A DNA stretch of 49,905 nucleotides from a virus, in IMG/VR virus record IMGVR_UViG_3300046460_000405, positions 1 through 49,905 of that record; one strand, 5' to 3'. The stretch's first letter is position 1, and each line of letters starts with the position of its first letter. The notes under the pieces were generated by a model. It searched no databases, had not been told where the DNA came from, and saw only the letters and a list, made by a program, of their open reading frames with translations. Positions 1-49,905 of this stretch are shown piece by piece. The position numbers and the translations under genes are program-made.

Positions 1-915
1 TCATGACTGGTTCTCTCCAAAAATCCGATCAGCCAGAGGCTTGGGCATGTCCGGAATTTCTTCATTACGCAGCAGCGTCTTGAAGTAGTCATCCGCAAGC
101 AGTTTGCGCATTGCCGTGACGATAATCAGCAGACGCTGTTCGTTGATGTCCGACTTTTTGATCATCATCTTTTGGCGACGAACCTCTGCCTGATAAGCGT
201 GTAAAAGTTTTTGAGGTGTCGGCTTTTCGGTACGTGGCGCCTGCTGGCCATAGCGCTTGCCAAAGGTTTTCCGTTTATCGACTAGGCGACGCACCCTCAT
301 TAACTGCTCGCCTTTGAGTATTCCAGTTTCGTAGGCTTCCACCATGGCCTGCTGCAGATCAACGTCCGTCGAACGAGCGATTTCCATTGCCAATTTTACT
401 GACAGCCAGCCTTTCTCGACCGCTGCGATCAGGCGTTCTTCTCCTTGACGCAATAGCACAAGAATTCCGTGTACATAGCCTGAGTCCAAGCAGGTTTTGT
501 CAGCTATCTGCTGGCAGGTATATCCACGATCCGAAAGAAGTTGGATTGACGTCAAAAGCTCACGGTTAGAATGTTTTCGGCGTGCCAGGTTTTCAACCAG
601 GCCGATCAGGTATCGATCCGCTTCGCTTGCACTGACCACGATGCAGGGGATCTTCTTCTCCCCCAAGGCTTGAAGTGCTTCGAAGCGACCCTGGCCACAA
701 ACGATTTCATAGGACTCAGTTCCGCTTGTCGTGGGTGCGACGGTAATGGGCCGTTTAAGACCTAATGCCGATATGTTCTCTACAAGCCTTGCGAACACTT
801 GCCTGTTACGGGCTCGTGGATTGAGCACCCGAATATCTTCAATTGGAATGAGCTGAACTGTCGTCTCTTCCGCGATGTGCATCAAAGCTCTTCGGTGCGT
901 TTGAATCGCTGTCAT
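1..915 (-). CDS. ParB/RepB-like partition protein
   Basis: A 304-residue protein of the ParB/RepB/Spo0J family. The N-terminal ParB nuclease-like domain (about residues 18-115) carries the GQGRFEAL form of the GERR box and the VENLARR form of the ENLxR box. A helix-turn-helix follows around residues 125-155 (QQIADKTCLDSGYV), and the C-terminal third resembles the plasmid-type RepB partition domain. Its ATG overlaps the stop of the recombinase gene upstream as ATGA, so the two are probably translationally coupled. No ParA is visible, so a role in site recognition for the recombinase or in element maintenance is as likely as true partition. The function is inferred; the family assignment is firm. 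Confidence 0.85.
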   Translation of the reverse strand: MTAIQTHRRALMHIAEETTVQLIPIEDIRVLNPRARNRQVFARLVENISALGLKRPITVAPTTSGTESYEIVCGQGRFEALQALGEKKIPCIVVSASEADRYLIGLVENLARRKHSNRELLTSIQLLSDRGYTCQQIADKTCLDSGYVHGILVLLRQGEERLIAAVEKGWLSVKLAMEIARSTDVDLQQAMVEAYETGILKGEQLMRVRRLVDKRKTFGKRYGQQAPRTEKPTPQKLLHAYQAEVRRQKMMIKKSDINEQRLLIIVTAMRKLLADDYFKTLLRNEEIPDMPKPLADRIFGENQS

Positions 916-2474
916 GCCACCCTCCTGTAATCGCTCCGGCGCGATAGCTCTGACAGGATGTCCAGAGTTTCAAACCGATAGATTTCGAGGCTGGCCTGAT
1001 TGCTTTCGGCAAGGCGAAGGCGAGGGGTTTCAATGTCTATGGCGGGCAGAACGTAGTAATCCAGGGCTGCTTCTTCTTGCTCTTTCATGCGCACAGCAAC
1101 GGTGATGTCGGGGCGTAAGCCGAAATCAAAGCGGATGTTCCATCGCCTGGTGCCCGTTGGAGATACCTGGCATCGGCTGAGTACGAGAGAGATTGTTACT
1201 TCCTCGTTGACCAGCATTAGATCCGTGCGAGGGTCGACAGACACCTTTCCACCGACTTCCTCTATTTTTGACGTGGTTTGCTGAAGGAGTACCGGATGCA
1301 TCTGCCGAAGCCGCTTGTTCGCTTCTATGTATTGATAGTCACGTGCAGGGGTATACCCAATCAGGGAGTAACAGCGGAGCAGGCTACCGAATCTGTACTG
1401 GTAGGCGCTGCTGGAGGGGCAACCTTCAGCCTCATCAATCACCAGGCCCGATAGATACCCGCTGCGTTGGTATATGGCCTTGAGTACTTGCAGCATTTCG
1501 TCGTCGGGCATTCGATACGAGCGCGTTTCAATGATCGATTGAGCGGCCTTGAACAGAATCGAGTTCACAATGGGGCGGAAGGAACCGTCCGCACGAATCC
1601 ACACTTCTGGCGGGTTCTCTACACGCGTCTGTTTTAGCTTGAAGGAGCGATGATTCCAGACGTTGTTGCCAACATATTTTTCGTTGATCAACACCTGGTG
1701 CACTGTGCCTCGAGACCACGATCTAGCGCGGTCGTTGAGGACTCCCCGGGCATTCAGCCAGTCGGCAATCTCGCGTTCACTTCTGCCTTCCTCCACGAAC
1801 AACCGGTAGATATGCTGCACCATTTCAATTTCGCCAGGTGGCCCGGGGACAAGGATCACACGGTCTGTCTGGATGCTTTTGTGTTCGCCGAAACTGAGTT
1901 CATTTTTGGGTGAGCCGTAACTGTCTACCAGCTGCCGCCGAAGCCCAAATCCTGCTGGGCCACCTTGGCGATATCCCAGCTCGATAAGCCGAGATTGCCC
2001 CGCGAAGACTTTCACTGACAACTCGCGACTGTATTCACCGGCCATCATCCGCTTCACGCTCTTGACGATGTTGGAGACAGGCGATCCGTCGTTGGTGAAT
2101 TGCTCTGCGCAGTATTGAACGGAGACCCCAGCTTGGCGGCAGCGAACCTCAAAGCTCGCGCTCACGTCAGGATCCTGAAAGCGCCCCCAGCGACTGACGT
2201 CATAGACCAGAACAGTTGAGTACTCGGCACGACCGTTTTCCACATCGGAGAATAGTTGTTTCAGGGCATCACGACCCTCCAAGCGAAGTCCGCTTTTACC
2301 CGCGTCGGTATAAACCTTATTGATCTCAAGATCGTGGGTAACTGCGTACAGGCGAATAGTGTCGAGCTGGTTCTCAGTCGAGTATTGCTGATGCTCAGTG
2401 GACATCCGGACGTACGCCGCTGCCAAGGCTGTGCTCGGATCATTGAGGTTTCCCAAACCAATGAGATTTTGCAT
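912..2474 (-). CDS. Large serine recombinase
   Basis: A large serine recombinase of 520 residues. The resolvase catalytic domain starts with YVRMSTE, where Ser25 is the expected nucleophile, and contains VSRWGR. It is followed by a 'Recombinase' DNA-binding domain (ERSEREIADWLNARGV, INEKYVGNNVWN). No cysteine-rich zinc ribbon is obvious in the C-terminal part, which is unusual for large integrases. The open frame extends upstream to 2771, but I chose the ATG at 2474 because GAGGA lies 8 bases before it and the extension runs antisense to the divergent gene. It is coupled to the ParB-like gene downstream. It probably mobilises or inverts a DNA segment; no att sites were identified. Confidence 0.88.
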   Translation of the reverse strand: MQNLIGLGNLNDPSTALAAAYVRMSTEHQQYSTENQLDTIRLYAVTHDLEINKVYTDAGKSGLRLEGRDALKQLFSDVENGRAEYSTVLVYDVSRWGRFQDPDVSASFEVRCRQAGVSVQYCAEQFTNDGSPVSNIVKSVKRMMAGEYSRELSVKVFAGQSRLIELGYRQGGPAGFGLRRQLVDSYGSPKNELSFGEHKSIQTDRVILVPGPPGEIEMVQHIYRLFVEEGRSEREIADWLNARGVLNDRARSWSRGTVHQVLINEKYVGNNVWNHRSFKLKQTRVENPPEVWIRADGSFRPIVNSILFKAAQSIIETRSYRMPDDEMLQVLKAIYQRSGYLSGLVIDEAEGCPSSSAYQYRFGSLLRCYSLIGYTPARDYQYIEANKRLRQMHPVLLQQTTSKIEEVGGKVSVDPRTDLMLVNEEVTISLVLSRCQVSPTGTRRWNIRFDFGLRPDITVAVRMKEQEEAALDYYVLPAIDIETPRLRLAESNQASLEIYRFETLDILSELSRRSDYRRVA

Positions 2475-2585
2475 CGACAACATCCTCAACATTTTCACGG
2501 TCACCAAGGCGTCGTCAGGGCCGTATTCGGTCACCGCGCTTTTTCGATATAGCACTAAAGAAGGTAGAAGATCGGGGAGAGAAAA

Positions 2586-2948
2586 ATGTTCACGAAAACG
2601 GGCAATTCTTTTCTGGTTCAAAAACAGTACGCCGCTGGTATTGCCAGAGCGCTGAAAATGGAGCTCGGAGAAACACACCAGGCCACCAAAACGCTGATGC
2701 GGTGGACGAACGCGAATGAGAGGACAGTGAAGAACTGGATGGCAGGCAGCAGCGGCCCGCGAGGTGAACATCTAGTGGCGTTGGTCAAGCACTCAGACTT
2801 GGCCCTGGCTGCGTTTCTGGGTATGGCTGAAAGGCCGCATGCATTGACAGCATCAGAGCTCCCAGTGTTAAGACAGAAGCTTCAGATCGTAATTGAGGGA
2901 ATCGATTCCTACCTCTGTGATGGGACACGAGAAAACCCCAGTAGCTGA
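2586..2948 (+). CDS. Small helix-turn-helix regulator
   Basis: A 120-residue protein divergent from the recombinase. GGGGAGAG lies a few bases before the ATG. Residues 15-60 contain a helix-turn-helix-like stretch (HQATKTLMRWTNANERTVKNWMAG) close to that of plasmid and phage regulators; the tail is helical. The 111-bp gap to the recombinase start should hold both promoters, so this may regulate the recombinase-ParB pair. Regulation is inferred from position only. The competing minus-strand frame in this stretch is the discarded N-terminal extension of the recombinase. Confidence 0.7.
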   Translation: MFTKTGNSFLVQKQYAAGIARALKMELGETHQATKTLMRWTNANERTVKNWMAGSSGPRGEHLVALVKHSDLALAAFLGMAERPHALTASELPVLRQKLQIVIEGIDSYLCDGTRENPSS

Positions 2949-3377
2949 CGAAATGAGCGGAGGGAGCAAGTTCTACCTCGAGATTCTTCCTTGAGATTTC
3001 GCGGCGGCTTCGGTGGTAATACGCGTTGTATGCACTAATTGCGTGGGATGTTCTGTGTTCAATAAGAAGCAAACCGAGTCTGCCTTTGCTCTGACCTCGA
3101 ACATTCGATGCGTGCTCGCTGAACCTTCCTCCACAGATTAACTACCTGTAGCGCTTGCTGGGATAGTCAAGTGTGGGGGGCTAGTCACTTTGAGCAGGCC
3201 GCTGCATCGGGGGCACTGCCTGCTTTCCGCCGAGATCGCCCTGCAACGACTGGCAGCTAATGGCCGTTCTCTGCCGATCGTGGTTACAAAGCGTGCTGGG
3301 CAGGTCGAATGCAAATAGGCAGGTCTCGGCCTAGGGGCAGGGGCGATCGCCCACCCTGCACAACCGCGGGCCAGAGG
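2949..3377. other. Gap between two elements, no gene seen
   Basis: About 430 bases without a convincing gene on either strand: short frames have no ribosome binding site and no recognisable motif. The interval separates the recombinase module from the replication module, so an element boundary may lie here. I saw no copy of the tRNA-Ser 3' end that would mark a left attachment site. Confidence 0.4.
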
Positions 3378-3572
3378 TCATAACAGATCGTTGGGGTCGG
3401 CCGGGTAGAACCGGGAGGTATCGACTGGCTTGCCGGCCGCGACGGCCTCCTGAAGCGCCTGGACCCAGTCAGCGAGATCACAAGCGTAGGGCGGACCATC
3501 ACAAAAGCCGAACATCTCGCGGTGGGCGTCCATGGCTGCGTTAAAAGCTCGGTAGGCTTCGTCGTGGGTCAT
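3378..3572 (-). CDS. Hypothetical small protein
   Basis: A 64-residue acidic protein beginning MTHDEAYRAFNAAMDA, with a good ribosome binding site (GAGGAAA, 7 bases before the ATG). I do not recognise the family. It is the last gene on the minus strand of the satellite-like replication module, separated from repA by about 420 bases that contain a strong hairpin, so it may have its own promoter. Confidence 0.55.
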   Translation of the reverse strand: MTHDEAYRAFNAAMDAHREMFGFCDGPPYACDLADWVQALQEAVAAGKPVDTSRFYPADPNDLL

Positions 3573-3990
3573 GCTGTTTTCCTCGTTAGTTGTGGCGGCG
3601 ATCGGGCCTGACCGCGCGGGTGGCTTCGGTGCTTCGGCCCGGCGGCGGGGTGGGTTTAATTATCCGGCGCGGCTTTCTTTGTAACCGGGGGATTTTGGTT
3701 GGATTTTCCTCCCCAATTTCAACCTCAATTTCCACGCCGCCGCCTATAGGGAAAACCCCGGCGGCGTGGCTTCGCCGCCCGGGGTTGACCCCATACCCTT
3801 TGGTTACGCCGAGCACCTTCGGCGCGGTCCGGCGCAATTCGGCGCAGACGGCGTAGAGGGTTTTTTCGGCCGGGAAACACAAATTCTGACTGAAATACCC
3901 TCGGTTCGGTCGAGTTTTCAGCCGGAGTCGCCTGCGACGCCGCAGTCAGCGCCGCGGGTTTGGGGTTAATACCACCCGGGATTTTGGTCA
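3573..3990. other. Intergenic region after the repA-like gene
   Basis: About 420 bases, GC-rich with an AT-richer centre. Both strands have open frames near 90 codons, but none has a ribosome binding site or recognisable content; they look like by-products of GC-rich repeats. The strongest element is the hairpin at 3756-3784, listed separately. Confidence 0.4.
3756..3784 (-). terminator. Hairpin terminator after the repA-like gene
   Basis: A GC-rich imperfect inverted repeat: CCCCGGCGGCG and CGCCGCCCGGGG around a short loop. On the minus strand it is followed by TTTT after the GGGG arm, which fits a rho-independent terminator for the leftward replication operon. Confidence 0.5.
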
Positions 3991-5142
3991 TCAAAAACGC
4001 GGCTTCGAAGGCCGGTAATGCGCCACCACCCCGTCTGCTTTGGCTACCTTCTCTATCCGCCCCTCGACCTTAAGCAACATCTTCGCATCCCGGATATTGG
4101 TTCGTTTCATGCCGAGAACCAAAGCGCATTCATCAAGCTCATTATCACTGTAGCGCCGCCCGGCTTCGTACTCGCCACGGATGAAGTCCAGCAGCTTTTC
4201 GGCATAAGCGTTGCTTCGCTCTTCGTCGTCCTGCTTTACCGGCTGCACATGGGTGAACAGATACCCCCGGCGACGGATGTAGATAGGTTCCTGCGGCCCG
4301 ACGTAGCTCAGCTTGGGTAGCGACATGACCAACCCCGTGTCGATCCCCACCAGCGGCTCCCCGGTCGCCTTGTGCCACTCCGCGGCATTCAGCGGCCTTA
4401 TCACCACGACCATCCGGCAGCCGTCGGACAACGCACTGCCGCCACGCCCGGCGTACTGATCCATTGCACCATCTCTCGCATTCACCTTGCCGGTGTGATG
4501 GATGCCCTCGATGCAGCAATCCAAGCTGTTGCGCAGGATGCGGAACGCCTCAATGATTCCCTGCTCGGCATCATTTACCCGGCTCTCGCCAACACCGAAG
4601 GAAACCAGCGGATCAAAAATCACCCAGTCCGGCTTCCAGTCGCGGATGATGTCGAGGAGGTTAACGAGGTTGGTCCGGTGCGGTTCCACAACATCGTCCG
4701 TCACAGTCGACAGCCGGAACTTATCCCCGGATAAGTCCAAGATCCTCACATTACGCAGAACCTGCAACCGCTCATCCCACGAAAGCTCCATCGCCGCCAT
4801 CAGCTCTCGCACCCTCGCCACTAGCAGCTCGCGTGAGTCTTCCTTCGTGACGAGGATCGTCTTGACGGGGTGCTCAGGATGCAGGCCCCATATGTCACGC
4901 CCCAGCGCCAACTTGACAGCCTCGGACAGCGCGAGCGTAGTCTTACCTATACCCCCGGGCGCAATCCGGGTGCGCACGTCCGCATACAGCAACCCCGGTA
5001 CGATTGTCCGTGGAGTTAGTCTTGCGGCAGCCAGTTCTTCGGGCGTGATCGGCGTGAATCCGAAGGCAGCGGCGCGTTCGGCCGCGAGCTCTTCAATTAC
5101 CTCCTCGCGGTCGGCGTTGAACAGGTCGTCTAGGCTCCCCAT
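3991..5142 (-). CDS. RepA-like AAA ATPase (replicative helicase type)
   Basis: A 383-residue RecA-fold ATPase of the RepA/AAA_25 type found in plasmids, satellites and integrative elements. Walker A is APGGIGKTTL, Walker B is WVIFDPLVSFG, and the IHHTGK sensor motif is typical of this family. The C-terminal 80 residues look like a winged helix. The family acts as hexameric replicative helicase or helicase-like initiator. I chose the ATG at 5142 because GGGAGAG precedes it; an in-frame ATG at 5157 is possible. It overlaps the end of the primase gene, so the two are translated together. Confidence 0.82.
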   Translation of the reverse strand: MGSLDDLFNADREEVIEELAAERAAAFGFTPITPEELAAARLTPRTIVPGLLYADVRTRIAPGGIGKTTLALSEAVKLALGRDIWGLHPEHPVKTILVTKEDSRELLVARVRELMAAMELSWDERLQVLRNVRILDLSGDKFRLSTVTDDVVEPHRTNLVNLLDIIRDWKPDWVIFDPLVSFGVGESRVNDAEQGIIEAFRILRNSLDCCIEGIHHTGKVNARDGAMDQYAGRGGSALSDGCRMVVVIRPLNAAEWHKATGEPLVGIDTGLVMSLPKLSYVGPQEPIYIRRRGYLFTHVQPVKQDDEERSNAYAEKLLDFIRGEYEAGRRYSDNELDECALVLGMKRTNIRDAKMLLKVEGRIEKVAKADGVVAHYRPSKPRF

Positions 5143-6122
5143 TGGAAACTCTCCCATGTTGACGCAGCTGCATTGATCTCTTGCAGATACTCCGCAACGT
5201 CCTCAGCCACTAGGTCATCAACATCCCGCCAGTGCTTATCCGCACAATGGCCGTGGTGGCACTTGAAGCCGCCAAACCAGTCGTTGCCGCCATCCTCGAG
5301 CCGTCCGGGGCTGGGCTCGAAAATGCTGGCGCCGTTGTTCTGCCGGCCGGTGTGCTCCTCGATCCATGGGCACACAACATCCGTCCTCCCCTTGCGGTTG
5401 GGAGCTGTCGACTTGAGTTGCAGCCGCGCCTTTACTTCGTTGAAGCGCCGTACGCGCGCCCGCAGTTCTTCCTCAGTTGGCTCTTGGCGGTGCCGTTTCA
5501 TCTTCGGGGTGATGTTAAGCCCCCACGCGCGCGCCAGCAGCTCGGGTGTATATAGAAGGCCCGGGCGAAAGGTCACGAGACGCACCGGCCATCTGTTGGG
5601 GCCGCAGGAGGGCTTGCCGTTGGTCGACTCCGGCACTCGGCCTACGCGGGTCACTCCCTTCATGCCCGGGTCCACGCCTCCAGCGAACTTCACAACGAAC
5701 GCTTCAACTAGCGCATCCATCAGCCCTTTGCCGCGGCAAAGCTTCTCGAAGACGTACCACAACTGGAAGTTCCCAGCGGAAGTCTCTATCGCCGCGGTGG
5801 GTGGAAGGCGGAGTTTCTGGAAATCGATCTTGGTGCCTACGTCGTCGACCATGAGGGCAACGGTGCCGGCGTAGAGCTCCATTTGGCGCGCGATGCGCCC
5901 GGTTTCCGGATCGGGCCGAAAGGCGGCGACGGTGATGTAGCGGTTCCACTCGGGCGAGCCCTTTACGAGCCAGCGCCCGTTGTAGGAGCGCACCTGGGAC
6001 GCCGCCCAGCTGCGCGGCGGTTGCTTCGTCGGATCGCCAACGAAGCCGGAGGAGGTCAAGAACTCCCCCGGCTTCAGCCGAGACGTCAGAAGTGCAACGA
6101 ACTTCTGGAGGTCACCAGTCAT
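5130..6122 (-). CDS. RepB-like primase (primase-polymerase type)
   Basis: A 330-residue protein resembling element-encoded primases of the RepB/PrimPol type. The motif VALMVDDVGTK around residues 85-97 fits a metal-binding acidic pair. Near the C-terminus, FKCHHGHCADKHWRDV is the Cys-His-Cys zinc motif often seen in these proteins. It lies between a 178-residue unknown protein (11-base overlap) and the RepA-like ATPase (13-base overlap with the chosen start), giving a compact primase plus helicase unit. The exact family was not checked by search. Confidence 0.72.
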   Translation of the reverse strand: MTGDLQKFVALLTSRLKPGEFLTSSGFVGDPTKQPPRSWAASQVRSYNGRWLVKGSPEWNRYITVAAFRPDPETGRIARQMELYAGTVALMVDDVGTKIDFQKLRLPPTAAIETSAGNFQLWYVFEKLCRGKGLMDALVEAFVVKFAGGVDPGMKGVTRVGRVPESTNGKPSCGPNRWPVRLVTFRPGLLYTPELLARAWGLNITPKMKRHRQEPTEEELRARVRRFNEVKARLQLKSTAPNRKGRTDVVCPWIEEHTGRQNNGASIFEPSPGRLEDGGNDWFGGFKCHHGHCADKHWRDVDDLVAEDVAEYLQEINAAASTWESFQWGA

Positions 6123-6648
6123 AGATCACCTCGTCTTCACCGAGGGCGAACCGCGCCCGGATCAACGCATGGGCCGTCTTCTTCTTCGTCTTCTTCTTCA
6201 CAAGGAACACCTGCCGGTCGGGGCCGCTTGTCTCGTACATGTCGTATGCGCGGTACGGTCTGTAGTTCCAGATCGCCGGACACTCATCCATGCTCACCGC
6301 GCCGTGGCGGCCCAGCAGCAGGTCAGCCCGCTCCCGGGCGAGCCGCAGGGGGCTGGGTTTTGGCTTGACCTTCAAGGCCGCTTCCGACACGTGCGGGCCG
6401 AACGTCATGAGCCACAGCGACGGCTTCATTACCGTGTGATGGAACGGCCAAAGCAACGGATCAATGAGTTCATCAATGTCTTTGCCGCGGATGTATGAGT
6501 GTGTGATCAGGTCGACGTAGCGGCGGCAGCCGCGGTCGTAGGCGAAGTCTTGGACGAAACGGCTGAACCGCAGTATCTCTTGACCGTCAGCAATGCGTCG
6601 GCGCACAAGGAAGCCGCGGATCACATCGCTGGGTGGTAGTTTCAACAT
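6112..6648 (-). CDS. Hypothetical protein of the replication module
   Basis: A 178-residue basic protein that I do not recognise. The start at 6648 is supported by AAGGAGG 8 bases upstream; the frame runs on to 6744 but that extension lacks a ribosome binding site. The C-terminal region has a lysine cluster (LVKKKTKKKTAH), perhaps for nucleic acid contact. It overlaps the primase gene, so it is probably part of the replication or copy-control function of the element. Confidence 0.68.
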   Translation of the reverse strand: MLKLPPSDVIRGFLVRRRIADGQEILRFSRFVQDFAYDRGCRRYVDLITHSYIRGKDIDELIDPLLWPFHHTVMKPSLWLMTFGPHVSEAALKVKPKPSPLRLARERADLLLGRHGAVSMDECPAIWNYRPYRAYDMYETSGPDRQVFLVKKKTKKKTAHALIRARFALGEDEVIYDW

Positions 6649-6781
6649 AACCTTTCCTCCTTGCCGCGGGAGGAGGTCACAGGGGTGCATCGACGAACGT
6701 GCTGAAAGAGAGGAAAATTGAACCGCTCGCAAGGCACGCTGCATCCGACGCCGCCCGGTTTCTCCGACCGTGGCGGCGTTT

Positions 6782-7039
6782 TTATTGGCTGGCTTCGGCA
6801 GCTACCTTGCGTGGGCGTCCGGGACGGCGGACGTGTGGGCCGGGGCCGGGCTTGCGCACGGCGTTGGCGCGCTCTTCGCACAGCCGCTGGAGCAGCGCTT
6901 CGATCTCAGCCTTCACCCAACGGCTGGCGCCGCCGATCTTGATAGGTGGCGGGATGATTCCGCGCTTGATATTTTCGTACAGGGCGGTGTTGCGGATTTG
7001 CAGGCGCTCAAGCACCTCGTCGCGTCCGATTAGTTCCAT
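6782..7039 (-). CDS. AlpA-like regulator (HTH_17 family)
   Basis: An 85-residue protein with the winged helix of the AlpA/excisionase family (residues 1-50: IGRDEVLERLQIRNTALYEN, then IPPPIKIGGASRW) and a Pro/Arg/Lys-rich C-terminal tail. Such proteins activate integrase or replication genes of P4-like satellites, or act as excisionases. GGAG lies 9 bases before the ATG at 7039. It is the first gene of the leftward replication module and sits about 200 bases from the tRNA fragment, where a regulator of an integrative element is expected. Confidence 0.8.
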   Translation of the reverse strand: MELIGRDEVLERLQIRNTALYENIKRGIIPPPIKIGGASRWVKAEIEALLQRLCEERANAVRKPGPGPHVRRPGRPRKVAAEASQ

Positions 7040-7190
7040 GGGGCTTGCTCCGAAAGAATGCACCGAGGTGCGGACAGAGCAAGATTGCCTCGAAGTTGGG
7101 GGATCGCGCCGCCCCGTTCTTGGGGCCTGAAAACGGGGCGGCCAAGCGGGAATTATGGAAGGGCCGAAAAAGGGGTCGAGTTAAACGAAA

Positions 7191-7220
7191 AAAGCCGCGA
7201 CCTGTCTAGGTCGCGGCTTT
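7191..7220 (-). terminator. Rho-independent terminator after the tRNA-Ser sequence
   Basis: A perfect 13-bp stem (AAAGCCGCGACCT with its complement) closed by a 4-base loop. On the minus strand it is followed by TTTTTT. It lies 13 bases past the tRNA 3' end and is probably the original chromosomal tRNA terminator. Confidence 0.8.
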
Positions 7221-7232
7221 CGTCTAATAAGA

Positions 7233-7293
7233 TGGCGGAGGCGATGGGATTCGAACTCATGGACCTGTTACAGTCGACGGTTTTCAAGACCGC
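7233..7293 (-). other. 3' part of tRNA-Ser(TGA): prophage attachment site
   Basis: Read on the minus strand, this is the 3' two-thirds of a class II serine tRNA: anticodon stem and loop with TGA (GGTCTTGAAAACC), a long variable arm, the T-arm (GTTCGAATCCC), the acceptor strand CGCCTCC and GCCA. The expected 5' acceptor strand GGAGGCG is absent; upstream there is only a degenerate D-arm-like stretch. Tyrosine-recombinase phages often integrate here and leave such a 3' fragment at one junction. The integrase gene starts 124 bases to the right, so I read this as attL of the prophage, with the full tRNA expected at the far end. Confidence 0.8.
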
Positions 7294-7416
7294 TATTTAA
7301 AGCCGCTCAAACCGTGGCCTGTAGCTGATTTTCGTTACAGTACTTTTGTTTGTCGATGCCGCTCTAGGCCGCATTCTACAAGGGGCAAAATTTGAGTTTT
7401 GTAATGGTTTTTCGGG

Positions 7417-8466
7417 CTATTTTGACGGCTTGGCAATAGCGCCGATGCGTCGATAAACGCGCTCGGTGATGTCGCCCTTGGTGTGACCCAAGAGCAGGCT
7501 CGCATCCCCCACGTCGAGAATTTCCGACGCTGCTTTTGGTCGGATGTCACGGAACTGGAAGCTACCTATTTTTTCAGCCAATAGAGTGTTACCAAGCTCA
7601 TCAGCTTCTTTTTTGGCCTTTTCCCGCGCCTTGTCCCAGCGGTCGCGGAGCATCTTCGCGGTCATCCGTTTACCGCGCGCGCTCACGATCAGGTAGCTGC
7701 AAATGTGTTGAGCATTGCGCTCGGCCATTTTTGCGATCAGCTGCCCTAGGCTGTTTGCCTCCGCACCGGCCCTCATTTGAATACGCAGCTTTTTGTGCGT
7801 TTTGTTCTGCTGCACGCCCAAATAGTCCCCCTCGATGTCATCCTTCCGCATGACCAGGACATCCGCTGGCCGTTGCCCGGTCAGGTAAGCCAGGTCCATC
7901 GCGTCTTTCAGCTCTTGAGATGCCTTCCTGTAAACCGCATTCCAAACCCCATCATTGGCGTAATAGTCGCGCGGTGTTTCCTTGTTTTTGCGCACGCCCT
8001 GGCAGGGATTCTCCTTGGTCGTCAGACCCCACTCCCGAGCGATATTGAACACGTGGGAGAGGGTGGCGATCTCCCTGTTCGCTCGAACCTTGGCCGTCCG
8101 TGCGTCCCGGTAACCGGCAATCGTTGCCGGGGTTATTGAGTCGATAGGGGCGCTGTCGAACAGCGGCCGTAGCTGCTTTATCTCCGCCAGGTTGTCCTTC
8201 TGGGTGCGGGCTGCTTTCTTGGAGACAATATCGCGGATGTACCGGTCGAAGATGCCTTTCATTGTGCGCAGGTCGAGCGGTTTTTCCTTGGCTTCGAGTT
8301 CTGCCCATTTGATCCTGGCCAAGTCCAGGTCTTTGCCCAGCGGAATTGCCTTACCCATCAGGTCCAAATAGTAATAGGCAATCCAGTCCTTTCCGCTTTT
8401 CCGTTTCCGTGTCCACTGATACATCCGGGGCGGCAAATTGCGTGTTTCGGCCTTGCGGGGTCTCAT
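7417..8466 (-). CDS. int: Phage tyrosine integrase
   Basis: A 349-residue tyrosine recombinase. The catalytic domain shows Arg in TGQRPADVL, Lys in NKTHKKLRI, the RDIRPK box, LGHTKG and the Tyr in TERVYRR. The first His of the HxxR box is Arg here, a variation common in this subgroup. It lies directly beside the tRNA-Ser fragment, which supports it as the prophage integrase. Its ATG is one base from the stop of the DUF4224 gene, so the pair is probably co-translated at the end of the leftward early operon. Confidence 0.92.
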   Translation of the reverse strand: MRPRKAETRNLPPRMYQWTRKRKSGKDWIAYYYLDLMGKAIPLGKDLDLARIKWAELEAKEKPLDLRTMKGIFDRYIRDIVSKKAARTQKDNLAEIKQLRPLFDSAPIDSITPATIAGYRDARTAKVRANREIATLSHVFNIAREWGLTTKENPCQGVRKNKETPRDYYANDGVWNAVYRKASQELKDAMDLAYLTGQRPADVLVMRKDDIEGDYLGVQQNKTHKKLRIQMRAGAEANSLGQLIAKMAERNAQHICSYLIVSARGKRMTAKMLRDRWDKAREKAKKEADELGNTLLAEKIGSFQFRDIRPKAASEILDVGDASLLLGHTKGDITERVYRRIGAIAKPSK

Positions 8467-8467
8467 A

Positions 8468-8707
8468 TCAGTTCACTCGCGAGAAGTCAGGCGTCCATGC
8501 CGGCGCCGCTGGTGGATGGGCTGGACTAACGATGTTCGGGGAGGGCATGCCTAGCTTCATGCGGGCGTACATTCGCAAAACGCGCGGGCGATTGCGGCTT
8601 ACCTCAAATACCCATTGGCGATCTATTAGCCATTGTTTTTGCTTCGCTGGAATCTTATAGCTGGTGAGTTCAACGAGCTCTGCGGACGAAAGGATTTCGG
8701 ATTCCAT
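8468..8707 (-). CDS. DUF4224 family protein, possible excisionase
   Basis: A 79-residue protein of the DUF4224 type: LSSAELVELTSYKIPAKQKQ then WLIDRQWVFEVSRNRPRVLR. The family occurs next to phage integrases and resembles small winged-helix regulators. The ATG at 8707 has CGGAG 8 bases upstream. Because it is tightly coupled to int it is the best candidate for the excision factor, but that function is inferred from position. Confidence 0.75.
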   Translation of the reverse strand: MESEILSSAELVELTSYKIPAKQKQWLIDRQWVFEVSRNRPRVLRMYARMKLGMPSPNIVSPAHPPAAPAWTPDFSRVN

Positions 8708-8749
8708 GATGGTGCTCCGTGTTGCGCGTGACGGCATAGGTGTGGACGG

Positions 8750-9030
8750 TCAGATGGTCGCTATCAACGTCTGGCTATCGTCGGCATGGATGGTGGTCAT
8801 CTGCAGCGCGTATCGACCAGGCGACCTGATGATATTCAGCGCCTTGACCAACTGCTCGTCGGACACATTGTCAGTGCCCGGTAGGATGGTCGTGCAGTAG
8901 AGCGTTTCTTCGTCATCGTCCTGCAAGTGGGCTGAGAGCAACAAGGCGATGTTGTGCAACTTGCAGATGCCGATGATTTGGTGCGAAACAGCGGGCTGAT
9001 TTGTTTGTCGTATATGTTTTCTTTAGTCAT
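8750..9030 (-). pseudogene. Small phage gene, apparently frameshifted
   Basis: A well-formed start at 9030 with GAGGAA upstream encodes MTKENIYDKQISPLFRTK, then leaves the plausible frame. The C-terminal part continues in another frame from about 8977 (IIGICKLHNIALLLSAHLQ) to the stop at 8750. Joined, they give about 90 residues that read as one small phage protein. A single-base deletion near 8977 would explain the break; alternatively the protein starts at the ATG at 8959 (69 residues) and the upstream piece is unused. Function unknown. Confidence 0.5.
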
Positions 9031-9083
9031 AAGGATTCCTCTACCTGCTGTTCACCGGCAGGCAGATAGTTAGGTTGTGGGAA

Positions 9084-9713
9084 TTAGATGAGGGGTGTAA
9101 GGCAAGTTGAGCGGGTTAGCTCCGCCACCTCCGGCGCGTAGGTCAGCGTACCGTTGAGGATCGCCTCCTTGATTGCGTTGAATTCCCAGGCATAAGACTG
9201 CGATTCGACATAGACCCGCATCCCGTCGCGGTAGTCATGCTTTTTACGCTTGATGAAGGCTTCGGCGGCAGCGTGAGTGAAGTGGGCGCTTACGTATTCC
9301 CAGAGATCGTCCCAGCCCGTGACGGTGTGTTCCGCAAGTTCGCCGAGCACGTACCACTGATCCGACTCGCTGGCCTTCATGAATTGGCACTCAGACCAAG
9401 CCTGCATATTCTTATTGAGCTGGCTTTTCTCGTAGCTGGGTAAACCGTCCCAGTACTCCTTGGCCGAGTAGGCTACCGACTCACCGCTGTTCCAATACAC
9501 CAGGCGCTTATCGGTGTAATCCATGTCCAGTCCGTAGATGATGCGCCGGGCCTCGACAATGAAGATGGCATCAGCAGTGCAATGTTCGTGAACCCGCTTC
9601 CCCTTGCAATCATGGCGCAGGCGCTGGACGAAGTCGACCCAAGTCACGGAGTCCAGATAGTGCCCAGTTGCTAAGCTTTGTGCTGTTTCAGCAGTATTGT
9701 TTTCGGTGGGCAT
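9084..9713 (-). CDS. Hypothetical phage protein
   Basis: A 209-residue acidic, aromatic-rich soluble protein (many Trp and Tyr residues) that I do not recognise. AGGA lies 8 bases before the ATG. It sits in the leftward early operon, downstream of the DUF3800 insertion and upstream of the int genes. Early-left phage genes of this kind often deal with host takeover or recombination, but nothing in the sequence decides this. Confidence 0.65.
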   Translation of the reverse strand: MPTENNTAETAQSLATGHYLDSVTWVDFVQRLRHDCKGKRVHEHCTADAIFIVEARRIIYGLDMDYTDKRLVYWNSGESVAYSAKEYWDGLPSYEKSQLNKNMQAWSECQFMKASESDQWYVLGELAEHTVTGWDDLWEYVSAHFTHAAAEAFIKRKKHDYRDGMRVYVESQSYAWEFNAIKEAILNGTLTYAPEVAELTRSTCLTPLI

Positions 9714-9920
9714 GGGATGTCCTATGCCGGGCCATGCCCGGGCGGTGAAAGGTGGGGGCTTCAGCTGAACTGGTAAGTCGTGGTGAAGTTGTGTTGATAG
9801 CTGCTCACGCGGTCCTCAACATTGCGATGATTTTTCTAAAATAAAGGTCTATGCTGGCGCGATACAAGGTCTATCGGATACATAAGAAAAGTCGTTAGTA
9901 CATTAACTGGGGAGGCGGTG

Positions 9921-11048
9921 ATGCATTTTTATGTTGACGAGAGTGGCCAGTCAGGACTGAACTTGTTCGACAGCGATCAACCAGTTTTATATTACGGCGT
10001 TCTCTCGTCTCCTCTTGATCTGAATGTCTCCGCCCGTCCATTTGTTGAGTCGATGAGACGTATTCTTGGTGTCGATAGGCTGCATGCAAGTGAACTGGGG
10101 ATCGCACGTCTATCTAGAATTGCCCATCAGCTCGATACGATACAACGGAAAAACAAAATTACGTTTGATGTTTATAGAATATTAAAAAAAGATCATGCTG
10201 TTATTTGCTTTTTTGATCAGGTTTTTGATCAAGGGTTGAATAAGGCAGTGCCGTGGACTTCCTACTGGACCCCTTTGCGTTATGTTTTGTTATTGAAGGT
10301 TTCCTATCTTTTTGATGATGTAACTCTTAAGAAGGCGTGGCAGGCTCGAACGATGGTTAAAGTGGACGCGGCTAACTCCTTGTTTGTCGAAGTGTGCGAG
10401 ACGCTTTTGAGTAGGATTCATGAATTGCCTGATGCGCGCAGTAGGGAAGTGGTGGGCGATGCGCTGAAATGGGCAATAAAGTATCCCGGTGAGATTCATT
10501 ACAATATATATTCGAAGAATGAGCGGTTGCAGATATCTCCCAATCTAATCGGGTTTCAATCAGTTTTACACGGGATTGCGAATCGGCTTAAAAAAGATAG
10601 CAAAGAAGCGGTTAGTATCGTTGTTGATAGGCAATTAGAGTTTAATCGCGCTCAGGAATGGATATCTAGTATATTTCGCTCGTCAAAAAACTTTCCTACA
10701 ACAGCAATGGGGCCGGGGTTACCAGTTATCGACATGGCAAATATGCCGGAAGTCCCTATAACCTGCACGCCTGGAACGGATAACGTAGGGCTCGAACTCG
10801 TAGATATATATCTTTGGCTATTCAAGCGATTATTTGAAGGTAAACATATTTCCGATCCCTTGCGAGCAGTGATCGCTAAACAAATTTCTACGGGAATGAC
10901 AGATGAAATTTCGTTGGAGGGCATATCCAATCGTTGGGAAAAATATTTCAGCGATCTTCCGGAGCCGGAAGGCGAAAAACTGCAGAAAGCCCGTGAACTT
11001 TTGGCGATTGATGAGGCTCGGCGCAAGCCGAATCTATCAGGTCTCTGA
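9921..11048 (+). CDS. DUF3800 domain protein (RNase H-like fold), cargo gene
   Basis: A 375-residue protein of the DUF3800 family. It begins with the hallmark FYVDESGQSG (acidic pair at residues 6-7), has HASELG near residue 56, VVDRQ near residue 235, and the late TDNVGLELVDIYLWLFKR helix. The fold is considered RNase H-like. It points against the surrounding leftward operon, is visibly richer in A and T than its neighbours, and has its own strong ribosome binding site (GGGGAGG). I read it as a cargo (moron) gene that may be expressed in the lysogen, perhaps in phage exclusion; that role is an inference. Confidence 0.82.
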   Translation: MHFYVDESGQSGLNLFDSDQPVLYYGVLSSPLDLNVSARPFVESMRRILGVDRLHASELGIARLSRIAHQLDTIQRKNKITFDVYRILKKDHAVICFFDQVFDQGLNKAVPWTSYWTPLRYVLLLKVSYLFDDVTLKKAWQARTMVKVDAANSLFVEVCETLLSRIHELPDARSREVVGDALKWAIKYPGEIHYNIYSKNERLQISPNLIGFQSVLHGIANRLKKDSKEAVSIVVDRQLEFNRAQEWISSIFRSSKNFPTTAMGPGLPVIDMANMPEVPITCTPGTDNVGLELVDIYLWLFKRLFEGKHISDPLRAVIAKQISTGMTDEISLEGISNRWEKYFSDLPEPEGEKLQKARELLAIDEARRKPNLSGL

Positions 11049-11108
11049 TCGAGCAGCCCTCCACGACCGGGTAGGCGCTACCCTCCGTGACCGGATGCGC
11101 CAGTGAAT

Positions 11109-11126
11109 AGGCCGGTTGCCCGGCCT
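11109..11126. terminator. Hairpin between convergent genes
   Basis: AGGCCGG and CCGGCCT form a 7-bp stem with loop TTGC between the convergent DUF3800 and DUF2303 genes. No clear T tract follows on either strand, so terminator function is likely but not certain. Confidence 0.4.
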
Positions 11127-11133
11127 TACGCGC

Positions 11134-11949
11134 TTACTTCGGATCGAAAGCACCAAGAGACAACGATGCGGCATTGCCAATCTTGTCCTGAAGTACCGTT
11201 TTGAACTCCTGCGCTATGTCCTCGCGCTGAACCTCTTCACCAACCCAGCGTAGTTTAAGCGCGGGCACCGAGCCGCTGGTGATAACAGAAATCCGTAGAT
11301 TGATCTGCTGCTCGGTCAGACCTTCGTATGGGATGGTGCTAAACAACAGGGCCGCTGGCAGCGTTTCTTTGCTGCGGGCCTCGATCTGATCCATGGCACT
11401 ACGGCTGGCACTTGTGTCGCCGACGGTAGTTTCGGATTCGCTGGTCGCCTTGACAGTGATTGTGCGTACAGCTGCAATGGCCCTGGCGACAGGAATAGCA
11501 TTGCCTTCACTATCGACCGGTGTCAGGTACTGATGCCAGTCTTCTATCCAGTCGCTCAGATCTTTCTGTGACATCGCGCGCCCGCCGATTGTCTGCGCAG
11601 CCTTGTAGCCGGCAGAGGCCTTTAGTCGCAGTACTGCACGGTCATCGGCGTGGCCTGGCAATTCGTCGGTGCCCAGGTTGAAGAGCAACGTGCAAGTCAT
11701 TTCGTCCTGATCAATGAAACCCTTGGCATTGGGCACAGCGCGATCAGCAACGTACGCACTGAAGTCTGCCAGTGAATGGGTGGAGTAGATGCCACGGAAA
11801 CGGCTGCGCCCGGCTTGCCATTTTTCTAGAGTGACCACCTGGCAGCCTTCGGGCAGCACTATGGCTGGCATTTGAGTTGCCAGAGTCTTACCGCTCGCTT
11901 CGAGCGCGGTATCAGTGATGTGCTGGATTGCTTCTCTAGTCAGAGACAT
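11134..11949 (-). CDS. DUF2303 family phage protein
   Basis: A 271-residue protein of the DUF2303 family, recognised from the overall pattern LEKWQAGRSRFRGIYSTHSLADFSAYV, a central WIEDWHQYL and a C-terminal beta-rich half. These proteins are common in early operons of Pseudomonas and enterobacterial phages near recombination genes; the biochemical role is unknown. It follows the 115-residue gene upstream by 27 bases in the same leftward operon. Confidence 0.8.
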   Translation of the reverse strand: MSLTREAIQHITDTALEASGKTLATQMPAIVLPEGCQVVTLEKWQAGRSRFRGIYSTHSLADFSAYVADRAVPNAKGFIDQDEMTCTLLFNLGTDELPGHADDRAVLRLKASAGYKAAQTIGGRAMSQKDLSDWIEDWHQYLTPVDSEGNAIPVARAIAAVRTITVKATSESETTVGDTSASRSAMDQIEARSKETLPAALLFSTIPYEGLTEQQINLRISVITSGSVPALKLRWVGEEVQREDIAQEFKTVLQDKIGNAASLSLGAFDPK

Positions 11950-11976
11950 GGGGGCAGTTCCTTGATGGTCGAGAGG

Positions 11977-12324
11977 TTAGATACGGGGAGTGATTGGGGC
12001 TTGTTCACGGCTGAAGATCTGGTCGTGCTGTTCTGCGAAGAGGGTGATCTTGCCACCGGAGCCGACGTGCATTGGTGTGTCCAGACTGGTGTTTTCGCTG
12101 CGAGCACCGCGCTTGGTTGGTACCTTGTAGTCGAGTTTGTGTTTGATCTTCACCTGGCTGGATTCGCCAATCTGGCTGAAGTCCAGGGTAATGATCAGCT
12201 TGCCGGCCTTGCCGTGGTCGACGACCCCTGCGGCTACTTCGGAAAGGGCGTAACCAATCTGGCTAGCGAATGCGCCGCCGTTCAGCTCGTCGAGGAATTC
12301 GGCGGTATTGGTAGGGGTGGACAT
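11977..12324 (-). CDS. Hypothetical phage protein
   Basis: A 115-residue protein starting MSTPTNTAEFLDELNGG; GGAG lies 8 bases before the ATG at 12324. The upstream in-frame extension lacks a ribosome binding site. It contains a beta-rich centre (GKLIITLDFSQIG, QVKIKHKLDYKVP) and a lysine-rich stretch. Proteins with this pattern commonly sit directly before DUF2303 genes, so the two may act together. Function unknown. Confidence 0.7.
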   Translation of the reverse strand: MSTPTNTAEFLDELNGGAFASQIGYALSEVAAGVVDHGKAGKLIITLDFSQIGESSQVKIKHKLDYKVPTKRGARSENTSLDTPMHVGSGGKITLFAEQHDQIFSREQAPITPRI

Positions 12325-12415
12325 GGCTGTTTCTCCGGGATGGCCAATAGGCCGCAGGGGGGAAGGTGAAATTGAGCCTGACGAAGGCGCTGGCGCCGTT
12401 GACCGCTCACACGTC

Positions 12416-12877
12416 TCATGCCGCGATCTCCTGATTCCAAACGCCAACGGCGTCGAAAATCCTGGCGGCCTGTTCTTCTGTCAGCGAGACCTCAGCGGGA
12501 ATGGCGATCCAGCCCGACGCGACCCGATGATTCGGATTGCTGTCCGCGACTAGGGGTGTGTAGGTGCCCTCGATCACGTCCTCGAGGTGGGCGGCCAGAT
12601 AGTTGCCTTGGGGCGCGACCTCGACCGACTTTGTGTAGCAGTGGCCACTGTGGTCGCGACACTGAACGCTGACGTAGATCGTCCAGCGGTGAGTAACGTC
12701 GCAGACTGCTTCGGCCATGAGTTGCCCTGGCGGGATGCTCCTACACGTCTTCCAGTTGATCATCCCTTGGCGTCCGCTGGGATCAATGTGGATTACGGCG
12801 ACGTGATTGATCTTCAGCTTTGCCCGGCTCACACGCTCCATGCGAGCGCGCATGTTGTTTTCCTTACGCTTGCTCAT
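12416..12877 (-). CDS. Hypothetical phage protein
   Basis: A 153-residue protein starting MSKRKENNMRARMERV, with an Arg/Lys-rich N-terminus then a mixed alpha-beta region with several Cys and His residues (VQCRDHSGHCYTKSV) that could bind a metal. Its ATG overlaps the stop of the preceding gene as ATGA. It was not assigned to a family. A role in the early-left functions is inferred only from the operon. Confidence 0.65.
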   Translation of the reverse strand: MSKRKENNMRARMERVSRAKLKINHVAVIHIDPSGRQGMINWKTCRSIPPGQLMAEAVCDVTHRWTIYVSVQCRDHSGHCYTKSVEVAPQGNYLAAHLEDVIEGTYTPLVADSNPNHRVASGWIAIPAEVSLTEEQAARIFDAVGVWNQEIAA

Positions 12878-13110
12878 CGTGATTCCGCGAGCATTTGCGG
12901 CCCCAAGCGTTCGGGTTGGGTCGCGGAGGGGCGGCGCCGTTTCAGCACCGTTTCCGGATCGATTGCAGCAGAACGTGGCGGCCGCCGCCGAGTCTGGAAA
13001 CTTGGCGCTTCGGTTACCTTGCCTCCGATACGGAAAAACTCGGCAATCTTGCGAGTGATGACGACCTGAGCCTCCAAGTGCGGATCAGGAATAGGGCCGC
13101 CAATCATCAT
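12874..13110 (-). CDS. Hypothetical small phage protein
   Basis: A 78-residue basic protein from an ATG-ATG pair at 13110/13107 (MMIGGPIPDPHLEAQ), with CGGAGC just upstream. It overlaps both neighbours by 4 bases, a typical tightly packed phage operon. The C-terminal half is Arg/Pro-rich (RRRPPRSAA, RRRPSATQP). Function unknown. Confidence 0.6.
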   Translation of the reverse strand: MMIGGPIPDPHLEAQVVITRKIAEFFRIGGKVTEAPSFQTRRRPPRSAAIDPETVLKRRRPSATQPERLGPQMLAESR

Positions 13111-13466
13111 TGCGCTCCGAAGAAAGCAAAAACACCCAGTAATACAGCCATGCCACCAACCCAACGCATCATGAGGCGGCCGAAGTTGCGAACGGAGATG
13201 CCAACTGAATTGATGACGTTGGCGTTTTCTTCAAGTTGTTGTGCGTAACGGCAGGCGCAATCATGACCCGTTTGGGCTCCGCGGGAGCGGCCTGTCGAGC
13301 GTTCAATTACGTCGAATTTATTAGCACCCAGGGAAACAATAGTGAAGCGGAACGCCCTTACGGGCTCTTCCTGACCGATCATTTGGTACATCTCCGAAGT
13401 GGACATTGAAAGGCGATCCCGCAGCACCTGCAGGACGGCTTGCTTTTGGCGAATGGTCTGGTTCAT
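13107..13466 (-). CDS. Hypothetical phage protein with C-terminal membrane segment
   Basis: A 119-residue protein. The N-terminal part is soluble, and the last 20 residues are hydrophobic (WVGGMAVLLGVFAFFGAQ), suggesting a tail-anchored membrane protein with the bulk in the cytoplasm. An AAGGAG box precedes the ATG at 13466. It starts a run of overlapping genes reading left. No family was recognised. Confidence 0.65.
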   Translation of the reverse strand: MNQTIRQKQAVLQVLRDRLSMSTSEMYQMIGQEEPVRAFRFTIVSLGANKFDVIERSTGRSRGAQTGHDCACRYAQQLEENANVINSVGISVRNFGRLMMRWVGGMAVLLGVFAFFGAQ

Positions 13467-13915
13467 TTCGACTCCTTGAGCCTGAGGGTGCGGATATTCG
13501 GCAGCGCCCTGGTCGCCCGCTTGTTACGGATGGGCGTGGGGGAGGGGGTTGGCGAATATCGGCGGATTGGGAAAGCCCAAGCCCGCTACTGGCGACGGCT
13601 TGGGTTTGCAGCTTCAAGTTTTCATCTGCGCCGGGGTGGCCTACCGGTACTTCCGGCCGATACGCGGTGACATCGACGACCAGCTTTCCGCTGCCTGCCA
13701 GGTATTGGGCGCAGCCTTCAGGCTTACTGCGCCACGCAGGTGAAGCGGTTAATGCAGCATTGGTGCAAACCCTCCTTGCTTGAGATGGAAAAATTATTCT
13801 GGTTAGGTGCAATTTTTTTCCTGTCCCGCTGGATGCAGGGGGCCGCTTTGCGCGGTGCAGAATCATCCACATCCCGCTGCCCACTCAGTGAATGGGCAGA
13901 AGTGATTCTGGCTGC
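13467..13915 (-). other. Gap with a possible decayed gene
   Basis: About 450 bases without a clean gene. On the minus strand an AAGGAGG box precedes an ATG at about 13754 that reads only two more codons before a stop. One frame over, roughly 70 codons from 13750 down to 13540 look protein-like (EGCAQYLAGSGKLVVDVTAYR), but that frame has no start and runs 145 bases into the next gene. This suggests a gene broken by small indels. The interval also holds one of two 37-base repeats (13870-13906). Confidence 0.35.
13870..13906. repeat. 37-base direct repeat, copy 1, with hairpin
   Basis: Shares 36 of 37 bases with 14456-14492. The core CTGCCCA ... TGGGCAG can form a 7-bp stem. On the minus strand it lies 10 bases past the stop of the 173-residue gene. 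Confidence 0.85.
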
Positions 13916-14437
13916 TCAGCTATTTTTCTCGGCTGCTTCAAATTCGCTTCCGAGGATTTCGGTCATGACGCCCGAAGGTTTTGCCGATGTGTTGATGTAC
14001 AGGCAGTCGTCGGTGATGACGTGTTTGTAGCGGGCGAAGAACAGTGCACCACCACCTAAGCCAATCGACTCAAGGAACGGCTGCATATCGGAAAAGTCTT
14101 TCGGCTTGCGCTCCTTGAAGTCCTCCTGAAGCTTGGTCAGGTCGTATTTCAAGGCTTTTCTCTCATCACCTTTAAAGCCTGGTGGCAAACTCCGGCGCGG
14201 GAACTGCGAGAAACCCGCTTTCGGATCTGGTTTTGTCCAGAGAGGCTGCGGCATTGGCGGCTCGAACTTGAGTCCATAGAAGCTTGTTCCGCTATGCCAA
14301 TCGGTGCTCATCAGTGCCGTCGCGCCCGGGTATGAAGCTGCAAACTCGTCTGCCGAGACCTTGAGCCGATCACATCCCTCGCGGTAAACCATCCAAGCAG
14401 CAAACACTCCGGCATCGCTGGTTTTGTAGTAGGCCAT
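13916..14437 (-). CDS. Hypothetical phage protein between direct repeats
   Basis: A 173-residue protein starting MAYYKTSDAGVFAAWMVYRE; AGGAAAGGAAG directly precedes the ATG at 14437. It is mixed alpha-beta with a Pro-rich central region and no membrane segment or recognised motif. It is the only gene enclosed by the two 37-base direct repeats, so recombination between them would remove it cleanly. It is part of the leftward early operon, about 60 bases after a small membrane protein gene. Confidence 0.68.
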   Translation of the reverse strand: MAYYKTSDAGVFAAWMVYREGCDRLKVSADEFAASYPGATALMSTDWHSGTSFYGLKFEPPMPQPLWTKPDPKAGFSQFPRRSLPPGFKGDERKALKYDLTKLQEDFKERKPKDFSDMQPFLESIGLGGGALFFARYKHVITDDCLYINTSAKPSGVMTEILGSEFEAAEKNS

Positions 14438-14455
14438 CTTCCTTTCCTCGGTTGT

Positions 14456-14492
14456 CATCCTGCTGCCCACTCAGTGAATGGGCAGAAGTGAT
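14456..14492. repeat. 37-base direct repeat, copy 2, with hairpin
   Basis: Second copy of the repeat at 13870-13906, with one mismatch and the same orientation. It lies between the small membrane protein gene and the ribosome binding site of the 173-residue gene, so its hairpin (CTGCCCA/TGGGCAG) would sit in that gene's leader. Confidence 0.85.
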
Positions 14493-14494
14493 AC

Positions 14495-14665
14495 CTACGG
14501 TTTGTCTTTCGTCTTCCCGACCATCAGCACCATCAAAAGCAGCACGACCAGTACTAGGTCACCGACCATCGAAAGGATTCGACTAGCTGAGTCGACGAAG
14601 ACGACCCCGCCAGCGAGCCCGTAGGCGGCCAGCGAGCGCGCTTTGTTGCTGATCCTGCCCAACAT
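14495..14665 (-). CDS. Small membrane protein
   Basis: A 56-residue protein starting MLGRISNKARSLAAYG. Two hydrophobic stretches (YGLAGGVVFV and MVGDLVLVVLLLMVLMVG) predict one or two membrane helices, with a basic C-terminus (KTKDKP). Its ATG is two bases after the stop of the TerB-like gene, so translation is probably by re-initiation; there is no separate strong ribosome binding site. Function unknown. A joint envelope function with the TerB-like protein is only an inference. Confidence 0.6.
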   Translation of the reverse strand: MLGRISNKARSLAAYGLAGGVVFVDSASRILSMVGDLVLVVLLLMVLMVGKTKDKP

Positions 14666-14667
14666 GG

Positions 14668-15114
14668 TTACAGGTGGTCTTTGAGGTTGAGATTCATGAT
14701 CTTGGCGGCCTTCTCCAGCACCACCATCTCGGCGGCTTCGATCTCGCCGTCGGCCTCTGCCACAGTGAGCATGAAGTTCAGGACGGTCGCCGCGTCTTCG
14801 ACGCTGTGGGCCAGGTCCTTCAGTTCCTTCTCGGCGTTCTGGCGAATGATGCGCGGGCCACCGTCGTTGAAGTCGGCCTTGGCGCGGTCGATGGTGTTGC
14901 TCAGCTCGGCGCCGAAGCCCTTCAAGGCGGCCGAGTTGTTGATCAGCTTCTCGATCTTCTCGAGCTCTTCCTTTTCGATGTCGCCATCAGCGGAAGCGAC
15001 GTAAAACACGCCGTAGACGGAAGCCTGCATAAGGTTGCGGTTGGTCATCACAGCCAGGGCCTGACGAGCTTCGCCGGATCTTTTGCCGAACAGTTTCTTG
15101 CCGATTTCGAGCAT
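14668..15114 (-). CDS. TerB-like protein
   Basis: A 148-residue all-alpha protein of the TerB (tellurite resistance B) family: VFYVASADGDIEKEELEKIE near residue 40 and LTVAEADGEIEAAEMVVLEK near residue 120 are the two acidic metal-binding repeats. The ATG at 15114 has GAGGAA 7 bases upstream. It is the first gene after the leftward promoter PL, in the slot where lambda has N. TerB domains occur in stress and phage-response proteins; no other ter genes are nearby, so tellurite resistance is unlikely. Confidence 0.82.
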   Translation of the reverse strand: MLEIGKKLFGKRSGEARQALAVMTNRNLMQASVYGVFYVASADGDIEKEELEKIEKLINNSAALKGFGAELSNTIDRAKADFNDGGPRIIRQNAEKELKDLAHSVEDAATVLNFMLTVAEADGEIEAAEMVVLEKAAKIMNLNLKDHL

Positions 15115-15287
15115 GGTGATTCCTCTGAGGTGGGTTACATCCCACTGCACCCTGTCGCCAAGGTGCAGCAGTGATGCTGTCTGTCCTATTGCCGCCGGAG
15201 GAGGGCGGGGCGCATTGCTTGCCGGGTCATTCACACGGTTCTGGCCTTTCACCATCGAGCAGCCGTCCAGGTTGTTCCTGTCGTTGG

Positions 15288-15369
15288 CAGGCTTTCGGGC
15301 CTGTCTGCTCGCCGGTCGCCGGTAGAGGCAATGCGGTCCGTTGTTTGTTGCGCTGATTGTTAAAGAGCG
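15288..15369 (-). promoter_or_regulatory. nut-like site: boxA and possible boxB
   Basis: On the minus strand 15369-15356 reads CGCTCTTTAACAAT, close to the boxA of ribosomal operons and lambda nut sites. About 50 bases further along the transcript, 15303-15288 forms a small hairpin (CAGGC/GCCTG, loop CCGAAA). Both lie just downstream of PL, where lambda has nutL. The boxA match is strong; the boxB assignment is weak because no N-like gene is evident. Confidence 0.5.
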
Positions 15370-15413
15370 GCGGGTTGTCCCGTATTGCCGCTGCGATTCG
15401 CTACGACGGACAA

Positions 15414-15442
15414 ATATTGCCGCCGGGGATATTTAAAGTCAA
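15414..15442 (-). promoter_or_regulatory. Leftward early promoter PL
   Basis: On the minus strand TTGACT (15442-15437) and CAATAT (15419-15414) are separated by 17 bases. The -35 box touches one operator and the -10 box lies inside the other, so repressor binding would block it. It should drive the TerB-to-int operon. Confidence 0.7.
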
Positions 15443-15456
15443 TGCCGCCGGAGATA
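15415..15456. promoter_or_regulatory. Operator pair of the leftward promoter (OL-like)
   Basis: Two 17-bp pseudo-palindromes built like lambda operators: TATTGCCGCCGGGGATA at 15415-15431 and CAATGCCGCCGGAGATA at 15440-15456, centres 25 bp apart. They share the GCCGCCGG core with the sites between the repressor and cro genes. Confidence 0.75.
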
Positions 15457-15471
15457 TATATTTTTTCTAGG

Positions 15472-15497
15472 CAAAAAAAACCCGCACGGGGCGGGCT
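15472..15497 (-). terminator. Terminator of the DUF1654 gene
   Basis: On the minus strand, a stem CCCGC/GCGGG with a 5-base loop is followed by eight T. It lies 16 bases past the DUF1654 stop and separates that gene from the PL transcript. Confidence 0.8.
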
Positions 15498-15512
15498 TGC
15501 TTTGGTGAGGGG

Positions 15513-15761
15513 TTAGATATTTGCCGGGAGGTCCCAAGAGACTCGGATGGCTGCCTCATCTTCTCGACGCACAGTTACGTGCTCGGTATCGGCTATGTCG
15601 TCAAGGAGCCGCGTCCAATCATCCAGACACTCATCTTCTCGCTTGCAAATCACTACCGCTTTTCGTTTTTGGGCAGCAGGGGAGCTGATGATTTTTTGGA
15701 TTCGAAGTCCAAGAAGCTCAAACGAGTTTGGCGGTGTTGGTTTGTTTTTTGGTTTTGCCAT
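15513..15761 (-). CDS. DUF1654 family protein
   Basis: An 82-residue protein of the DUF1654 family, found mostly in Pseudomonas and its phages: SFELLGLRIQKIISSPAAQ at the N-terminus, DDWTRLLDDIADTEHV in the middle and a short beta-rich tail. A perfect AAGGAG precedes the ATG. It is transcribed leftward next to the repressor gene and ends in its own terminator, so it is probably expressed in the lysogen. Function unknown. Confidence 0.8.
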   Translation of the reverse strand: MAKPKNKPTPPNSFELLGLRIQKIISSPAAQKRKAVVICKREDECLDDWTRLLDDIADTEHVTVRREDEAAIRVSWDLPANI

Positions 15762-15923
15762 ATCACTGCTCCTTATGTGTATGGATATACAGTGAATGGC
15801 TTGATCTTTAAACGCTAAAGATTAACGATTAAAAACAATTATTTAACAGAGAAAAGCCCACAGCTAGCGGGCTTCAAGAGAGAGGTGCCAGGTGACATTG
15901 CAGAAAAATCGAAGGGCTCAAAT

Positions 15924-16646
15924 TTAGATTCTGCCCAGCACCTTGCTGGGGGCGAGAATTGCGCCTACGTAATGGATTTTTTCGATATCAACCCGAGCTA
16001 CTGTCAGCCGTTCACCGTAAGCCGAGTTGATCGACATGAGGCTGACTTCTTCTTCGTTTTCGAAGAGAAGCTCTTTAACCATGCTCTGTCCATCAACGGT
16101 GGTGACCATCACATACTCACCCGGCACCAGGCGGTGATTGGGTTCGCAGACAGCGACCCACCCACTACGGATCGCTGGAGCCATCGAGTCACCCTTGAGT
16201 CGGAGTGCGTAAGCGTCCTCATCCCTGGAGTAGGTCTCAACCCAGCCAGCTGCCTGGTCAAGGCTTGTCCAATATCCTTCACTCCCAAGCTGTGCGGTGC
16301 CTTCAATATTGATTCGGCGCGGCGAGGAATAGATAGGGGGCCCAGCCTCGACATTGGATTCGAAGCTGGCTTGCGCCATTTTCGCAATCTCATCAGCCAG
16401 TCGAGGGCTGAATGACTCCACGGGTTTGGAAATCAATCCGGCAATTGCGCTTGCGACTTTCGCATTCAGTGCGTTGTAGCCGTTCAGGTACGAACTGACA
16501 GAGCCCTGATTTATGCCTAGGGCATCTGCGATCTTACCTTGAGTCAGGGCGTCACGCCGCGACTTGCCGGTGTTAAAGGCATCCACAGCCGCTTTGAGCG
16601 CCAAGCACTCTTCTTTTTCCCAGCCTTCAAGTTCGCGTTTTTTCAT
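15924..16646 (-). CDS. Phage repressor, LexA/CI type (S24 peptidase)
   Basis: A 240-residue CI-type repressor. Residues 30-65 form the helix-turn-helix (ALTQGKIADALGINQGSVSS). The C-terminal S24 domain has catalytic Ser154 (KGDSM) and Lys191 (QSMVKELL). The usual Ala-Gly cleavage pair is not at the expected place; the segment reads GTAQLGSEGYW as in Pseudomonas PrtR-like repressors, so autocleavage is uncertain. It is divergent from cro, with three evenly spaced operators between. It should bind OR and OL, shut off the lytic promoters and link the prophage to the SOS response. Confidence 0.9.
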   Translation of the reverse strand: MKKRELEGWEKEECLALKAAVDAFNTGKSRRDALTQGKIADALGINQGSVSSYLNGYNALNAKVASAIAGLISKPVESFSPRLADEIAKMAQASFESNVEAGPPIYSSPRRINIEGTAQLGSEGYWTSLDQAAGWVETYSRDEDAYALRLKGDSMAPAIRSGWVAVCEPNHRLVPGEYVMVTTVDGQSMVKELLFENEEEVSLMSINSAYGERLTVARVDIEKIHYVGAILAPSKVLGRI

Positions 16647-16651
16647 TCGAC

Positions 16652-16680
16652 GATTATTCCTTGCGGCGATATTTAATCAA
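16652..16680 (-). promoter_or_regulatory. Repressor maintenance promoter (PRM-like)
   Basis: On the minus strand TTGATT (16680-16675) is followed after 16 bases by AATAAT (16658-16653), just upstream of the repressor ATG at 16646. The -10 box overlaps the operator nearest the repressor gene, so that site would autoregulate the repressor. The transcript would be leaderless or nearly so. Confidence 0.6.
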
Positions 16681-16719
16681 ATGCCGCCGGGCTTGATTAA
16701 ATAAACGCCGCCGGAGATA
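16655..16719. promoter_or_regulatory. Three operators between repressor and cro (OR-like)
   Basis: Three 17-bp sites: 16655-16671 (complement TATCGCCGCAAGGAATA, only two bases different from lambda OR3), 16679-16695 (AAATGCCGCCGGGCTTG, inside a larger dyad with AATCAA/TTGATT ends) and 16703-16719 (AAACGCCGCCGGAGATA). Centres at 16663, 16687 and 16711 are exactly 24 bp apart, as in lambda OR. Confidence 0.8.
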
Positions 16720-16721
16720 CT
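16693..16721 (+). promoter_or_regulatory. Rightward early promoter PR
   Basis: TTGATT (16693-16698) and GATACT (16716-16721) with 17 bases between, ending 13 bases before the cro start. Two operators overlap it, so it would be closed in the lysogen. Confidence 0.7.
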
Positions 16722-16734
16722 TGTGAGGTGTTTA

Positions 16735-16971
16735 ATGATGGAGACCGGCGCGATGAGCCGAAAAAGTCTTGAAGAGTTTGCTAGTACACGCGGGCAAACC
16801 AATGCCGCAAATCTGCTTGGGATGTCTCAAGGGTCGCTCAACAAAGCCCTCCAGGTTGGCCGTGACGTTTTTGTTACTGAGCACGCAGATGGCTCGTTCT
16901 CAGCGGAAGAGCTTAGACCGTTCCCGGTTCAAAGCGCGAAAAGGACGCGTCGTCGGATGCTGCCCATCTAA
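16735..16971 (+). CDS. cro: Cro-like repressor
   Basis: A 78-residue homologue of lambda Cro: RGQTNAANLLGMSQGSLNKA is the helix-turn-helix, followed by GRDVFVTEHADGSFSAEE and LRPFP, which match the Cro beta-hairpin and dimer strand. Cro would bind the same operators, prefer the site over PRM and commit to lysis. ATG codons at 16735, 16738 and 16753 are possible; AGGTG favours 16735. It is the first gene from PR. Confidence 0.88.
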   Translation: MMETGAMSRKSLEEFASTRGQTNAANLLGMSQGSLNKALQVGRDVFVTEHADGSFSAEELRPFPVQSAKRTRRRMLPI

Positions 16972-17014
16972 TAAGCCAATTTTGAGCGCATTGGCGCCGA
17001 GAGAAAACTAGACG

Positions 17015-17482
17015 ATGAAAATTCCAGTGCTAGAGACCCGACGCGCAGTGGTGATCGAGGTCGCAAAGAATTACCCAGGCGGCCAGGCATGCGCTTCAGC
17101 ACGCCTCAGTCTCGATTTGAAGCGTTTTAAGAATCAGGTTTATGAGAGTGGCGGTGTTGTTCCCCTTACTGATGAAGAGGTTCACATCCTCGAGCTGGAA
17201 CAGGGCACCACCTACCTTCCGGACTACATCTGCGCAATGTACGGCGGCGTTTTTGTTCGCCTGCCTGAAGTTAGCGATCTGGACAACGTAGACATGCACA
17301 CCCGCTCCCTGCGCACGGCAGTGAATCGCGGTCGAGTTGATCTAAAACTTGCCGAAGCGCTTGAGGACGGCGAGATCACCGCCTCTGAAGCACAGGATAT
17401 TTTGGCTCGACATGCCAAGCATCTTGCGGCCCGACACGAAGAAATAAACGCACTCATCGAACTGCATAAAGCGGATCGCTAA
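17015..17482 (+). CDS. YmfL-like phage regulator
   Basis: A 155-residue protein resembling the YmfL family of lambdoid prophages: an N-terminal helix-turn-helix-like part (VIEVAKNYPGGQACASARLSLDLKRFKNQVYE) and a long helical C-terminus (RVDLKLAEALEDGEITASEAQDI). It occupies the cII slot between cro and the replication genes, so it may be the CII-like activator. I saw no obvious partner site. It is transcribed from PR. Confidence 0.75.
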   Translation: MKIPVLETRRAVVIEVAKNYPGGQACASARLSLDLKRFKNQVYESGGVVPLTDEEVHILELEQGTTYLPDYICAMYGGVFVRLPEVSDLDNVDMHTRSLRTAVNRGRVDLKLAEALEDGEITASEAQDILARHAKHLAARHEEINALIELHKADR

Positions 17483-17503
17483 AGGCTGCCTGAATTGCAG
17501 GCA

Positions 17504-17532
17504 CAAAAAAGCCGGGCTGCAACCCGGCTCTT
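17504..17532. terminator. Hairpin terminator after the YmfL-like gene
   Basis: GCCGGG and CCCGGC around loop CTGCAA, with six A before and TCTTTC after. It works best on the minus strand but may attenuate the rightward early transcript, in the position of lambda tR1. Confidence 0.6.
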
Positions 17533-17600
17533 TCAACAGCAACAAACATGTGAGCCGATTATATGCCTACTTTGCAACATATCAATCCCCCCGCCAGTGT

Positions 17601-17636
17601 CGCGACACGTTTTTCGAATTCTGAAAACGTGTCGCG
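17601..17636. repeat. Large perfect inverted repeat before the O-like gene
   Basis: Arms of 13 bp (CGCGACACGTTTT and its exact complement) around a 10-base loop. The arm includes a shorter palindrome, GTGTCGCGACAC. It lies 72 bases before the O-like gene, in the 226-base gap after the YmfL-like gene. It could bind a dimeric regulator or form a cruciform; it has no T tract. Confidence 0.8.
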
Positions 17637-17708
17637 GACTATTTTCATGAGCAGCTCTGAAATTTCTGAGCTAGCCGGAAAGTTGCACATTCAACTGGAG
17701 GCTGTGTA

Positions 17709-18638
17709 ATGGCCCGCGCACGCAATATCAAACCCGGCCTATTCAGTAATGAGTTCCTCGCTGAGCTTCCCGCGTTTGACCGCCTACTGTTCATCGGGCT
17801 GTGGTGTCTGGCTGACCGAGAAGGTCGGCTTGAGGATCGTCCGAAGCGCATCAAGATGGAGCTGTTCCCGTGCGATACCTATGACGTGAATGAGGGACTG
17901 GCAAGCTTGGCGAGCGCGGGGTTCATCACGCGCTACAGCGCTGAAGTCCACTCGGTAATCGAGATCGACAACTTCCAGAAGCATCAGAGCCCGCATGGCA
18001 CAGAAAGGGATAGCGTCCTCCCTGATCAAGACGGTTATCTCACCGTTAACGAACGGAAAGGTAACGGTGTCGTAACAGGTGTCAAACGCAAGGTTCACGT
18101 TAAAGAGGCATCAAATAACGTTAGCCCACCGTTAGAGCCTGTTAGTCCACCGTTTGATAACGCCCTGATTCCTGATTCACTGATTCCTGATTCACTGATT
18201 CCTGAAGAAGATCAACACAACTCTCAACGCGCGGGCGAGCCGGGTTCCGGTTTTGAGCCACCGCTGATCGAGCCTCCTACACCGCCAGCACCGCCCCCGC
18301 CCCCTGTCGACCCAAAGGCGCCATCCGAAATGACGCTGGACTGGATGCCCGACGAGAAACTTCTGAAGGCCTATTCCATTCGCATGGCGTTGTCGGTGGA
18401 CGTATTCACTCCCGAAGCGACCGCAACGTTCGTCTGCCACTACACGGCATCTGGCCGACTGGAGACTCAGGACACTTGGGTGTCGCTGCTGGTCAAGTGG
18501 GTCAAGGGGGACCGGAACAATGCCAGCAATGTCCGACAGTTCGCCAAATCTGCCGCCCAATCCCGTCACACCGGCTTCGACAACCGCGATTACAAAGCAG
18601 GCACCAAGGAGAACGCCAATGGCACCTTCCGTCTCTGA
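17709..18638 (+). CDS. Replication initiator, lambda O-like
   Basis: A 309-residue protein. The N-terminal 100 residues (MARARNIKPGLFSNEFLAEL, LFIGLWCLADREGRLEDRP) match the winged-helix domain of phage replication proteins of the O/DnaT type. The middle is Pro-rich and low in complexity (PDSLIPDSLIPEED, then a poly-Pro stretch near residue 195). The C-terminal 90 residues resemble a DnaT-like single-strand DNA domain. GGAGG precedes the ATG. Iteron-like repeats lie inside the gene, as in lambda O, so origin and initiator are probably combined. It overlaps the DnaC-like loader gene by 20 bases. Confidence 0.82.
   Translation: MARARNIKPGLFSNEFLAELPAFDRLLFIGLWCLADREGRLEDRPKRIKMELFPCDTYDVNEGLASLASAGFITRYSAEVHSVIEIDNFQKHQSPHGTERDSVLPDQDGYLTVNERKGNGVVTGVKRKVHVKEASNNVSPPLEPVSPPFDNALIPDSLIPDSLIPEEDQHNSQRAGEPGSGFEPPLIEPPTPPAPPPPPVDPKAPSEMTLDWMPDEKLLKAYSIRMALSVDVFTPEATATFVCHYTASGRLETQDTWVSLLVKWVKGDRNNASNVRQFAKSAAQSRHTGFDNRDYKAGTKENANGTFRL
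18034..18154. repeat. Iteron-like repeats, candidate replication origin
   Basis: Four 14-bp copies of GTTAnnnCACCGTT: 18034-18047, 18063-18076 (inverted), 18120-18133 and 18141-18154. All fixed positions match in every copy. They lie inside the O-like initiator gene, where lambda has its ori iterons. Confidence 0.75.
18165..18205 (+). repeat. 15-base tandem repeat next to the iterons
   Basis: CTGATTCCTGATTCA is repeated twice and then partly (11 bases). It keeps the reading frame and encodes the PDSLI repeat of the initiator. Directly after the iterons, it may be part of the origin. Confidence 0.8.
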
Positions 18639-19401
18639 CCTCCGCGACCGCCTGGACCGTAAATTCGGCGTCATCGGTCGCCAGCCAGCTCATTGCCAAG
18701 ATCACGGCGATTACTCGGCGGTGATCCTGAAGAGCGGTGGTCTGTCGGGCTGCCCTATCTGCGCGAGCAACAAACGCGACATGGAAGAGCTTGAGCGCAA
18801 GCGTCTCCATTTTCGGGTGGTGCAGCACGCCGTCGCCAAGCTGCCGAAACGTTTTGCGGAAAAGACCTTTGCCGACTTCGTGGTATCCAGTCCTGCGCAG
18901 AAAATCGCCCACGATGCCTGCATCGACTACGTGGATGACTTTTCAAAACATCGCCGTGAGGGTCGCTGCATGCTGCTGATGGGCAAAGTTGGCACCGGCA
19001 AGACTCATCTCGCCATCGCCGCCGTCAATCACCTGATCAACGAATGCATGGTCAAGGCGATTTACCGCACGGTGGGCACGCTCATCGGCGATATCCGGGC
19101 GACGTTCAATGATCGCTCGGGCGAGTCCGAGGCGCACATCTTGCGTGAGGTGATCGGTGCGGACTTGCTGGTGCTCGATGAAGTCGGCGCTACCAAGCAA
19201 AGCGAGTTCGAGCTGGCCACCCTGTTCAGCATCATCAACGGTCGTTACGAGCAATGTCGTCCGACGATCATCGTCAGCAACCTGTCTCCCGCCGAACTGA
19301 GCGATGCCATTGGTTCGCGCTGCGTCGACCGCATCCGCGAAAACGGCTGCATAGGCGTGGCATTCGAGTGGGAATCTCAACGCGGAAAGGAGGGCTTCTG
19401 A
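18619..19401 (+). CDS. DnaC-like helicase loader (AAA ATPase)
   Basis: A 260-residue ATP-binding protein of the DnaC/IstB class. The N-terminal part has a zinc-finger-like Cys/His set (CQDHG ... CPIC). The AAA domain shows Walker A (MGKVGTGKTHLA), Walker B (LLVLDEVGA), the sensor IIVSNLSP and an Arg-rich end (SRCVDRIRENG). AAGGAG precedes the ATG at 18619, which lies inside the end of the O-like gene. Together with the O-like protein it should load the host DnaB helicase at the iteron origin. Confidence 0.88.
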   Translation: MAPSVSDLRDRLDRKFGVIGRQPAHCQDHGDYSAVILKSGGLSGCPICASNKRDMEELERKRLHFRVVQHAVAKLPKRFAEKTFADFVVSSPAQKIAHDACIDYVDDFSKHRREGRCMLLMGKVGTGKTHLAIAAVNHLINECMVKAIYRTVGTLIGDIRATFNDRSGESEAHILREVIGADLLVLDEVGATKQSEFELATLFSIINGRYEQCRPTIIVSNLSPAELSDAIGSRCVDRIRENGCIGVAFEWESQRGKEGF

Positions 19402-19904
19402 TGAACGCCGCCAAGCAACAAAACATGCTCGCCGGGCAGTCTTCACTTGCCCGCAAGGTGTTCCAGGTCGTGCCAATCCAAGAGCGCTGGAGTGCACACG
19501 ATATTTTCAATTCGTTGATTGTTTCCGAAGCAACGGGGGCCCAGTTCCCGGCTGTCCGCCGCGGCCTGGGAGAGTTGAAGGAGGCAGGTCTCATTCGCGA
19601 ACCCGTTAATGGTCACTTTCAGCGTACCCCCGTCACCATCAAATCCCCGAGAGAACAGAGCATGTCAAAAGAAACTCCGCCGACGGTCATTGCCATCAAT
19701 AAAGCCGATGCCAGTGCTCTGGATACGTTGGCCGTGCTGTCCGGCGAGGTCATCAGCTTTGCAGAAGAGGTTGGGCTGCGCATGAAGAAGCTGGCGGCGC
19801 GAATCGAGGAAGTGGCGCTTTCCGTCGAGGCTGAGCGGGAGAGCAATGCCGCTGCCATTATCAAGGCCAGGCGCCTGCAGGAAGCTTTGAGGGAGTTTGC
19901 ATAA
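19401..19904 (+). CDS. Hypothetical phage protein with winged-helix-like N-terminus
   Basis: A 167-residue protein coupled to the loader gene (stop and start share one base). The N-terminal 75 residues look like a winged helix (WSAHDIFNSLIV, AVRRGLGELKEAGLIREP). The C-terminal half is a long coiled coil (EEVGLRMKKLAARIEEVALSVEAERESNAAAI). It may be a replication or regulatory accessory factor; the family is not certain. Confidence 0.7.
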   Translation: MNAAKQQNMLAGQSSLARKVFQVVPIQERWSAHDIFNSLIVSEATGAQFPAVRRGLGELKEAGLIREPVNGHFQRTPVTIKSPREQSMSKETPPTVIAINKADASALDTLAVLSGEVISFAEEVGLRMKKLAARIEEVALSVEAERESNAAAIIKARRLQEALREFA

Positions 19905-20137
19905 TGAGCGCGTTGGGCAAGCAGGTGTCGGGCGAGCATTACAAGTCGTTGGCAATCCAACCGATTGAGTACATTCACTCGAACAATATTCCCTTTGCCG
20001 AAGGCAGTGTCATCAAGTACGTGACGCGGTGGCGTGACAAGGGCGGATTGGCGGACTTGGAGAAGGCCAAGCACTTCATTGAGCTACTGATCGAGCTGGA
20101 GACCATGCGCATGGCACCCACGGTGGTGTCTGCATGA
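19904..20137 (+). CDS. DUF3310 protein (T7 gp1.7-like)
   Basis: A 77-residue protein of the DUF3310 family: VSGEHYKSLAIQPIEYIHSN, then GSVIKYVTRWRDKGGLADLEKAKHFIELLIE. T7 gp1.7 of this family acts as a nucleotide kinase, though many members are much shorter, as here. It overlaps the genes on both sides by a few bases within the rightward early operon. Confidence 0.85.
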   Translation: MSALGKQVSGEHYKSLAIQPIEYIHSNNIPFAEGSVIKYVTRWRDKGGLADLEKAKHFIELLIELETMRMAPTVVSA

Positions 20138-21453
20138 CGATGACCGTAGCCTTTTCTGATGCCGAGATTCGTCGTCGTGCTAATGATCCGGCTACGGTGC
20201 TGATGCGTGATCCTCGCCACCCGGGGCTGTACTTCCGATTTACTGAGGCGCGGCCCCGGGGGACTTGGAGCTTGGTGGTTCGCAAAAAGTGGAACCGCAT
20301 CGGCGCCTACCCGGAACTGTCGGCAAAAGCCGTGTTGGCGGCGTTGCCTGATTTGCGCATGCGGCTCAGCACCAACCCGCAAGCGGGGGCGGCCGTATCG
20401 CCCTGGGCAACACTCGGTGAGCTACTCAAGTGGTACTCAGTTCGAATGAGCCGCGACCGCAATCTTTCCAGCGAGCGCAAGGCAACAGGCAAATCCGCCA
20501 TCGCCCGGCACCTGATCCCGCGAGTGGGCGATTTGCCGCTGAACGATGTCCGCCACGGCACCCTCGACACCCAACTGATGTGGCCGCTGCAGGAGACCTT
20601 GTCACTGGAGTTCGTTCGGCTGATTTTCGGGCAGTTGGTGGTCGCTTGCCGGCAGGCGCATACGCTGGGCCTGATCCCGGCCAACCCGATGGCGGGCATT
20701 AAGTTCAGCGATTTCTCCAAGACCAAGATCAAAGCCAAGCCGGCTCGTCTTCGCGGTGTGCAGGTTGAGGGCCTGCTGAGCCAGTTGCATGATCTTTTCG
20801 AGCGTGATCCACAGTCGGCCATGCTCGCGCTGATGATGCTTTGCCACGGCACTCGGATCGGCGAAACCCGTAAAGCACAGTGGTCGCACATCAGCCTTGC
20901 GGAACGCACCTGGTACCTACCAGTGGGCAACACCAAGACCCGAGTTGAACACTCGCTCCCACTGACCGAGCAAGTCTGCACCCTGCTAATCCGGTACCGA
21001 GCGGCGCAACAGGCAAGCCAGTACGACGGTGATTGCCTGTTTCGCTCCCACAGAGGAAGGGCCATGAGCAAGGGGCAGGCCAGTGCAGTGTTCACCCGAC
21101 TGGGGCTGGGTGAGTGGAGCAGTCATGACCTTCGCAAATTGGCCAGAACCGGTTGGGCTGACCTCGGTGTCGACTTCCTGATAGGCGAGATGCTGATCAA
21201 CCACGCGATGGGTCACAACGTTCAGGCCTACATCCACACCACGGTCGAAGAACGTAAACGCGCTGCCCTCGAAATATGGCACGCCCATTTAGACGTTAAG
21301 GGCTTTTCCCTGATTCACGGGTTGAAGGACGGTAGAAACGCAAATTCGGGTACCTCGCTGGAAACCGTAGAACACAAGGCCTGTGAGGCTATTCAAGAAT
21401 CAACCATAGGCGAGGATTCAAAACATGCAGAAAGGGCAGGTGCTTGGCTTTAA
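20134..21453 (+). CDS. Second tyrosine recombinase inside the early region
   Basis: A 439-residue tyrosine recombinase. The arm-binding N-terminus has the LYFRF and RIGAYPELS pattern of P4-type integrases. The catalytic domain retains Arg (HGTRIGE), Lys (NTKTRVEHSLPL), HDLRKLART, the second His (NHAMG) and the Tyr in QAYIHTT. All catalytic residues look intact. It is far from the tRNA att site and tightly packed among replication genes, so it is probably not the integrase; resolution of multimers or DNA inversion are possible roles. Confidence 0.85.
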   Translation: MTMTVAFSDAEIRRRANDPATVLMRDPRHPGLYFRFTEARPRGTWSLVVRKKWNRIGAYPELSAKAVLAALPDLRMRLSTNPQAGAAVSPWATLGELLKWYSVRMSRDRNLSSERKATGKSAIARHLIPRVGDLPLNDVRHGTLDTQLMWPLQETLSLEFVRLIFGQLVVACRQAHTLGLIPANPMAGIKFSDFSKTKIKAKPARLRGVQVEGLLSQLHDLFERDPQSAMLALMMLCHGTRIGETRKAQWSHISLAERTWYLPVGNTKTRVEHSLPLTEQVCTLLIRYRAAQQASQYDGDCLFRSHRGRAMSKGQASAVFTRLGLGEWSSHDLRKLARTGWADLGVDFLIGEMLINHAMGHNVQAYIHTTVEERKRAALEIWHAHLDVKGFSLIHGLKDGRNANSGTSLETVEHKACEAIQESTIGEDSKHAERAGAWL

Positions 21454-21745
21454 GAGGCCTCGGATCGAGCTGGAGCCTTGCCCGACCTGTAAGGGCAAAG
21501 CGGTAGTGAAAGGGCTGTTTTATGAGTTGATTTGTACTGCTTGCAACGGCTCAGGTTGGGTTATTCGGGGCAGCAGGTTGGTGCTTTCTTCGGACGAGTT
21601 GGTGACCCAATTGAGTTTCAAATTGCAGCAGGCTCAGCGCGAAATTGAAGTGCTCCAGAAGGGTTCGTCGATTTCTGGCCCGGCCGATTACTACGAACAG
21701 AACAACCGTCGCGGTGCCGGCGGAACAAATTTCACAGGGGATTGA
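21425..21745 (+). CDS. Zinc-finger protein of the early region
   Basis: A 106-residue protein with two CxxC pairs (CPTCKGKAVVKGL, CTACNGSGW) like a DnaJ-type zinc ribbon, followed by a helical segment (FKLQQAQREIEVLQK). It begins within the end of the recombinase gene; GAGG lies 9 bases before the ATG. Small zinc proteins in this position sometimes act in recombination or antitermination; here the function is unknown. Confidence 0.75.
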   Translation: MQKGQVLGFKRPRIELEPCPTCKGKAVVKGLFYELICTACNGSGWVIRGSRLVLSSDELVTQLSFKLQQAQREIEVLQKGSSISGPADYYEQNNRRGAGGTNFTGD

Positions 21746-21792
21746 GCCATGGTTGACCGGTCGATGATCAGCAAACTGAAGAGGGCGGTAGG

Positions 21793-22374
21793 ATGAAGAT
21801 CAATTCTGCCCGCCAGGCATGGCACGACTGCAACTACAACTCCGCCCCCGGTCAGACTTCTGATGCTGCCGTGCTGGGTGTTGTGGTGCAGAAAACTGAG
21901 CGCGGACCTACGGCTGATCATGCGATTCATGCAACGTTAGCTGGCCAAGTTCAGTCGGCAATCGCCCGTCTTCACAATACGTTGCGTGCATTCGGCAACG
22001 CCATGTACGCAGCTGAACCTACCGATGATGATCGGGAAGAGGCAGAAGGGGCTGTGTTCAATCTGGCATGCACCCGGGCACCGCGCATGACGGCCGATAA
22101 GAGGGAGCGTGCCGCGTATGTGGCCAAGGGGGTGTTCCGTCGTTACCGCTACATGCATCAGGGCGGCCAGTCGGCCAATAAGGACCCGCTGATCAAGCCT
22201 GAACTATTCAGATCCTGGATGAATGCCGAGTACGGGGTCACGCTTCAATCCGCCGCCTGGGCTCGAGATTGGGAGCCGTTTGTGCAGCTCTGCTTTGATG
22301 CCTGTTACGACATCGACGCAGAGGCTTTGGGCCCGATCGGGGGAGTTATTTACAAGATGAAAGAGGCTGCTTGA
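21793..22374 (+). CDS. Protein in the position of the late regulator Q
   Basis: A 193-residue protein that is last in the rightward early operon, directly before a strong terminator and the late region, exactly where lambdoid phages carry antiterminator Q. It is basic and helical (ADKRERAAYVAKGVFRRYRYMHQ), with a conserved-looking WARDWEPFVQLCFDACYDI near the end. I could not match it to a known Q family, so the role is an inference from gene order. Confidence 0.65.
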   Translation: MKINSARQAWHDCNYNSAPGQTSDAAVLGVVVQKTERGPTADHAIHATLAGQVQSAIARLHNTLRAFGNAMYAAEPTDDDREEAEGAVFNLACTRAPRMTADKRERAAYVAKGVFRRYRYMHQGGQSANKDPLIKPELFRSWMNAEYGVTLQSAAWARDWEPFVQLCFDACYDIDAEALGPIGGVIYKMKEAA

Positions 22375-22450
22375 CTTCCCGCACGGCTGGCGGCATGATT
22401 TCCCCACTGTTAGAGTTTTGCCTACGGCAACTTACTAATAAATCAAAGAA

Positions 22451-22475
22451 AACCCCGCCTTCGAGCGGGGTTTTT
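22451..22475. terminator. Bidirectional terminator, early region and hicB
   Basis: CCCCGC and GCGGGG around loop CTTCGA, with A-rich sequence before and five T after. It lies between the convergent Q-position gene and hicB and can serve both. Confidence 0.85.
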
Positions 22476-22478
22476 CGT

Positions 22479-22904
22479 TTATGCCGGTTCGACTGAGACC
22501 GTCAGTCGTTTGCCCAGGGCAGCCAAAGCTTTCTCGATCGCTTCCATCTTAGAGGTGTGCAGGAAGTCGACCAGGCGATCACCTTGGGTCTGAGCAAGAC
22601 CAAGAAGGCGACACAGATCGGCCTTGCGCATATCGCGCGCCATCATCTCGTTCCACAGCACGATCTTTGCCACGGTCACCGCTGGTAGGCGAATGACTTC
22701 CTCGCCGGCCTGTGGTGCAGATGCTTCCGGAATGGACTGGCGCTGATCGACATAAATGGACAGCGTTGTTTCGATGGCATCCACGGCTTCGCTGATGGCG
22801 TGCTCTCGGTCATCCCCATAGCTGTTCAGCAAAGGAAGATCCCGGCAGTTCACGGCCAGCCCTGGGCACGTGTCTTTCTCAAAGCGGATTGCATAGTCGT
22901 ACAT
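22479..22904 (-). CDS. hicB: HicB-like antitoxin
   Basis: A 141-residue HicB antitoxin. The N-terminal partly degraded RNase H-like domain (YAIRFEKDTCPGLAVNCRDLP, EHAISEAVDAIETTL) caps the toxin. The C-terminal part (VAKIVLWNEMMARDMRKADLCRLLG) is a helix-turn-helix that should bind the hic promoter. AAGGAG lies 7 bases before the ATG at 22904. It follows hicA in the same leftward operon, opposite to the flanking phage genes. Confidence 0.9.
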   Translation of the reverse strand: MYDYAIRFEKDTCPGLAVNCRDLPLLNSYGDDREHAISEAVDAIETTLSIYVDQRQSIPEASAPQAGEEVIRLPAVTVAKIVLWNEMMARDMRKADLCRLLGLAQTQGDRLVDFLHTSKMEAIEKALAALGKRLTVSVEPA

Positions 22905-22955
22905 GGTCACTCCTTGGAGGTGATCGCTCAGCATTCAGATGTGGTGAAGGGGCTC

Positions 22956-23135
22956 TCAGAGCCCCAGTTGTTTAATGATCGCCTTGCGGGTCGGTTCTGG
23001 CATTTCCTTACTGCCGTGATCCGCGAAGGTGGTCTTGTTGCCGTTTGGGGCGATGACTTTGAAGTGGCTTCCTTTGCCTGCTTCGAAGGTCACCCCTTGG
23101 GCCTTCAACCATCGTCTGAACTCGCTGAACTTCAT
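22956..23135 (-). CDS. hicA: HicA-like mRNA interferase toxin
   Basis: A 59-residue HicA toxin with the double-stranded-RNA-binding-like fold: MKFSEFRRWLKAQGVTFEAG then KGSHFKV, where His24 is the catalytic residue, and PEPTRKAIIKQLGL at the end. It should cleave mRNA in a translation-independent way and be neutralised by HicB. GAGG precedes the ATG at 23135; an in-frame ATG at 23165 is less likely. The pair probably stabilises the prophage or blocks competing phages. Confidence 0.9.
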   Translation of the reverse strand: MKFSEFRRWLKAQGVTFEAGKGSHFKVIAPNGNKTTFADHGSKEMPEPTRKAIIKQLGL

Positions 23136-23163
23136 CACCTCGCCTCGCTGTTTGGATGAGTCC

Positions 23164-23205
23164 ATTGTACAACGTTTTTGTGGTAATACAACAATTTTGT
23201 GTTGT
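23164..23205 (-). promoter_or_regulatory. hicAB promoter and operator region
   Basis: AT-rich stretch upstream of hicA with the palindromes TTGTACAA (23165-23172) and ACAACA-N6-TGTTGT (23188-23205). On the minus strand TACAAT (23169-23164) can serve as -10. Autoregulation by HicB is expected for the family. Confidence 0.5.
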
Positions 23206-23345
23206 TTTTAAAAGGCGATATTCAGGCCTCTGCATCCGCAGGGGGCTTTCGTATCTGGCACCCACGCCCCCGTCTTTGCTCCGAGCGGATGAGGATGGCG
23301 GGGATTGCCGGACCAACTCTCTCTCCCCGAAAGGGAGGAATCCGG

Positions 23346-23681
23346 ATGCCAAACATGCCCGACAAACCAGACACCTGGGCCATTGCATTCATGTGGCTGA
23401 GTCAGCATTCGCAAACTATTTGGGCGGCAGTTCTGTCGTTGTGCATGACCGTGTTGCGTGTGTTTTACACCGGTGGCACCTGGAAAGATGCTCTGATCGA
23501 AGGCCCGATGTGCGTTCTGCTTTCACTCAGCATTATCTGGGGATTCGAGCTGATGGGCTTGTCGCCGTCTCTGGCCCAGCCGGTTGGCATTTGGGTGGGG
23601 TTTCTTGGGGTGAAGAAGGTCGCCCACTGGGCTGATCGGATTGCTGAAAGCAAATTTCCTAAATCGGATTCGGCGCCGTGA
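23346..23681 (+). CDS. Phage holin
   Basis: A 111-residue membrane protein: a polar N-terminus, then three hydrophobic segments (TIWAAVLSLCMTVLRVF, GPMCVLLSLSIIWGFELM, VGIWVGFLGV) and a charged C-terminus. This matches class III-like or lambda-family holins of Pseudomonas prophages. GGGAGGAA lies 6 bases before the ATG. It opens the late region upstream of the packaging genes. No endolysin gene follows it. Confidence 0.8.
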   Translation: MPNMPDKPDTWAIAFMWLSQHSQTIWAAVLSLCMTVLRVFYTGGTWKDALIEGPMCVLLSLSIIWGFELMGLSPSLAQPVGIWVGFLGVKKVAHWADRIAESKFPKSDSAP

Positions 23682-23722
23682 TGGCCTATGCCTCACGAAG
23701 CATGAACTCTTGCCAATTTTCT

Positions 23723-23749
23723 AGGCTCACCATTTCGGCGGGCCTTTTT
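23723..23749 (+). terminator. Hairpin with T tract after the holin gene
   Basis: AGGCTCACC and GGCGGGCCT pair with one mismatch and a wobble, followed by five T. It is one of several such linkers that precede late genes. Confidence 0.45.
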
Positions 23750-23769
23750 CGTTTCAAAGAGGTCGGTCT

Positions 23770-24084
23770 ATGAGCAAGTCCACGATGAATGATGAACTGG
23801 TGCCTGGTGAACCACCGAAGCCGGGATCGCTCGAAATGCTCGCGGGTTTTTCACCTTATTCTCAATTTCCGCTGATTGCGGCAATTGAGTCGACAACTTG
23901 CCTGCTGTCCACTTTTCAATATGACCCAGCAACCGTCCGGGCAAACGAGACCGGCGAATCGTTGAGTGTGTTCGGCCGTCTCTTCCAGCATTTGGATGAC
24001 TTGCTGGTCGCCCAGCTTCATCAGTTCGGCGAGGCGCCTGCTCCATGTCTGGAAGGCCACCAGTCAGCTTTATCCCTACCTTGA
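23770..24084 (+). CDS. Hypothetical phage protein
   Basis: A 104-residue protein between holin and terminase genes. GAGGT lies 6 bases before the ATG. It is soluble with a helical C-terminal half (SVFGRLFQHLDDLLVAQLHQFGEA). I do not recognise it; it is not a Rz-like spanin (no signal peptide or lipobox). A minus-strand frame of 69 codons overlaps, but the plus frame fits the operon. Confidence 0.5.
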   Translation: MSKSTMNDELVPGEPPKPGSLEMLAGFSPYSQFPLIAAIESTTCLLSTFQYDPATVRANETGESLSVFGRLFQHLDDLLVAQLHQFGEAPAPCLEGHQSALSLP

Positions 24085-24095
24085 TGGTTCGCTAA

Positions 24096-24836
24096 ATGGT
24101 CAAAATCAACTTCACGCCCGACATGCTGCCTGTGTCACAGGCGCTGATGGAATTGGAGAAAAAGCACATTCCTCATGTGCTTGCTCTGACGGCGACCCGA
24201 TTGGCCCGGCGGGTCAAGAAGGGTGAATTGACCGTCATGGCTCAGCGCCTGGACCGGCCAACCCGGACCACGATGAACAGCCTGTTCGTCAAAATCGCCA
24301 CCAAGAGCAAGCCAGCCGAAGTCTATTTCAAGGACTCTTGGACCTCGGGTATTCCCGCTGATACTTATCTTCAGCAGACCGTCCGGGGCGGGCCACGTCC
24401 GCATAAGCGCTTTGAAAAATCGCTGATCTCGAACGGCCTAATGAGGTCCGGTCAATACGCTATTCCCAGTCCGAATGTCCTCGATAAGCACGGCAACGTA
24501 TCGCGCGGCTTGATGAACAAAATCCTATCAGGCCTCGGTGCGGCAGAAAGCCGACGCGGCTACAAAGCCAATGCCACCGGGAGCAAGCGCAGCCAGCGCA
24601 AGGGCAATGCCCGCAGCTATTTTTCCGGCGTTGTCGATGGCACGGCCGGGGTGTGGGAACGCAAAGAAACCGCGTTCGGCAATGCGGTCCGGCCGGTGTT
24701 TGTCTTCAGCCGCAGTGCGCCGATGTACCGCACGATCTTCCCGTTCTTCAAGATCGCCAACAACATCGTCAAGGCCAACTACAGCGCCGAGTTCCGCGGT
24801 GCATTTGCCGATGCAATGGCCACCGCCAAGCCCTGA
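24096..24836 (+). CDS. Hypothetical phage structural or assembly protein
   Basis: A 246-residue basic protein, starting MVKINFTPDMLPVSQALMEL, of a type I associate with the region just before terminase genes in Pseudomonas and Burkholderia prophages. It has motifs YFKDSWTSGIPADTYLQ and SGLGAAES, and a C-terminus with VFVFSRSAPMYRTIFPFFKIA. The pattern recalls minor tail proteins, but no function is established. The ribosome binding site is weak. Confidence 0.65.
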   Translation: MVKINFTPDMLPVSQALMELEKKHIPHVLALTATRLARRVKKGELTVMAQRLDRPTRTTMNSLFVKIATKSKPAEVYFKDSWTSGIPADTYLQQTVRGGPRPHKRFEKSLISNGLMRSGQYAIPSPNVLDKHGNVSRGLMNKILSGLGAAESRRGYKANATGSKRSQRKGNARSYFSGVVDGTAGVWERKETAFGNAVRPVFVFSRSAPMYRTIFPFFKIANNIVKANYSAEFRGAFADAMATAKP

Positions 24837-24997
24837 CAACGAGCAAAAAGACCGGTTTCTGATTGGTGATGCCCGACTTGTTTTCCCAGGCGCAAATTTA
24901 ACGGGTCCTCCCGAGGGGGTGGGGGCTAGGGGGTAATTCGGGCCCCGCTGCTTCGCTATATATGACCCATTTTTGAATCGAGGTTGTTGTTTAGTCC
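24837..24997. promoter_or_regulatory. Candidate packaging (cos-like) site
   Basis: A 160-base gap directly before the small terminase gene. It holds an asymmetric run of G and C blocks (GGGTCCTCCCGAGGGGGTGG, then CTAGGGGG and GGGCCCC) unlike the neighbouring coding DNA. Phages with Nu1/GpA terminases usually have cos at this position. The cut site cannot be placed from sequence alone. Confidence 0.4.
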
Positions 24998-25552
24998 ATG
25001 GCCAATCCGACCATCTCCCGCGAGCCTCATTGGCTCAACAAATCGCGCATGGCGGCCAGCCTCGGCATCACCACTCAAGCCTTTGATAAATGGGGCGTTC
25101 AGCCTGTTGCGAAGATCGGCCGCGATGTCTTCTACGACGTTCGATCTGTGCTGGACAACCGGCTCAAGCACCAGGTGACAAAAGACCAACCTGTGGACGA
25201 TGACGGTGATCCGATCGATCCACTCATCGAGTACAAGCAGGCGCAGCAAAAACTACGACTGACAACTGAGCAAGCGGACGCTCAGGAAATGCGCAACAAG
25301 GTGAAGGCCAAGAAGCTGGTGCCGGTTGATTTTTGCTTGTTCGCATTGTCTCGTCTCAGCGCAAAGCTCGGGTCAACCCTCGACACCGTGCATTTGAAGG
25401 TCAAGCGAAAGTGCCCCGACATCGAGGTGCGTCACCTTGAGGCGATCCAGCGCGAAGTCGCCGTGTCGCGTAACGATGCGGTCGGCTTGGCTGATCTTTT
25501 ACCGGAGTTGCTTGATGAGTTTGTCGACACCTTGGATGAAGGCGCTGGTTGA
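24998..25552 (+). CDS. Small terminase subunit (Nu1/DUF1441 type)
   Basis: A 184-residue protein with an N-terminal winged helix (KSRMAASLGITTQAFDKWGV, then VAKIGRDVFYDV) as in lambda Nu1, and helical segments after it (EYKQAQQKLRLTTEQADAQEMRNK). It recognises the packaging site and recruits the large subunit. It starts just after the GC-rich candidate cos region and overlaps the large-subunit gene by 38 bases. Confidence 0.85.
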   Translation: MANPTISREPHWLNKSRMAASLGITTQAFDKWGVQPVAKIGRDVFYDVRSVLDNRLKHQVTKDQPVDDDGDPIDPLIEYKQAQQKLRLTTEQADAQEMRNKVKAKKLVPVDFCLFALSRLSAKLGSTLDTVHLKVKRKCPDIEVRHLEAIQREVAVSRNDAVGLADLLPELLDEFVDTLDEGAG

Positions 25553-27596
25553 GGGCGTCCGCAAGGGGCTTGCCGGGCTCTACAAAGAGCCTCCGCGCAC
25601 AGCAGTTGAATGGGCTGATGAGCATTTCTATCTGTCGTCGGAGTCGTCCTATCAGGAAGGTGATTGGACCACTGCACCGTTTCAGGTCGCGATTCTCAAC
25701 GCGATGGGCAACGACCTGATCCGTGAAGTCAACGTGCTGAAATCGGCGCGGGTTGGCTACACCAAAATGCTGGTGGCCAACATGGGCTACAAGGTCCAGC
25801 ACAAGAAGCGCAATGTCATTGTCTGGTGCCCAACCGATGGCGACGCTGACGGCATGATGAAACGGCACATCGAAACGATGATTCGTGACAGTCCCGTGGT
25901 GCGCGCTTTGGCGCCTTGGTATGGGGTGAAGCATCGCGATAACACGCTGGATGAAAAGCGCTTCGATAACGCCAAAATGCTCTGGTGCCTCGGTGGCACG
26001 GCGGCGAAAAATTACCGGGAGAAAAGCCCGGATGAAGTGATTTATGACGAGCTTTCGAAGTTCAACGCGGACATCGAGGGCGAGGGCGCCCCGACCATTC
26101 TGGGCGACAAGCGCCTGGAAGGTGCCACGTTCAAGAAGTCCATACGCGGATCGACCCCGACGACAGTCGTGGTCGCTGACGACAATGAGGAAACCTCGGG
26201 GGAGGGTTGCCAGATCACGCGTGCGGCCAACGATTCCCCCCACTTTTTGCGTTTCAACATCAAGTGCCCGTGCTGCGGTACCGAGCAGTACTTGAAGTGG
26301 GGCGACCCGGCTACGCCATTCGGTATCAAGTGGAATCTGGACGAGCTGGGGCAGGTAATCAAGGCCTGGTACCTGTGCGAGTCCGGCCATGGTTGCACCT
26401 TCGAATACCACGAAATGGTCGCGGCATCCGTCAGCGGTCGCTACATCTGCGATCGCACCGGCATCTGGACACGCGACGGCATGGACTGGTTCTCCGCTGA
26501 GGACACTTCGATGTCGCCGCCACGTTCGGTGACTTTCCATATCTGGACGGTGTACTCGGAGTTTGTGACCTGGGCTGAAGTCGTCACGGAATGGCTCAAG
26601 ATCAAGAAGGATCGGGGCAAGCTTAAAACCTTCGTCAACACCACCCTGGGCGAAGCGTGGGAAGAGGATCAAGGCGAGCAGCTGGAGTGGCAGCAGTTGT
26701 ACGCGCGCCGGGAGATCTACCCGCAAGTGCCGGCCAACGCGGTTGCACTGTTCGGCGGTATTGATACCCAAGACGACCGCTATGAAGGCCGCGTCTGGGC
26801 GTTTGGCGCGGGTGAGGAATCGTGGCTGGTCCATAAGTTCGTGCTGCAAGGCGAACCGGGCAGCATAGAGCTGCGGGCCAAGGTTGGCCTCGAGATCCAT
26901 AAGACCTTCACCCGGGCGGACGGCACGGTGATGGGCGTCGAGCGTTGGTGTTGGGACCAAGGTGGTCACTACTGTGATGAAGTGCGTGAGGAATGCATCA
27001 AGCACGGCATCAATTGGGTAATCCCTGTATTCGGTGCCTCGACCTATGGCAAGCCGATAGCGACCTGGCCGCGTAAAAAGACAAAGGTCAAAGACGGACG
27101 TGCGTATCTGGTCGAAGTGGGTACCGACAATGCCAAAGAGCTGATTTACGGCCGTCTCAAGATGCAGCCGGACGGTTCGGGTGCGCCTGTGCCTGGCTGC
27201 ATCCACTTGCCTGCCAACGAGATGATTTGCGGCGAAGACGAATTGCGGCAACTGACCGCCGAGCGCCGCAAGTGGGTGATCGTCAAACATCAGCGTGTTC
27301 AACGTTGGGATGCCGGTGGGCGCCGAAACGAAGCGCTTGATTGTCTGGTGTACGCCTTGGCGGCGTTACGCATAACCCAGCAGCGCTTTGGCATGAACCT
27401 CGACCTGCTCGCGCAGCAGCTGCCGTCAGGTACCTGGGCCGTGCCGGTCAGTCACGAGCAGAAAAGCAACCCGGCCGCCGTTGCCGCTCCGACACCGGCC
27501 ACGGTGTCGGTGCCCGAGGTAGAGCCTGAACATTCACCCGACCAGTCCGCCGAGTCGGGCGGCTGGCTTAATACAGGACAAGGCGCATGGCTATAA
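25515..27596 (+). CDS. Large terminase subunit (GpA family)
   Basis: A 693-residue lambda GpA-type packaging motor and nuclease. The ATPase part has a Walker A-like SARVGYTK (residues 77-84) and Walker B IYDELSKF. A Cys-rich zinc patch (CPCCG ... CESGHGC) follows near residue 250, and the C-terminal half carries the nuclease domain (FGGIDTQDDRYEG). The ATG at 25515 has CCGGAG upstream. The last 60 residues are a Pro/Ala-rich tail, probably for portal contact. The length is typical of the family. Confidence 0.92.
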   Translation: MSLSTPWMKALVEGVRKGLAGLYKEPPRTAVEWADEHFYLSSESSYQEGDWTTAPFQVAILNAMGNDLIREVNVLKSARVGYTKMLVANMGYKVQHKKRNVIVWCPTDGDADGMMKRHIETMIRDSPVVRALAPWYGVKHRDNTLDEKRFDNAKMLWCLGGTAAKNYREKSPDEVIYDELSKFNADIEGEGAPTILGDKRLEGATFKKSIRGSTPTTVVVADDNEETSGEGCQITRAANDSPHFLRFNIKCPCCGTEQYLKWGDPATPFGIKWNLDELGQVIKAWYLCESGHGCTFEYHEMVAASVSGRYICDRTGIWTRDGMDWFSAEDTSMSPPRSVTFHIWTVYSEFVTWAEVVTEWLKIKKDRGKLKTFVNTTLGEAWEEDQGEQLEWQQLYARREIYPQVPANAVALFGGIDTQDDRYEGRVWAFGAGEESWLVHKFVLQGEPGSIELRAKVGLEIHKTFTRADGTVMGVERWCWDQGGHYCDEVREECIKHGINWVIPVFGASTYGKPIATWPRKKTKVKDGRAYLVEVGTDNAKELIYGRLKMQPDGSGAPVPGCIHLPANEMICGEDELRQLTAERRKWVIVKHQRVQRWDAGGRRNEALDCLVYALAALRITQQRFGMNLDLLAQQLPSGTWAVPVSHEQKSNPAAVAAPTPATVSVPEVEPEHSPDQSAESGGWLNTGQGAWL

Positions 27597-27799
27597 CCGC
27601 TCAAGACATGGTGGACCGCTATCTGGAGGCCGAGTTGGCCATCTTGCAGGGCAAGGAAATTCTCTTTAACGGTCGCAAGCTGATTATGGATGACCTGGAA
27701 GAAATCCGCGCCGGCCGACTGGAATGGGAGCGCCGGGTGCGCGCGCAACAGGCAGCGGCGGCGGGGCAGCCGCCGTACGCTCTGGCGACATTTCGATGA
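27587..27799 (+). CDS. Head-tail joining protein gpW
   Basis: A 70-residue protein of the lambda gpW family: helix, short beta hairpin (KEILFNGRKLIM), helix (LEEIRAGRLEWERRVRAQQ). It plugs the portal and joins head to tail connector. It overlaps the end of the terminase gene and shares ATGA with the portal gene. Confidence 0.85.
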   Translation: MAITAQDMVDRYLEAELAILQGKEILFNGRKLIMDDLEEIRAGRLEWERRVRAQQAAAAGQPPYALATFR

Positions 27800-29349
27800 A
27801 CCTGCTGGATCGTGTGCTGGCCCCGGTGTTTCCGGGGTTGGTGGCTGAGCGTCTGCATGCCCGTCACAAGATCATGGCCTTCGAGGCCGCGCAGGTAACT
27901 CGCACGCACAAAGCCAAGAAACAATCCGCCAGCGCGGATCGCTCACTGCAGCGTTCGGCGCGTTCCCTGCGTGAGCAATGCCGCAAGCTGGACGAAGACC
28001 ACGACATCGTTACCGGTTTGTTCGATCGCCTGGAAGAGCGTGTGGTGGGCGGCATGGGCATCGCGGTCGAGCCGTTTCCCTTGAGCTACGCCGGGGAAGT
28101 ACATTTGGAGTTCGCAGCGCAGATCAAAGCCCGGTGGGCCGAGTGGTCGTTGCATCCGGAAACGTCCGGCGAGTTGTCCCGACCGCAAATGGAGCGGCAA
28201 GTCTGTCGCACCTGGCTGCGCGACGGCGAAGCCTTGGCGCAAAAGCTCATGGGGCGTGTGCCCAGCTATGAACACTTGAATGTAGTGCCCTTCGCCCTGG
28301 AGTTGCTGGAGCCGGATTACTTGCCGTGGGAATACAACGATGAAGCCAAGGGCATTGTGCAGGGGATCGAGCGCAATCAGTGGCGACGTGTCCGGGCCTA
28401 CCACTTGGTCAAGCATCACCCTGGGCACGCCGCCGTTTACCAGTTTGCCTCGGCCGCCAAGCGTGTGCCGGCGGACCAGATGATTCACATCGCGCACCGC
28501 AAGCGCATCGGTCAGAACCGCGGGCAACCGTTGTTGCATGCCGTGCTGATCCGTTTGGCGGACATCAAGGATTACGAGGAAAGCGAGCGTGTCGCCGCCC
28601 GTATCAGCGCCGCGCTGGCCATGTACATCAAGAAAGGCACGCCTGATGACTACACCGCCCCATCTGCTGTGAATGGTCAGTCCATCGACGCACGCAGCAT
28701 TCCCATCGGCCCCGGCATGGTGTTCGACGGCCTGCTGCCCGGCGAAGACGTTGGCATGATCGAAAGCAATCGGCCCAACCCCTTTTTGGAAGGCTTCCGC
28801 AATGGTCAGCTCAAGGCCGTGGCCGCCGGAACACGCGGCACCTATTCCAGCGTGGCGCGCAGTTATGACGGCACTTATTCCGCGCAGCGCCAGGAGTTGG
28901 TCGAGGGGCAGGCGGGCTACGACCTGCTGCAACACGAATTCATCGATTACTGGAGTCGCCCGGTTTATCGCGAATGGCTGCACATGGCGATTGCCAGTGG
29001 GGTGATCCAAGTGCCGGCCGACGTCGATCCGGACACGGTGTTCGGCGCGATTTACCAGGGGCCGGTGATGCCCTGGATCAACCCGATCCATGAGGCCAAT
29101 GCCTGGAAGATTCTGGTTGAAGCGGGTTTTTCCGATGAGTCTGAAGTGGCGCGGGCGCGGCAGCGCAACCCGCAGGAACTCAAACGCTCCCGGGCCTCGG
29201 AAATCAAAACCAACCGGGAACAGGGGCTGGTCTTCAGTTCGGACTTCTATCACGAGACCTATGGAAAAACGCAAAGCAATGAACAGCAAACCAAAGCTAA
29301 GCAGCCTGCCGATGATGAGGCCTCGAGCCTCGATAACCCCGACGAATAA
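27796..29349 (+). CDS. Portal protein (lambda gpB family)
   Basis: A 517-residue lambda-type portal protein: N-terminal MNLLDRVLAPVFPGLVAERL, ENLDHD-like RKLDEDHDIVTGLFDRLEERVVG, WLRDGEALAQ, then HIAHRKRIGQNRG and the C-terminal QRQELVEGQAGYDLLQHEFIDYWSRPVY. It forms the dodecameric DNA gate at one capsid vertex. The start at 27796 overlaps the gpW stop (ATGA). Its C-terminal end overlaps the start of the protease-capsid gene by about 70 bases. Confidence 0.92.
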   Translation: MNLLDRVLAPVFPGLVAERLHARHKIMAFEAAQVTRTHKAKKQSASADRSLQRSARSLREQCRKLDEDHDIVTGLFDRLEERVVGGMGIAVEPFPLSYAGEVHLEFAAQIKARWAEWSLHPETSGELSRPQMERQVCRTWLRDGEALAQKLMGRVPSYEHLNVVPFALELLEPDYLPWEYNDEAKGIVQGIERNQWRRVRAYHLVKHHPGHAAVYQFASAAKRVPADQMIHIAHRKRIGQNRGQPLLHAVLIRLADIKDYEESERVAARISAALAMYIKKGTPDDYTAPSAVNGQSIDARSIPIGPGMVFDGLLPGEDVGMIESNRPNPFLEGFRNGQLKAVAAGTRGTYSSVARSYDGTYSAQRQELVEGQAGYDLLQHEFIDYWSRPVYREWLHMAIASGVIQVPADVDPDTVFGAIYQGPVMPWINPIHEANAWKILVEAGFSDESEVARARQRNPQELKRSRASEIKTNREQGLVFSSDFYHETYGKTQSNEQQTKAKQPADDEASSLDNPDE

Positions 29350-31378
29350 GCCCGGCGAAAGCTGGTACTCGCTCCAGGCCGCACAGCAGCGCGGGGTGGT
29401 CGAGGTGATGCTCTACGACGAGATCGGCGCCTGGGGCATTACCGCCAAGCAGTTCGCCCGCGATCTGGCTGCCCTGGGTGACGTGTCACAGATCAACCTG
29501 CACATCCACTCGCCGGGTGGCGACGTGTTTGAAGGGACCACCATGTACAACCTGCTGCGCGGCCATTCGGCCCGGGTCGTGGTGTACATCGACGGTCTCG
29601 CCGCGTCGATGGCCAGCGTGGTCGCCATGGCCGGTGATGAAATCAACATGCCGGCCAACGCCATGATGATGATCCACAAGCCGTGGGGTGGTCAGGTCGG
29701 TGATGCCGATGCCATGCGCGAGTACGCCGACCTACTCGACAAGGTCGAGAGCACGCTGACTCAGGCGTATATGCGCAAGTCGGGCAAGGCGATCGAGGAC
29801 ATTCAGGCGCTGCTGAAGGCTGAAACCTGGATGGATGGCAACGAAGCGGTAGCGGCCGGTTTCGCTGACAACGTACTTGACCCGTTCAAGGCGGCCGCTC
29901 AACTCACTTCAAAACGCATGCAGGAGTTCACCAACATGCCTACGTCGGCACAAAATCTGTTCAATCCACGCGCTTCCGCTCCAACCCCAGCACCGGCCCC
30001 AACACCAGTCCCAGCCCCGACCCCAGTCCCAGCGGTCGATCCAACGCCGGTCGCGCTGACCTTGGATCAGATGCGCGCGCAGGTCGTGGCAGCGGACGGC
30101 GCTCGCCGCACGGCGATCAATGCCGCGTTCTGTGGCTCGCTGGTCACCAGTCACACCGAGTTGCTCAATACCTGTCTCAATGACCTGAGTTGTACGGCTG
30201 AGATGGCGCGAGACAAACTGCTGGTGGCGCTGGGTTCGGCCACCACCCCCACGGGCGGACCTTCCCACCATGGCCACATCAGCAACGGCGATCTGGTCGG
30301 CGATTCGGTACGCGCCTCGCTGGCCGGTCGTTTGGGCCAAGCGGAAAACCAGAAAGACAACGCCTATAACCACATGAGCCTGCGCGAGCTGGCCCGCGCC
30401 TCGCTGCATGATCGCGGTATTCTGGTGGCAACCCTTGATCCGATGGCCATGGTCGGTTTGGCGTTCACCCATGACTCCAGTGATTTCGGCAACATCCTGG
30501 TGGACAGCGCCGCCAAGTCGGTCCTGCTCGGCTGGGACGAGGCGCCGGAGACCTATCACCTGTGGACCAAAAAGGGCCGCTTGAGTGACTTCAAGGTCGC
30601 GTCCCGGGTTGGCATGGGGGCGTTCCCCAGCCTGCGCGAAGTTCGCCCAGGGGCGGAATACAAGTACATCACCACCAATGACCGTGGCGAAAAAATCCGC
30701 CTGGCCACTTACGGTGAGATGTTCAGCATCACCCGTCAGGCCATCATCAACGATGACCTCGATCAGTTGAGCACCGTGCCTTACAACATGGGCTTGGCCG
30801 CACGCGGCACCATCGGCGATCTGGTCTATGACACGCTGATCAATTCGCCGGTGATGAGCGACGGCAAAGCGTTGTTCGATGCCGACCGCAACAACTTGTT
30901 TACCGGTGCCGGCGCGAACATGTCGATTGAAGCGCTGAGCAAGGCCAAGACCGCCATGGCCTTGCAGAAAACTCAGGTCGAGGGCGGCAAGGCCCGGACC
31001 CTGAACATTCGTCCGGCGTTTGTCCTGGTGCCGGTGGCGCTGGAAGACAAGACCAACCAACTGATCCGCTCGGCCTCGGTGCCTGGTGTCGATACCAATG
31101 CCGGCATCGACAACCCAATCCGCAATTTCGCCACGGTGATTGCTGAGCCCCGTCTGGACGATGATTCGCCGCTCACCTGGTATGAAGCTGCTCGTCAAGG
31201 CGCTGACACCATCGAAGTGGCTTACCTGGATGGCGTTGAACAGCCGTACATGGAGCAGCAACAGGGTTTCACCATTGATGGCGTGACGAGCAAGGTGCGC
31301 ATCGATGCCGGGGTCGCGGCGCTGGACTATCGCGGTCTGAACAAGTCGATCGGTGCGGTAGCAGCTAAAGCCCGCTGA
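29279..31378 (+). CDS. ClpP-type prohead protease fused to major capsid protein
   Basis: A 699-residue fusion. Residues about 20-200 are a ClpP-like (S14) protease: SPGGDVFEG, catalytic Ser in DGLAASMAS and His in MMMIHKPWGG. A linker rich in Ala and Pro (PAPAPTPVPAPTPVP) and a helical scaffold-like part follow. From about residue 380 the protein is a Mu-like major capsid protein (LRELARASLHDRG, then ALFDADRNNLF, KTAMALQKTQ). Protease, scaffold and shell are separate or nested genes in lambda; here self-cleavage must release the shell protein. The start is uncertain (29261 is possible). Confidence 0.88.
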   Translation: MNSKPKLSSLPMMRPRASITPTNKPGESWYSLQAAQQRGVVEVMLYDEIGAWGITAKQFARDLAALGDVSQINLHIHSPGGDVFEGTTMYNLLRGHSARVVVYIDGLAASMASVVAMAGDEINMPANAMMMIHKPWGGQVGDADAMREYADLLDKVESTLTQAYMRKSGKAIEDIQALLKAETWMDGNEAVAAGFADNVLDPFKAAAQLTSKRMQEFTNMPTSAQNLFNPRASAPTPAPAPTPVPAPTPVPAVDPTPVALTLDQMRAQVVAADGARRTAINAAFCGSLVTSHTELLNTCLNDLSCTAEMARDKLLVALGSATTPTGGPSHHGHISNGDLVGDSVRASLAGRLGQAENQKDNAYNHMSLRELARASLHDRGILVATLDPMAMVGLAFTHDSSDFGNILVDSAAKSVLLGWDEAPETYHLWTKKGRLSDFKVASRVGMGAFPSLREVRPGAEYKYITTNDRGEKIRLATYGEMFSITRQAIINDDLDQLSTVPYNMGLAARGTIGDLVYDTLINSPVMSDGKALFDADRNNLFTGAGANMSIEALSKAKTAMALQKTQVEGGKARTLNIRPAFVLVPVALEDKTNQLIRSASVPGVDTNAGIDNPIRNFATVIAEPRLDDDSPLTWYEAARQGADTIEVAYLDGVEQPYMEQQQGFTIDGVTSKVRIDAGVAALDYRGLNKSIGAVAAKAR

Positions 31379-31399
31379 CCGTAGTGATTCCTCTCAATA

Positions 31400-31421
31400 C
31401 CCCGCCGCGTGCGGGGTTTGT
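31400..31421 (+). terminator. Hairpin linker after the capsid gene
   Basis: CCCCGC and GCGGGG around loop CGCGT, then TTT. It lies between the capsid and DUF2190 genes; it may limit the ratio of downstream to upstream products. Confidence 0.6.
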
Positions 31422-31445
31422 TGTTTCTGTACAGGAGAAATATGC

Positions 31446-31766
31446 ATGTCCAAGAACTATTCGGGTCCTGGCCAAACCGTGACCTTCGCTGCCCCGGTCG
31501 GCGGAGCCACAGCGGGTGTGCCATTGGTATTGGTCGATCTGGTGGTGATCCCGATGGCCAGTGGCGTCGAGGGTGACGTATTGGTTGGCCATATCGGTGG
31601 CGTTTGGCGCTTGCCGGCCGATGCGGCGCTGTTGCAGGGGCAGAGGGTGGCCCTACAGGCCGGTGTGCTGGTTGATCCGCTCACGGCCACCGGTGACCTG
31701 GTGCCGTTCGGCAAGCTGATGAGCGTTCCGGTCGGCGGTATTGCCGAAGCGTTGTTGATCCAGTGA
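31446..31766 (+). CDS. DUF2190 protein, probable capsid cement protein
   Basis: A 106-residue protein of the DUF2190 family (MSKNYSGPGQTVTFAAPVGG, VGHIGGVWRLPADAAL, GVLVDPLTATGDLVPFG). Members lie directly after capsid genes and are likely head decoration proteins. AGGAGA precedes the ATG. Beta-rich throughout, as expected for a decoration domain. Confidence 0.82.
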   Translation: MSKNYSGPGQTVTFAAPVGGATAGVPLVLVDLVVIPMASGVEGDVLVGHIGGVWRLPADAALLQGQRVALQAGVLVDPLTATGDLVPFGKLMSVPVGGIAEALLIQ

Positions 31767-32128
31767 CGACGCTGGGCCGCTTTCGCGACGTCACGGCCCG
31801 GATGGATGCAGTGTTGGTCGATCGCCTCGGCGATCGCGCCATCAAGCCGGACGGCCTGGCGCTGTACGGTGCGTTCTTCTCGCCTTTTGTCGGAGCGGAT
31901 GTCGGCGGTAAATCGAAGGGCGTGCGTTTGGGTAGTGCCATCGTCACCGATAACGTGCTGGCCCCGACCTTCACGGCTCGAGTGGTGGATGCCGCGGGCA
32001 TCGAGAAAGATACGTTTCTTACCATTGATCTGCCGGTGGAGCAGGGTGGTGGTCGCTACAAGGTCAGCAAGCGCGAGCCGGACGGTGCCGGCATGGTCAA
32101 CTTCATTTTGAGTTTGAACAATGGATGA
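31763..32128 (+). CDS. Head-tail joining protein
   Basis: A 121-residue protein starting at a GTG that overlaps the previous stop. Size, position and pattern (TARMDAVLVDRLGDRAI near the start, KYKVSKREPDG-like end) fit the lambda FII-like head-tail joining family. It is followed with an 8-base overlap by the tail-terminator candidate. Confidence 0.65.
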   Translation: MTTLGRFRDVTARMDAVLVDRLGDRAIKPDGLALYGAFFSPFVGADVGGKSKGVRLGSAIVTDNVLAPTFTARVVDAAGIEKDTFLTIDLPVEQGGGRYKVSKREPDGAGMVNFILSLNNG

Positions 32129-32672
32129 GCTGACGACCTTACACAATGCGATTGAAGCGACGTTCCGCGCCGGCTTGCCGTCGGTGGTGAGCGTCGAGGC
32201 CTTCCCCGAACTGAACGCGGAAGTCGGTCTGCCGGCGGTGTTGTTTGCCCTGACCGAAATCGGCGAAGCACCTGACAATGGAAGCGGCAAGACCTCCCTG
32301 AGCGGCCGCTTTCAGGTGTGCATCATGGTCGATTCCACCATCAGTAAAGCGTCCTTGCAGGCCGCCATTCTGGCCGCCGAAATCAGCAAGATTTTGCGTG
32401 GGCAGTATTGGGATCTGGATTTTGTCGAAGAGGTGCAGGAGGTGCGTGCATTTCCCGACGACTCGATGCCGGAGCTGGCGCAATTTGTAGTGTGGATCGT
32501 TGAGTGGAAACAAGTGTTCCAGATCGGCGAAACCGAATGGTTATGGCCAGTTGAGCCGCCCGGTTCCCTGTACCTGAACGTTGACGGCTGCACCGGTACT
32601 GGCAATGAGGATCACTACTTTCCACCGGAGGATCTGGAATGGGATACGCAAGCGCCGAACACGACCGGATGA
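32121..32672 (+). CDS. Probable tail terminator or completion protein
   Basis: A 183-residue protein. Residues 1-140 resemble phage tail terminator proteins (LHNAIEATFRAGLPSVVSVEAF, FQVCIMVDS, QAAILAAEISKILRGQYW), and a longer acidic C-terminal tail follows (GNEDHYFPPEDLEWDTQAP). It lies between head-joining and spike genes, where such a protein is expected. The family was not verified. Confidence 0.6.
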   Translation: MDELTTLHNAIEATFRAGLPSVVSVEAFPELNAEVGLPAVLFALTEIGEAPDNGSGKTSLSGRFQVCIMVDSTISKASLQAAILAAEISKILRGQYWDLDFVEEVQEVRAFPDDSMPELAQFVVWIVEWKQVFQIGETEWLWPVEPPGSLYLNVDGCTGTGNEDHYFPPEDLEWDTQAPNTTG

Positions 32673-33199
32673 TCGCGGCGATGCTGATGCCCTGCGTGGT
32701 GGTCGGCGTCGATCTGATCGTCGGCCGGGTGCGGGTCAAGGCCGGCACCTGGGTCAGTGCCTGGGTACGTTGGCACAGCCTGGCAGCCGGTAAGGCCCGT
32801 CATTGGCGGGTACCGAGCCCGGGCGAGCAGGGCGCGTTGTTCAGCCCAAGCGGTGATCCGGCCATGGGCACCTTTATCCCGGGTCTGTATGGCAATGCCG
32901 GGGCTGCGCCGGACAACCGCGATCACGTCGAGGCCTGGTACTTCGACGATGGCGGCTCGCTGATCTACGACTGGCAAGCCGGCAGCTACTGCATAGATCT
33001 GCCCAACGGCACCCAGGCGACGATCAGTGTCGGCGGGTCGCTGTTTGAGGTGACACCGGATCAGGTCCGCGTGGCCGCGACCAAAATAGCGCTGGCGGGT
33101 GAGGTGAGTATCGACGGCCCACTCAACGTATCCGGCGATATTAATAGTGAGAGGATGATTATTGATAAAGGCGGCAATACCCCAAACCATCAACATTGA
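32639..33199 (+). CDS. Baseplate spike protein gpV
   Basis: A 186-residue P2 gpV-like baseplate assembly protein. An OB-fold follows MLMPCVVVGVDLIVGRVRVKAGTW, then a beta-helical repeat region (LPNGTQATISVGGSLFEVTPDQVRVAATKI). The very C-terminus, GGNTPNHQH, holds the HxH pair that binds iron at the tip of membrane-piercing spikes. Its presence means the tail is contractile. Confidence 0.88.
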   Translation: MGYASAEHDRMIAAMLMPCVVVGVDLIVGRVRVKAGTWVSAWVRWHSLAAGKARHWRVPSPGEQGALFSPSGDPAMGTFIPGLYGNAGAAPDNRDHVEAWYFDDGGSLIYDWQAGSYCIDLPNGTQATISVGGSLFEVTPDQVRVAATKIALAGEVSIDGPLNVSGDINSERMIIDKGGNTPNHQH

Positions 33200-33206
33200 G
33201 AAACTT

Positions 33207-33512
33207 ATGACTGATAAGAGCGAAGCTGTTGGGCAAGAGATGTCAGAGTGCGGGATCGCTCAGCTGATCAAGGGGCAAATTGACCGGACCTACGATGCCG
33301 CACGAATGCTACAGGCCTGGGAAAAAATTCTGAGTGGTCCCACGTCACCGAAGGTTATTGCTCGTGCGTTGGTCATGGTGTTGAGCAGTGGCGACTATGT
33401 GCGACGGGTGAAGCCAGTCGCACCGGTCGTGAATATCTATCTGTCCGGTTCCGGCAATTCGCCCGAGTTGGCGACCGAGCTGGCTGATGCCATTCGCTCG
33501 ACATCGCGTTAA
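33207..33512 (+). CDS. Hypothetical phage protein
   Basis: A 101-residue protein starting MTDKSEAVGQEMSECG with a short ribosome binding site (GAGAAA). Mostly helical (QIDRTYDAARMLQAWEKIL, VIARALVMVLSSGDYV), with a C-terminal beta turn region. It lies between the spike and gpW-like baseplate genes and may be a tail assembly factor. No family recognised. Confidence 0.6.
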   Translation: MTDKSEAVGQEMSECGIAQLIKGQIDRTYDAARMLQAWEKILSGPTSPKVIARALVMVLSSGDYVRRVKPVAPVVNIYLSGSGNSPELATELADAIRSTSR

Positions 33513-33535
33513 AGCTTGCCCCTCTTTCACTACAG

Positions 33536-33556
33536 CCCGCCGCGTGCGGGTTTTTT
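33536..33556 (+). terminator. Hairpin linker with T tract
   Basis: CCCGC and GCGGG around CGCGT, followed by six T. It is nearly identical to the linker at 31400 and precedes the next late gene by 18 bases. Confidence 0.7.
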
Positions 33557-33574
33557 CATGCCTGGAGTAAACCC

Positions 33575-33796
33575 ATGACAAGCAAAACCAAGGACGTATC
33601 GGCCGCCAGTGAGGCGCCCGCGCCGGCCACGCTGAGTTTTTTTCGCGACACGCTGTACACCTCGCGGGTACTGATCCTGTTGGACGCCGAGCGCACCTTG
33701 AAAGTGGAAAAGGGCCAGGTCGTGGTGGCCTCGGATGACACGGTGGCGATCGAGTATTTGCACGGTCGCAAGGATTTTGTCCCGGTCGAGGGCTGA
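33575..33796 (+). CDS. Small tail-region protein
   Basis: A 73-residue protein starting MTSKTKDVSAASEAPAPATL, with a disordered Ala/Pro N-terminus and a beta-rich core (TSRVLILLDAERTLKVEKGQ). TGGAG precedes the ATG. It is separated from the previous gene by a terminator-like linker and leads into the baseplate genes. Function unknown. Confidence 0.62.
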   Translation: MTSKTKDVSAASEAPAPATLSFFRDTLYTSRVLILLDAERTLKVEKGQVVVASDDTVAIEYLHGRKDFVPVEG

Positions 33797-33800
33797 TCGA

Positions 33801-34136
33801 ATGATCGGGATGATCGGACTGGACCGCCGCACCGGCCAGCTCATTTCCGGCCTTGATCACCTGCGCCAGTCCATCGAGGACATTTTGTCGACGCCCTTGG
33901 GCAGCCGGCGCATGCGCCCGGAGTACGGCAGCAAGCTGCGACGCTTTGTCGACCTGCCGGTCAATGACGGCTGGAAGAGCGCTGTGCAGGCGGAAGTGGC
34001 CAGCACCCTCGGGCGTTGGGAGCCACGCCTGAAGCTGGGCCGCGTGCGCGCCGTGGCCATCCTCGACGGGCGCATCACATTTGAGCTGACCGGGCAGTAC
34101 CTGGGCAGCGACGTGACTTTGGAGGTGTCCGCATGA
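33801..34136 (+). CDS. Baseplate protein gpW (gp25 family)
   Basis: A 111-residue protein of the P2 gpW / T4 gp25 family: GLDRRTGQLISGLDHLRQSI, the EDILSTPLGSRRMRPEYGS motif that holds the sheath initiator fold, and RFVDLPVN. It forms the baseplate wedge and primes sheath assembly. ATG at 33801; stop overlaps the J gene. Confidence 0.88.
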   Translation: MIGMIGLDRRTGQLISGLDHLRQSIEDILSTPLGSRRMRPEYGSKLRRFVDLPVNDGWKSAVQAEVASTLGRWEPRLKLGRVRAVAILDGRITFELTGQYLGSDVTLEVSA

Positions 34137-35020
34137 CCATGGAACTGGCGGCGCTGCCGCCGCCGCAAGTGCTGGAAGACCTCGACTTTGAAGTGGTCTA
34201 CCAGGAGAAGCTGGAAGCCTTCCGCCTGAGCATGGGCGACAACTGGAGCGCGGAGCTGGAAAGCGACCCGGTGCTCAAGCTGATCGAGCAGGCGGCGTAC
34301 GGCGCCGTCCAGAATCGGGCGCGGGTCAACGACGCCGGCAAGGCCTTGCTGTTGGCCCACGCCGTGCGCGGCGACCTCGATCACCTGGCCGCCAACGTCA
34401 ACCTGCAGCGCCTGGTGATTCAGGCGGGAGACCCGAGCACGGTGCCGCCGACGCCGCAGGTGCTCGAAGAGGACGATGCCCTGCGCGAGCGGGTGCAGAT
34501 GTCGTATGAAGGACTGACCACGGCGGGGCCACGTAACAGCTACATCCTGCATGCGCGCAACGCCTCCGGTCTGGTCGCCGATGCCACGGCGGAAAGTCCC
34601 TCGCCGGCCGTGGTGGTGTGCACCGTACTCAGCCTGGAAGGCAGTGGCGCTGCCTCGCCCGAGCTGCTGGAGGAGGTCCGTCTGCACCTCAACGACGAAG
34701 AGGTGCGGCCAGTGGCCGACCGCCTCACGGTGCAAAGTGCCGTGGTGATCGACTACCACATTGAAGCAGTGCTGTACCCGCAGGCCTCCGGTCCGGAGAA
34801 CGAAGCTTACCTGGCCGAAAGCCAGAAACGCCTGAGCGAGTGGATCAACCCGCGCCGCCGCCTGGGTCTGGAAGTGGCGCGCTCGGGGATCGATGCGCAG
34901 TTGCACATTCCCGGCATCGCCCGGGTTGAGCTGCTGGACTGGACCGACATCCGGCCGACCAAGGCCGAGGCGGCCTACTGCACCGGCTACAACGTGGTGC
35001 TGGGAGCCAGTCTGACATGA
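34133..35020 (+). CDS. Baseplate protein gpJ
   Basis: A 295-residue P2 gpJ-like baseplate wedge protein: LPPPQVLEDLDFEVVYQEKL at the N-terminus, then LAHAVRGDLDHLAANVNLQR and the central beta region. Overlaps W and I by 4 bases each. The order W-J-I-fibre is exactly that of P2. Confidence 0.9.
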   Translation: MTMELAALPPPQVLEDLDFEVVYQEKLEAFRLSMGDNWSAELESDPVLKLIEQAAYGAVQNRARVNDAGKALLLAHAVRGDLDHLAANVNLQRLVIQAGDPSTVPPTPQVLEEDDALRERVQMSYEGLTTAGPRNSYILHARNASGLVADATAESPSPAVVVCTVLSLEGSGAASPELLEEVRLHLNDEEVRPVADRLTVQSAVVIDYHIEAVLYPQASGPENEAYLAESQKRLSEWINPRRRLGLEVARSGIDAQLHIPGIARVELLDWTDIRPTKAEAAYCTGYNVVLGASLT

Positions 35021-35628
35021 GCAGTCAGCTGCCTCTTAACAGCACGCCGCTGGAGCTGGCCGTGGAAGCGGCCAACTACGAAAACACACTGATCCCGCTG
35101 CGCAGCTTGTACAACGCCGACACCTGCCCCGATCACTTGATGCCGTACCTGGCTTGGTCTTGGTCGGTGGACCGCTGGAACAACAACTGGACACCAGAGG
35201 CCAAGCGCACGGCGATCCGTTCGGCATACGACGTGCACGCGCGCAAAGGCACCATCGGTGCGCTGCGGCGAGTGGTGGAGCCCTTGGGTTACCTGATTGA
35301 CGTCGTGGAATGGTTCAACACCGTGCCGGAAGGCGTGCCGGGCACCTTCGCCCTGGAGGTGGGGCTGAATGATTCGGGCATCACCGAAGAGCTGCACGAG
35401 GAACTGGCGTGGTTGATCGACGACGCCCGTCCGGTCAGCCGGCACATGACGAACCTGGCGCTCAGTCTGCAGACCCAGGGGGTGCTGGGCATTGCCGTGT
35501 GTGTGCAAGAAGGCGAAGTGATCGACGTGTACCCGCCAGCCCCGAAAGACATCGATGTGACCGGCTCATTTGGCCCATCGCTCTGCGTCGATGAAACCGA
35601 TACTTTGGACGTTTATCCCTATGATTGA
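35017..35628 (+). CDS. Tail protein gpI
   Basis: A 203-residue P2 gpI-like protein: LPLNSTPLELAVEAANYENT, then PLRSLYNADTCPDHLMPYLAW and the conserved AKRTAIRSAYDVHARKGTIG. It links baseplate and tail fibre. It overlaps both the J gene (ATGA) and the fibre gene start. Confidence 0.9.
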   Translation: MSSQLPLNSTPLELAVEAANYENTLIPLRSLYNADTCPDHLMPYLAWSWSVDRWNNNWTPEAKRTAIRSAYDVHARKGTIGALRRVVEPLGYLIDVVEWFNTVPEGVPGTFALEVGLNDSGITEELHEELAWLIDDARPVSRHMTNLALSLQTQGVLGIAVCVQEGEVIDVYPPAPKDIDVTGSFGPSLCVDETDTLDVYPYD

Positions 35629-37804
35629 TAAGACCAGTCAGTTTTTTGCCATTCTCACCGCGGTCGGTGAAGCCAAGCACGCCAATGCCATCGCCATGGG
35701 CCTGGACTGGATGTTCACCGAGATGGGCCTGGGCGATGCCAACGGCACTGACCCGATTCCCGATCGCCTGCAAACCCAATTGATCAACGAATGGCGCCGG
35801 GCGCCGATCAACCAGATCCGCGTCGATCCTGCCAACCCCAACACGGTGATCACCGAGCAGATTGTTCCGCCGGAAGTCGGCGGTGAGTGGATTCGCGAGA
35901 TCGGTTTGTACGATGTCGACGGCGACCTGGTGGCAGTGGCCAACTGCGCGCCGAGCTATAAACCGTTGCTTGACCAGGGCAGTGGCAAGACTCAGGTCGT
36001 GCGGATGAATTTTATCGTCAGCAGCTCGGCGAACATCGTGCTGAAGATCGACCCCGCCGTCGTGTTGGCCACGCGTGAATACGTGGACCTCAAGATCCAG
36101 GAAGAACTGGCCAAGCTGGATCACAAGCAGTCAGCCCGAGTGGCGGCTACCTCCGCCATTGGCCTGAACGCTCTGCAGACCATTGATGGTGTGGCCGTGC
36201 TCGTGGGTGACCGGGTGCTGGTGACTGCTCAAGAAGAGGCTCAGGACAACGGTGTCTATGTCGTCAGCGCCGAAGGCTGGACACGGGCCACCGATGCCGA
36301 CAATAGCCTAGATGTGACCCCGGGCTTGTTTATCCACGTCGAGCAGGGCACGACCCACAGCGACAGCCTCTGGCAGTTGATCACGGATGCGCCAATTGAT
36401 CTGGGCGCCACTGATTTGCAGTTTGAAATGATCGCCGGCGGCAGCGGGGCAGGCGTCGGTACTTTTCGCAGTGTCACCGTCGATGCCCTTGGGCGTGTGG
36501 TCGCGGGTACCAACCCGACCACCCTGGACGGCTACGGCATCACCGATGCCTTACCCGTGGATGGTACCGCCGTGGCGGCCACCCAGCTGGAAACAGCGCG
36601 CACGCTGAGCGTATCCGGGGCGGCCAGCGGCAGCGCGACGTTCGATGGCACCGCCAACGCAGATATAGCAATCACGTTGGCCGACAGTGGTGTCGCCGCG
36701 GGCACCTATTCCACCGTTACCGTTGATGAAAAAGGTTTGATAACCGGTGGCGACCAGCTGACAGGTGATGACCTGGGGCTAGGCACCGCCGCGTACCTCA
36801 ATGCTCAAGCCACGTTACACGATGAAACCCCTGATGCGCTGATGAAGGTTGGAGCGTTCGGCTGGGGCGGTGTCGCCTATGCAGTCGATGCTGTGGACAT
36901 AGACAGCCTGAACACGGTGTCAGCCCTCTATTACGTTTCTAATGCCACGGGAGCGCCAGGTGGCGGGCTCTATGAGGGGTGGGTTCGCGTTTCGGTGATT
37001 ACACCAGGGCAATACGCCTTTCAGGAGCTTTATGGGTTTAACGACCCAACCCAACACCGCCGGGCCTTAGTTACCGGTGTTTGGGATGAATGGGATAGCG
37101 TCTGGGACTCAGCAAACTTTGACCCTGCTGCGTATCAACCTGCCCTCGGATTTACGCCCGTTGAAAATGGTGGGGGTATTGGGCAATTGCTCAACAAGGT
37201 TCATATCGGATGGTCTGAAAACGGGTTGAAAGTAACGGTTGATAGCACTGACCTAGGTCAAGTCGTATTCACGAGTGCTCCAGACTTCGTCAACGGAATA
37301 AAAGTTTCTGGGCAGACCACCCTGTGGGACTCAGCCACCGTTGGTGGAGACTTAGAGGTTGGGGATAATATCTTTTGCAGCGCGATTTATCCTCACACTG
37401 TACAGGCTACCGGCAACGTCAATGCCACCGAAGTTTACGCAGCCAATCATGTTTTTGCTGCTAACGGAGCTTCTTACCTTGCTCCTGATGGAAACATTTA
37501 TGGTCCGGTATGGGGCGACAATTTTTTAAGTAATTATCTTAATACTAACTATCCAAACTTTTGGAACATGATGACTAAGCTCGGTGAGCAGCCCGCTGGC
37601 GGGGTTGGCACCTATGCCTTTATGTATACACCTGGCCAAACGCAAAGCCCTGGATGGATGGTTGCAGGCAGCGCACTTTACTATGCATCGGCTGCCGGTG
37701 GCGCAACCAGCGCCGTCGTTGCCGACGGCACATGGCGCTTGATGGGTTGGATTGCTAATAATTTTGACGCACAAGGTACGTCTCTATATTTGAGGGTTAG
37801 CTAA
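35621..37804 (+). CDS. Tail fibre protein
   Basis: A 727-residue fibre. The N-terminal 150 residues (MIDKTSQFFAILTAVGEAKH, EMGLGDANGTDPIPD, WIREIGLYDVDGDL) are the P2 gpH / DUF3751 baseplate attachment domain. The shaft carries Gly/Ala/Thr-rich repeats (VSGAASGSATFDGTANADIA), and a distal part follows. From about 36900 base composition becomes more AT-rich than the N-terminal half, a usual sign of a swapped receptor-binding tip. It determines host range. Confidence 0.88.
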   Translation: MIDKTSQFFAILTAVGEAKHANAIAMGLDWMFTEMGLGDANGTDPIPDRLQTQLINEWRRAPINQIRVDPANPNTVITEQIVPPEVGGEWIREIGLYDVDGDLVAVANCAPSYKPLLDQGSGKTQVVRMNFIVSSSANIVLKIDPAVVLATREYVDLKIQEELAKLDHKQSARVAATSAIGLNALQTIDGVAVLVGDRVLVTAQEEAQDNGVYVVSAEGWTRATDADNSLDVTPGLFIHVEQGTTHSDSLWQLITDAPIDLGATDLQFEMIAGGSGAGVGTFRSVTVDALGRVVAGTNPTTLDGYGITDALPVDGTAVAATQLETARTLSVSGAASGSATFDGTANADIAITLADSGVAAGTYSTVTVDEKGLITGGDQLTGDDLGLGTAAYLNAQATLHDETPDALMKVGAFGWGGVAYAVDAVDIDSLNTVSALYYVSNATGAPGGGLYEGWVRVSVITPGQYAFQELYGFNDPTQHRRALVTGVWDEWDSVWDSANFDPAAYQPALGFTPVENGGGIGQLLNKVHIGWSENGLKVTVDSTDLGQVVFTSAPDFVNGIKVSGQTTLWDSATVGGDLEVGDNIFCSAIYPHTVQATGNVNATEVYAANHVFAANGASYLAPDGNIYGPVWGDNFLSNYLNTNYPNFWNMMTKLGEQPAGGVGTYAFMYTPGQTQSPGWMVAGSALYYASAAGGATSAVVADGTWRLMGWIANNFDAQGTSLYLRVS

Positions 37805-38334
37805 TGCTAGAAGCGAATGATAACGGGCCACTAGTTAAAACTCCTGAGCCTGCACGGGAACTTCCTGAGCCATTTGTTCCGCCCGAAGCATTTGTGCCAC
37901 CGCCACTGCCGCTGCCACCTGTAACTCCGCCGCCATATATCTATGAAGTTCGTGGTTTAACCCAGTTTAAAGATGGAAAAGTTGATTGCGAAGTTCTTCA
38001 TGAGATATTTGGGTGGATTCCATTCACGGCCAATCCTGACGATAAAGAGCCAGCCACCCTTGCTGTATTTAAATACATCGAAGACAACAACATTGATATT
38101 TCAACACTACCCCCAAGCCCGAACCTCGCAATATCAATTACCGAAGGTGAGCGTTCGTGGCGTAACCATGAACTGATGATTGCCGATGTCGAGCTGCTGA
38201 AGGCCGAGGATGCAGACCCTGCATCCCTGGGCACGCCTGCACAATGGCGGCAGTACCGCGTGGACCTTCGCAACTGGCCGCAGTCGCAAGCCTTCCCGGA
38301 TTCCACCATGCGTCCAGTGAGGCCGACCGCTTAA
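37804..38334 (+). CDS. Tail fibre assembly chaperone-like protein
   Basis: A 176-residue protein directly coupled to the fibre gene (shared base). A Pro-rich N-terminus (FVPPPLPLPPVTPPP), then a domain of the phage tail assembly chaperone type. The C-terminal 60 residues (MIADVELLKAEDADPASLG, QWRQYRVDLRNWPQ, FPDSTMRPVRP) are the clearest match. The first two-thirds are AT-rich like the fibre tip, while the C-terminus is GC-rich, so the exchange boundary probably lies near 38150. Confidence 0.75.
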   Translation: MLEANDNGPLVKTPEPARELPEPFVPPEAFVPPPLPLPPVTPPPYIYEVRGLTQFKDGKVDCEVLHEIFGWIPFTANPDDKEPATLAVFKYIEDNNIDISTLPPSPNLAISITEGERSWRNHELMIADVELLKAEDADPASLGTPAQWRQYRVDLRNWPQSQAFPDSTMRPVRPTA

Positions 38335-38395
38335 CAAGCAGGCTCCATTCTGGGCGTCGCCTCTTTTCTTTTCCATTTCGCATCATGTCACTCAC

Positions 38396-38422
38396 AGCCT
38401 CGCTTATGCGGGGCTCTTCGTT
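38396..38422 (+). terminator. Hairpin linker before the sheath gene
   Basis: AGCCTCGC and GCGGGGCT pair with one G-T wobble around TTAT, followed by CTTCGTTTC. Same design as the linkers at 31400, 33536 and 44366. Confidence 0.5.
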
Positions 38423-38438
38423 TCTGGAGCATCACTCT

Positions 38439-39602
38439 ATGAGTTTCTTTCACGGTGTCACTGTGACCCTGGTGGACACCGGGGCGCGCCACATCGCCAC
38501 CCCGTCCGCGTCGATCATCGGCTTGTGTAACACCTTCACCGTGGGCCCGCCGGCCACAGCCGCTGCCAACGAATTGCTGCTGATCACCCGCGAAAGCGAA
38601 GCGGTCGCCGCCTGGGGGCCGGACGCGGCGATTACCCAGGACTGCAAGGCCATTTTCAAGCGGTCGAAGGCGGTGATTGTCGCCGTCGGTGTGCCGGTGC
38701 TGGACGATGATGCAGAACAACTGTCGGCGATCATTGGCGGCGTTTGGGCTGACGGCACCCGTACCGGCATGCAGGCGCTGCTGAACGGTAAAAGCAAGTT
38801 CAACGCCCAGCCGCGATTGTTGGTGACGCCGGGGTACTCGTCGACGCTGGCGGTCGCCACTGAGTTGGTTGCGCTGGGTGACAAGATGCGCGCCATGGCC
38901 CTCATCGACGGGCCGAACACTACCGACGAAGCCGCGATCGCCTATGCCGCCAACTTCGGCAGCAAACACGCCTACATGGTCGATCCGGGTGTGCAGTTCT
39001 GGGACACCGTGACCAGTGCCACGGTGAACGCGCCGGCGTCGGCCTGGACCGCCGGCCTGTTCGCCTGGACCGATGCCACCTACGGCTTCTGGGCCTCGCC
39101 ATCGAACAAGGAATTTGTCGGCATTACCGGCACCACACGGCCGATCGAGTTTCTCGATGGCGATGCGTCCTGCCGGGCCAACGTGCTGAACAACGCCAAC
39201 ATCACCACGATCATTCGTGATGACGGCTACCGCCTGTGGGGCAACCGCACGCTGTCCAGCGACCCGAAATGGAAGTTCGTTACCCGCGTGCGCACGTTGG
39301 ACATCGTCATGGACGCCATCCTTTACGCGCACAAGTGGGCCGTCGACCGCCCGATCACCGCAACCTACGTCAAGGACGTGACCGAAGGCCTTCAGGCGTT
39401 CATGCGCGACCTGAAGAATCAGGGCGCGATCATCAATTTCGAGGTGTACGCCGACGAGGAGCTGAACACCTCCAGCGAGCTGAGCGACGGCAAGGTGTAC
39501 TGGAACATCCGTTTCACCGACGTGCCGCCGGCCGAAAACCCGAACTTCCGCGTCGAGGTGACCGATCAGTGGATCACTGAAGTGCTGGACACCGCCGCCT
39601 AA
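38439..39602 (+). CDS. Tail sheath protein
   Basis: A 387-residue P2 FI-type contractile sheath protein: MSFFHGVTVTLVDTGARHIA, then SASIIGLCNTF and the long C-terminal domain (MDAILYAHKWAVDRPITATY, TEGLQAFMRDLKNQGAIINF) that forms the inner sheath layer. P2 FI has 396 residues, so this is complete. TGGAG precedes the ATG. The C-terminal third is repeated in the next gene. Confidence 0.92.
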   Translation: MSFFHGVTVTLVDTGARHIATPSASIIGLCNTFTVGPPATAAANELLLITRESEAVAAWGPDAAITQDCKAIFKRSKAVIVAVGVPVLDDDAEQLSAIIGGVWADGTRTGMQALLNGKSKFNAQPRLLVTPGYSSTLAVATELVALGDKMRAMALIDGPNTTDEAAIAYAANFGSKHAYMVDPGVQFWDTVTSATVNAPASAWTAGLFAWTDATYGFWASPSNKEFVGITGTTRPIEFLDGDASCRANVLNNANITTIIRDDGYRLWGNRTLSSDPKWKFVTRVRTLDIVMDAILYAHKWAVDRPITATYVKDVTEGLQAFMRDLKNQGAIINFEVYADEELNTSSELSDGKVYWNIRFTDVPPAENPNFRVEVTDQWITEVLDTAA

Positions 39603-39614
39603 GGAGGCCGCTGC

Positions 39615-39983
39615 ATGATTTTGCCCAAAGTGACCCTCAAGACCGACGAGTGCACCCGGTTGCGCCTGCTTGAGATCGTCAAGGACGCCATCCTCTATGC
39701 GCACAGATACGCGGTGGACTGGTCGATCACCACAACCTACGTCAAGGAAGTGACCGAAGGCCTGCAAGCGTTCATCGGCGGTCTGAAGAGCCAGGTCGCA
39801 ACCGTCAATGTCGAGGTCTACGCCGACGAAGAGCGGAACACCGCCAGCGCACTGAGCGCTGGCAAGGCGTATTGGATCGTCCGTTTCCCTGACTCGCTGC
39901 CAGCAGAGCAGTCCATCTACCGCATGGAGGTGATCTCCGAGTGGGTCCCGGTAGTGCTATCACCTGAAGAGGCTGACCAATGA
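39615..39983 (+). CDS. Mini-sheath: tube/sheath chimera, free C-terminal domain
   Basis: A 122-residue protein with a very strong ribosome binding site (AAGGAGG). Residues 2-12 (ILPKVTLKTDE) copy the tube protein's LTLPKLTLKTDE. From residue 17 it aligns over about 100 residues with the C-terminus of the sheath protein (IVKDAILYAHRYAVD, VTEGLQAF, VEVYADEE), more than half identical and without gaps. The order tube-start then sheath-end is what a tandem duplication from mid-sheath to early tube would create. Its frame is intact and it overlaps the tube start (ATGA), so it may be made. A role in sheath assembly or stop is possible; a recent useless copy is the alternative. Confidence 0.75.
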   Translation: MILPKVTLKTDECTRLRLLEIVKDAILYAHRYAVDWSITTTYVKEVTEGLQAFIGGLKSQVATVNVEVYADEERNTASALSAGKAYWIVRFPDSLPAEQSIYRMEVISEWVPVVLSPEEADQ

Positions 39984-40483
39984 TTCCTGAAGTGCTCTAC
40001 AACACCAACCTATTCGTCGACGGCATCAGCCTGCAAGGCGATGTACCGAGCCTGACCCTGCCCAAGCTGACCCTCAAAACCGATGAGTACCGCGCGGGCG
40101 GCATGGACGCGGCGGTCGAGCTCGACATGGGGATGGAAAAGCTCGAAGCCAGCTTCACCACCAGCGGCGTGCGTCGCGAGGTATTGAAGTTCTTCGGCCA
40201 GTCCGACCTGACCGGGTTCAACGCGTCGTTCCGCGGTGCCTTCAAGGGTCAGGGAGGTTTGACCAAGTCGGTGATCGCCACCGTGCGTGGCGGCCTGAAG
40301 GAGGTCGACCCGGGGGACTGGAAAACGGGCGACAAAGCCGAGTTCAAGTACGCCATCGCGGTGACCTATTACAAGCTGGAAATCGACAGCAGCGTGATGT
40401 TTGAAATCGATCCCCTCAACTCGATCCGCGTCATCGACGGCGTTGATCAACTGGCCGCCGTGCGGTCTGCCCTGGGCATGTAA
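39980..40483 (+). CDS. Tail tube protein
   Basis: A 167-residue P2 FII-type tube protein: MIPEVLYNTNLFVDGISLQG, then PKLTLKTDEYRAGGMDAAVE, ending DGVDQLAAVRSALGM. P2 FII has 172 residues. It stacks as hexamers inside the sheath. The start overlaps the mini-sheath stop. Confidence 0.92.
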   Translation: MIPEVLYNTNLFVDGISLQGDVPSLTLPKLTLKTDEYRAGGMDAAVELDMGMEKLEASFTTSGVRREVLKFFGQSDLTGFNASFRGAFKGQGGLTKSVIATVRGGLKEVDPGDWKTGDKAEFKYAIAVTYYKLEIDSSVMFEIDPLNSIRVIDGVDQLAAVRSALGM

Positions 40484-40494
40484 GGAGCCACATC

Positions 40495-40803
40495 ATGAGC
40501 AACGCCAAAGTCAACGTCTTGCCCAAATGGCTGCAACTGGGCGATGGCATTGCCACCGTCGCCTTGTCCCGACCGAGTGAAGCCAACGGCATAAAGGTCG
40601 ACAAGCTGACCCTGCGCGAGCCAACGGTGCGCGAGATGCGCGCTGCCACCCTGCAGGGCGGGAACAACGAAGAAGAACAGGAAATGGTCCTGTTTTGCAG
40701 CTTGGCGAGCATCGGCCGCGCGGATCTGGAGGGGCTGCTGATGCGCGATTATCGTCGTCTGCAGACCGCCTATTTTCGTGTGGGAGCAGACGACGGGGTT
40801 TAG
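40495..40803 (+). CDS. Tail assembly chaperone gpE
   Basis: A 102-residue P2 gpE-like tail assembly protein (KVDKLTLREPTVREMRAATL, EEEQEMVLFCSLASIGRADLE). It and its frameshifted extension guide tape-measure and tube assembly. It lies between tube and tape measure, as in P2. Its end overlaps a short frame that encodes the E' part. Confidence 0.85.
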   Translation: MSNAKVNVLPKWLQLGDGIATVALSRPSEANGIKVDKLTLREPTVREMRAATLQGGNNEEEQEMVLFCSLASIGRADLEGLLMRDYRRLQTAYFRVGADDGV

Positions 40804-40915
40804 CCCCACGCTGCAAAAAGCCCTGGCCAAACGCTTGGCCGTCGAGCTGAATTTTTCGGCGGCCGAGATCCAGGGGCTGTCGTTTTCCGAGATGGTCTGG
40901 TGGCTCACGGATTGA
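40778..40915 (+). CDS. E' extension (GpE+E' type) in another frame
   Basis: A 45-residue frame overlapping the end of E. Its sequence (LQKALAKRLAVELNFSAAE, IQGLSFSEMVWWLTD) matches the E' part of P2-like E+E' proteins. It is reached by a +1 or -2 shift near GACGGGGTTTAG at 40792-40803, not by the -1 shift of P2. A free start at GTG 40778 is the alternative. Confidence 0.7.
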   Translation: MWEQTTGFSPTLQKALAKRLAVELNFSAAEIQGLSFSEMVWWLTD

Positions 40916-40945
40916 GCCTAATCCCCGCTCCCACAGGTAACCTCC

Positions 40946-43306
40946 ATGGCGAACAAACTCTCGCTCGGACTGGTGATTGGCGGTGCCGTCGACTCTTCGC
41001 TCGGCGCCGCCTTCAAGAACGTCAGCGGCGAAATGAAAAAACTCGAGGCGCAAACCATGCGCGCCAAGGGTTTGCAGAAAGTCATCGGCGAGACCATGCG
41101 CCTGCGCGATGAATGGAAAAAAGCCCACGACAGCGGTGCGGCCAATGCCGGCGCGCTGCTCAAAAAGCTTGAGGCCAATAACACCAGTCTGCGCAAGCAG
41201 GGTATTGAAGTCGGGCGCCTGCGCCACGAGTACCTGGCGCTGGGCAAGGTGGTGCGCAGCGCCGAGTTCAAGGCCAAAGGCATGGGGCAAGTGCAGGACG
41301 GACAGGAGAGCCTGCGCAGCGGGTTTGGTACGGCGGTGGCCGGCACCACCCTGGCCGCCGTGCCGACCAAAGTCAGCGCGGATTTTCAGGCGATCATTCG
41401 CGACATTGCGATCAAGGCCAATATTGCCAACACGCAGAAGGAAGTGAGCCTGACCCAGGCCGTGATCAAGGCGTCGAAAGACACCGGAATGGCCCGAAAT
41501 GAGGCCGCCGAGCTGGTCAACCAGTTGGTGGCCGGCGGCATGAAGGTCGAAGAGGCTCAGGCGTACTTACCCGACGCGGCCAAATTCGCGGTCGGGCAAG
41601 GCGCAGGTGGTGCTGAGACCGCGAAGATGATCGGCGCCTTGCGTCAGAGCGCCAAGATCAGTGACCCCGCTGAAATGCTGAAGGCGCTGGAGGCGATTGC
41701 CTTTCAAGGACAGCAAGGCAGCTTTGAAGCGGCCGACATGGCCAAGTGGTTTCCGGAGATGCTGGCCGGCATGGCCAACATGGGGGTGACTGGTCAGGAT
41801 GCGGTGACGCAGTTGGGGGCCATGCTACAGGTGCAGATGAAGTCGGCCGGCAGTGCCGATGAGGCGGCCAACAATCTGAAAAACCTGATGTCGAAGATCG
41901 GCTCGTCGGAGACGGTCAAAGCCTTTACCGATGCCGGCATCGATTACGATGCGTCGATGAAGGACGCCATCGGCAAGGGGCGCTCGCCGTTGGAAGCGTT
42001 GATTGATGTGACGCAGCAATACGTGCAGAAAACCAATCCGCAAAAAGCCGCGGCGTTTAATGCACAGGTCGCACAGATCGAGCAGGAAAAAGATCCGGCT
42101 AAGCGCGAAGGCATGATCAAGGCCTTCGAGGAAATGTTGCGCACGGGTGACATCATTGGCGACATGCAGGCACGTACCGCGCTGATTGCAGCCATGCAGA
42201 ACAAGGGGCTGTACAAGGACCTGAAAAACCTTAAAAGCAGCGATGGCGCGAGCGCCTCCGGGGTTCTCGACAAGAACCTGGCCGAACGCCGCGAGACTTC
42301 GTCGCAACGCTGGGCCGAAACCGGTCAGGCGTTCAACGATTCGCTGCGGGCCATTGGCGATGCCCTGCGGCCGGCGACGGATGCGCTGGCGACCGGTATC
42401 GCCGGCGCGGCGCGGGGCTTGACCGCGTTAGCAGAGGAATCGCCCAAGGTGGTCATGGGCCTGGCGGCAGTGAGTGCCGGGGCATTGGTGCTGGGCAAAG
42501 CCTGGGCCACGCTGAAGATCGGCCGGGGCCTGGCCAACATCGCGCGCGGTTCGGCCGGCGACCGGTCCAACATCGTCCAGCGGGTGTTCGTGACCAACGC
42601 GAATGACGGCGACGACGACGGGCTGGATCATGGCAAAGAAGGGAAGGGCGGAAAGGGCAAAGGCCCTGCAAGTAGGATGTCCCGGGGCATGAAAGTCGGC
42701 GGGGCGCTGGCGGTGGTCGATGCCGGCTTTAAGGTGGTGGACACGTACCAGAACGCTACCACCCGTGATGAAAAGGCCGAAGGCTACGGCGAGGCGGCGG
42801 GCGGTCTGGCCGGTGGTTTGGCGGGGGCAGCAGCCGGTGCGGCCATTGGTTCAGTCATCCCGCTGATTGGAACCGCGATTGGCGGAATAATCGGTGGCGC
42901 GCTCGGCGCCTGGGGTGGCGGTGATGTGGGCGCGGCTGTCGGCAAAACGTTGTTCGGCGGGCCGGACACGCCGGACACGCCGGTCATCCCCAAAGCGCCG
43001 ATCGGCGTCTTGCCCATGGCCGCCGGCCCGGGGGTGGGCGCGGTCGTGCGCTCGATGGACAGCGCCCCTGCAGCGCCGGTGACGGCGGCGGCATTGATGG
43101 CGACCACGGCGCCACAGACGCCCGAATGGCCGAAGGTCAATCAGCAATTTACCTTCGCCCCGGCCCCGGTCATTAACGTGCAGGGCGATGTGAAAGACCC
43201 TGCGCAGTTAGCCCAAGCGTTGATGCCGCACCTGCAGCGCCAGCTTGAGGACTTCGCCCGAGACGCGCAGGCCCGCCAGTTGTTTGATGCGCCCCATGTG
43301 GGCTAA
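40946..43306 (+). CDS. Tail tape measure protein
   Basis: A 786-residue tape measure protein. It is helical with coiled-coil parts at the N-terminus (KNVSGEMKKLEAQTMRAKG, KKLEANNTSLRKQG), a conserved central domain (LPDAAKFAVGQGAGGAETA, DMAKWFPEMLAGMANMG) and strongly hydrophobic Gly/Ala segments near residues 605-660 that may enter the host membrane. P2 gpT has 815 residues, so the tail should be about as long as that of P2. Confidence 0.92.
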   Translation: MANKLSLGLVIGGAVDSSLGAAFKNVSGEMKKLEAQTMRAKGLQKVIGETMRLRDEWKKAHDSGAANAGALLKKLEANNTSLRKQGIEVGRLRHEYLALGKVVRSAEFKAKGMGQVQDGQESLRSGFGTAVAGTTLAAVPTKVSADFQAIIRDIAIKANIANTQKEVSLTQAVIKASKDTGMARNEAAELVNQLVAGGMKVEEAQAYLPDAAKFAVGQGAGGAETAKMIGALRQSAKISDPAEMLKALEAIAFQGQQGSFEAADMAKWFPEMLAGMANMGVTGQDAVTQLGAMLQVQMKSAGSADEAANNLKNLMSKIGSSETVKAFTDAGIDYDASMKDAIGKGRSPLEALIDVTQQYVQKTNPQKAAAFNAQVAQIEQEKDPAKREGMIKAFEEMLRTGDIIGDMQARTALIAAMQNKGLYKDLKNLKSSDGASASGVLDKNLAERRETSSQRWAETGQAFNDSLRAIGDALRPATDALATGIAGAARGLTALAEESPKVVMGLAAVSAGALVLGKAWATLKIGRGLANIARGSAGDRSNIVQRVFVTNANDGDDDGLDHGKEGKGGKGKGPASRMSRGMKVGGALAVVDAGFKVVDTYQNATTRDEKAEGYGEAAGGLAGGLAGAAAGAAIGSVIPLIGTAIGGIIGGALGAWGGGDVGAAVGKTLFGGPDTPDTPVIPKAPIGVLPMAAGPGVGAVVRSMDSAPAAPVTAAALMATTAPQTPEWPKVNQQFTFAPAPVINVQGDVKDPAQLAQALMPHLQRQLEDFARDAQARQLFDAPHVG

Positions 43307-43315
43307 GGAAAAGTG

Positions 43316-44173
43316 ATGGCGGATGAAAAAAACTACCTGGAGCACCTGCAGGGTGGTCTCAAATACATGGTCGATGCGGGTGAAGCCGGCCGCACGGCCA
43401 TCGAGTCGATGACCGGGCCCATGAATGGCGCGCTCAATGAAATCAGCGGGGCGGCCGATGCGCTGGAAGGCTTGCCCTTTCTCAGCGAGGACCTGAGCGA
43501 CAAGACCCGGCGTCTGCAAAGTGCAATCAACTCGGCACAGGCCAAGATCGGCAAGGTGGCCAGCTTCTATAACCAGACCCAGCGTGCGCTGGCCGGGTTT
43601 GAACAGCATTTTTCCGCGCTGACCGAACAGATTGGTCGCTTTGGCGCGGCGTTCAATAAAGTCGCCGGCAAGGCCAATGCCGCGTTGGGCAACATCTTCC
43701 CCACCGAATGGTTTGCCGGCGACATGTCGCCGATTCCCGACGCGGTTAAGCCGTTCCCGCACCTACTGATTCTCTACCCTCTGAAAGCCAATGAGCGGCC
43801 GTACTACTTCAACCTGGACACGGCGGCGTTTGACGAGCTGCGCCGGCAGACGGCGTTTCGCTGGGCCGCGCAGGAACGCCTGACCCGGCGTCCGGCGCAA
43901 CAGGCGGTAGGCTTGGGCGAGGAAAAAATCACCATCAAGGGCGCGATCTACCCAAGCTTCAAAGGCGGCCTGAAGCAGCTGGATAGGCTGCGCAGCATCG
44001 GTGCCAAGTTGCTGCCGCTGAACCTCACCACCGGTTATGGCGAGGTACTGGGCAACTGGTGCCTGACCAACATCGACGAGGAGCAAAGCGCTTTGCTGCC
44101 AGGCGCCATTCCGCGCAAGCAAGGCTTTTCATTGGAGTTTGTCCGTTATGGCGATGACCTGCAGAACGGCTGA
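43316..44173 (+). CDS. Tail protein gpU with N-terminal extension
   Basis: A 285-residue protein. The C-terminal 130 residues match P2 gpU (HLLILYPLKANERPYYFNLD, IKGAIYPSFKGGLKQLDRLR, GEVLGNWCLTNIDEEQS), which seals the tail. The first 150 residues are an unusual helical extension (GALNEISGAADALEGLP, DKTRRLQSAINSAQAKIGKV), like a coiled-coil piece of a tape measure. P2 gpU is only 159 residues. AAGGAA lies 5 bases before the ATG at 43316. Confidence 0.82.
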   Translation: MADEKNYLEHLQGGLKYMVDAGEAGRTAIESMTGPMNGALNEISGAADALEGLPFLSEDLSDKTRRLQSAINSAQAKIGKVASFYNQTQRALAGFEQHFSALTEQIGRFGAAFNKVAGKANAALGNIFPTEWFAGDMSPIPDAVKPFPHLLILYPLKANERPYYFNLDTAAFDELRRQTAFRWAAQERLTRRPAQQAVGLGEEKITIKGAIYPSFKGGLKQLDRLRSIGAKLLPLNLTTGYGEVLGNWCLTNIDEEQSALLPGAIPRKQGFSLEFVRYGDDLQNG

Positions 44174-44354
44174 CGGGGATCTGCTCGACACCCTGTGCCA
44201 TCACTATTACGGCCACCTGAACCGCAGCGTCGAGGCGGTGCTGGCGGCCAATCAGGGCCTGGCCGATGAGCCACAACCGTTTCGGGCCGGCGTGCTGATC
44301 ACGCTGCCGGACCTGGTGGTGGAGACGGACAGCGTCATTTCGTTGTGGGAGTGA
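44148..44354 (+). CDS. Tail protein gpX (LysM-like)
   Basis: A 68-residue P2 gpX-like protein: GDLLDTLCHHYYGHL, then VEAVLAANQGLADEP and FRAGVLITLPDL, the LysM-like fold. It joins the tail tip and baseplate hub. It begins inside the end of the U gene, with GGAG 10 bases upstream. A TTG start 9 bases earlier is possible. Confidence 0.85.
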   Translation: MAMTCRTADGDLLDTLCHHYYGHLNRSVEAVLAANQGLADEPQPFRAGVLITLPDLVVETDSVISLWE

Positions 44355-44365
44355 TCCCGTTACCC

Positions 44366-44390
44366 AGCCCGCGCGTGCGGGCTTTTTCTT
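44366..44390 (+). terminator. Hairpin linker after gpX
   Basis: AGCCCGC and GCGGGCT around loop GCGT, then five T. It precedes the gpD ATG by 16 bases. Confidence 0.7.
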
Positions 44391-44405
44391 GTCTGGAGTG
44401 CCCAC

Positions 44406-45440
44406 ATGCAACCGCTCTTCCGCATCGTCGCCGACGGTGCCGACATCACCACCTTGATCAATGATCGGCTGGTTTCTCTGCAGTTGTCCGATCGGCCCGG
44501 CATGGCCTCGGATTCGTTTGAGCTGCGCATTGATGATCGCGACGGCGCGGTGGCGTTGCCTGTGCGCGGCGCGAGCATCGAGGTCTACCTGGGGTATGCC
44601 GGCGCTGACCTGACGCGCATGGGTCGCTACACCGTGGACGAAGTGGCAGTCTCCGGCCCGCCGGACACCTTGGTGATCAGCGGCAAGGCCAGCGACATGC
44701 GCGGCAGCGGCAAAACCACACGCAGTGGCAGCTGGGAGGACGTCAGCTTGGCGCAGGTCGTCGGCGATGTGGCCGTGCGCAATGGCTGGCAGCCGTCGTG
44801 CCCGGTCGACACTCGGGTGCCGCGCATGGATCAGCTGAATGAATCCGACTTCAACTTCATCACTCGCGTGGCCAAGAAACATGACTGCACGGCCAAGGTC
44901 GCCGACGGCAAGTTGTTGGTTCTGCCGCGCCAGGGCGGGCAAAGCGCCAGTGGCAAGGCCTTGGGTGTGATCACCTTGCAACGCCATGACGTCACACGTT
45001 GGCAGTTTCGCTTGAGCGACCGCAGCGCCCATCAAGGGGTCAGCACCCAGTACCAGGACCCGGCCAGCGGCGAGCTGTTGGTCTCGCACCTGGACAACCC
45101 CAACGTGCCCGAAGGCCTGCCGCCGGTGCACACCGATCGGCATATTTACCCGGACCGCTCGGCAGCCGATGAGGCCGCCAAGGCACGCCTGGCTGCGTTC
45201 AACCGATCCACCGCCTCGGTGCGCCTCGATCTGCCCGGCCGGACCGACCTGTTTGCCGAAAGCATGATCCAGGCGCAAGGCTTCAAGCGTGGGCTCGATG
45301 GCGAATACCTGGTGGAGTCGGTGGATCACACCTTCACCCCGTCTGGGTGGACGGTGTCGGTCGAGTGTAATGGCGGCAAGGAGGGCAAAGCCAAGGCCTC
45401 CGGCAAGCCGCAGAAGGTCGTGCTTGAAGTACCGGATTGA
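44406..45440 (+). CDS. Tail hub protein gpD (late control family)
   Basis: A 344-residue P2 gpD-like protein: FRIVADGADITTLINDRLVS, then SDSFELRIDDRDG, DEVAVSGPPDTLVISGKA and the C-terminal hub domain. It forms the trimeric hub that carries the V spike. It is the last recognised structural gene. Confidence 0.9.
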   Translation: MQPLFRIVADGADITTLINDRLVSLQLSDRPGMASDSFELRIDDRDGAVALPVRGASIEVYLGYAGADLTRMGRYTVDEVAVSGPPDTLVISGKASDMRGSGKTTRSGSWEDVSLAQVVGDVAVRNGWQPSCPVDTRVPRMDQLNESDFNFITRVAKKHDCTAKVADGKLLVLPRQGGQSASGKALGVITLQRHDVTRWQFRLSDRSAHQGVSTQYQDPASGELLVSHLDNPNVPEGLPPVHTDRHIYPDRSAADEAAKARLAAFNRSTASVRLDLPGRTDLFAESMIQAQGFKRGLDGEYLVESVDHTFTPSGWTVSVECNGGKEGKAKASGKPQKVVLEVPD

Positions 45441-45497
45441 TTGCTCAGGAGCTTGAATTGCCCGAGTCAGTGTTTCAAAAATCAAAATAAAAGGAGC

Positions 45498-45531
45498 GGC
45501 CAGGCTGGATGCGTCAACATCCAGCCTGGCC
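45498..45531. repeat. Perfect 14-bp hairpin after gpD
   Basis: GGCCAGGCTGGATG and its exact complement around a 6-base loop (CGTCAA). It is 57 bases after the gpD stop and may end the late transcript, though no T tract follows on the plus strand. Confidence 0.75.
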
Positions 45532-45606
45532 ACCGTCCCCGCAGATTGTCCCTGCAAGTCCCGCCAAGGCTCCTGCTCTGTGCACAAAGCGGAGCGAGCC
45601 TAGCAC

Positions 45607-45622
45607 CTGTTTATTTATACAG
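45607..45622. promoter_or_regulatory. LexA-like box before the methylase gene
   Basis: CTGTTTATTTATACAG has the CTG-N10-CAG form of gamma-proteobacterial SOS boxes with an AT-rich centre, 16 bases before the methylase ATG. It suggests LexA repression and induction after DNA damage. Confidence 0.7.
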
Positions 45623-45638
45623 TAAAGGTCTTGCTATC

Positions 45639-46433
45639 ATGTCTACCCCTATCATCCCTTGGATGGGCGGCAAACGCCGTCTGGCCGATCGCCTTATTCC
45701 CCTGTTTCCACCCCATGAATGCTACGTCGAAGTCTTTGCCGGCGGCGCCGCGCTGTACTTCATGCGCCCCCAGGCGGCGCCGGTGGAAGTGCTCAACGAC
45801 ATCAACGGCGATTTGGTGACGTTGTACCGCGTGGTACAGAACCATCTCGAAGAGTTCGTGCGCCAATTCAAATGGGCGCTCAGTTCACGCCAGGTGTTCG
45901 AGTGGCAGAAGATGACCCGCGTCGAAACTCTCACCGACATCCAGCGCGCCGCCCGATTTTTCTACCTGCAGCACCATGCGTTCGCCGGCAAGGTCTCCGG
46001 GCAGACTTTCGGCACCGCCACCACCACACCGTCGATCAACCTGCTGCGCATCGAAGAAAATCTCTCAAACGCCTGGCAGCGCCTGTCCGGCACCTATGTG
46101 GAAAACCTGCCCTGGCTGGAATGTGCCGAGCGCTACGACCGCGCGCATACCTTCCACTACATGGACCCGCCGTACTGGCAGACCGCAGGCTATGGCGTGG
46201 ATTTTCCATTCGAAAACTACGAGCGCATGGCCGACTTTATGCGCCACTGCAAGGGCAGGGTGATGGTCAGCATCAACGACCACCCGGACATCCGCCGGGT
46301 GTTCGAAGGCTTTCACTTTGAGACGCTGGATATTCGTTACACCACGACCAACCAGCGGCAGGGCAAGGCCGAGGTAAGCGGCGAGCTGGTGATCATGAAT
46401 TGGGAGCCGGCAGCGTTGGGAGGACTCTTTTGA
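45639..46433 (+). CDS. DNA adenine methylase (Dam family)
   Basis: A 264-residue D12-class N6-adenine methyltransferase: IIPWMGGKRRLADRLIPLFP and EVFAGGAAL form the AdoMet site, and MDPPYW is the catalytic DPPY motif; the C-terminus has RYTTTNQRQGK. I chose the ATG at 45639 because a purine-rich AAAGG precedes it; the frame runs upstream through non-coding sequence. It probably modifies phage DNA against host restriction or alters host methylation. The LexA-like box and 200-base leader suggest separate control from the tail operon. Confidence 0.9.
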   Translation: MSTPIIPWMGGKRRLADRLIPLFPPHECYVEVFAGGAALYFMRPQAAPVEVLNDINGDLVTLYRVVQNHLEEFVRQFKWALSSRQVFEWQKMTRVETLTDIQRAARFFYLQHHAFAGKVSGQTFGTATTTPSINLLRIEENLSNAWQRLSGTYVENLPWLECAERYDRAHTFHYMDPPYWQTAGYGVDFPFENYERMADFMRHCKGRVMVSINDHPDIRRVFEGFHFETLDIRYTTTNQRQGKAEVSGELVIMNWEPAALGGLF

Positions 46434-46520
46434 ACTGACAGCTTTCGACCCAAGTAGTCCTTGGTAAATACCCGTTTTTTGGCCGGTAGAGTTCCAATCT
46501 GCGTAGGGTCAAAGCTAAAT

Positions 46521-48353
46521 CTACTTATCGCTTGAGTTTGGAAGGTGGTTGACGGCATCACGCAAGGGGTAAAAACCGTATCGACCATTACCGCGAACGC
46601 GCGTGAACGTGATGGGGTCGAGCAACTCTGCGGTTTCTGTTTTTATCGGTTCGTTCTCGAGAACGATGACTTGACCACGCCCACGCCATGTCGACATCCA
46701 GTCATAGAACCGGTCGATGACAGTCGCAGGCAAAACATCATGATCTTCGGTCGAGTCGGGGTCGGCGTAAGTCTTCAGTGGGGAGTCAAGCACAACGGCA
46801 CCAAGATGAGGGTGACCTTTCTCTAGCGCGTGTTCCATGAGCGCAACCACCAGAGCAGACAGATAAAGTCCTCTCACGCCGGCTCCGTAGCTCAAGCGAG
46901 AACGGTCGTCGATACGCAGATCGCAGCCTTCATCGTCTAAACCGATGTTTTGGATGGCCGTAAACCCCCAATCGTTCAACAACTGTTTCGCGCGGTTGGC
47001 CACCTCGCGCCCAAATACACCACCGGCTCGAGTCACCTTGATGCGTTTGCGCTCGCTCGCTTTACTAAGGCGTTCGATCTCGGCCACCAAGTGCTGAATC
47101 TCGCTAAAATAGCTCAGTTGTTCGGACAGTTCTGAACGTCGAAGCGCCATTTTTTTTGGATTGGCAGTAAACTCAACGCGCGTGTTATTGAGCACCGTTG
47201 TTTCAGTGTTCTGAAGGGCATTAAGCTCGGCCACAAGTTCGGAGGCGAGTACCTTTAGATCTTGGTAGCGGTCTCGCTCACGTTCTAGGGCTGCGAGCAA
47301 GCCGATGCGGAGTGCACTAATCTTCTTCGTTTCAGCTGTAATAGCTGCTCGGTACCGGTTAGGCGCCGCAGGGCGCAGATCGTTAGGGTCTACTTGGCTC
47401 TCTGCCGGCGTACCGCACAACGGGCAGTCCACTATCGGCAGTTCTTGGAAGAACGCGACCCCCTCGTTAGTGCCTCCCAGGCGTGCTTGGTCGTTTGCGT
47501 ATTTTTTGTCCAGGAGCTCGAAGCGGCCGATCATGGACTGCGTGTGACCCCGTTTGTTCTCAACCTGACGCAATTTATCTGAGGTTTCCGCGAGCTTTCT
47601 GCGCAACTCCTGTAGTGCGGAAGCACGCGCGTCGTATTGGCTCGTCATTGCCGATAGGGTCGCGTCAACTCGCTCGAGAGCATCTTCTACTTCGTTGCGC
47701 TTCAAGTCTTTCGGCATGAGGGCTTCGATACGTTTGAGAGCAGCCTCGGCAGCCTGTAGCTCTCCGCGCGCAAGCTGAACCTCCTTTGCGGACTTCCGCA
47801 GCTGAATGGCCGAGTCATCGGTGCCTGTCACGAACAGGTGGAACGCAGCTTCATGCTTTGGTACGGCAAAACCTCTGCCTGCACTGGGTTGCTTGGCAGG
47901 CAAGTCGGACTGCGACCATAACGACCAGTGACGGAGGTCGTCACCTGTTACAGCGCCGCGCTCACTGTGGTTGCGAAGAATTTGTTTGCCACTTGCACCG
48001 CACAGAGCGACGAGCAACTCCCCGAGGTCTTGTTCCAGCTGTTCGAAAGCCTTGTCCTCCGTGCTGCCGATTAAGCGGGAGTAGACAGACGCGCCTCCAC
48101 CAGAAAGCCCCCGGCGTACTTCGTATTCAAAGTCTTTCGCTTCAAAACGCAGGCGGAACTCCTGGTAACCCTGTGTCAAAGGGAATGATTCCGGAAGGTC
48201 ATTCCCTCCCAGCATGTACCAGAGGCAATCGTAAATGTAGGATTTTCCGGTCTCGCTAGGGCCTCGAATCAGCTTTCGGTTGGGATGGAAACAAACCTCG
48301 GCAACTTCGCGGTCTGGTCCATGGACCGACAGCGATGTGAGAACTATACCCAT
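46521..48353 (-). CDS. ABC-3C system ATPase
   Basis: A 610-residue Rad50/SbcC-like ABC ATPase of ABC-three-component defence systems. Walker A is GPSETGKS (residues 31-38). A long coiled coil follows from about residue 180, with a zinc-hook-like CPLCG at 310-314. The C-terminal half has SYGAGVRGLYLSALV as signature region and LGAVVLDSPLK as Walker B. It overlaps the middle component by 10 bases. In the family the ATPase is thought to sense or process DNA and control the nuclease partner. Confidence 0.85.
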   Translation of the reverse strand: MGIVLTSLSVHGPDREVAEVCFHPNRKLIRGPSETGKSYIYDCLWYMLGGNDLPESFPLTQGYQEFRLRFEAKDFEYEVRRGLSGGGASVYSRLIGSTEDKAFEQLEQDLGELLVALCGASGKQILRNHSERGAVTGDDLRHWSLWSQSDLPAKQPSAGRGFAVPKHEAAFHLFVTGTDDSAIQLRKSAKEVQLARGELQAAEAALKRIEALMPKDLKRNEVEDALERVDATLSAMTSQYDARASALQELRRKLAETSDKLRQVENKRGHTQSMIGRFELLDKKYANDQARLGGTNEGVAFFQELPIVDCPLCGTPAESQVDPNDLRPAAPNRYRAAITAETKKISALRIGLLAALERERDRYQDLKVLASELVAELNALQNTETTVLNNTRVEFTANPKKMALRRSELSEQLSYFSEIQHLVAEIERLSKASERKRIKVTRAGGVFGREVANRAKQLLNDWGFTAIQNIGLDDEGCDLRIDDRSRLSYGAGVRGLYLSALVVALMEHALEKGHPHLGAVVLDSPLKTYADPDSTEDHDVLPATVIDRFYDWMSTWRGRGQVIVLENEPIKTETAELLDPITFTRVRGNGRYGFYPLRDAVNHLPNSSDK

Positions 48354-48847
48354 GATTCATCTCCATCTTGTGCCATCAATTCGAGTTCCGCGCCCCATAG
48401 GTGACCGCTCGCAGCAAATTGGGCGGTTAGTGCGACGGAGTCAGCTTGGGCATAGCGCTCGGCTGCCCACGCACATCGCTGCTCAAGATCATGCAAGTAG
48501 CTTGACGTGAGAGCGCCCGTCATAGTCCTTGCGACTTCGCCAGCAAAGTAATTGATGCCATCTGCGCTCCATGTAGCTGTCACCAAGCCTCGCGTGCTCA
48601 TGAGGTAGAGGCCCTGCTCAATCAGCTCGCGTCTACTCATCAGTTCTGCGCCTCGGAATGGGATGGGAGTATGTAGACTGCTCGGCCCATCCAGATCAGC
48701 GGAGTACACAACGGCATAGTCCAGTAGAACCAGTTTTTGAAGATCCGCCCCCCGCGGCATGAGTGCCTGCAGGAGATAAACCATGCGGATGCCAAGTTCA
48801 AATGGGTTATTGAATACAGGCAGCGCCTGCCGTTTTACTTGACCCAC
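48344..48847 (-). CDS. ABC-3C middle component
   Basis: A 167-residue protein that fits the middle component of ABC-three-component systems: FNNPFELGIRMVYLLQALMP, then LLDYAVVYSADLDG and a helical C-terminus (AGEVARTMTGALTSSYLHDL). It overlaps the effector upstream and the ATPase downstream by 13 and 10 bases, so all three are translated together. It is thought to bridge effector and ATPase. Confidence 0.8.
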   Translation of the reverse strand: MGQVKRQALPVFNNPFELGIRMVYLLQALMPRGADLQKLVLLDYAVVYSADLDGPSSLHTPIPFRGAELMSRRELIEQGLYLMSTRGLVTATWSADGINYFAGEVARTMTGALTSSYLHDLEQRCAWAAERYAQADSVALTAQFAASGHLWGAELELMAQDGDESWV

Positions 48848-49905
48848 TGGAGCCTCCTCTGATTAGCCAAGTGGTGGCAGGTACCCGGGAGGTCACCGGG
48901 CCGTAGCTTAGGCGACAGGACACACTCGTTAACGACGAGCCCTTGTGCCCCCAAGGTGCTGGCTTCGAGTCGATCCAGGCCGGTTTTATGACGAGGGCTC
49001 TTTACTGTCGGCTTGATTCCCGTCAACACCATTCCCAACAGAGCGTCGAACTCTTCTTCGCCGTGGGTATCCCTACTGAAGGTCTTCAAACCTTCAGCGC
49101 AATAAAAAAGTGCCCGATGACTCTGAAAGTGCTCACCGTAGGAGACTGAGCTCATCAGCTCCTCAATCGTCAGTCCCTCTCCAGCTAACTCTGAGTAGAC
49201 CTTTAGCAATTCATCAACGTAGATCTGCTCGTTCGCAGCAGGAGCATCCGGTGCCAGAGGATCGTCACCGCGCTCTCCCTCAAAACCGAACAGCTCGAAG
49301 TGAGCTTTTTGATCCAGTGCGTGCCACACCAGAATCTGTCGTGTCTGACACTCAACGATGCGTTTGAAATCGAAGGCCTGGACTAGATGTTCTACTGCCG
49401 GCGTTAGTTCTGAAGCGCGGCCTTTCAGCCCAGTCTTCCCAGTCTTCCAGTCATCAAGAAAGCGCTGTTTGAACTCGAAAGGCTGGGCCAGAAGGTTGTG
49501 GAGGTCATTACCCACACCGCGTGGCGCGCAAAGGTAGTAATAGCGCGGGGCGGGGTAGGTTTTCGCCTCGAGGTGCTTAAAAAACTTGACCAACTCTTTG
49601 AACACGTCAGTCGGCATCAAGGCGTGGTCGTAGTGTTTGGCTTGAAAGAGATCCCATTGTCCTTCGGCCAATGCAGGGATCAAGCGGGCTTCGACATCGC
49701 GCCCTCCGTCGCCGGCACCACCAAGTTGTTTGACGAACACGTATTTCGCGCCGCCATCTAGCGGGCGATTGCAACAAGCGTCCTCAATAAGCTTTTCCCA
49801 CTGGTCGGCGCTGATGAGCAAAATCTGCGCTGACGGAGGGATAACGCCGCGTTTGACCGCAAAGCGATTCGTCCGCTTTGACTTCCGAGTAGGATTTGTT
49901 TCCAT
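48835..49905 (-). CDS. ABC-3C effector with restriction-endonuclease-like domain
   Basis: A protein of at least 356 residues, whose ATG is at the window edge, so an earlier start is possible. The N-terminal 130 residues look like an Mrr-type PD-(D/E)xK nuclease: GGAGDGGRDVEARL with Asp66 and Asp70, then the QAK motif at 88-90 (WDLFQAKHY). The C-terminal half is helical and fits the domain that docks to the ABC-3C partners. It is the first gene of the leftward defence operon; the promoter lies outside the window. Confidence 0.8.
   Translation of the reverse strand: METNPTRKSKRTNRFAVKRGVIPPSAQILLISADQWEKLIEDACCNRPLDGGAKYVFVKQLGGAGDGGRDVEARLIPALAEGQWDLFQAKHYDHALMPTDVFKELVKFFKHLEAKTYPAPRYYYLCAPRGVGNDLHNLLAQPFEFKQRFLDDWKTGKTGLKGRASELTPAVEHLVQAFDFKRIVECQTRQILVWHALDQKAHFELFGFEGERGDDPLAPDAPAANEQIYVDELLKVYSELAGEGLTIEELMSSVSYGEHFQSHRALFYCAEGLKTFSRDTHGEEEFDALLGMVLTGIKPTVKSPRHKTGLDRLEASTLGAQGLVVNECVLSPKLRPGDLPGTCHHLANQRRLQWVK

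Follow-up and report, generated by a model that had tools for sequence, protein, structure and literature searches.

A tube-sheath chimeric gene between tail sheath and tube, probably a selected accessory gene of a temperate Pseudomonas phage group

The DNA analyzed here, referred to as the window, is a 49,905-base virus record that holds integrase, terminase, portal and head-protease genes, and it is a temperate Pseudomonas-type phage with a P2-type tail operon. Identity as a tailocin instead of a phage is ruled out for the window, and for two isolates discussed below (L021 and L022), by the terminase, portal and head-protease genes. All features described lie on the + strand, and the R2 pyocin is the nearest solved structure for both the sheath and the tube. 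The 387 aa tail sheath gene (38439..39602) scores above the cut-off for PF04984 and PF17482, matches the R2 pyocin sheath PA0622 at E 9e-186, and is the parent of a duplicated C-terminal domain; the 167 aa tail tube gene (39980..40483) carries PF04985. The phage has its own gp25/gpW-type sheath initiator as a separate gene (33810..34136; PF04965, 63.5 bits), and a gpU-type gene is also present. Between sheath and tube stands a small gene of 122 aa with an ATG start (39615..39983), termed here the mini-sheath. A complete sheath stands upstream of it, ruling out a split sheath gene.

The first-pass annotation described this frame as a tube-sheath chimera, and alignment agrees: the ORF, sheath and tube lie where it placed them, and both parental parts were found. 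In the tube-derived start and tag (39615..39648), a 72-bp deletion has brought ATGATT up to tube codons 27-36, as seen against the tube of a close relative without the gene (L070); the opening residues of the protein, MILPKVTLKTDE, repeat tube residues 27-36 and are preceded by the ATGATT of the tube itself. The N-terminus MILPKVTLKTD thus consists of tube residues, and about 103 residues from the C-terminal domain of the sheath are joined to it. The sheath-derived part (39654..39962) copies sheath residues 282-384, which by alignment and the predicted model cover helices, a beta hairpin and the start of the C-arm; a gap-free alignment pairs mini-sheath residues 13-116 with the C-terminal domain of the window's sheath at 61-62% identity (E = 3.7e-38), in keeping with the roughly 100 gap-free residues first reported. 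Owing to the loss of 7 bp, translation then continues across the region of the duplicated ribosome-binding site and yields a new C-terminus (39963..39983), again from alignment with L070. The tube-derived segment replaces the N-terminal (handshake) arm of the sheath, and the PF04984 subtilisin-like domain, present in the window sheath, is missing from the mini-sheath. With PF17482, the window protein scores 25.3 bits against a curated cut-off of 26.9, and the L021 copy exceeds that cut-off at 41.7 bits; the PF04965 profile gave no match to the mini-sheath protein.

An AAGGAGG ribosome-binding site (39601..39607) lies ahead of the gene, and its stop and the tube start share 4 nt (ATGA), so that the intact frame, the strong site and the coupling to the tube gene noticed at first pass were all recovered. 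The same AAGGAGG precedes the tube in relatives lacking the mini-sheath, whereas in its bearers the tube has a weaker AAGAGG or AAAGAGG upstream; the tube's original strong ribosome-binding site now serves the mini-sheath gene.

With L070 as the reference, the origin of the gene can be reconstructed by alignment. Duplicating in tandem the stretch between roughly sheath codon 281 and tube codon 36 would contribute 321 + 3 + 12 + 108 = 444 bases. A 72-base in-frame 5' deletion put ATGATT next to tube codon 27, and close to the 3' end the loss of 7 bases changed the frame, so that reading passes the former sheath stop, crosses the duplicated ribosome-binding site and ends at a mini-sheath stop (TGA) that has thereby moved into the tube start. 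The sheath-tube gap is 377 nt with the gene and 12 nt without it, and the difference of 365 equals 444-72-7, explaining all inserted bases. The duplication from mid-sheath into the tube proposed at first pass therefore stands as the origin, although it is insufficient alone as the two deletions are also needed. Both deletions are common to all copies, which indicates a single origin. Gene conversion homogenizing a mini-sheath with its own sheath was not seen, each mini-sheath being about as near to other sheaths as to its own. Origin by duplication and deletions, together with purifying selection on the product, is held with high confidence. The sheath-tube gap of a more distant relative (L181) is 118 nt, compared to the usual 11-48 nt.

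Orthologues were found in Pseudomonas sp. GL-B-19 (L021), Pseudomonas sp. Irchel s3f7 (L022) and three near-identical viral contigs (L060, L061 and L063). All five are exactly 122 aa, 69-73% identical, intact and in the same position between sheath and tube; as five further records have the gene from start to stop at the same place, chance is excluded, and its presence in independent isolates as well as metagenomes rules out a sequencing or assembly artefact. The gene is absent, with a sheath-tube gap of 12 nt, from 28 close relatives whose sheaths are 94-100% identical; L070 lacks it with a sheath of 98.5% identity. None of the outcomes named in advance as pointing to a useless copy occurred: the gene is not missing from all relatives, as some have it even though most close ones lack it, every copy is intact, and the codons are under purifying selection, as described below. 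Among 399 Pseudomonas genomes searched, GL-B-19 alone had a separate copy of this kind, and a search of 294 genomes by start pattern returned the same two isolates only, GL-B-19 and Irchel s3f7; these collections hold one genome per species and gauge the frequency of the gene poorly.

The suggestion that the gene has no known counterpart agrees with 63 annotated phage records, each with one sheath place and no second, and with a literature search in which the papers covered described no truncated or second sheath gene of this type. Candidates for other free sheath C-terminal domains were rejected: in a class sample, short frames of 113 and 143 aa are at contig starts and one of 183 aa is at a contig end, and two further loci are outside phage tail operons. 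In another gammaproteobacterial genome (G867; L196, 2577-2963), a free-standing 128-aa ORF matching PF17482 occurs in a chromosomal, non-tail setting; it is unrelated to the mini-sheath and possibly a remnant. A sheath C-terminal domain remnant of 87 aa (G341; L069, 3183-3446) has surface-sugar type genes next to it and no nearby tube gene.

The distribution of the gene points to exchange between phages. In the sheath tree the bearers do not form one group (AU p = 3e-31), ruling out plain vertical inheritance with the sheath, and the tube tree shows a tendency in the same direction (AU p = 0.02). A single origin with scattered bearers implies either recombinational allele exchange or repeated clean loss. 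The head genes of L021 are those of the window, and those of L022 and L060 are different; the gene is therefore in at least two phage kinds. In records L198, L199 and L060, the tail module bearing the mini-sheath is joined to two head modules, one window-like (L021) and one distant (L022, L060), and this is head-tail module exchange.

Across four distinct lineages, dS of the mini-sheath (0.23-0.47) falls in the same range as that of the sheath (0.26-0.48), and for this reason the gene is as old as its sheath group; its dN is about 10 times that of the sheath or more. The comparison of synonymous and non-synonymous changes with the sheath, called for at first pass, was made with a purpose-written maximum-likelihood codon model on four independent lineages, a small sample, and gave an omega of 0.36 (CI 0.26-0.52; LRT 23.8 against omega = 1), as expected for codons under purifying selection; the parental sheath domain has 0.014 and the tube 0.096. 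Due to recombination no single tree fits all sites, but two topologies gave similar omega values. Omega is 0.21 in the N-terminal half, made up of the tube tag and helices, and 0.49 in the C-terminal half, which by itself also rejects omega = 1. Variable residues number 1/11 in the tube-derived tag and 53/111 elsewhere. Positions 18, 23, 66, 100, 101 and 112 are invariant in the mini-sheath copies and hold residues absent from 136 sheaths, and variable columns do not track sheath conservation (27/61 vs 21/42). In a rough neutral simulation, all four frames stayed free of stops in 0.18% of runs (probability 0.0018). A recent useless duplication is ruled out by the age from dS, the intact frames in four lineages and omega below 1. 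Judged from these codon comparisons, the protein has been under purifying selection since its origin, far weaker than that on the sheath, and the mini-sheath is a selected accessory gene of a Pseudomonas temperate-phage group, not a useless copy.

An AlphaFold model of the protein has moderate confidence (mean pLDDT 71.6), with residues 1-9 below 50 and disordered, helices at 12-35 and 42-60, and strands at 85-90 and 101-106. In a fold search with this model the first PDB matches were R2 pyocin sheaths, and T4 gp25 appeared at a non-significant E of 4.9. The protein is thus predicted, with moderate confidence, to keep the fold of the sheath C-terminal domain. In comparison with 136 sheaths, M322, R323 and K326 of the second long helix, presumed by position to be the tube-attachment helix, are near-invariant there and altered in the mini-sheath; of these, R323 (invariant in sheaths) and K326 (93%) are variable in the mini-sheath. 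The hairpin tip PPAENPNF, near-invariant in sheaths, is not kept, and the arm-holding hairpin lies within the less constrained C-terminal half. Divergence at the presumed attachment helix and the hairpin tip suggests that the mini-sheath does not join the sheath lattice as an ordinary subunit.

In contractile tails, the C-terminal hairpin of one sheath subunit receives an N-arm and a C-arm from two neighbouring subunits (PMC10329688, PMC10457771, PMC6088184), and sheath contacts are made by the inner domain only (PMC6088184). The mini-sheath resembles this domain (domain I, PF17482) in predicted fold, and about 103 of its residues align gap-free to PA0622 281-383 (E 3.3e-30); unlike the PA0622 sheath, it is a free protein without the subtilisin-like domain and N-arm, with a changed C-terminus and a tube-derived N-terminus. 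A comparison can also be made with initiators of the gp25/gpW/TssE type (PF04965), such as diffocin CD1370 and gp15 of XM1, the latter a free 117-aa protein that holds arms from two adjacent sheath subunits and is itself similar to the sheath C-terminal domain (PMC10457771). The mini-sheath would likewise be a small free protein, with the shape of the sheath C-terminal domain in its moderate-confidence model. In contrast to these initiators, it lacks a PF04965 match, descends from the sheath gene itself, and is dispensable, as most relatives are without it; the phage that bears it has its own gp25. The family phrog_16736 (101 positions, sheath C-terminal domain only) is matched by the mini-sheath at 5e-25, but the full sheath scores far higher (154 vs 88 bits), and pieces of sheaths probably make up the family. 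It is listed with an unknown function (window 39279-39602), and may comprise fragments of sheaths or additional free domains.

The role considered most likely, although tentatively, is that of an assembly factor which binds free sheath subunits. The mini-sheath would keep the domain for sheath-to-sheath binding without the N-terminal arm and outer domain of the sheath, and this reading was drawn because the inter-subunit binding domain is kept while those two parts are gone. It may bind newly made sheath subunits and modulate their polymerization around the tube as a chaperone-like or decoy partner, in which case its architecture would resemble a gp25-type initiator, the same plan arrived at from the sheath side. 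Counting against an assembly role are selection weaker than on the sheath, the many close relatives that manage without the gene, and the position of the hairpin in the less constrained half. The main rival, given a modest chance, is that the product is useless and the frame has stayed open because the essential tube is translated by coupling from it, with selection on amino acids merely keeping the product harmless. The tube start in the ATGA overlap with its weakened ribosome-binding site, the fast evolution and the variable columns that ignore sheath conservation would all fit this; yet coupling requires an open frame and not specific residues, while omega is well below 1, lowest in the N-terminal half, and six mini-sheath-specific residues are invariant. 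Omega below 1 argues against such entrenchment as the whole story.

The cap idea put forward at first pass, widened here to a structural cap or second initiator built as a ring of the free domain on one sheath end, is rather unlikely. It draws on gp25-type initiators, which are free, of about the same size and similar to the sheath C-terminal domain, and on collar proteins, which dock onto the last sheath hairpin (PMC10329688). The phage already has genes of the gp25 and gpU types, however, the hairpin tip is lost, and the less conserved hairpin half (omega 0.49 vs 0.21) weakens a simple cap reading. Tape-measure length is 781-786 aa in phages with the gene and 776-786 aa in those without; as there is no difference, nothing points to altered tail length, and an effect on tail length was rejected. 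A fragment of the phage's own sheath could also serve as a decoy by which sheath assembly, perhaps that of competing contractile phages or tailocins, is controlled or poisoned, with the gene spreading through the tail operon as a recombining presence/absence allele, though this seems improbable. In the strict form, which is very doubtful, the phage would tolerate its own fragment while the fragment poisons sheath assembly in a contractile phage or tailocin that co-infects or is co-induced: scattered presence on the sheath tree and fast evolution are as expected for a competition trait, and in a T6SS, mutant sheath subunits assemble together with wild-type ones and stop the system from working (PMC5797969), but L070, which has nearly the same sheath and no mini-sheath, shows no visible change for self-resistance.

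The locus offers a birth of a phage gene that is legible base by base, through duplication and fusion within a tail operon, with retention by selection. As the closest solved relative is the R2 pyocin, the mini-sheath is easy to test. Should its role lie in sheath assembly, it would show a free sheath inner domain serving in nature as a regulator, and would provide a concrete model for how gp25-type initiators may arise from the sheath.
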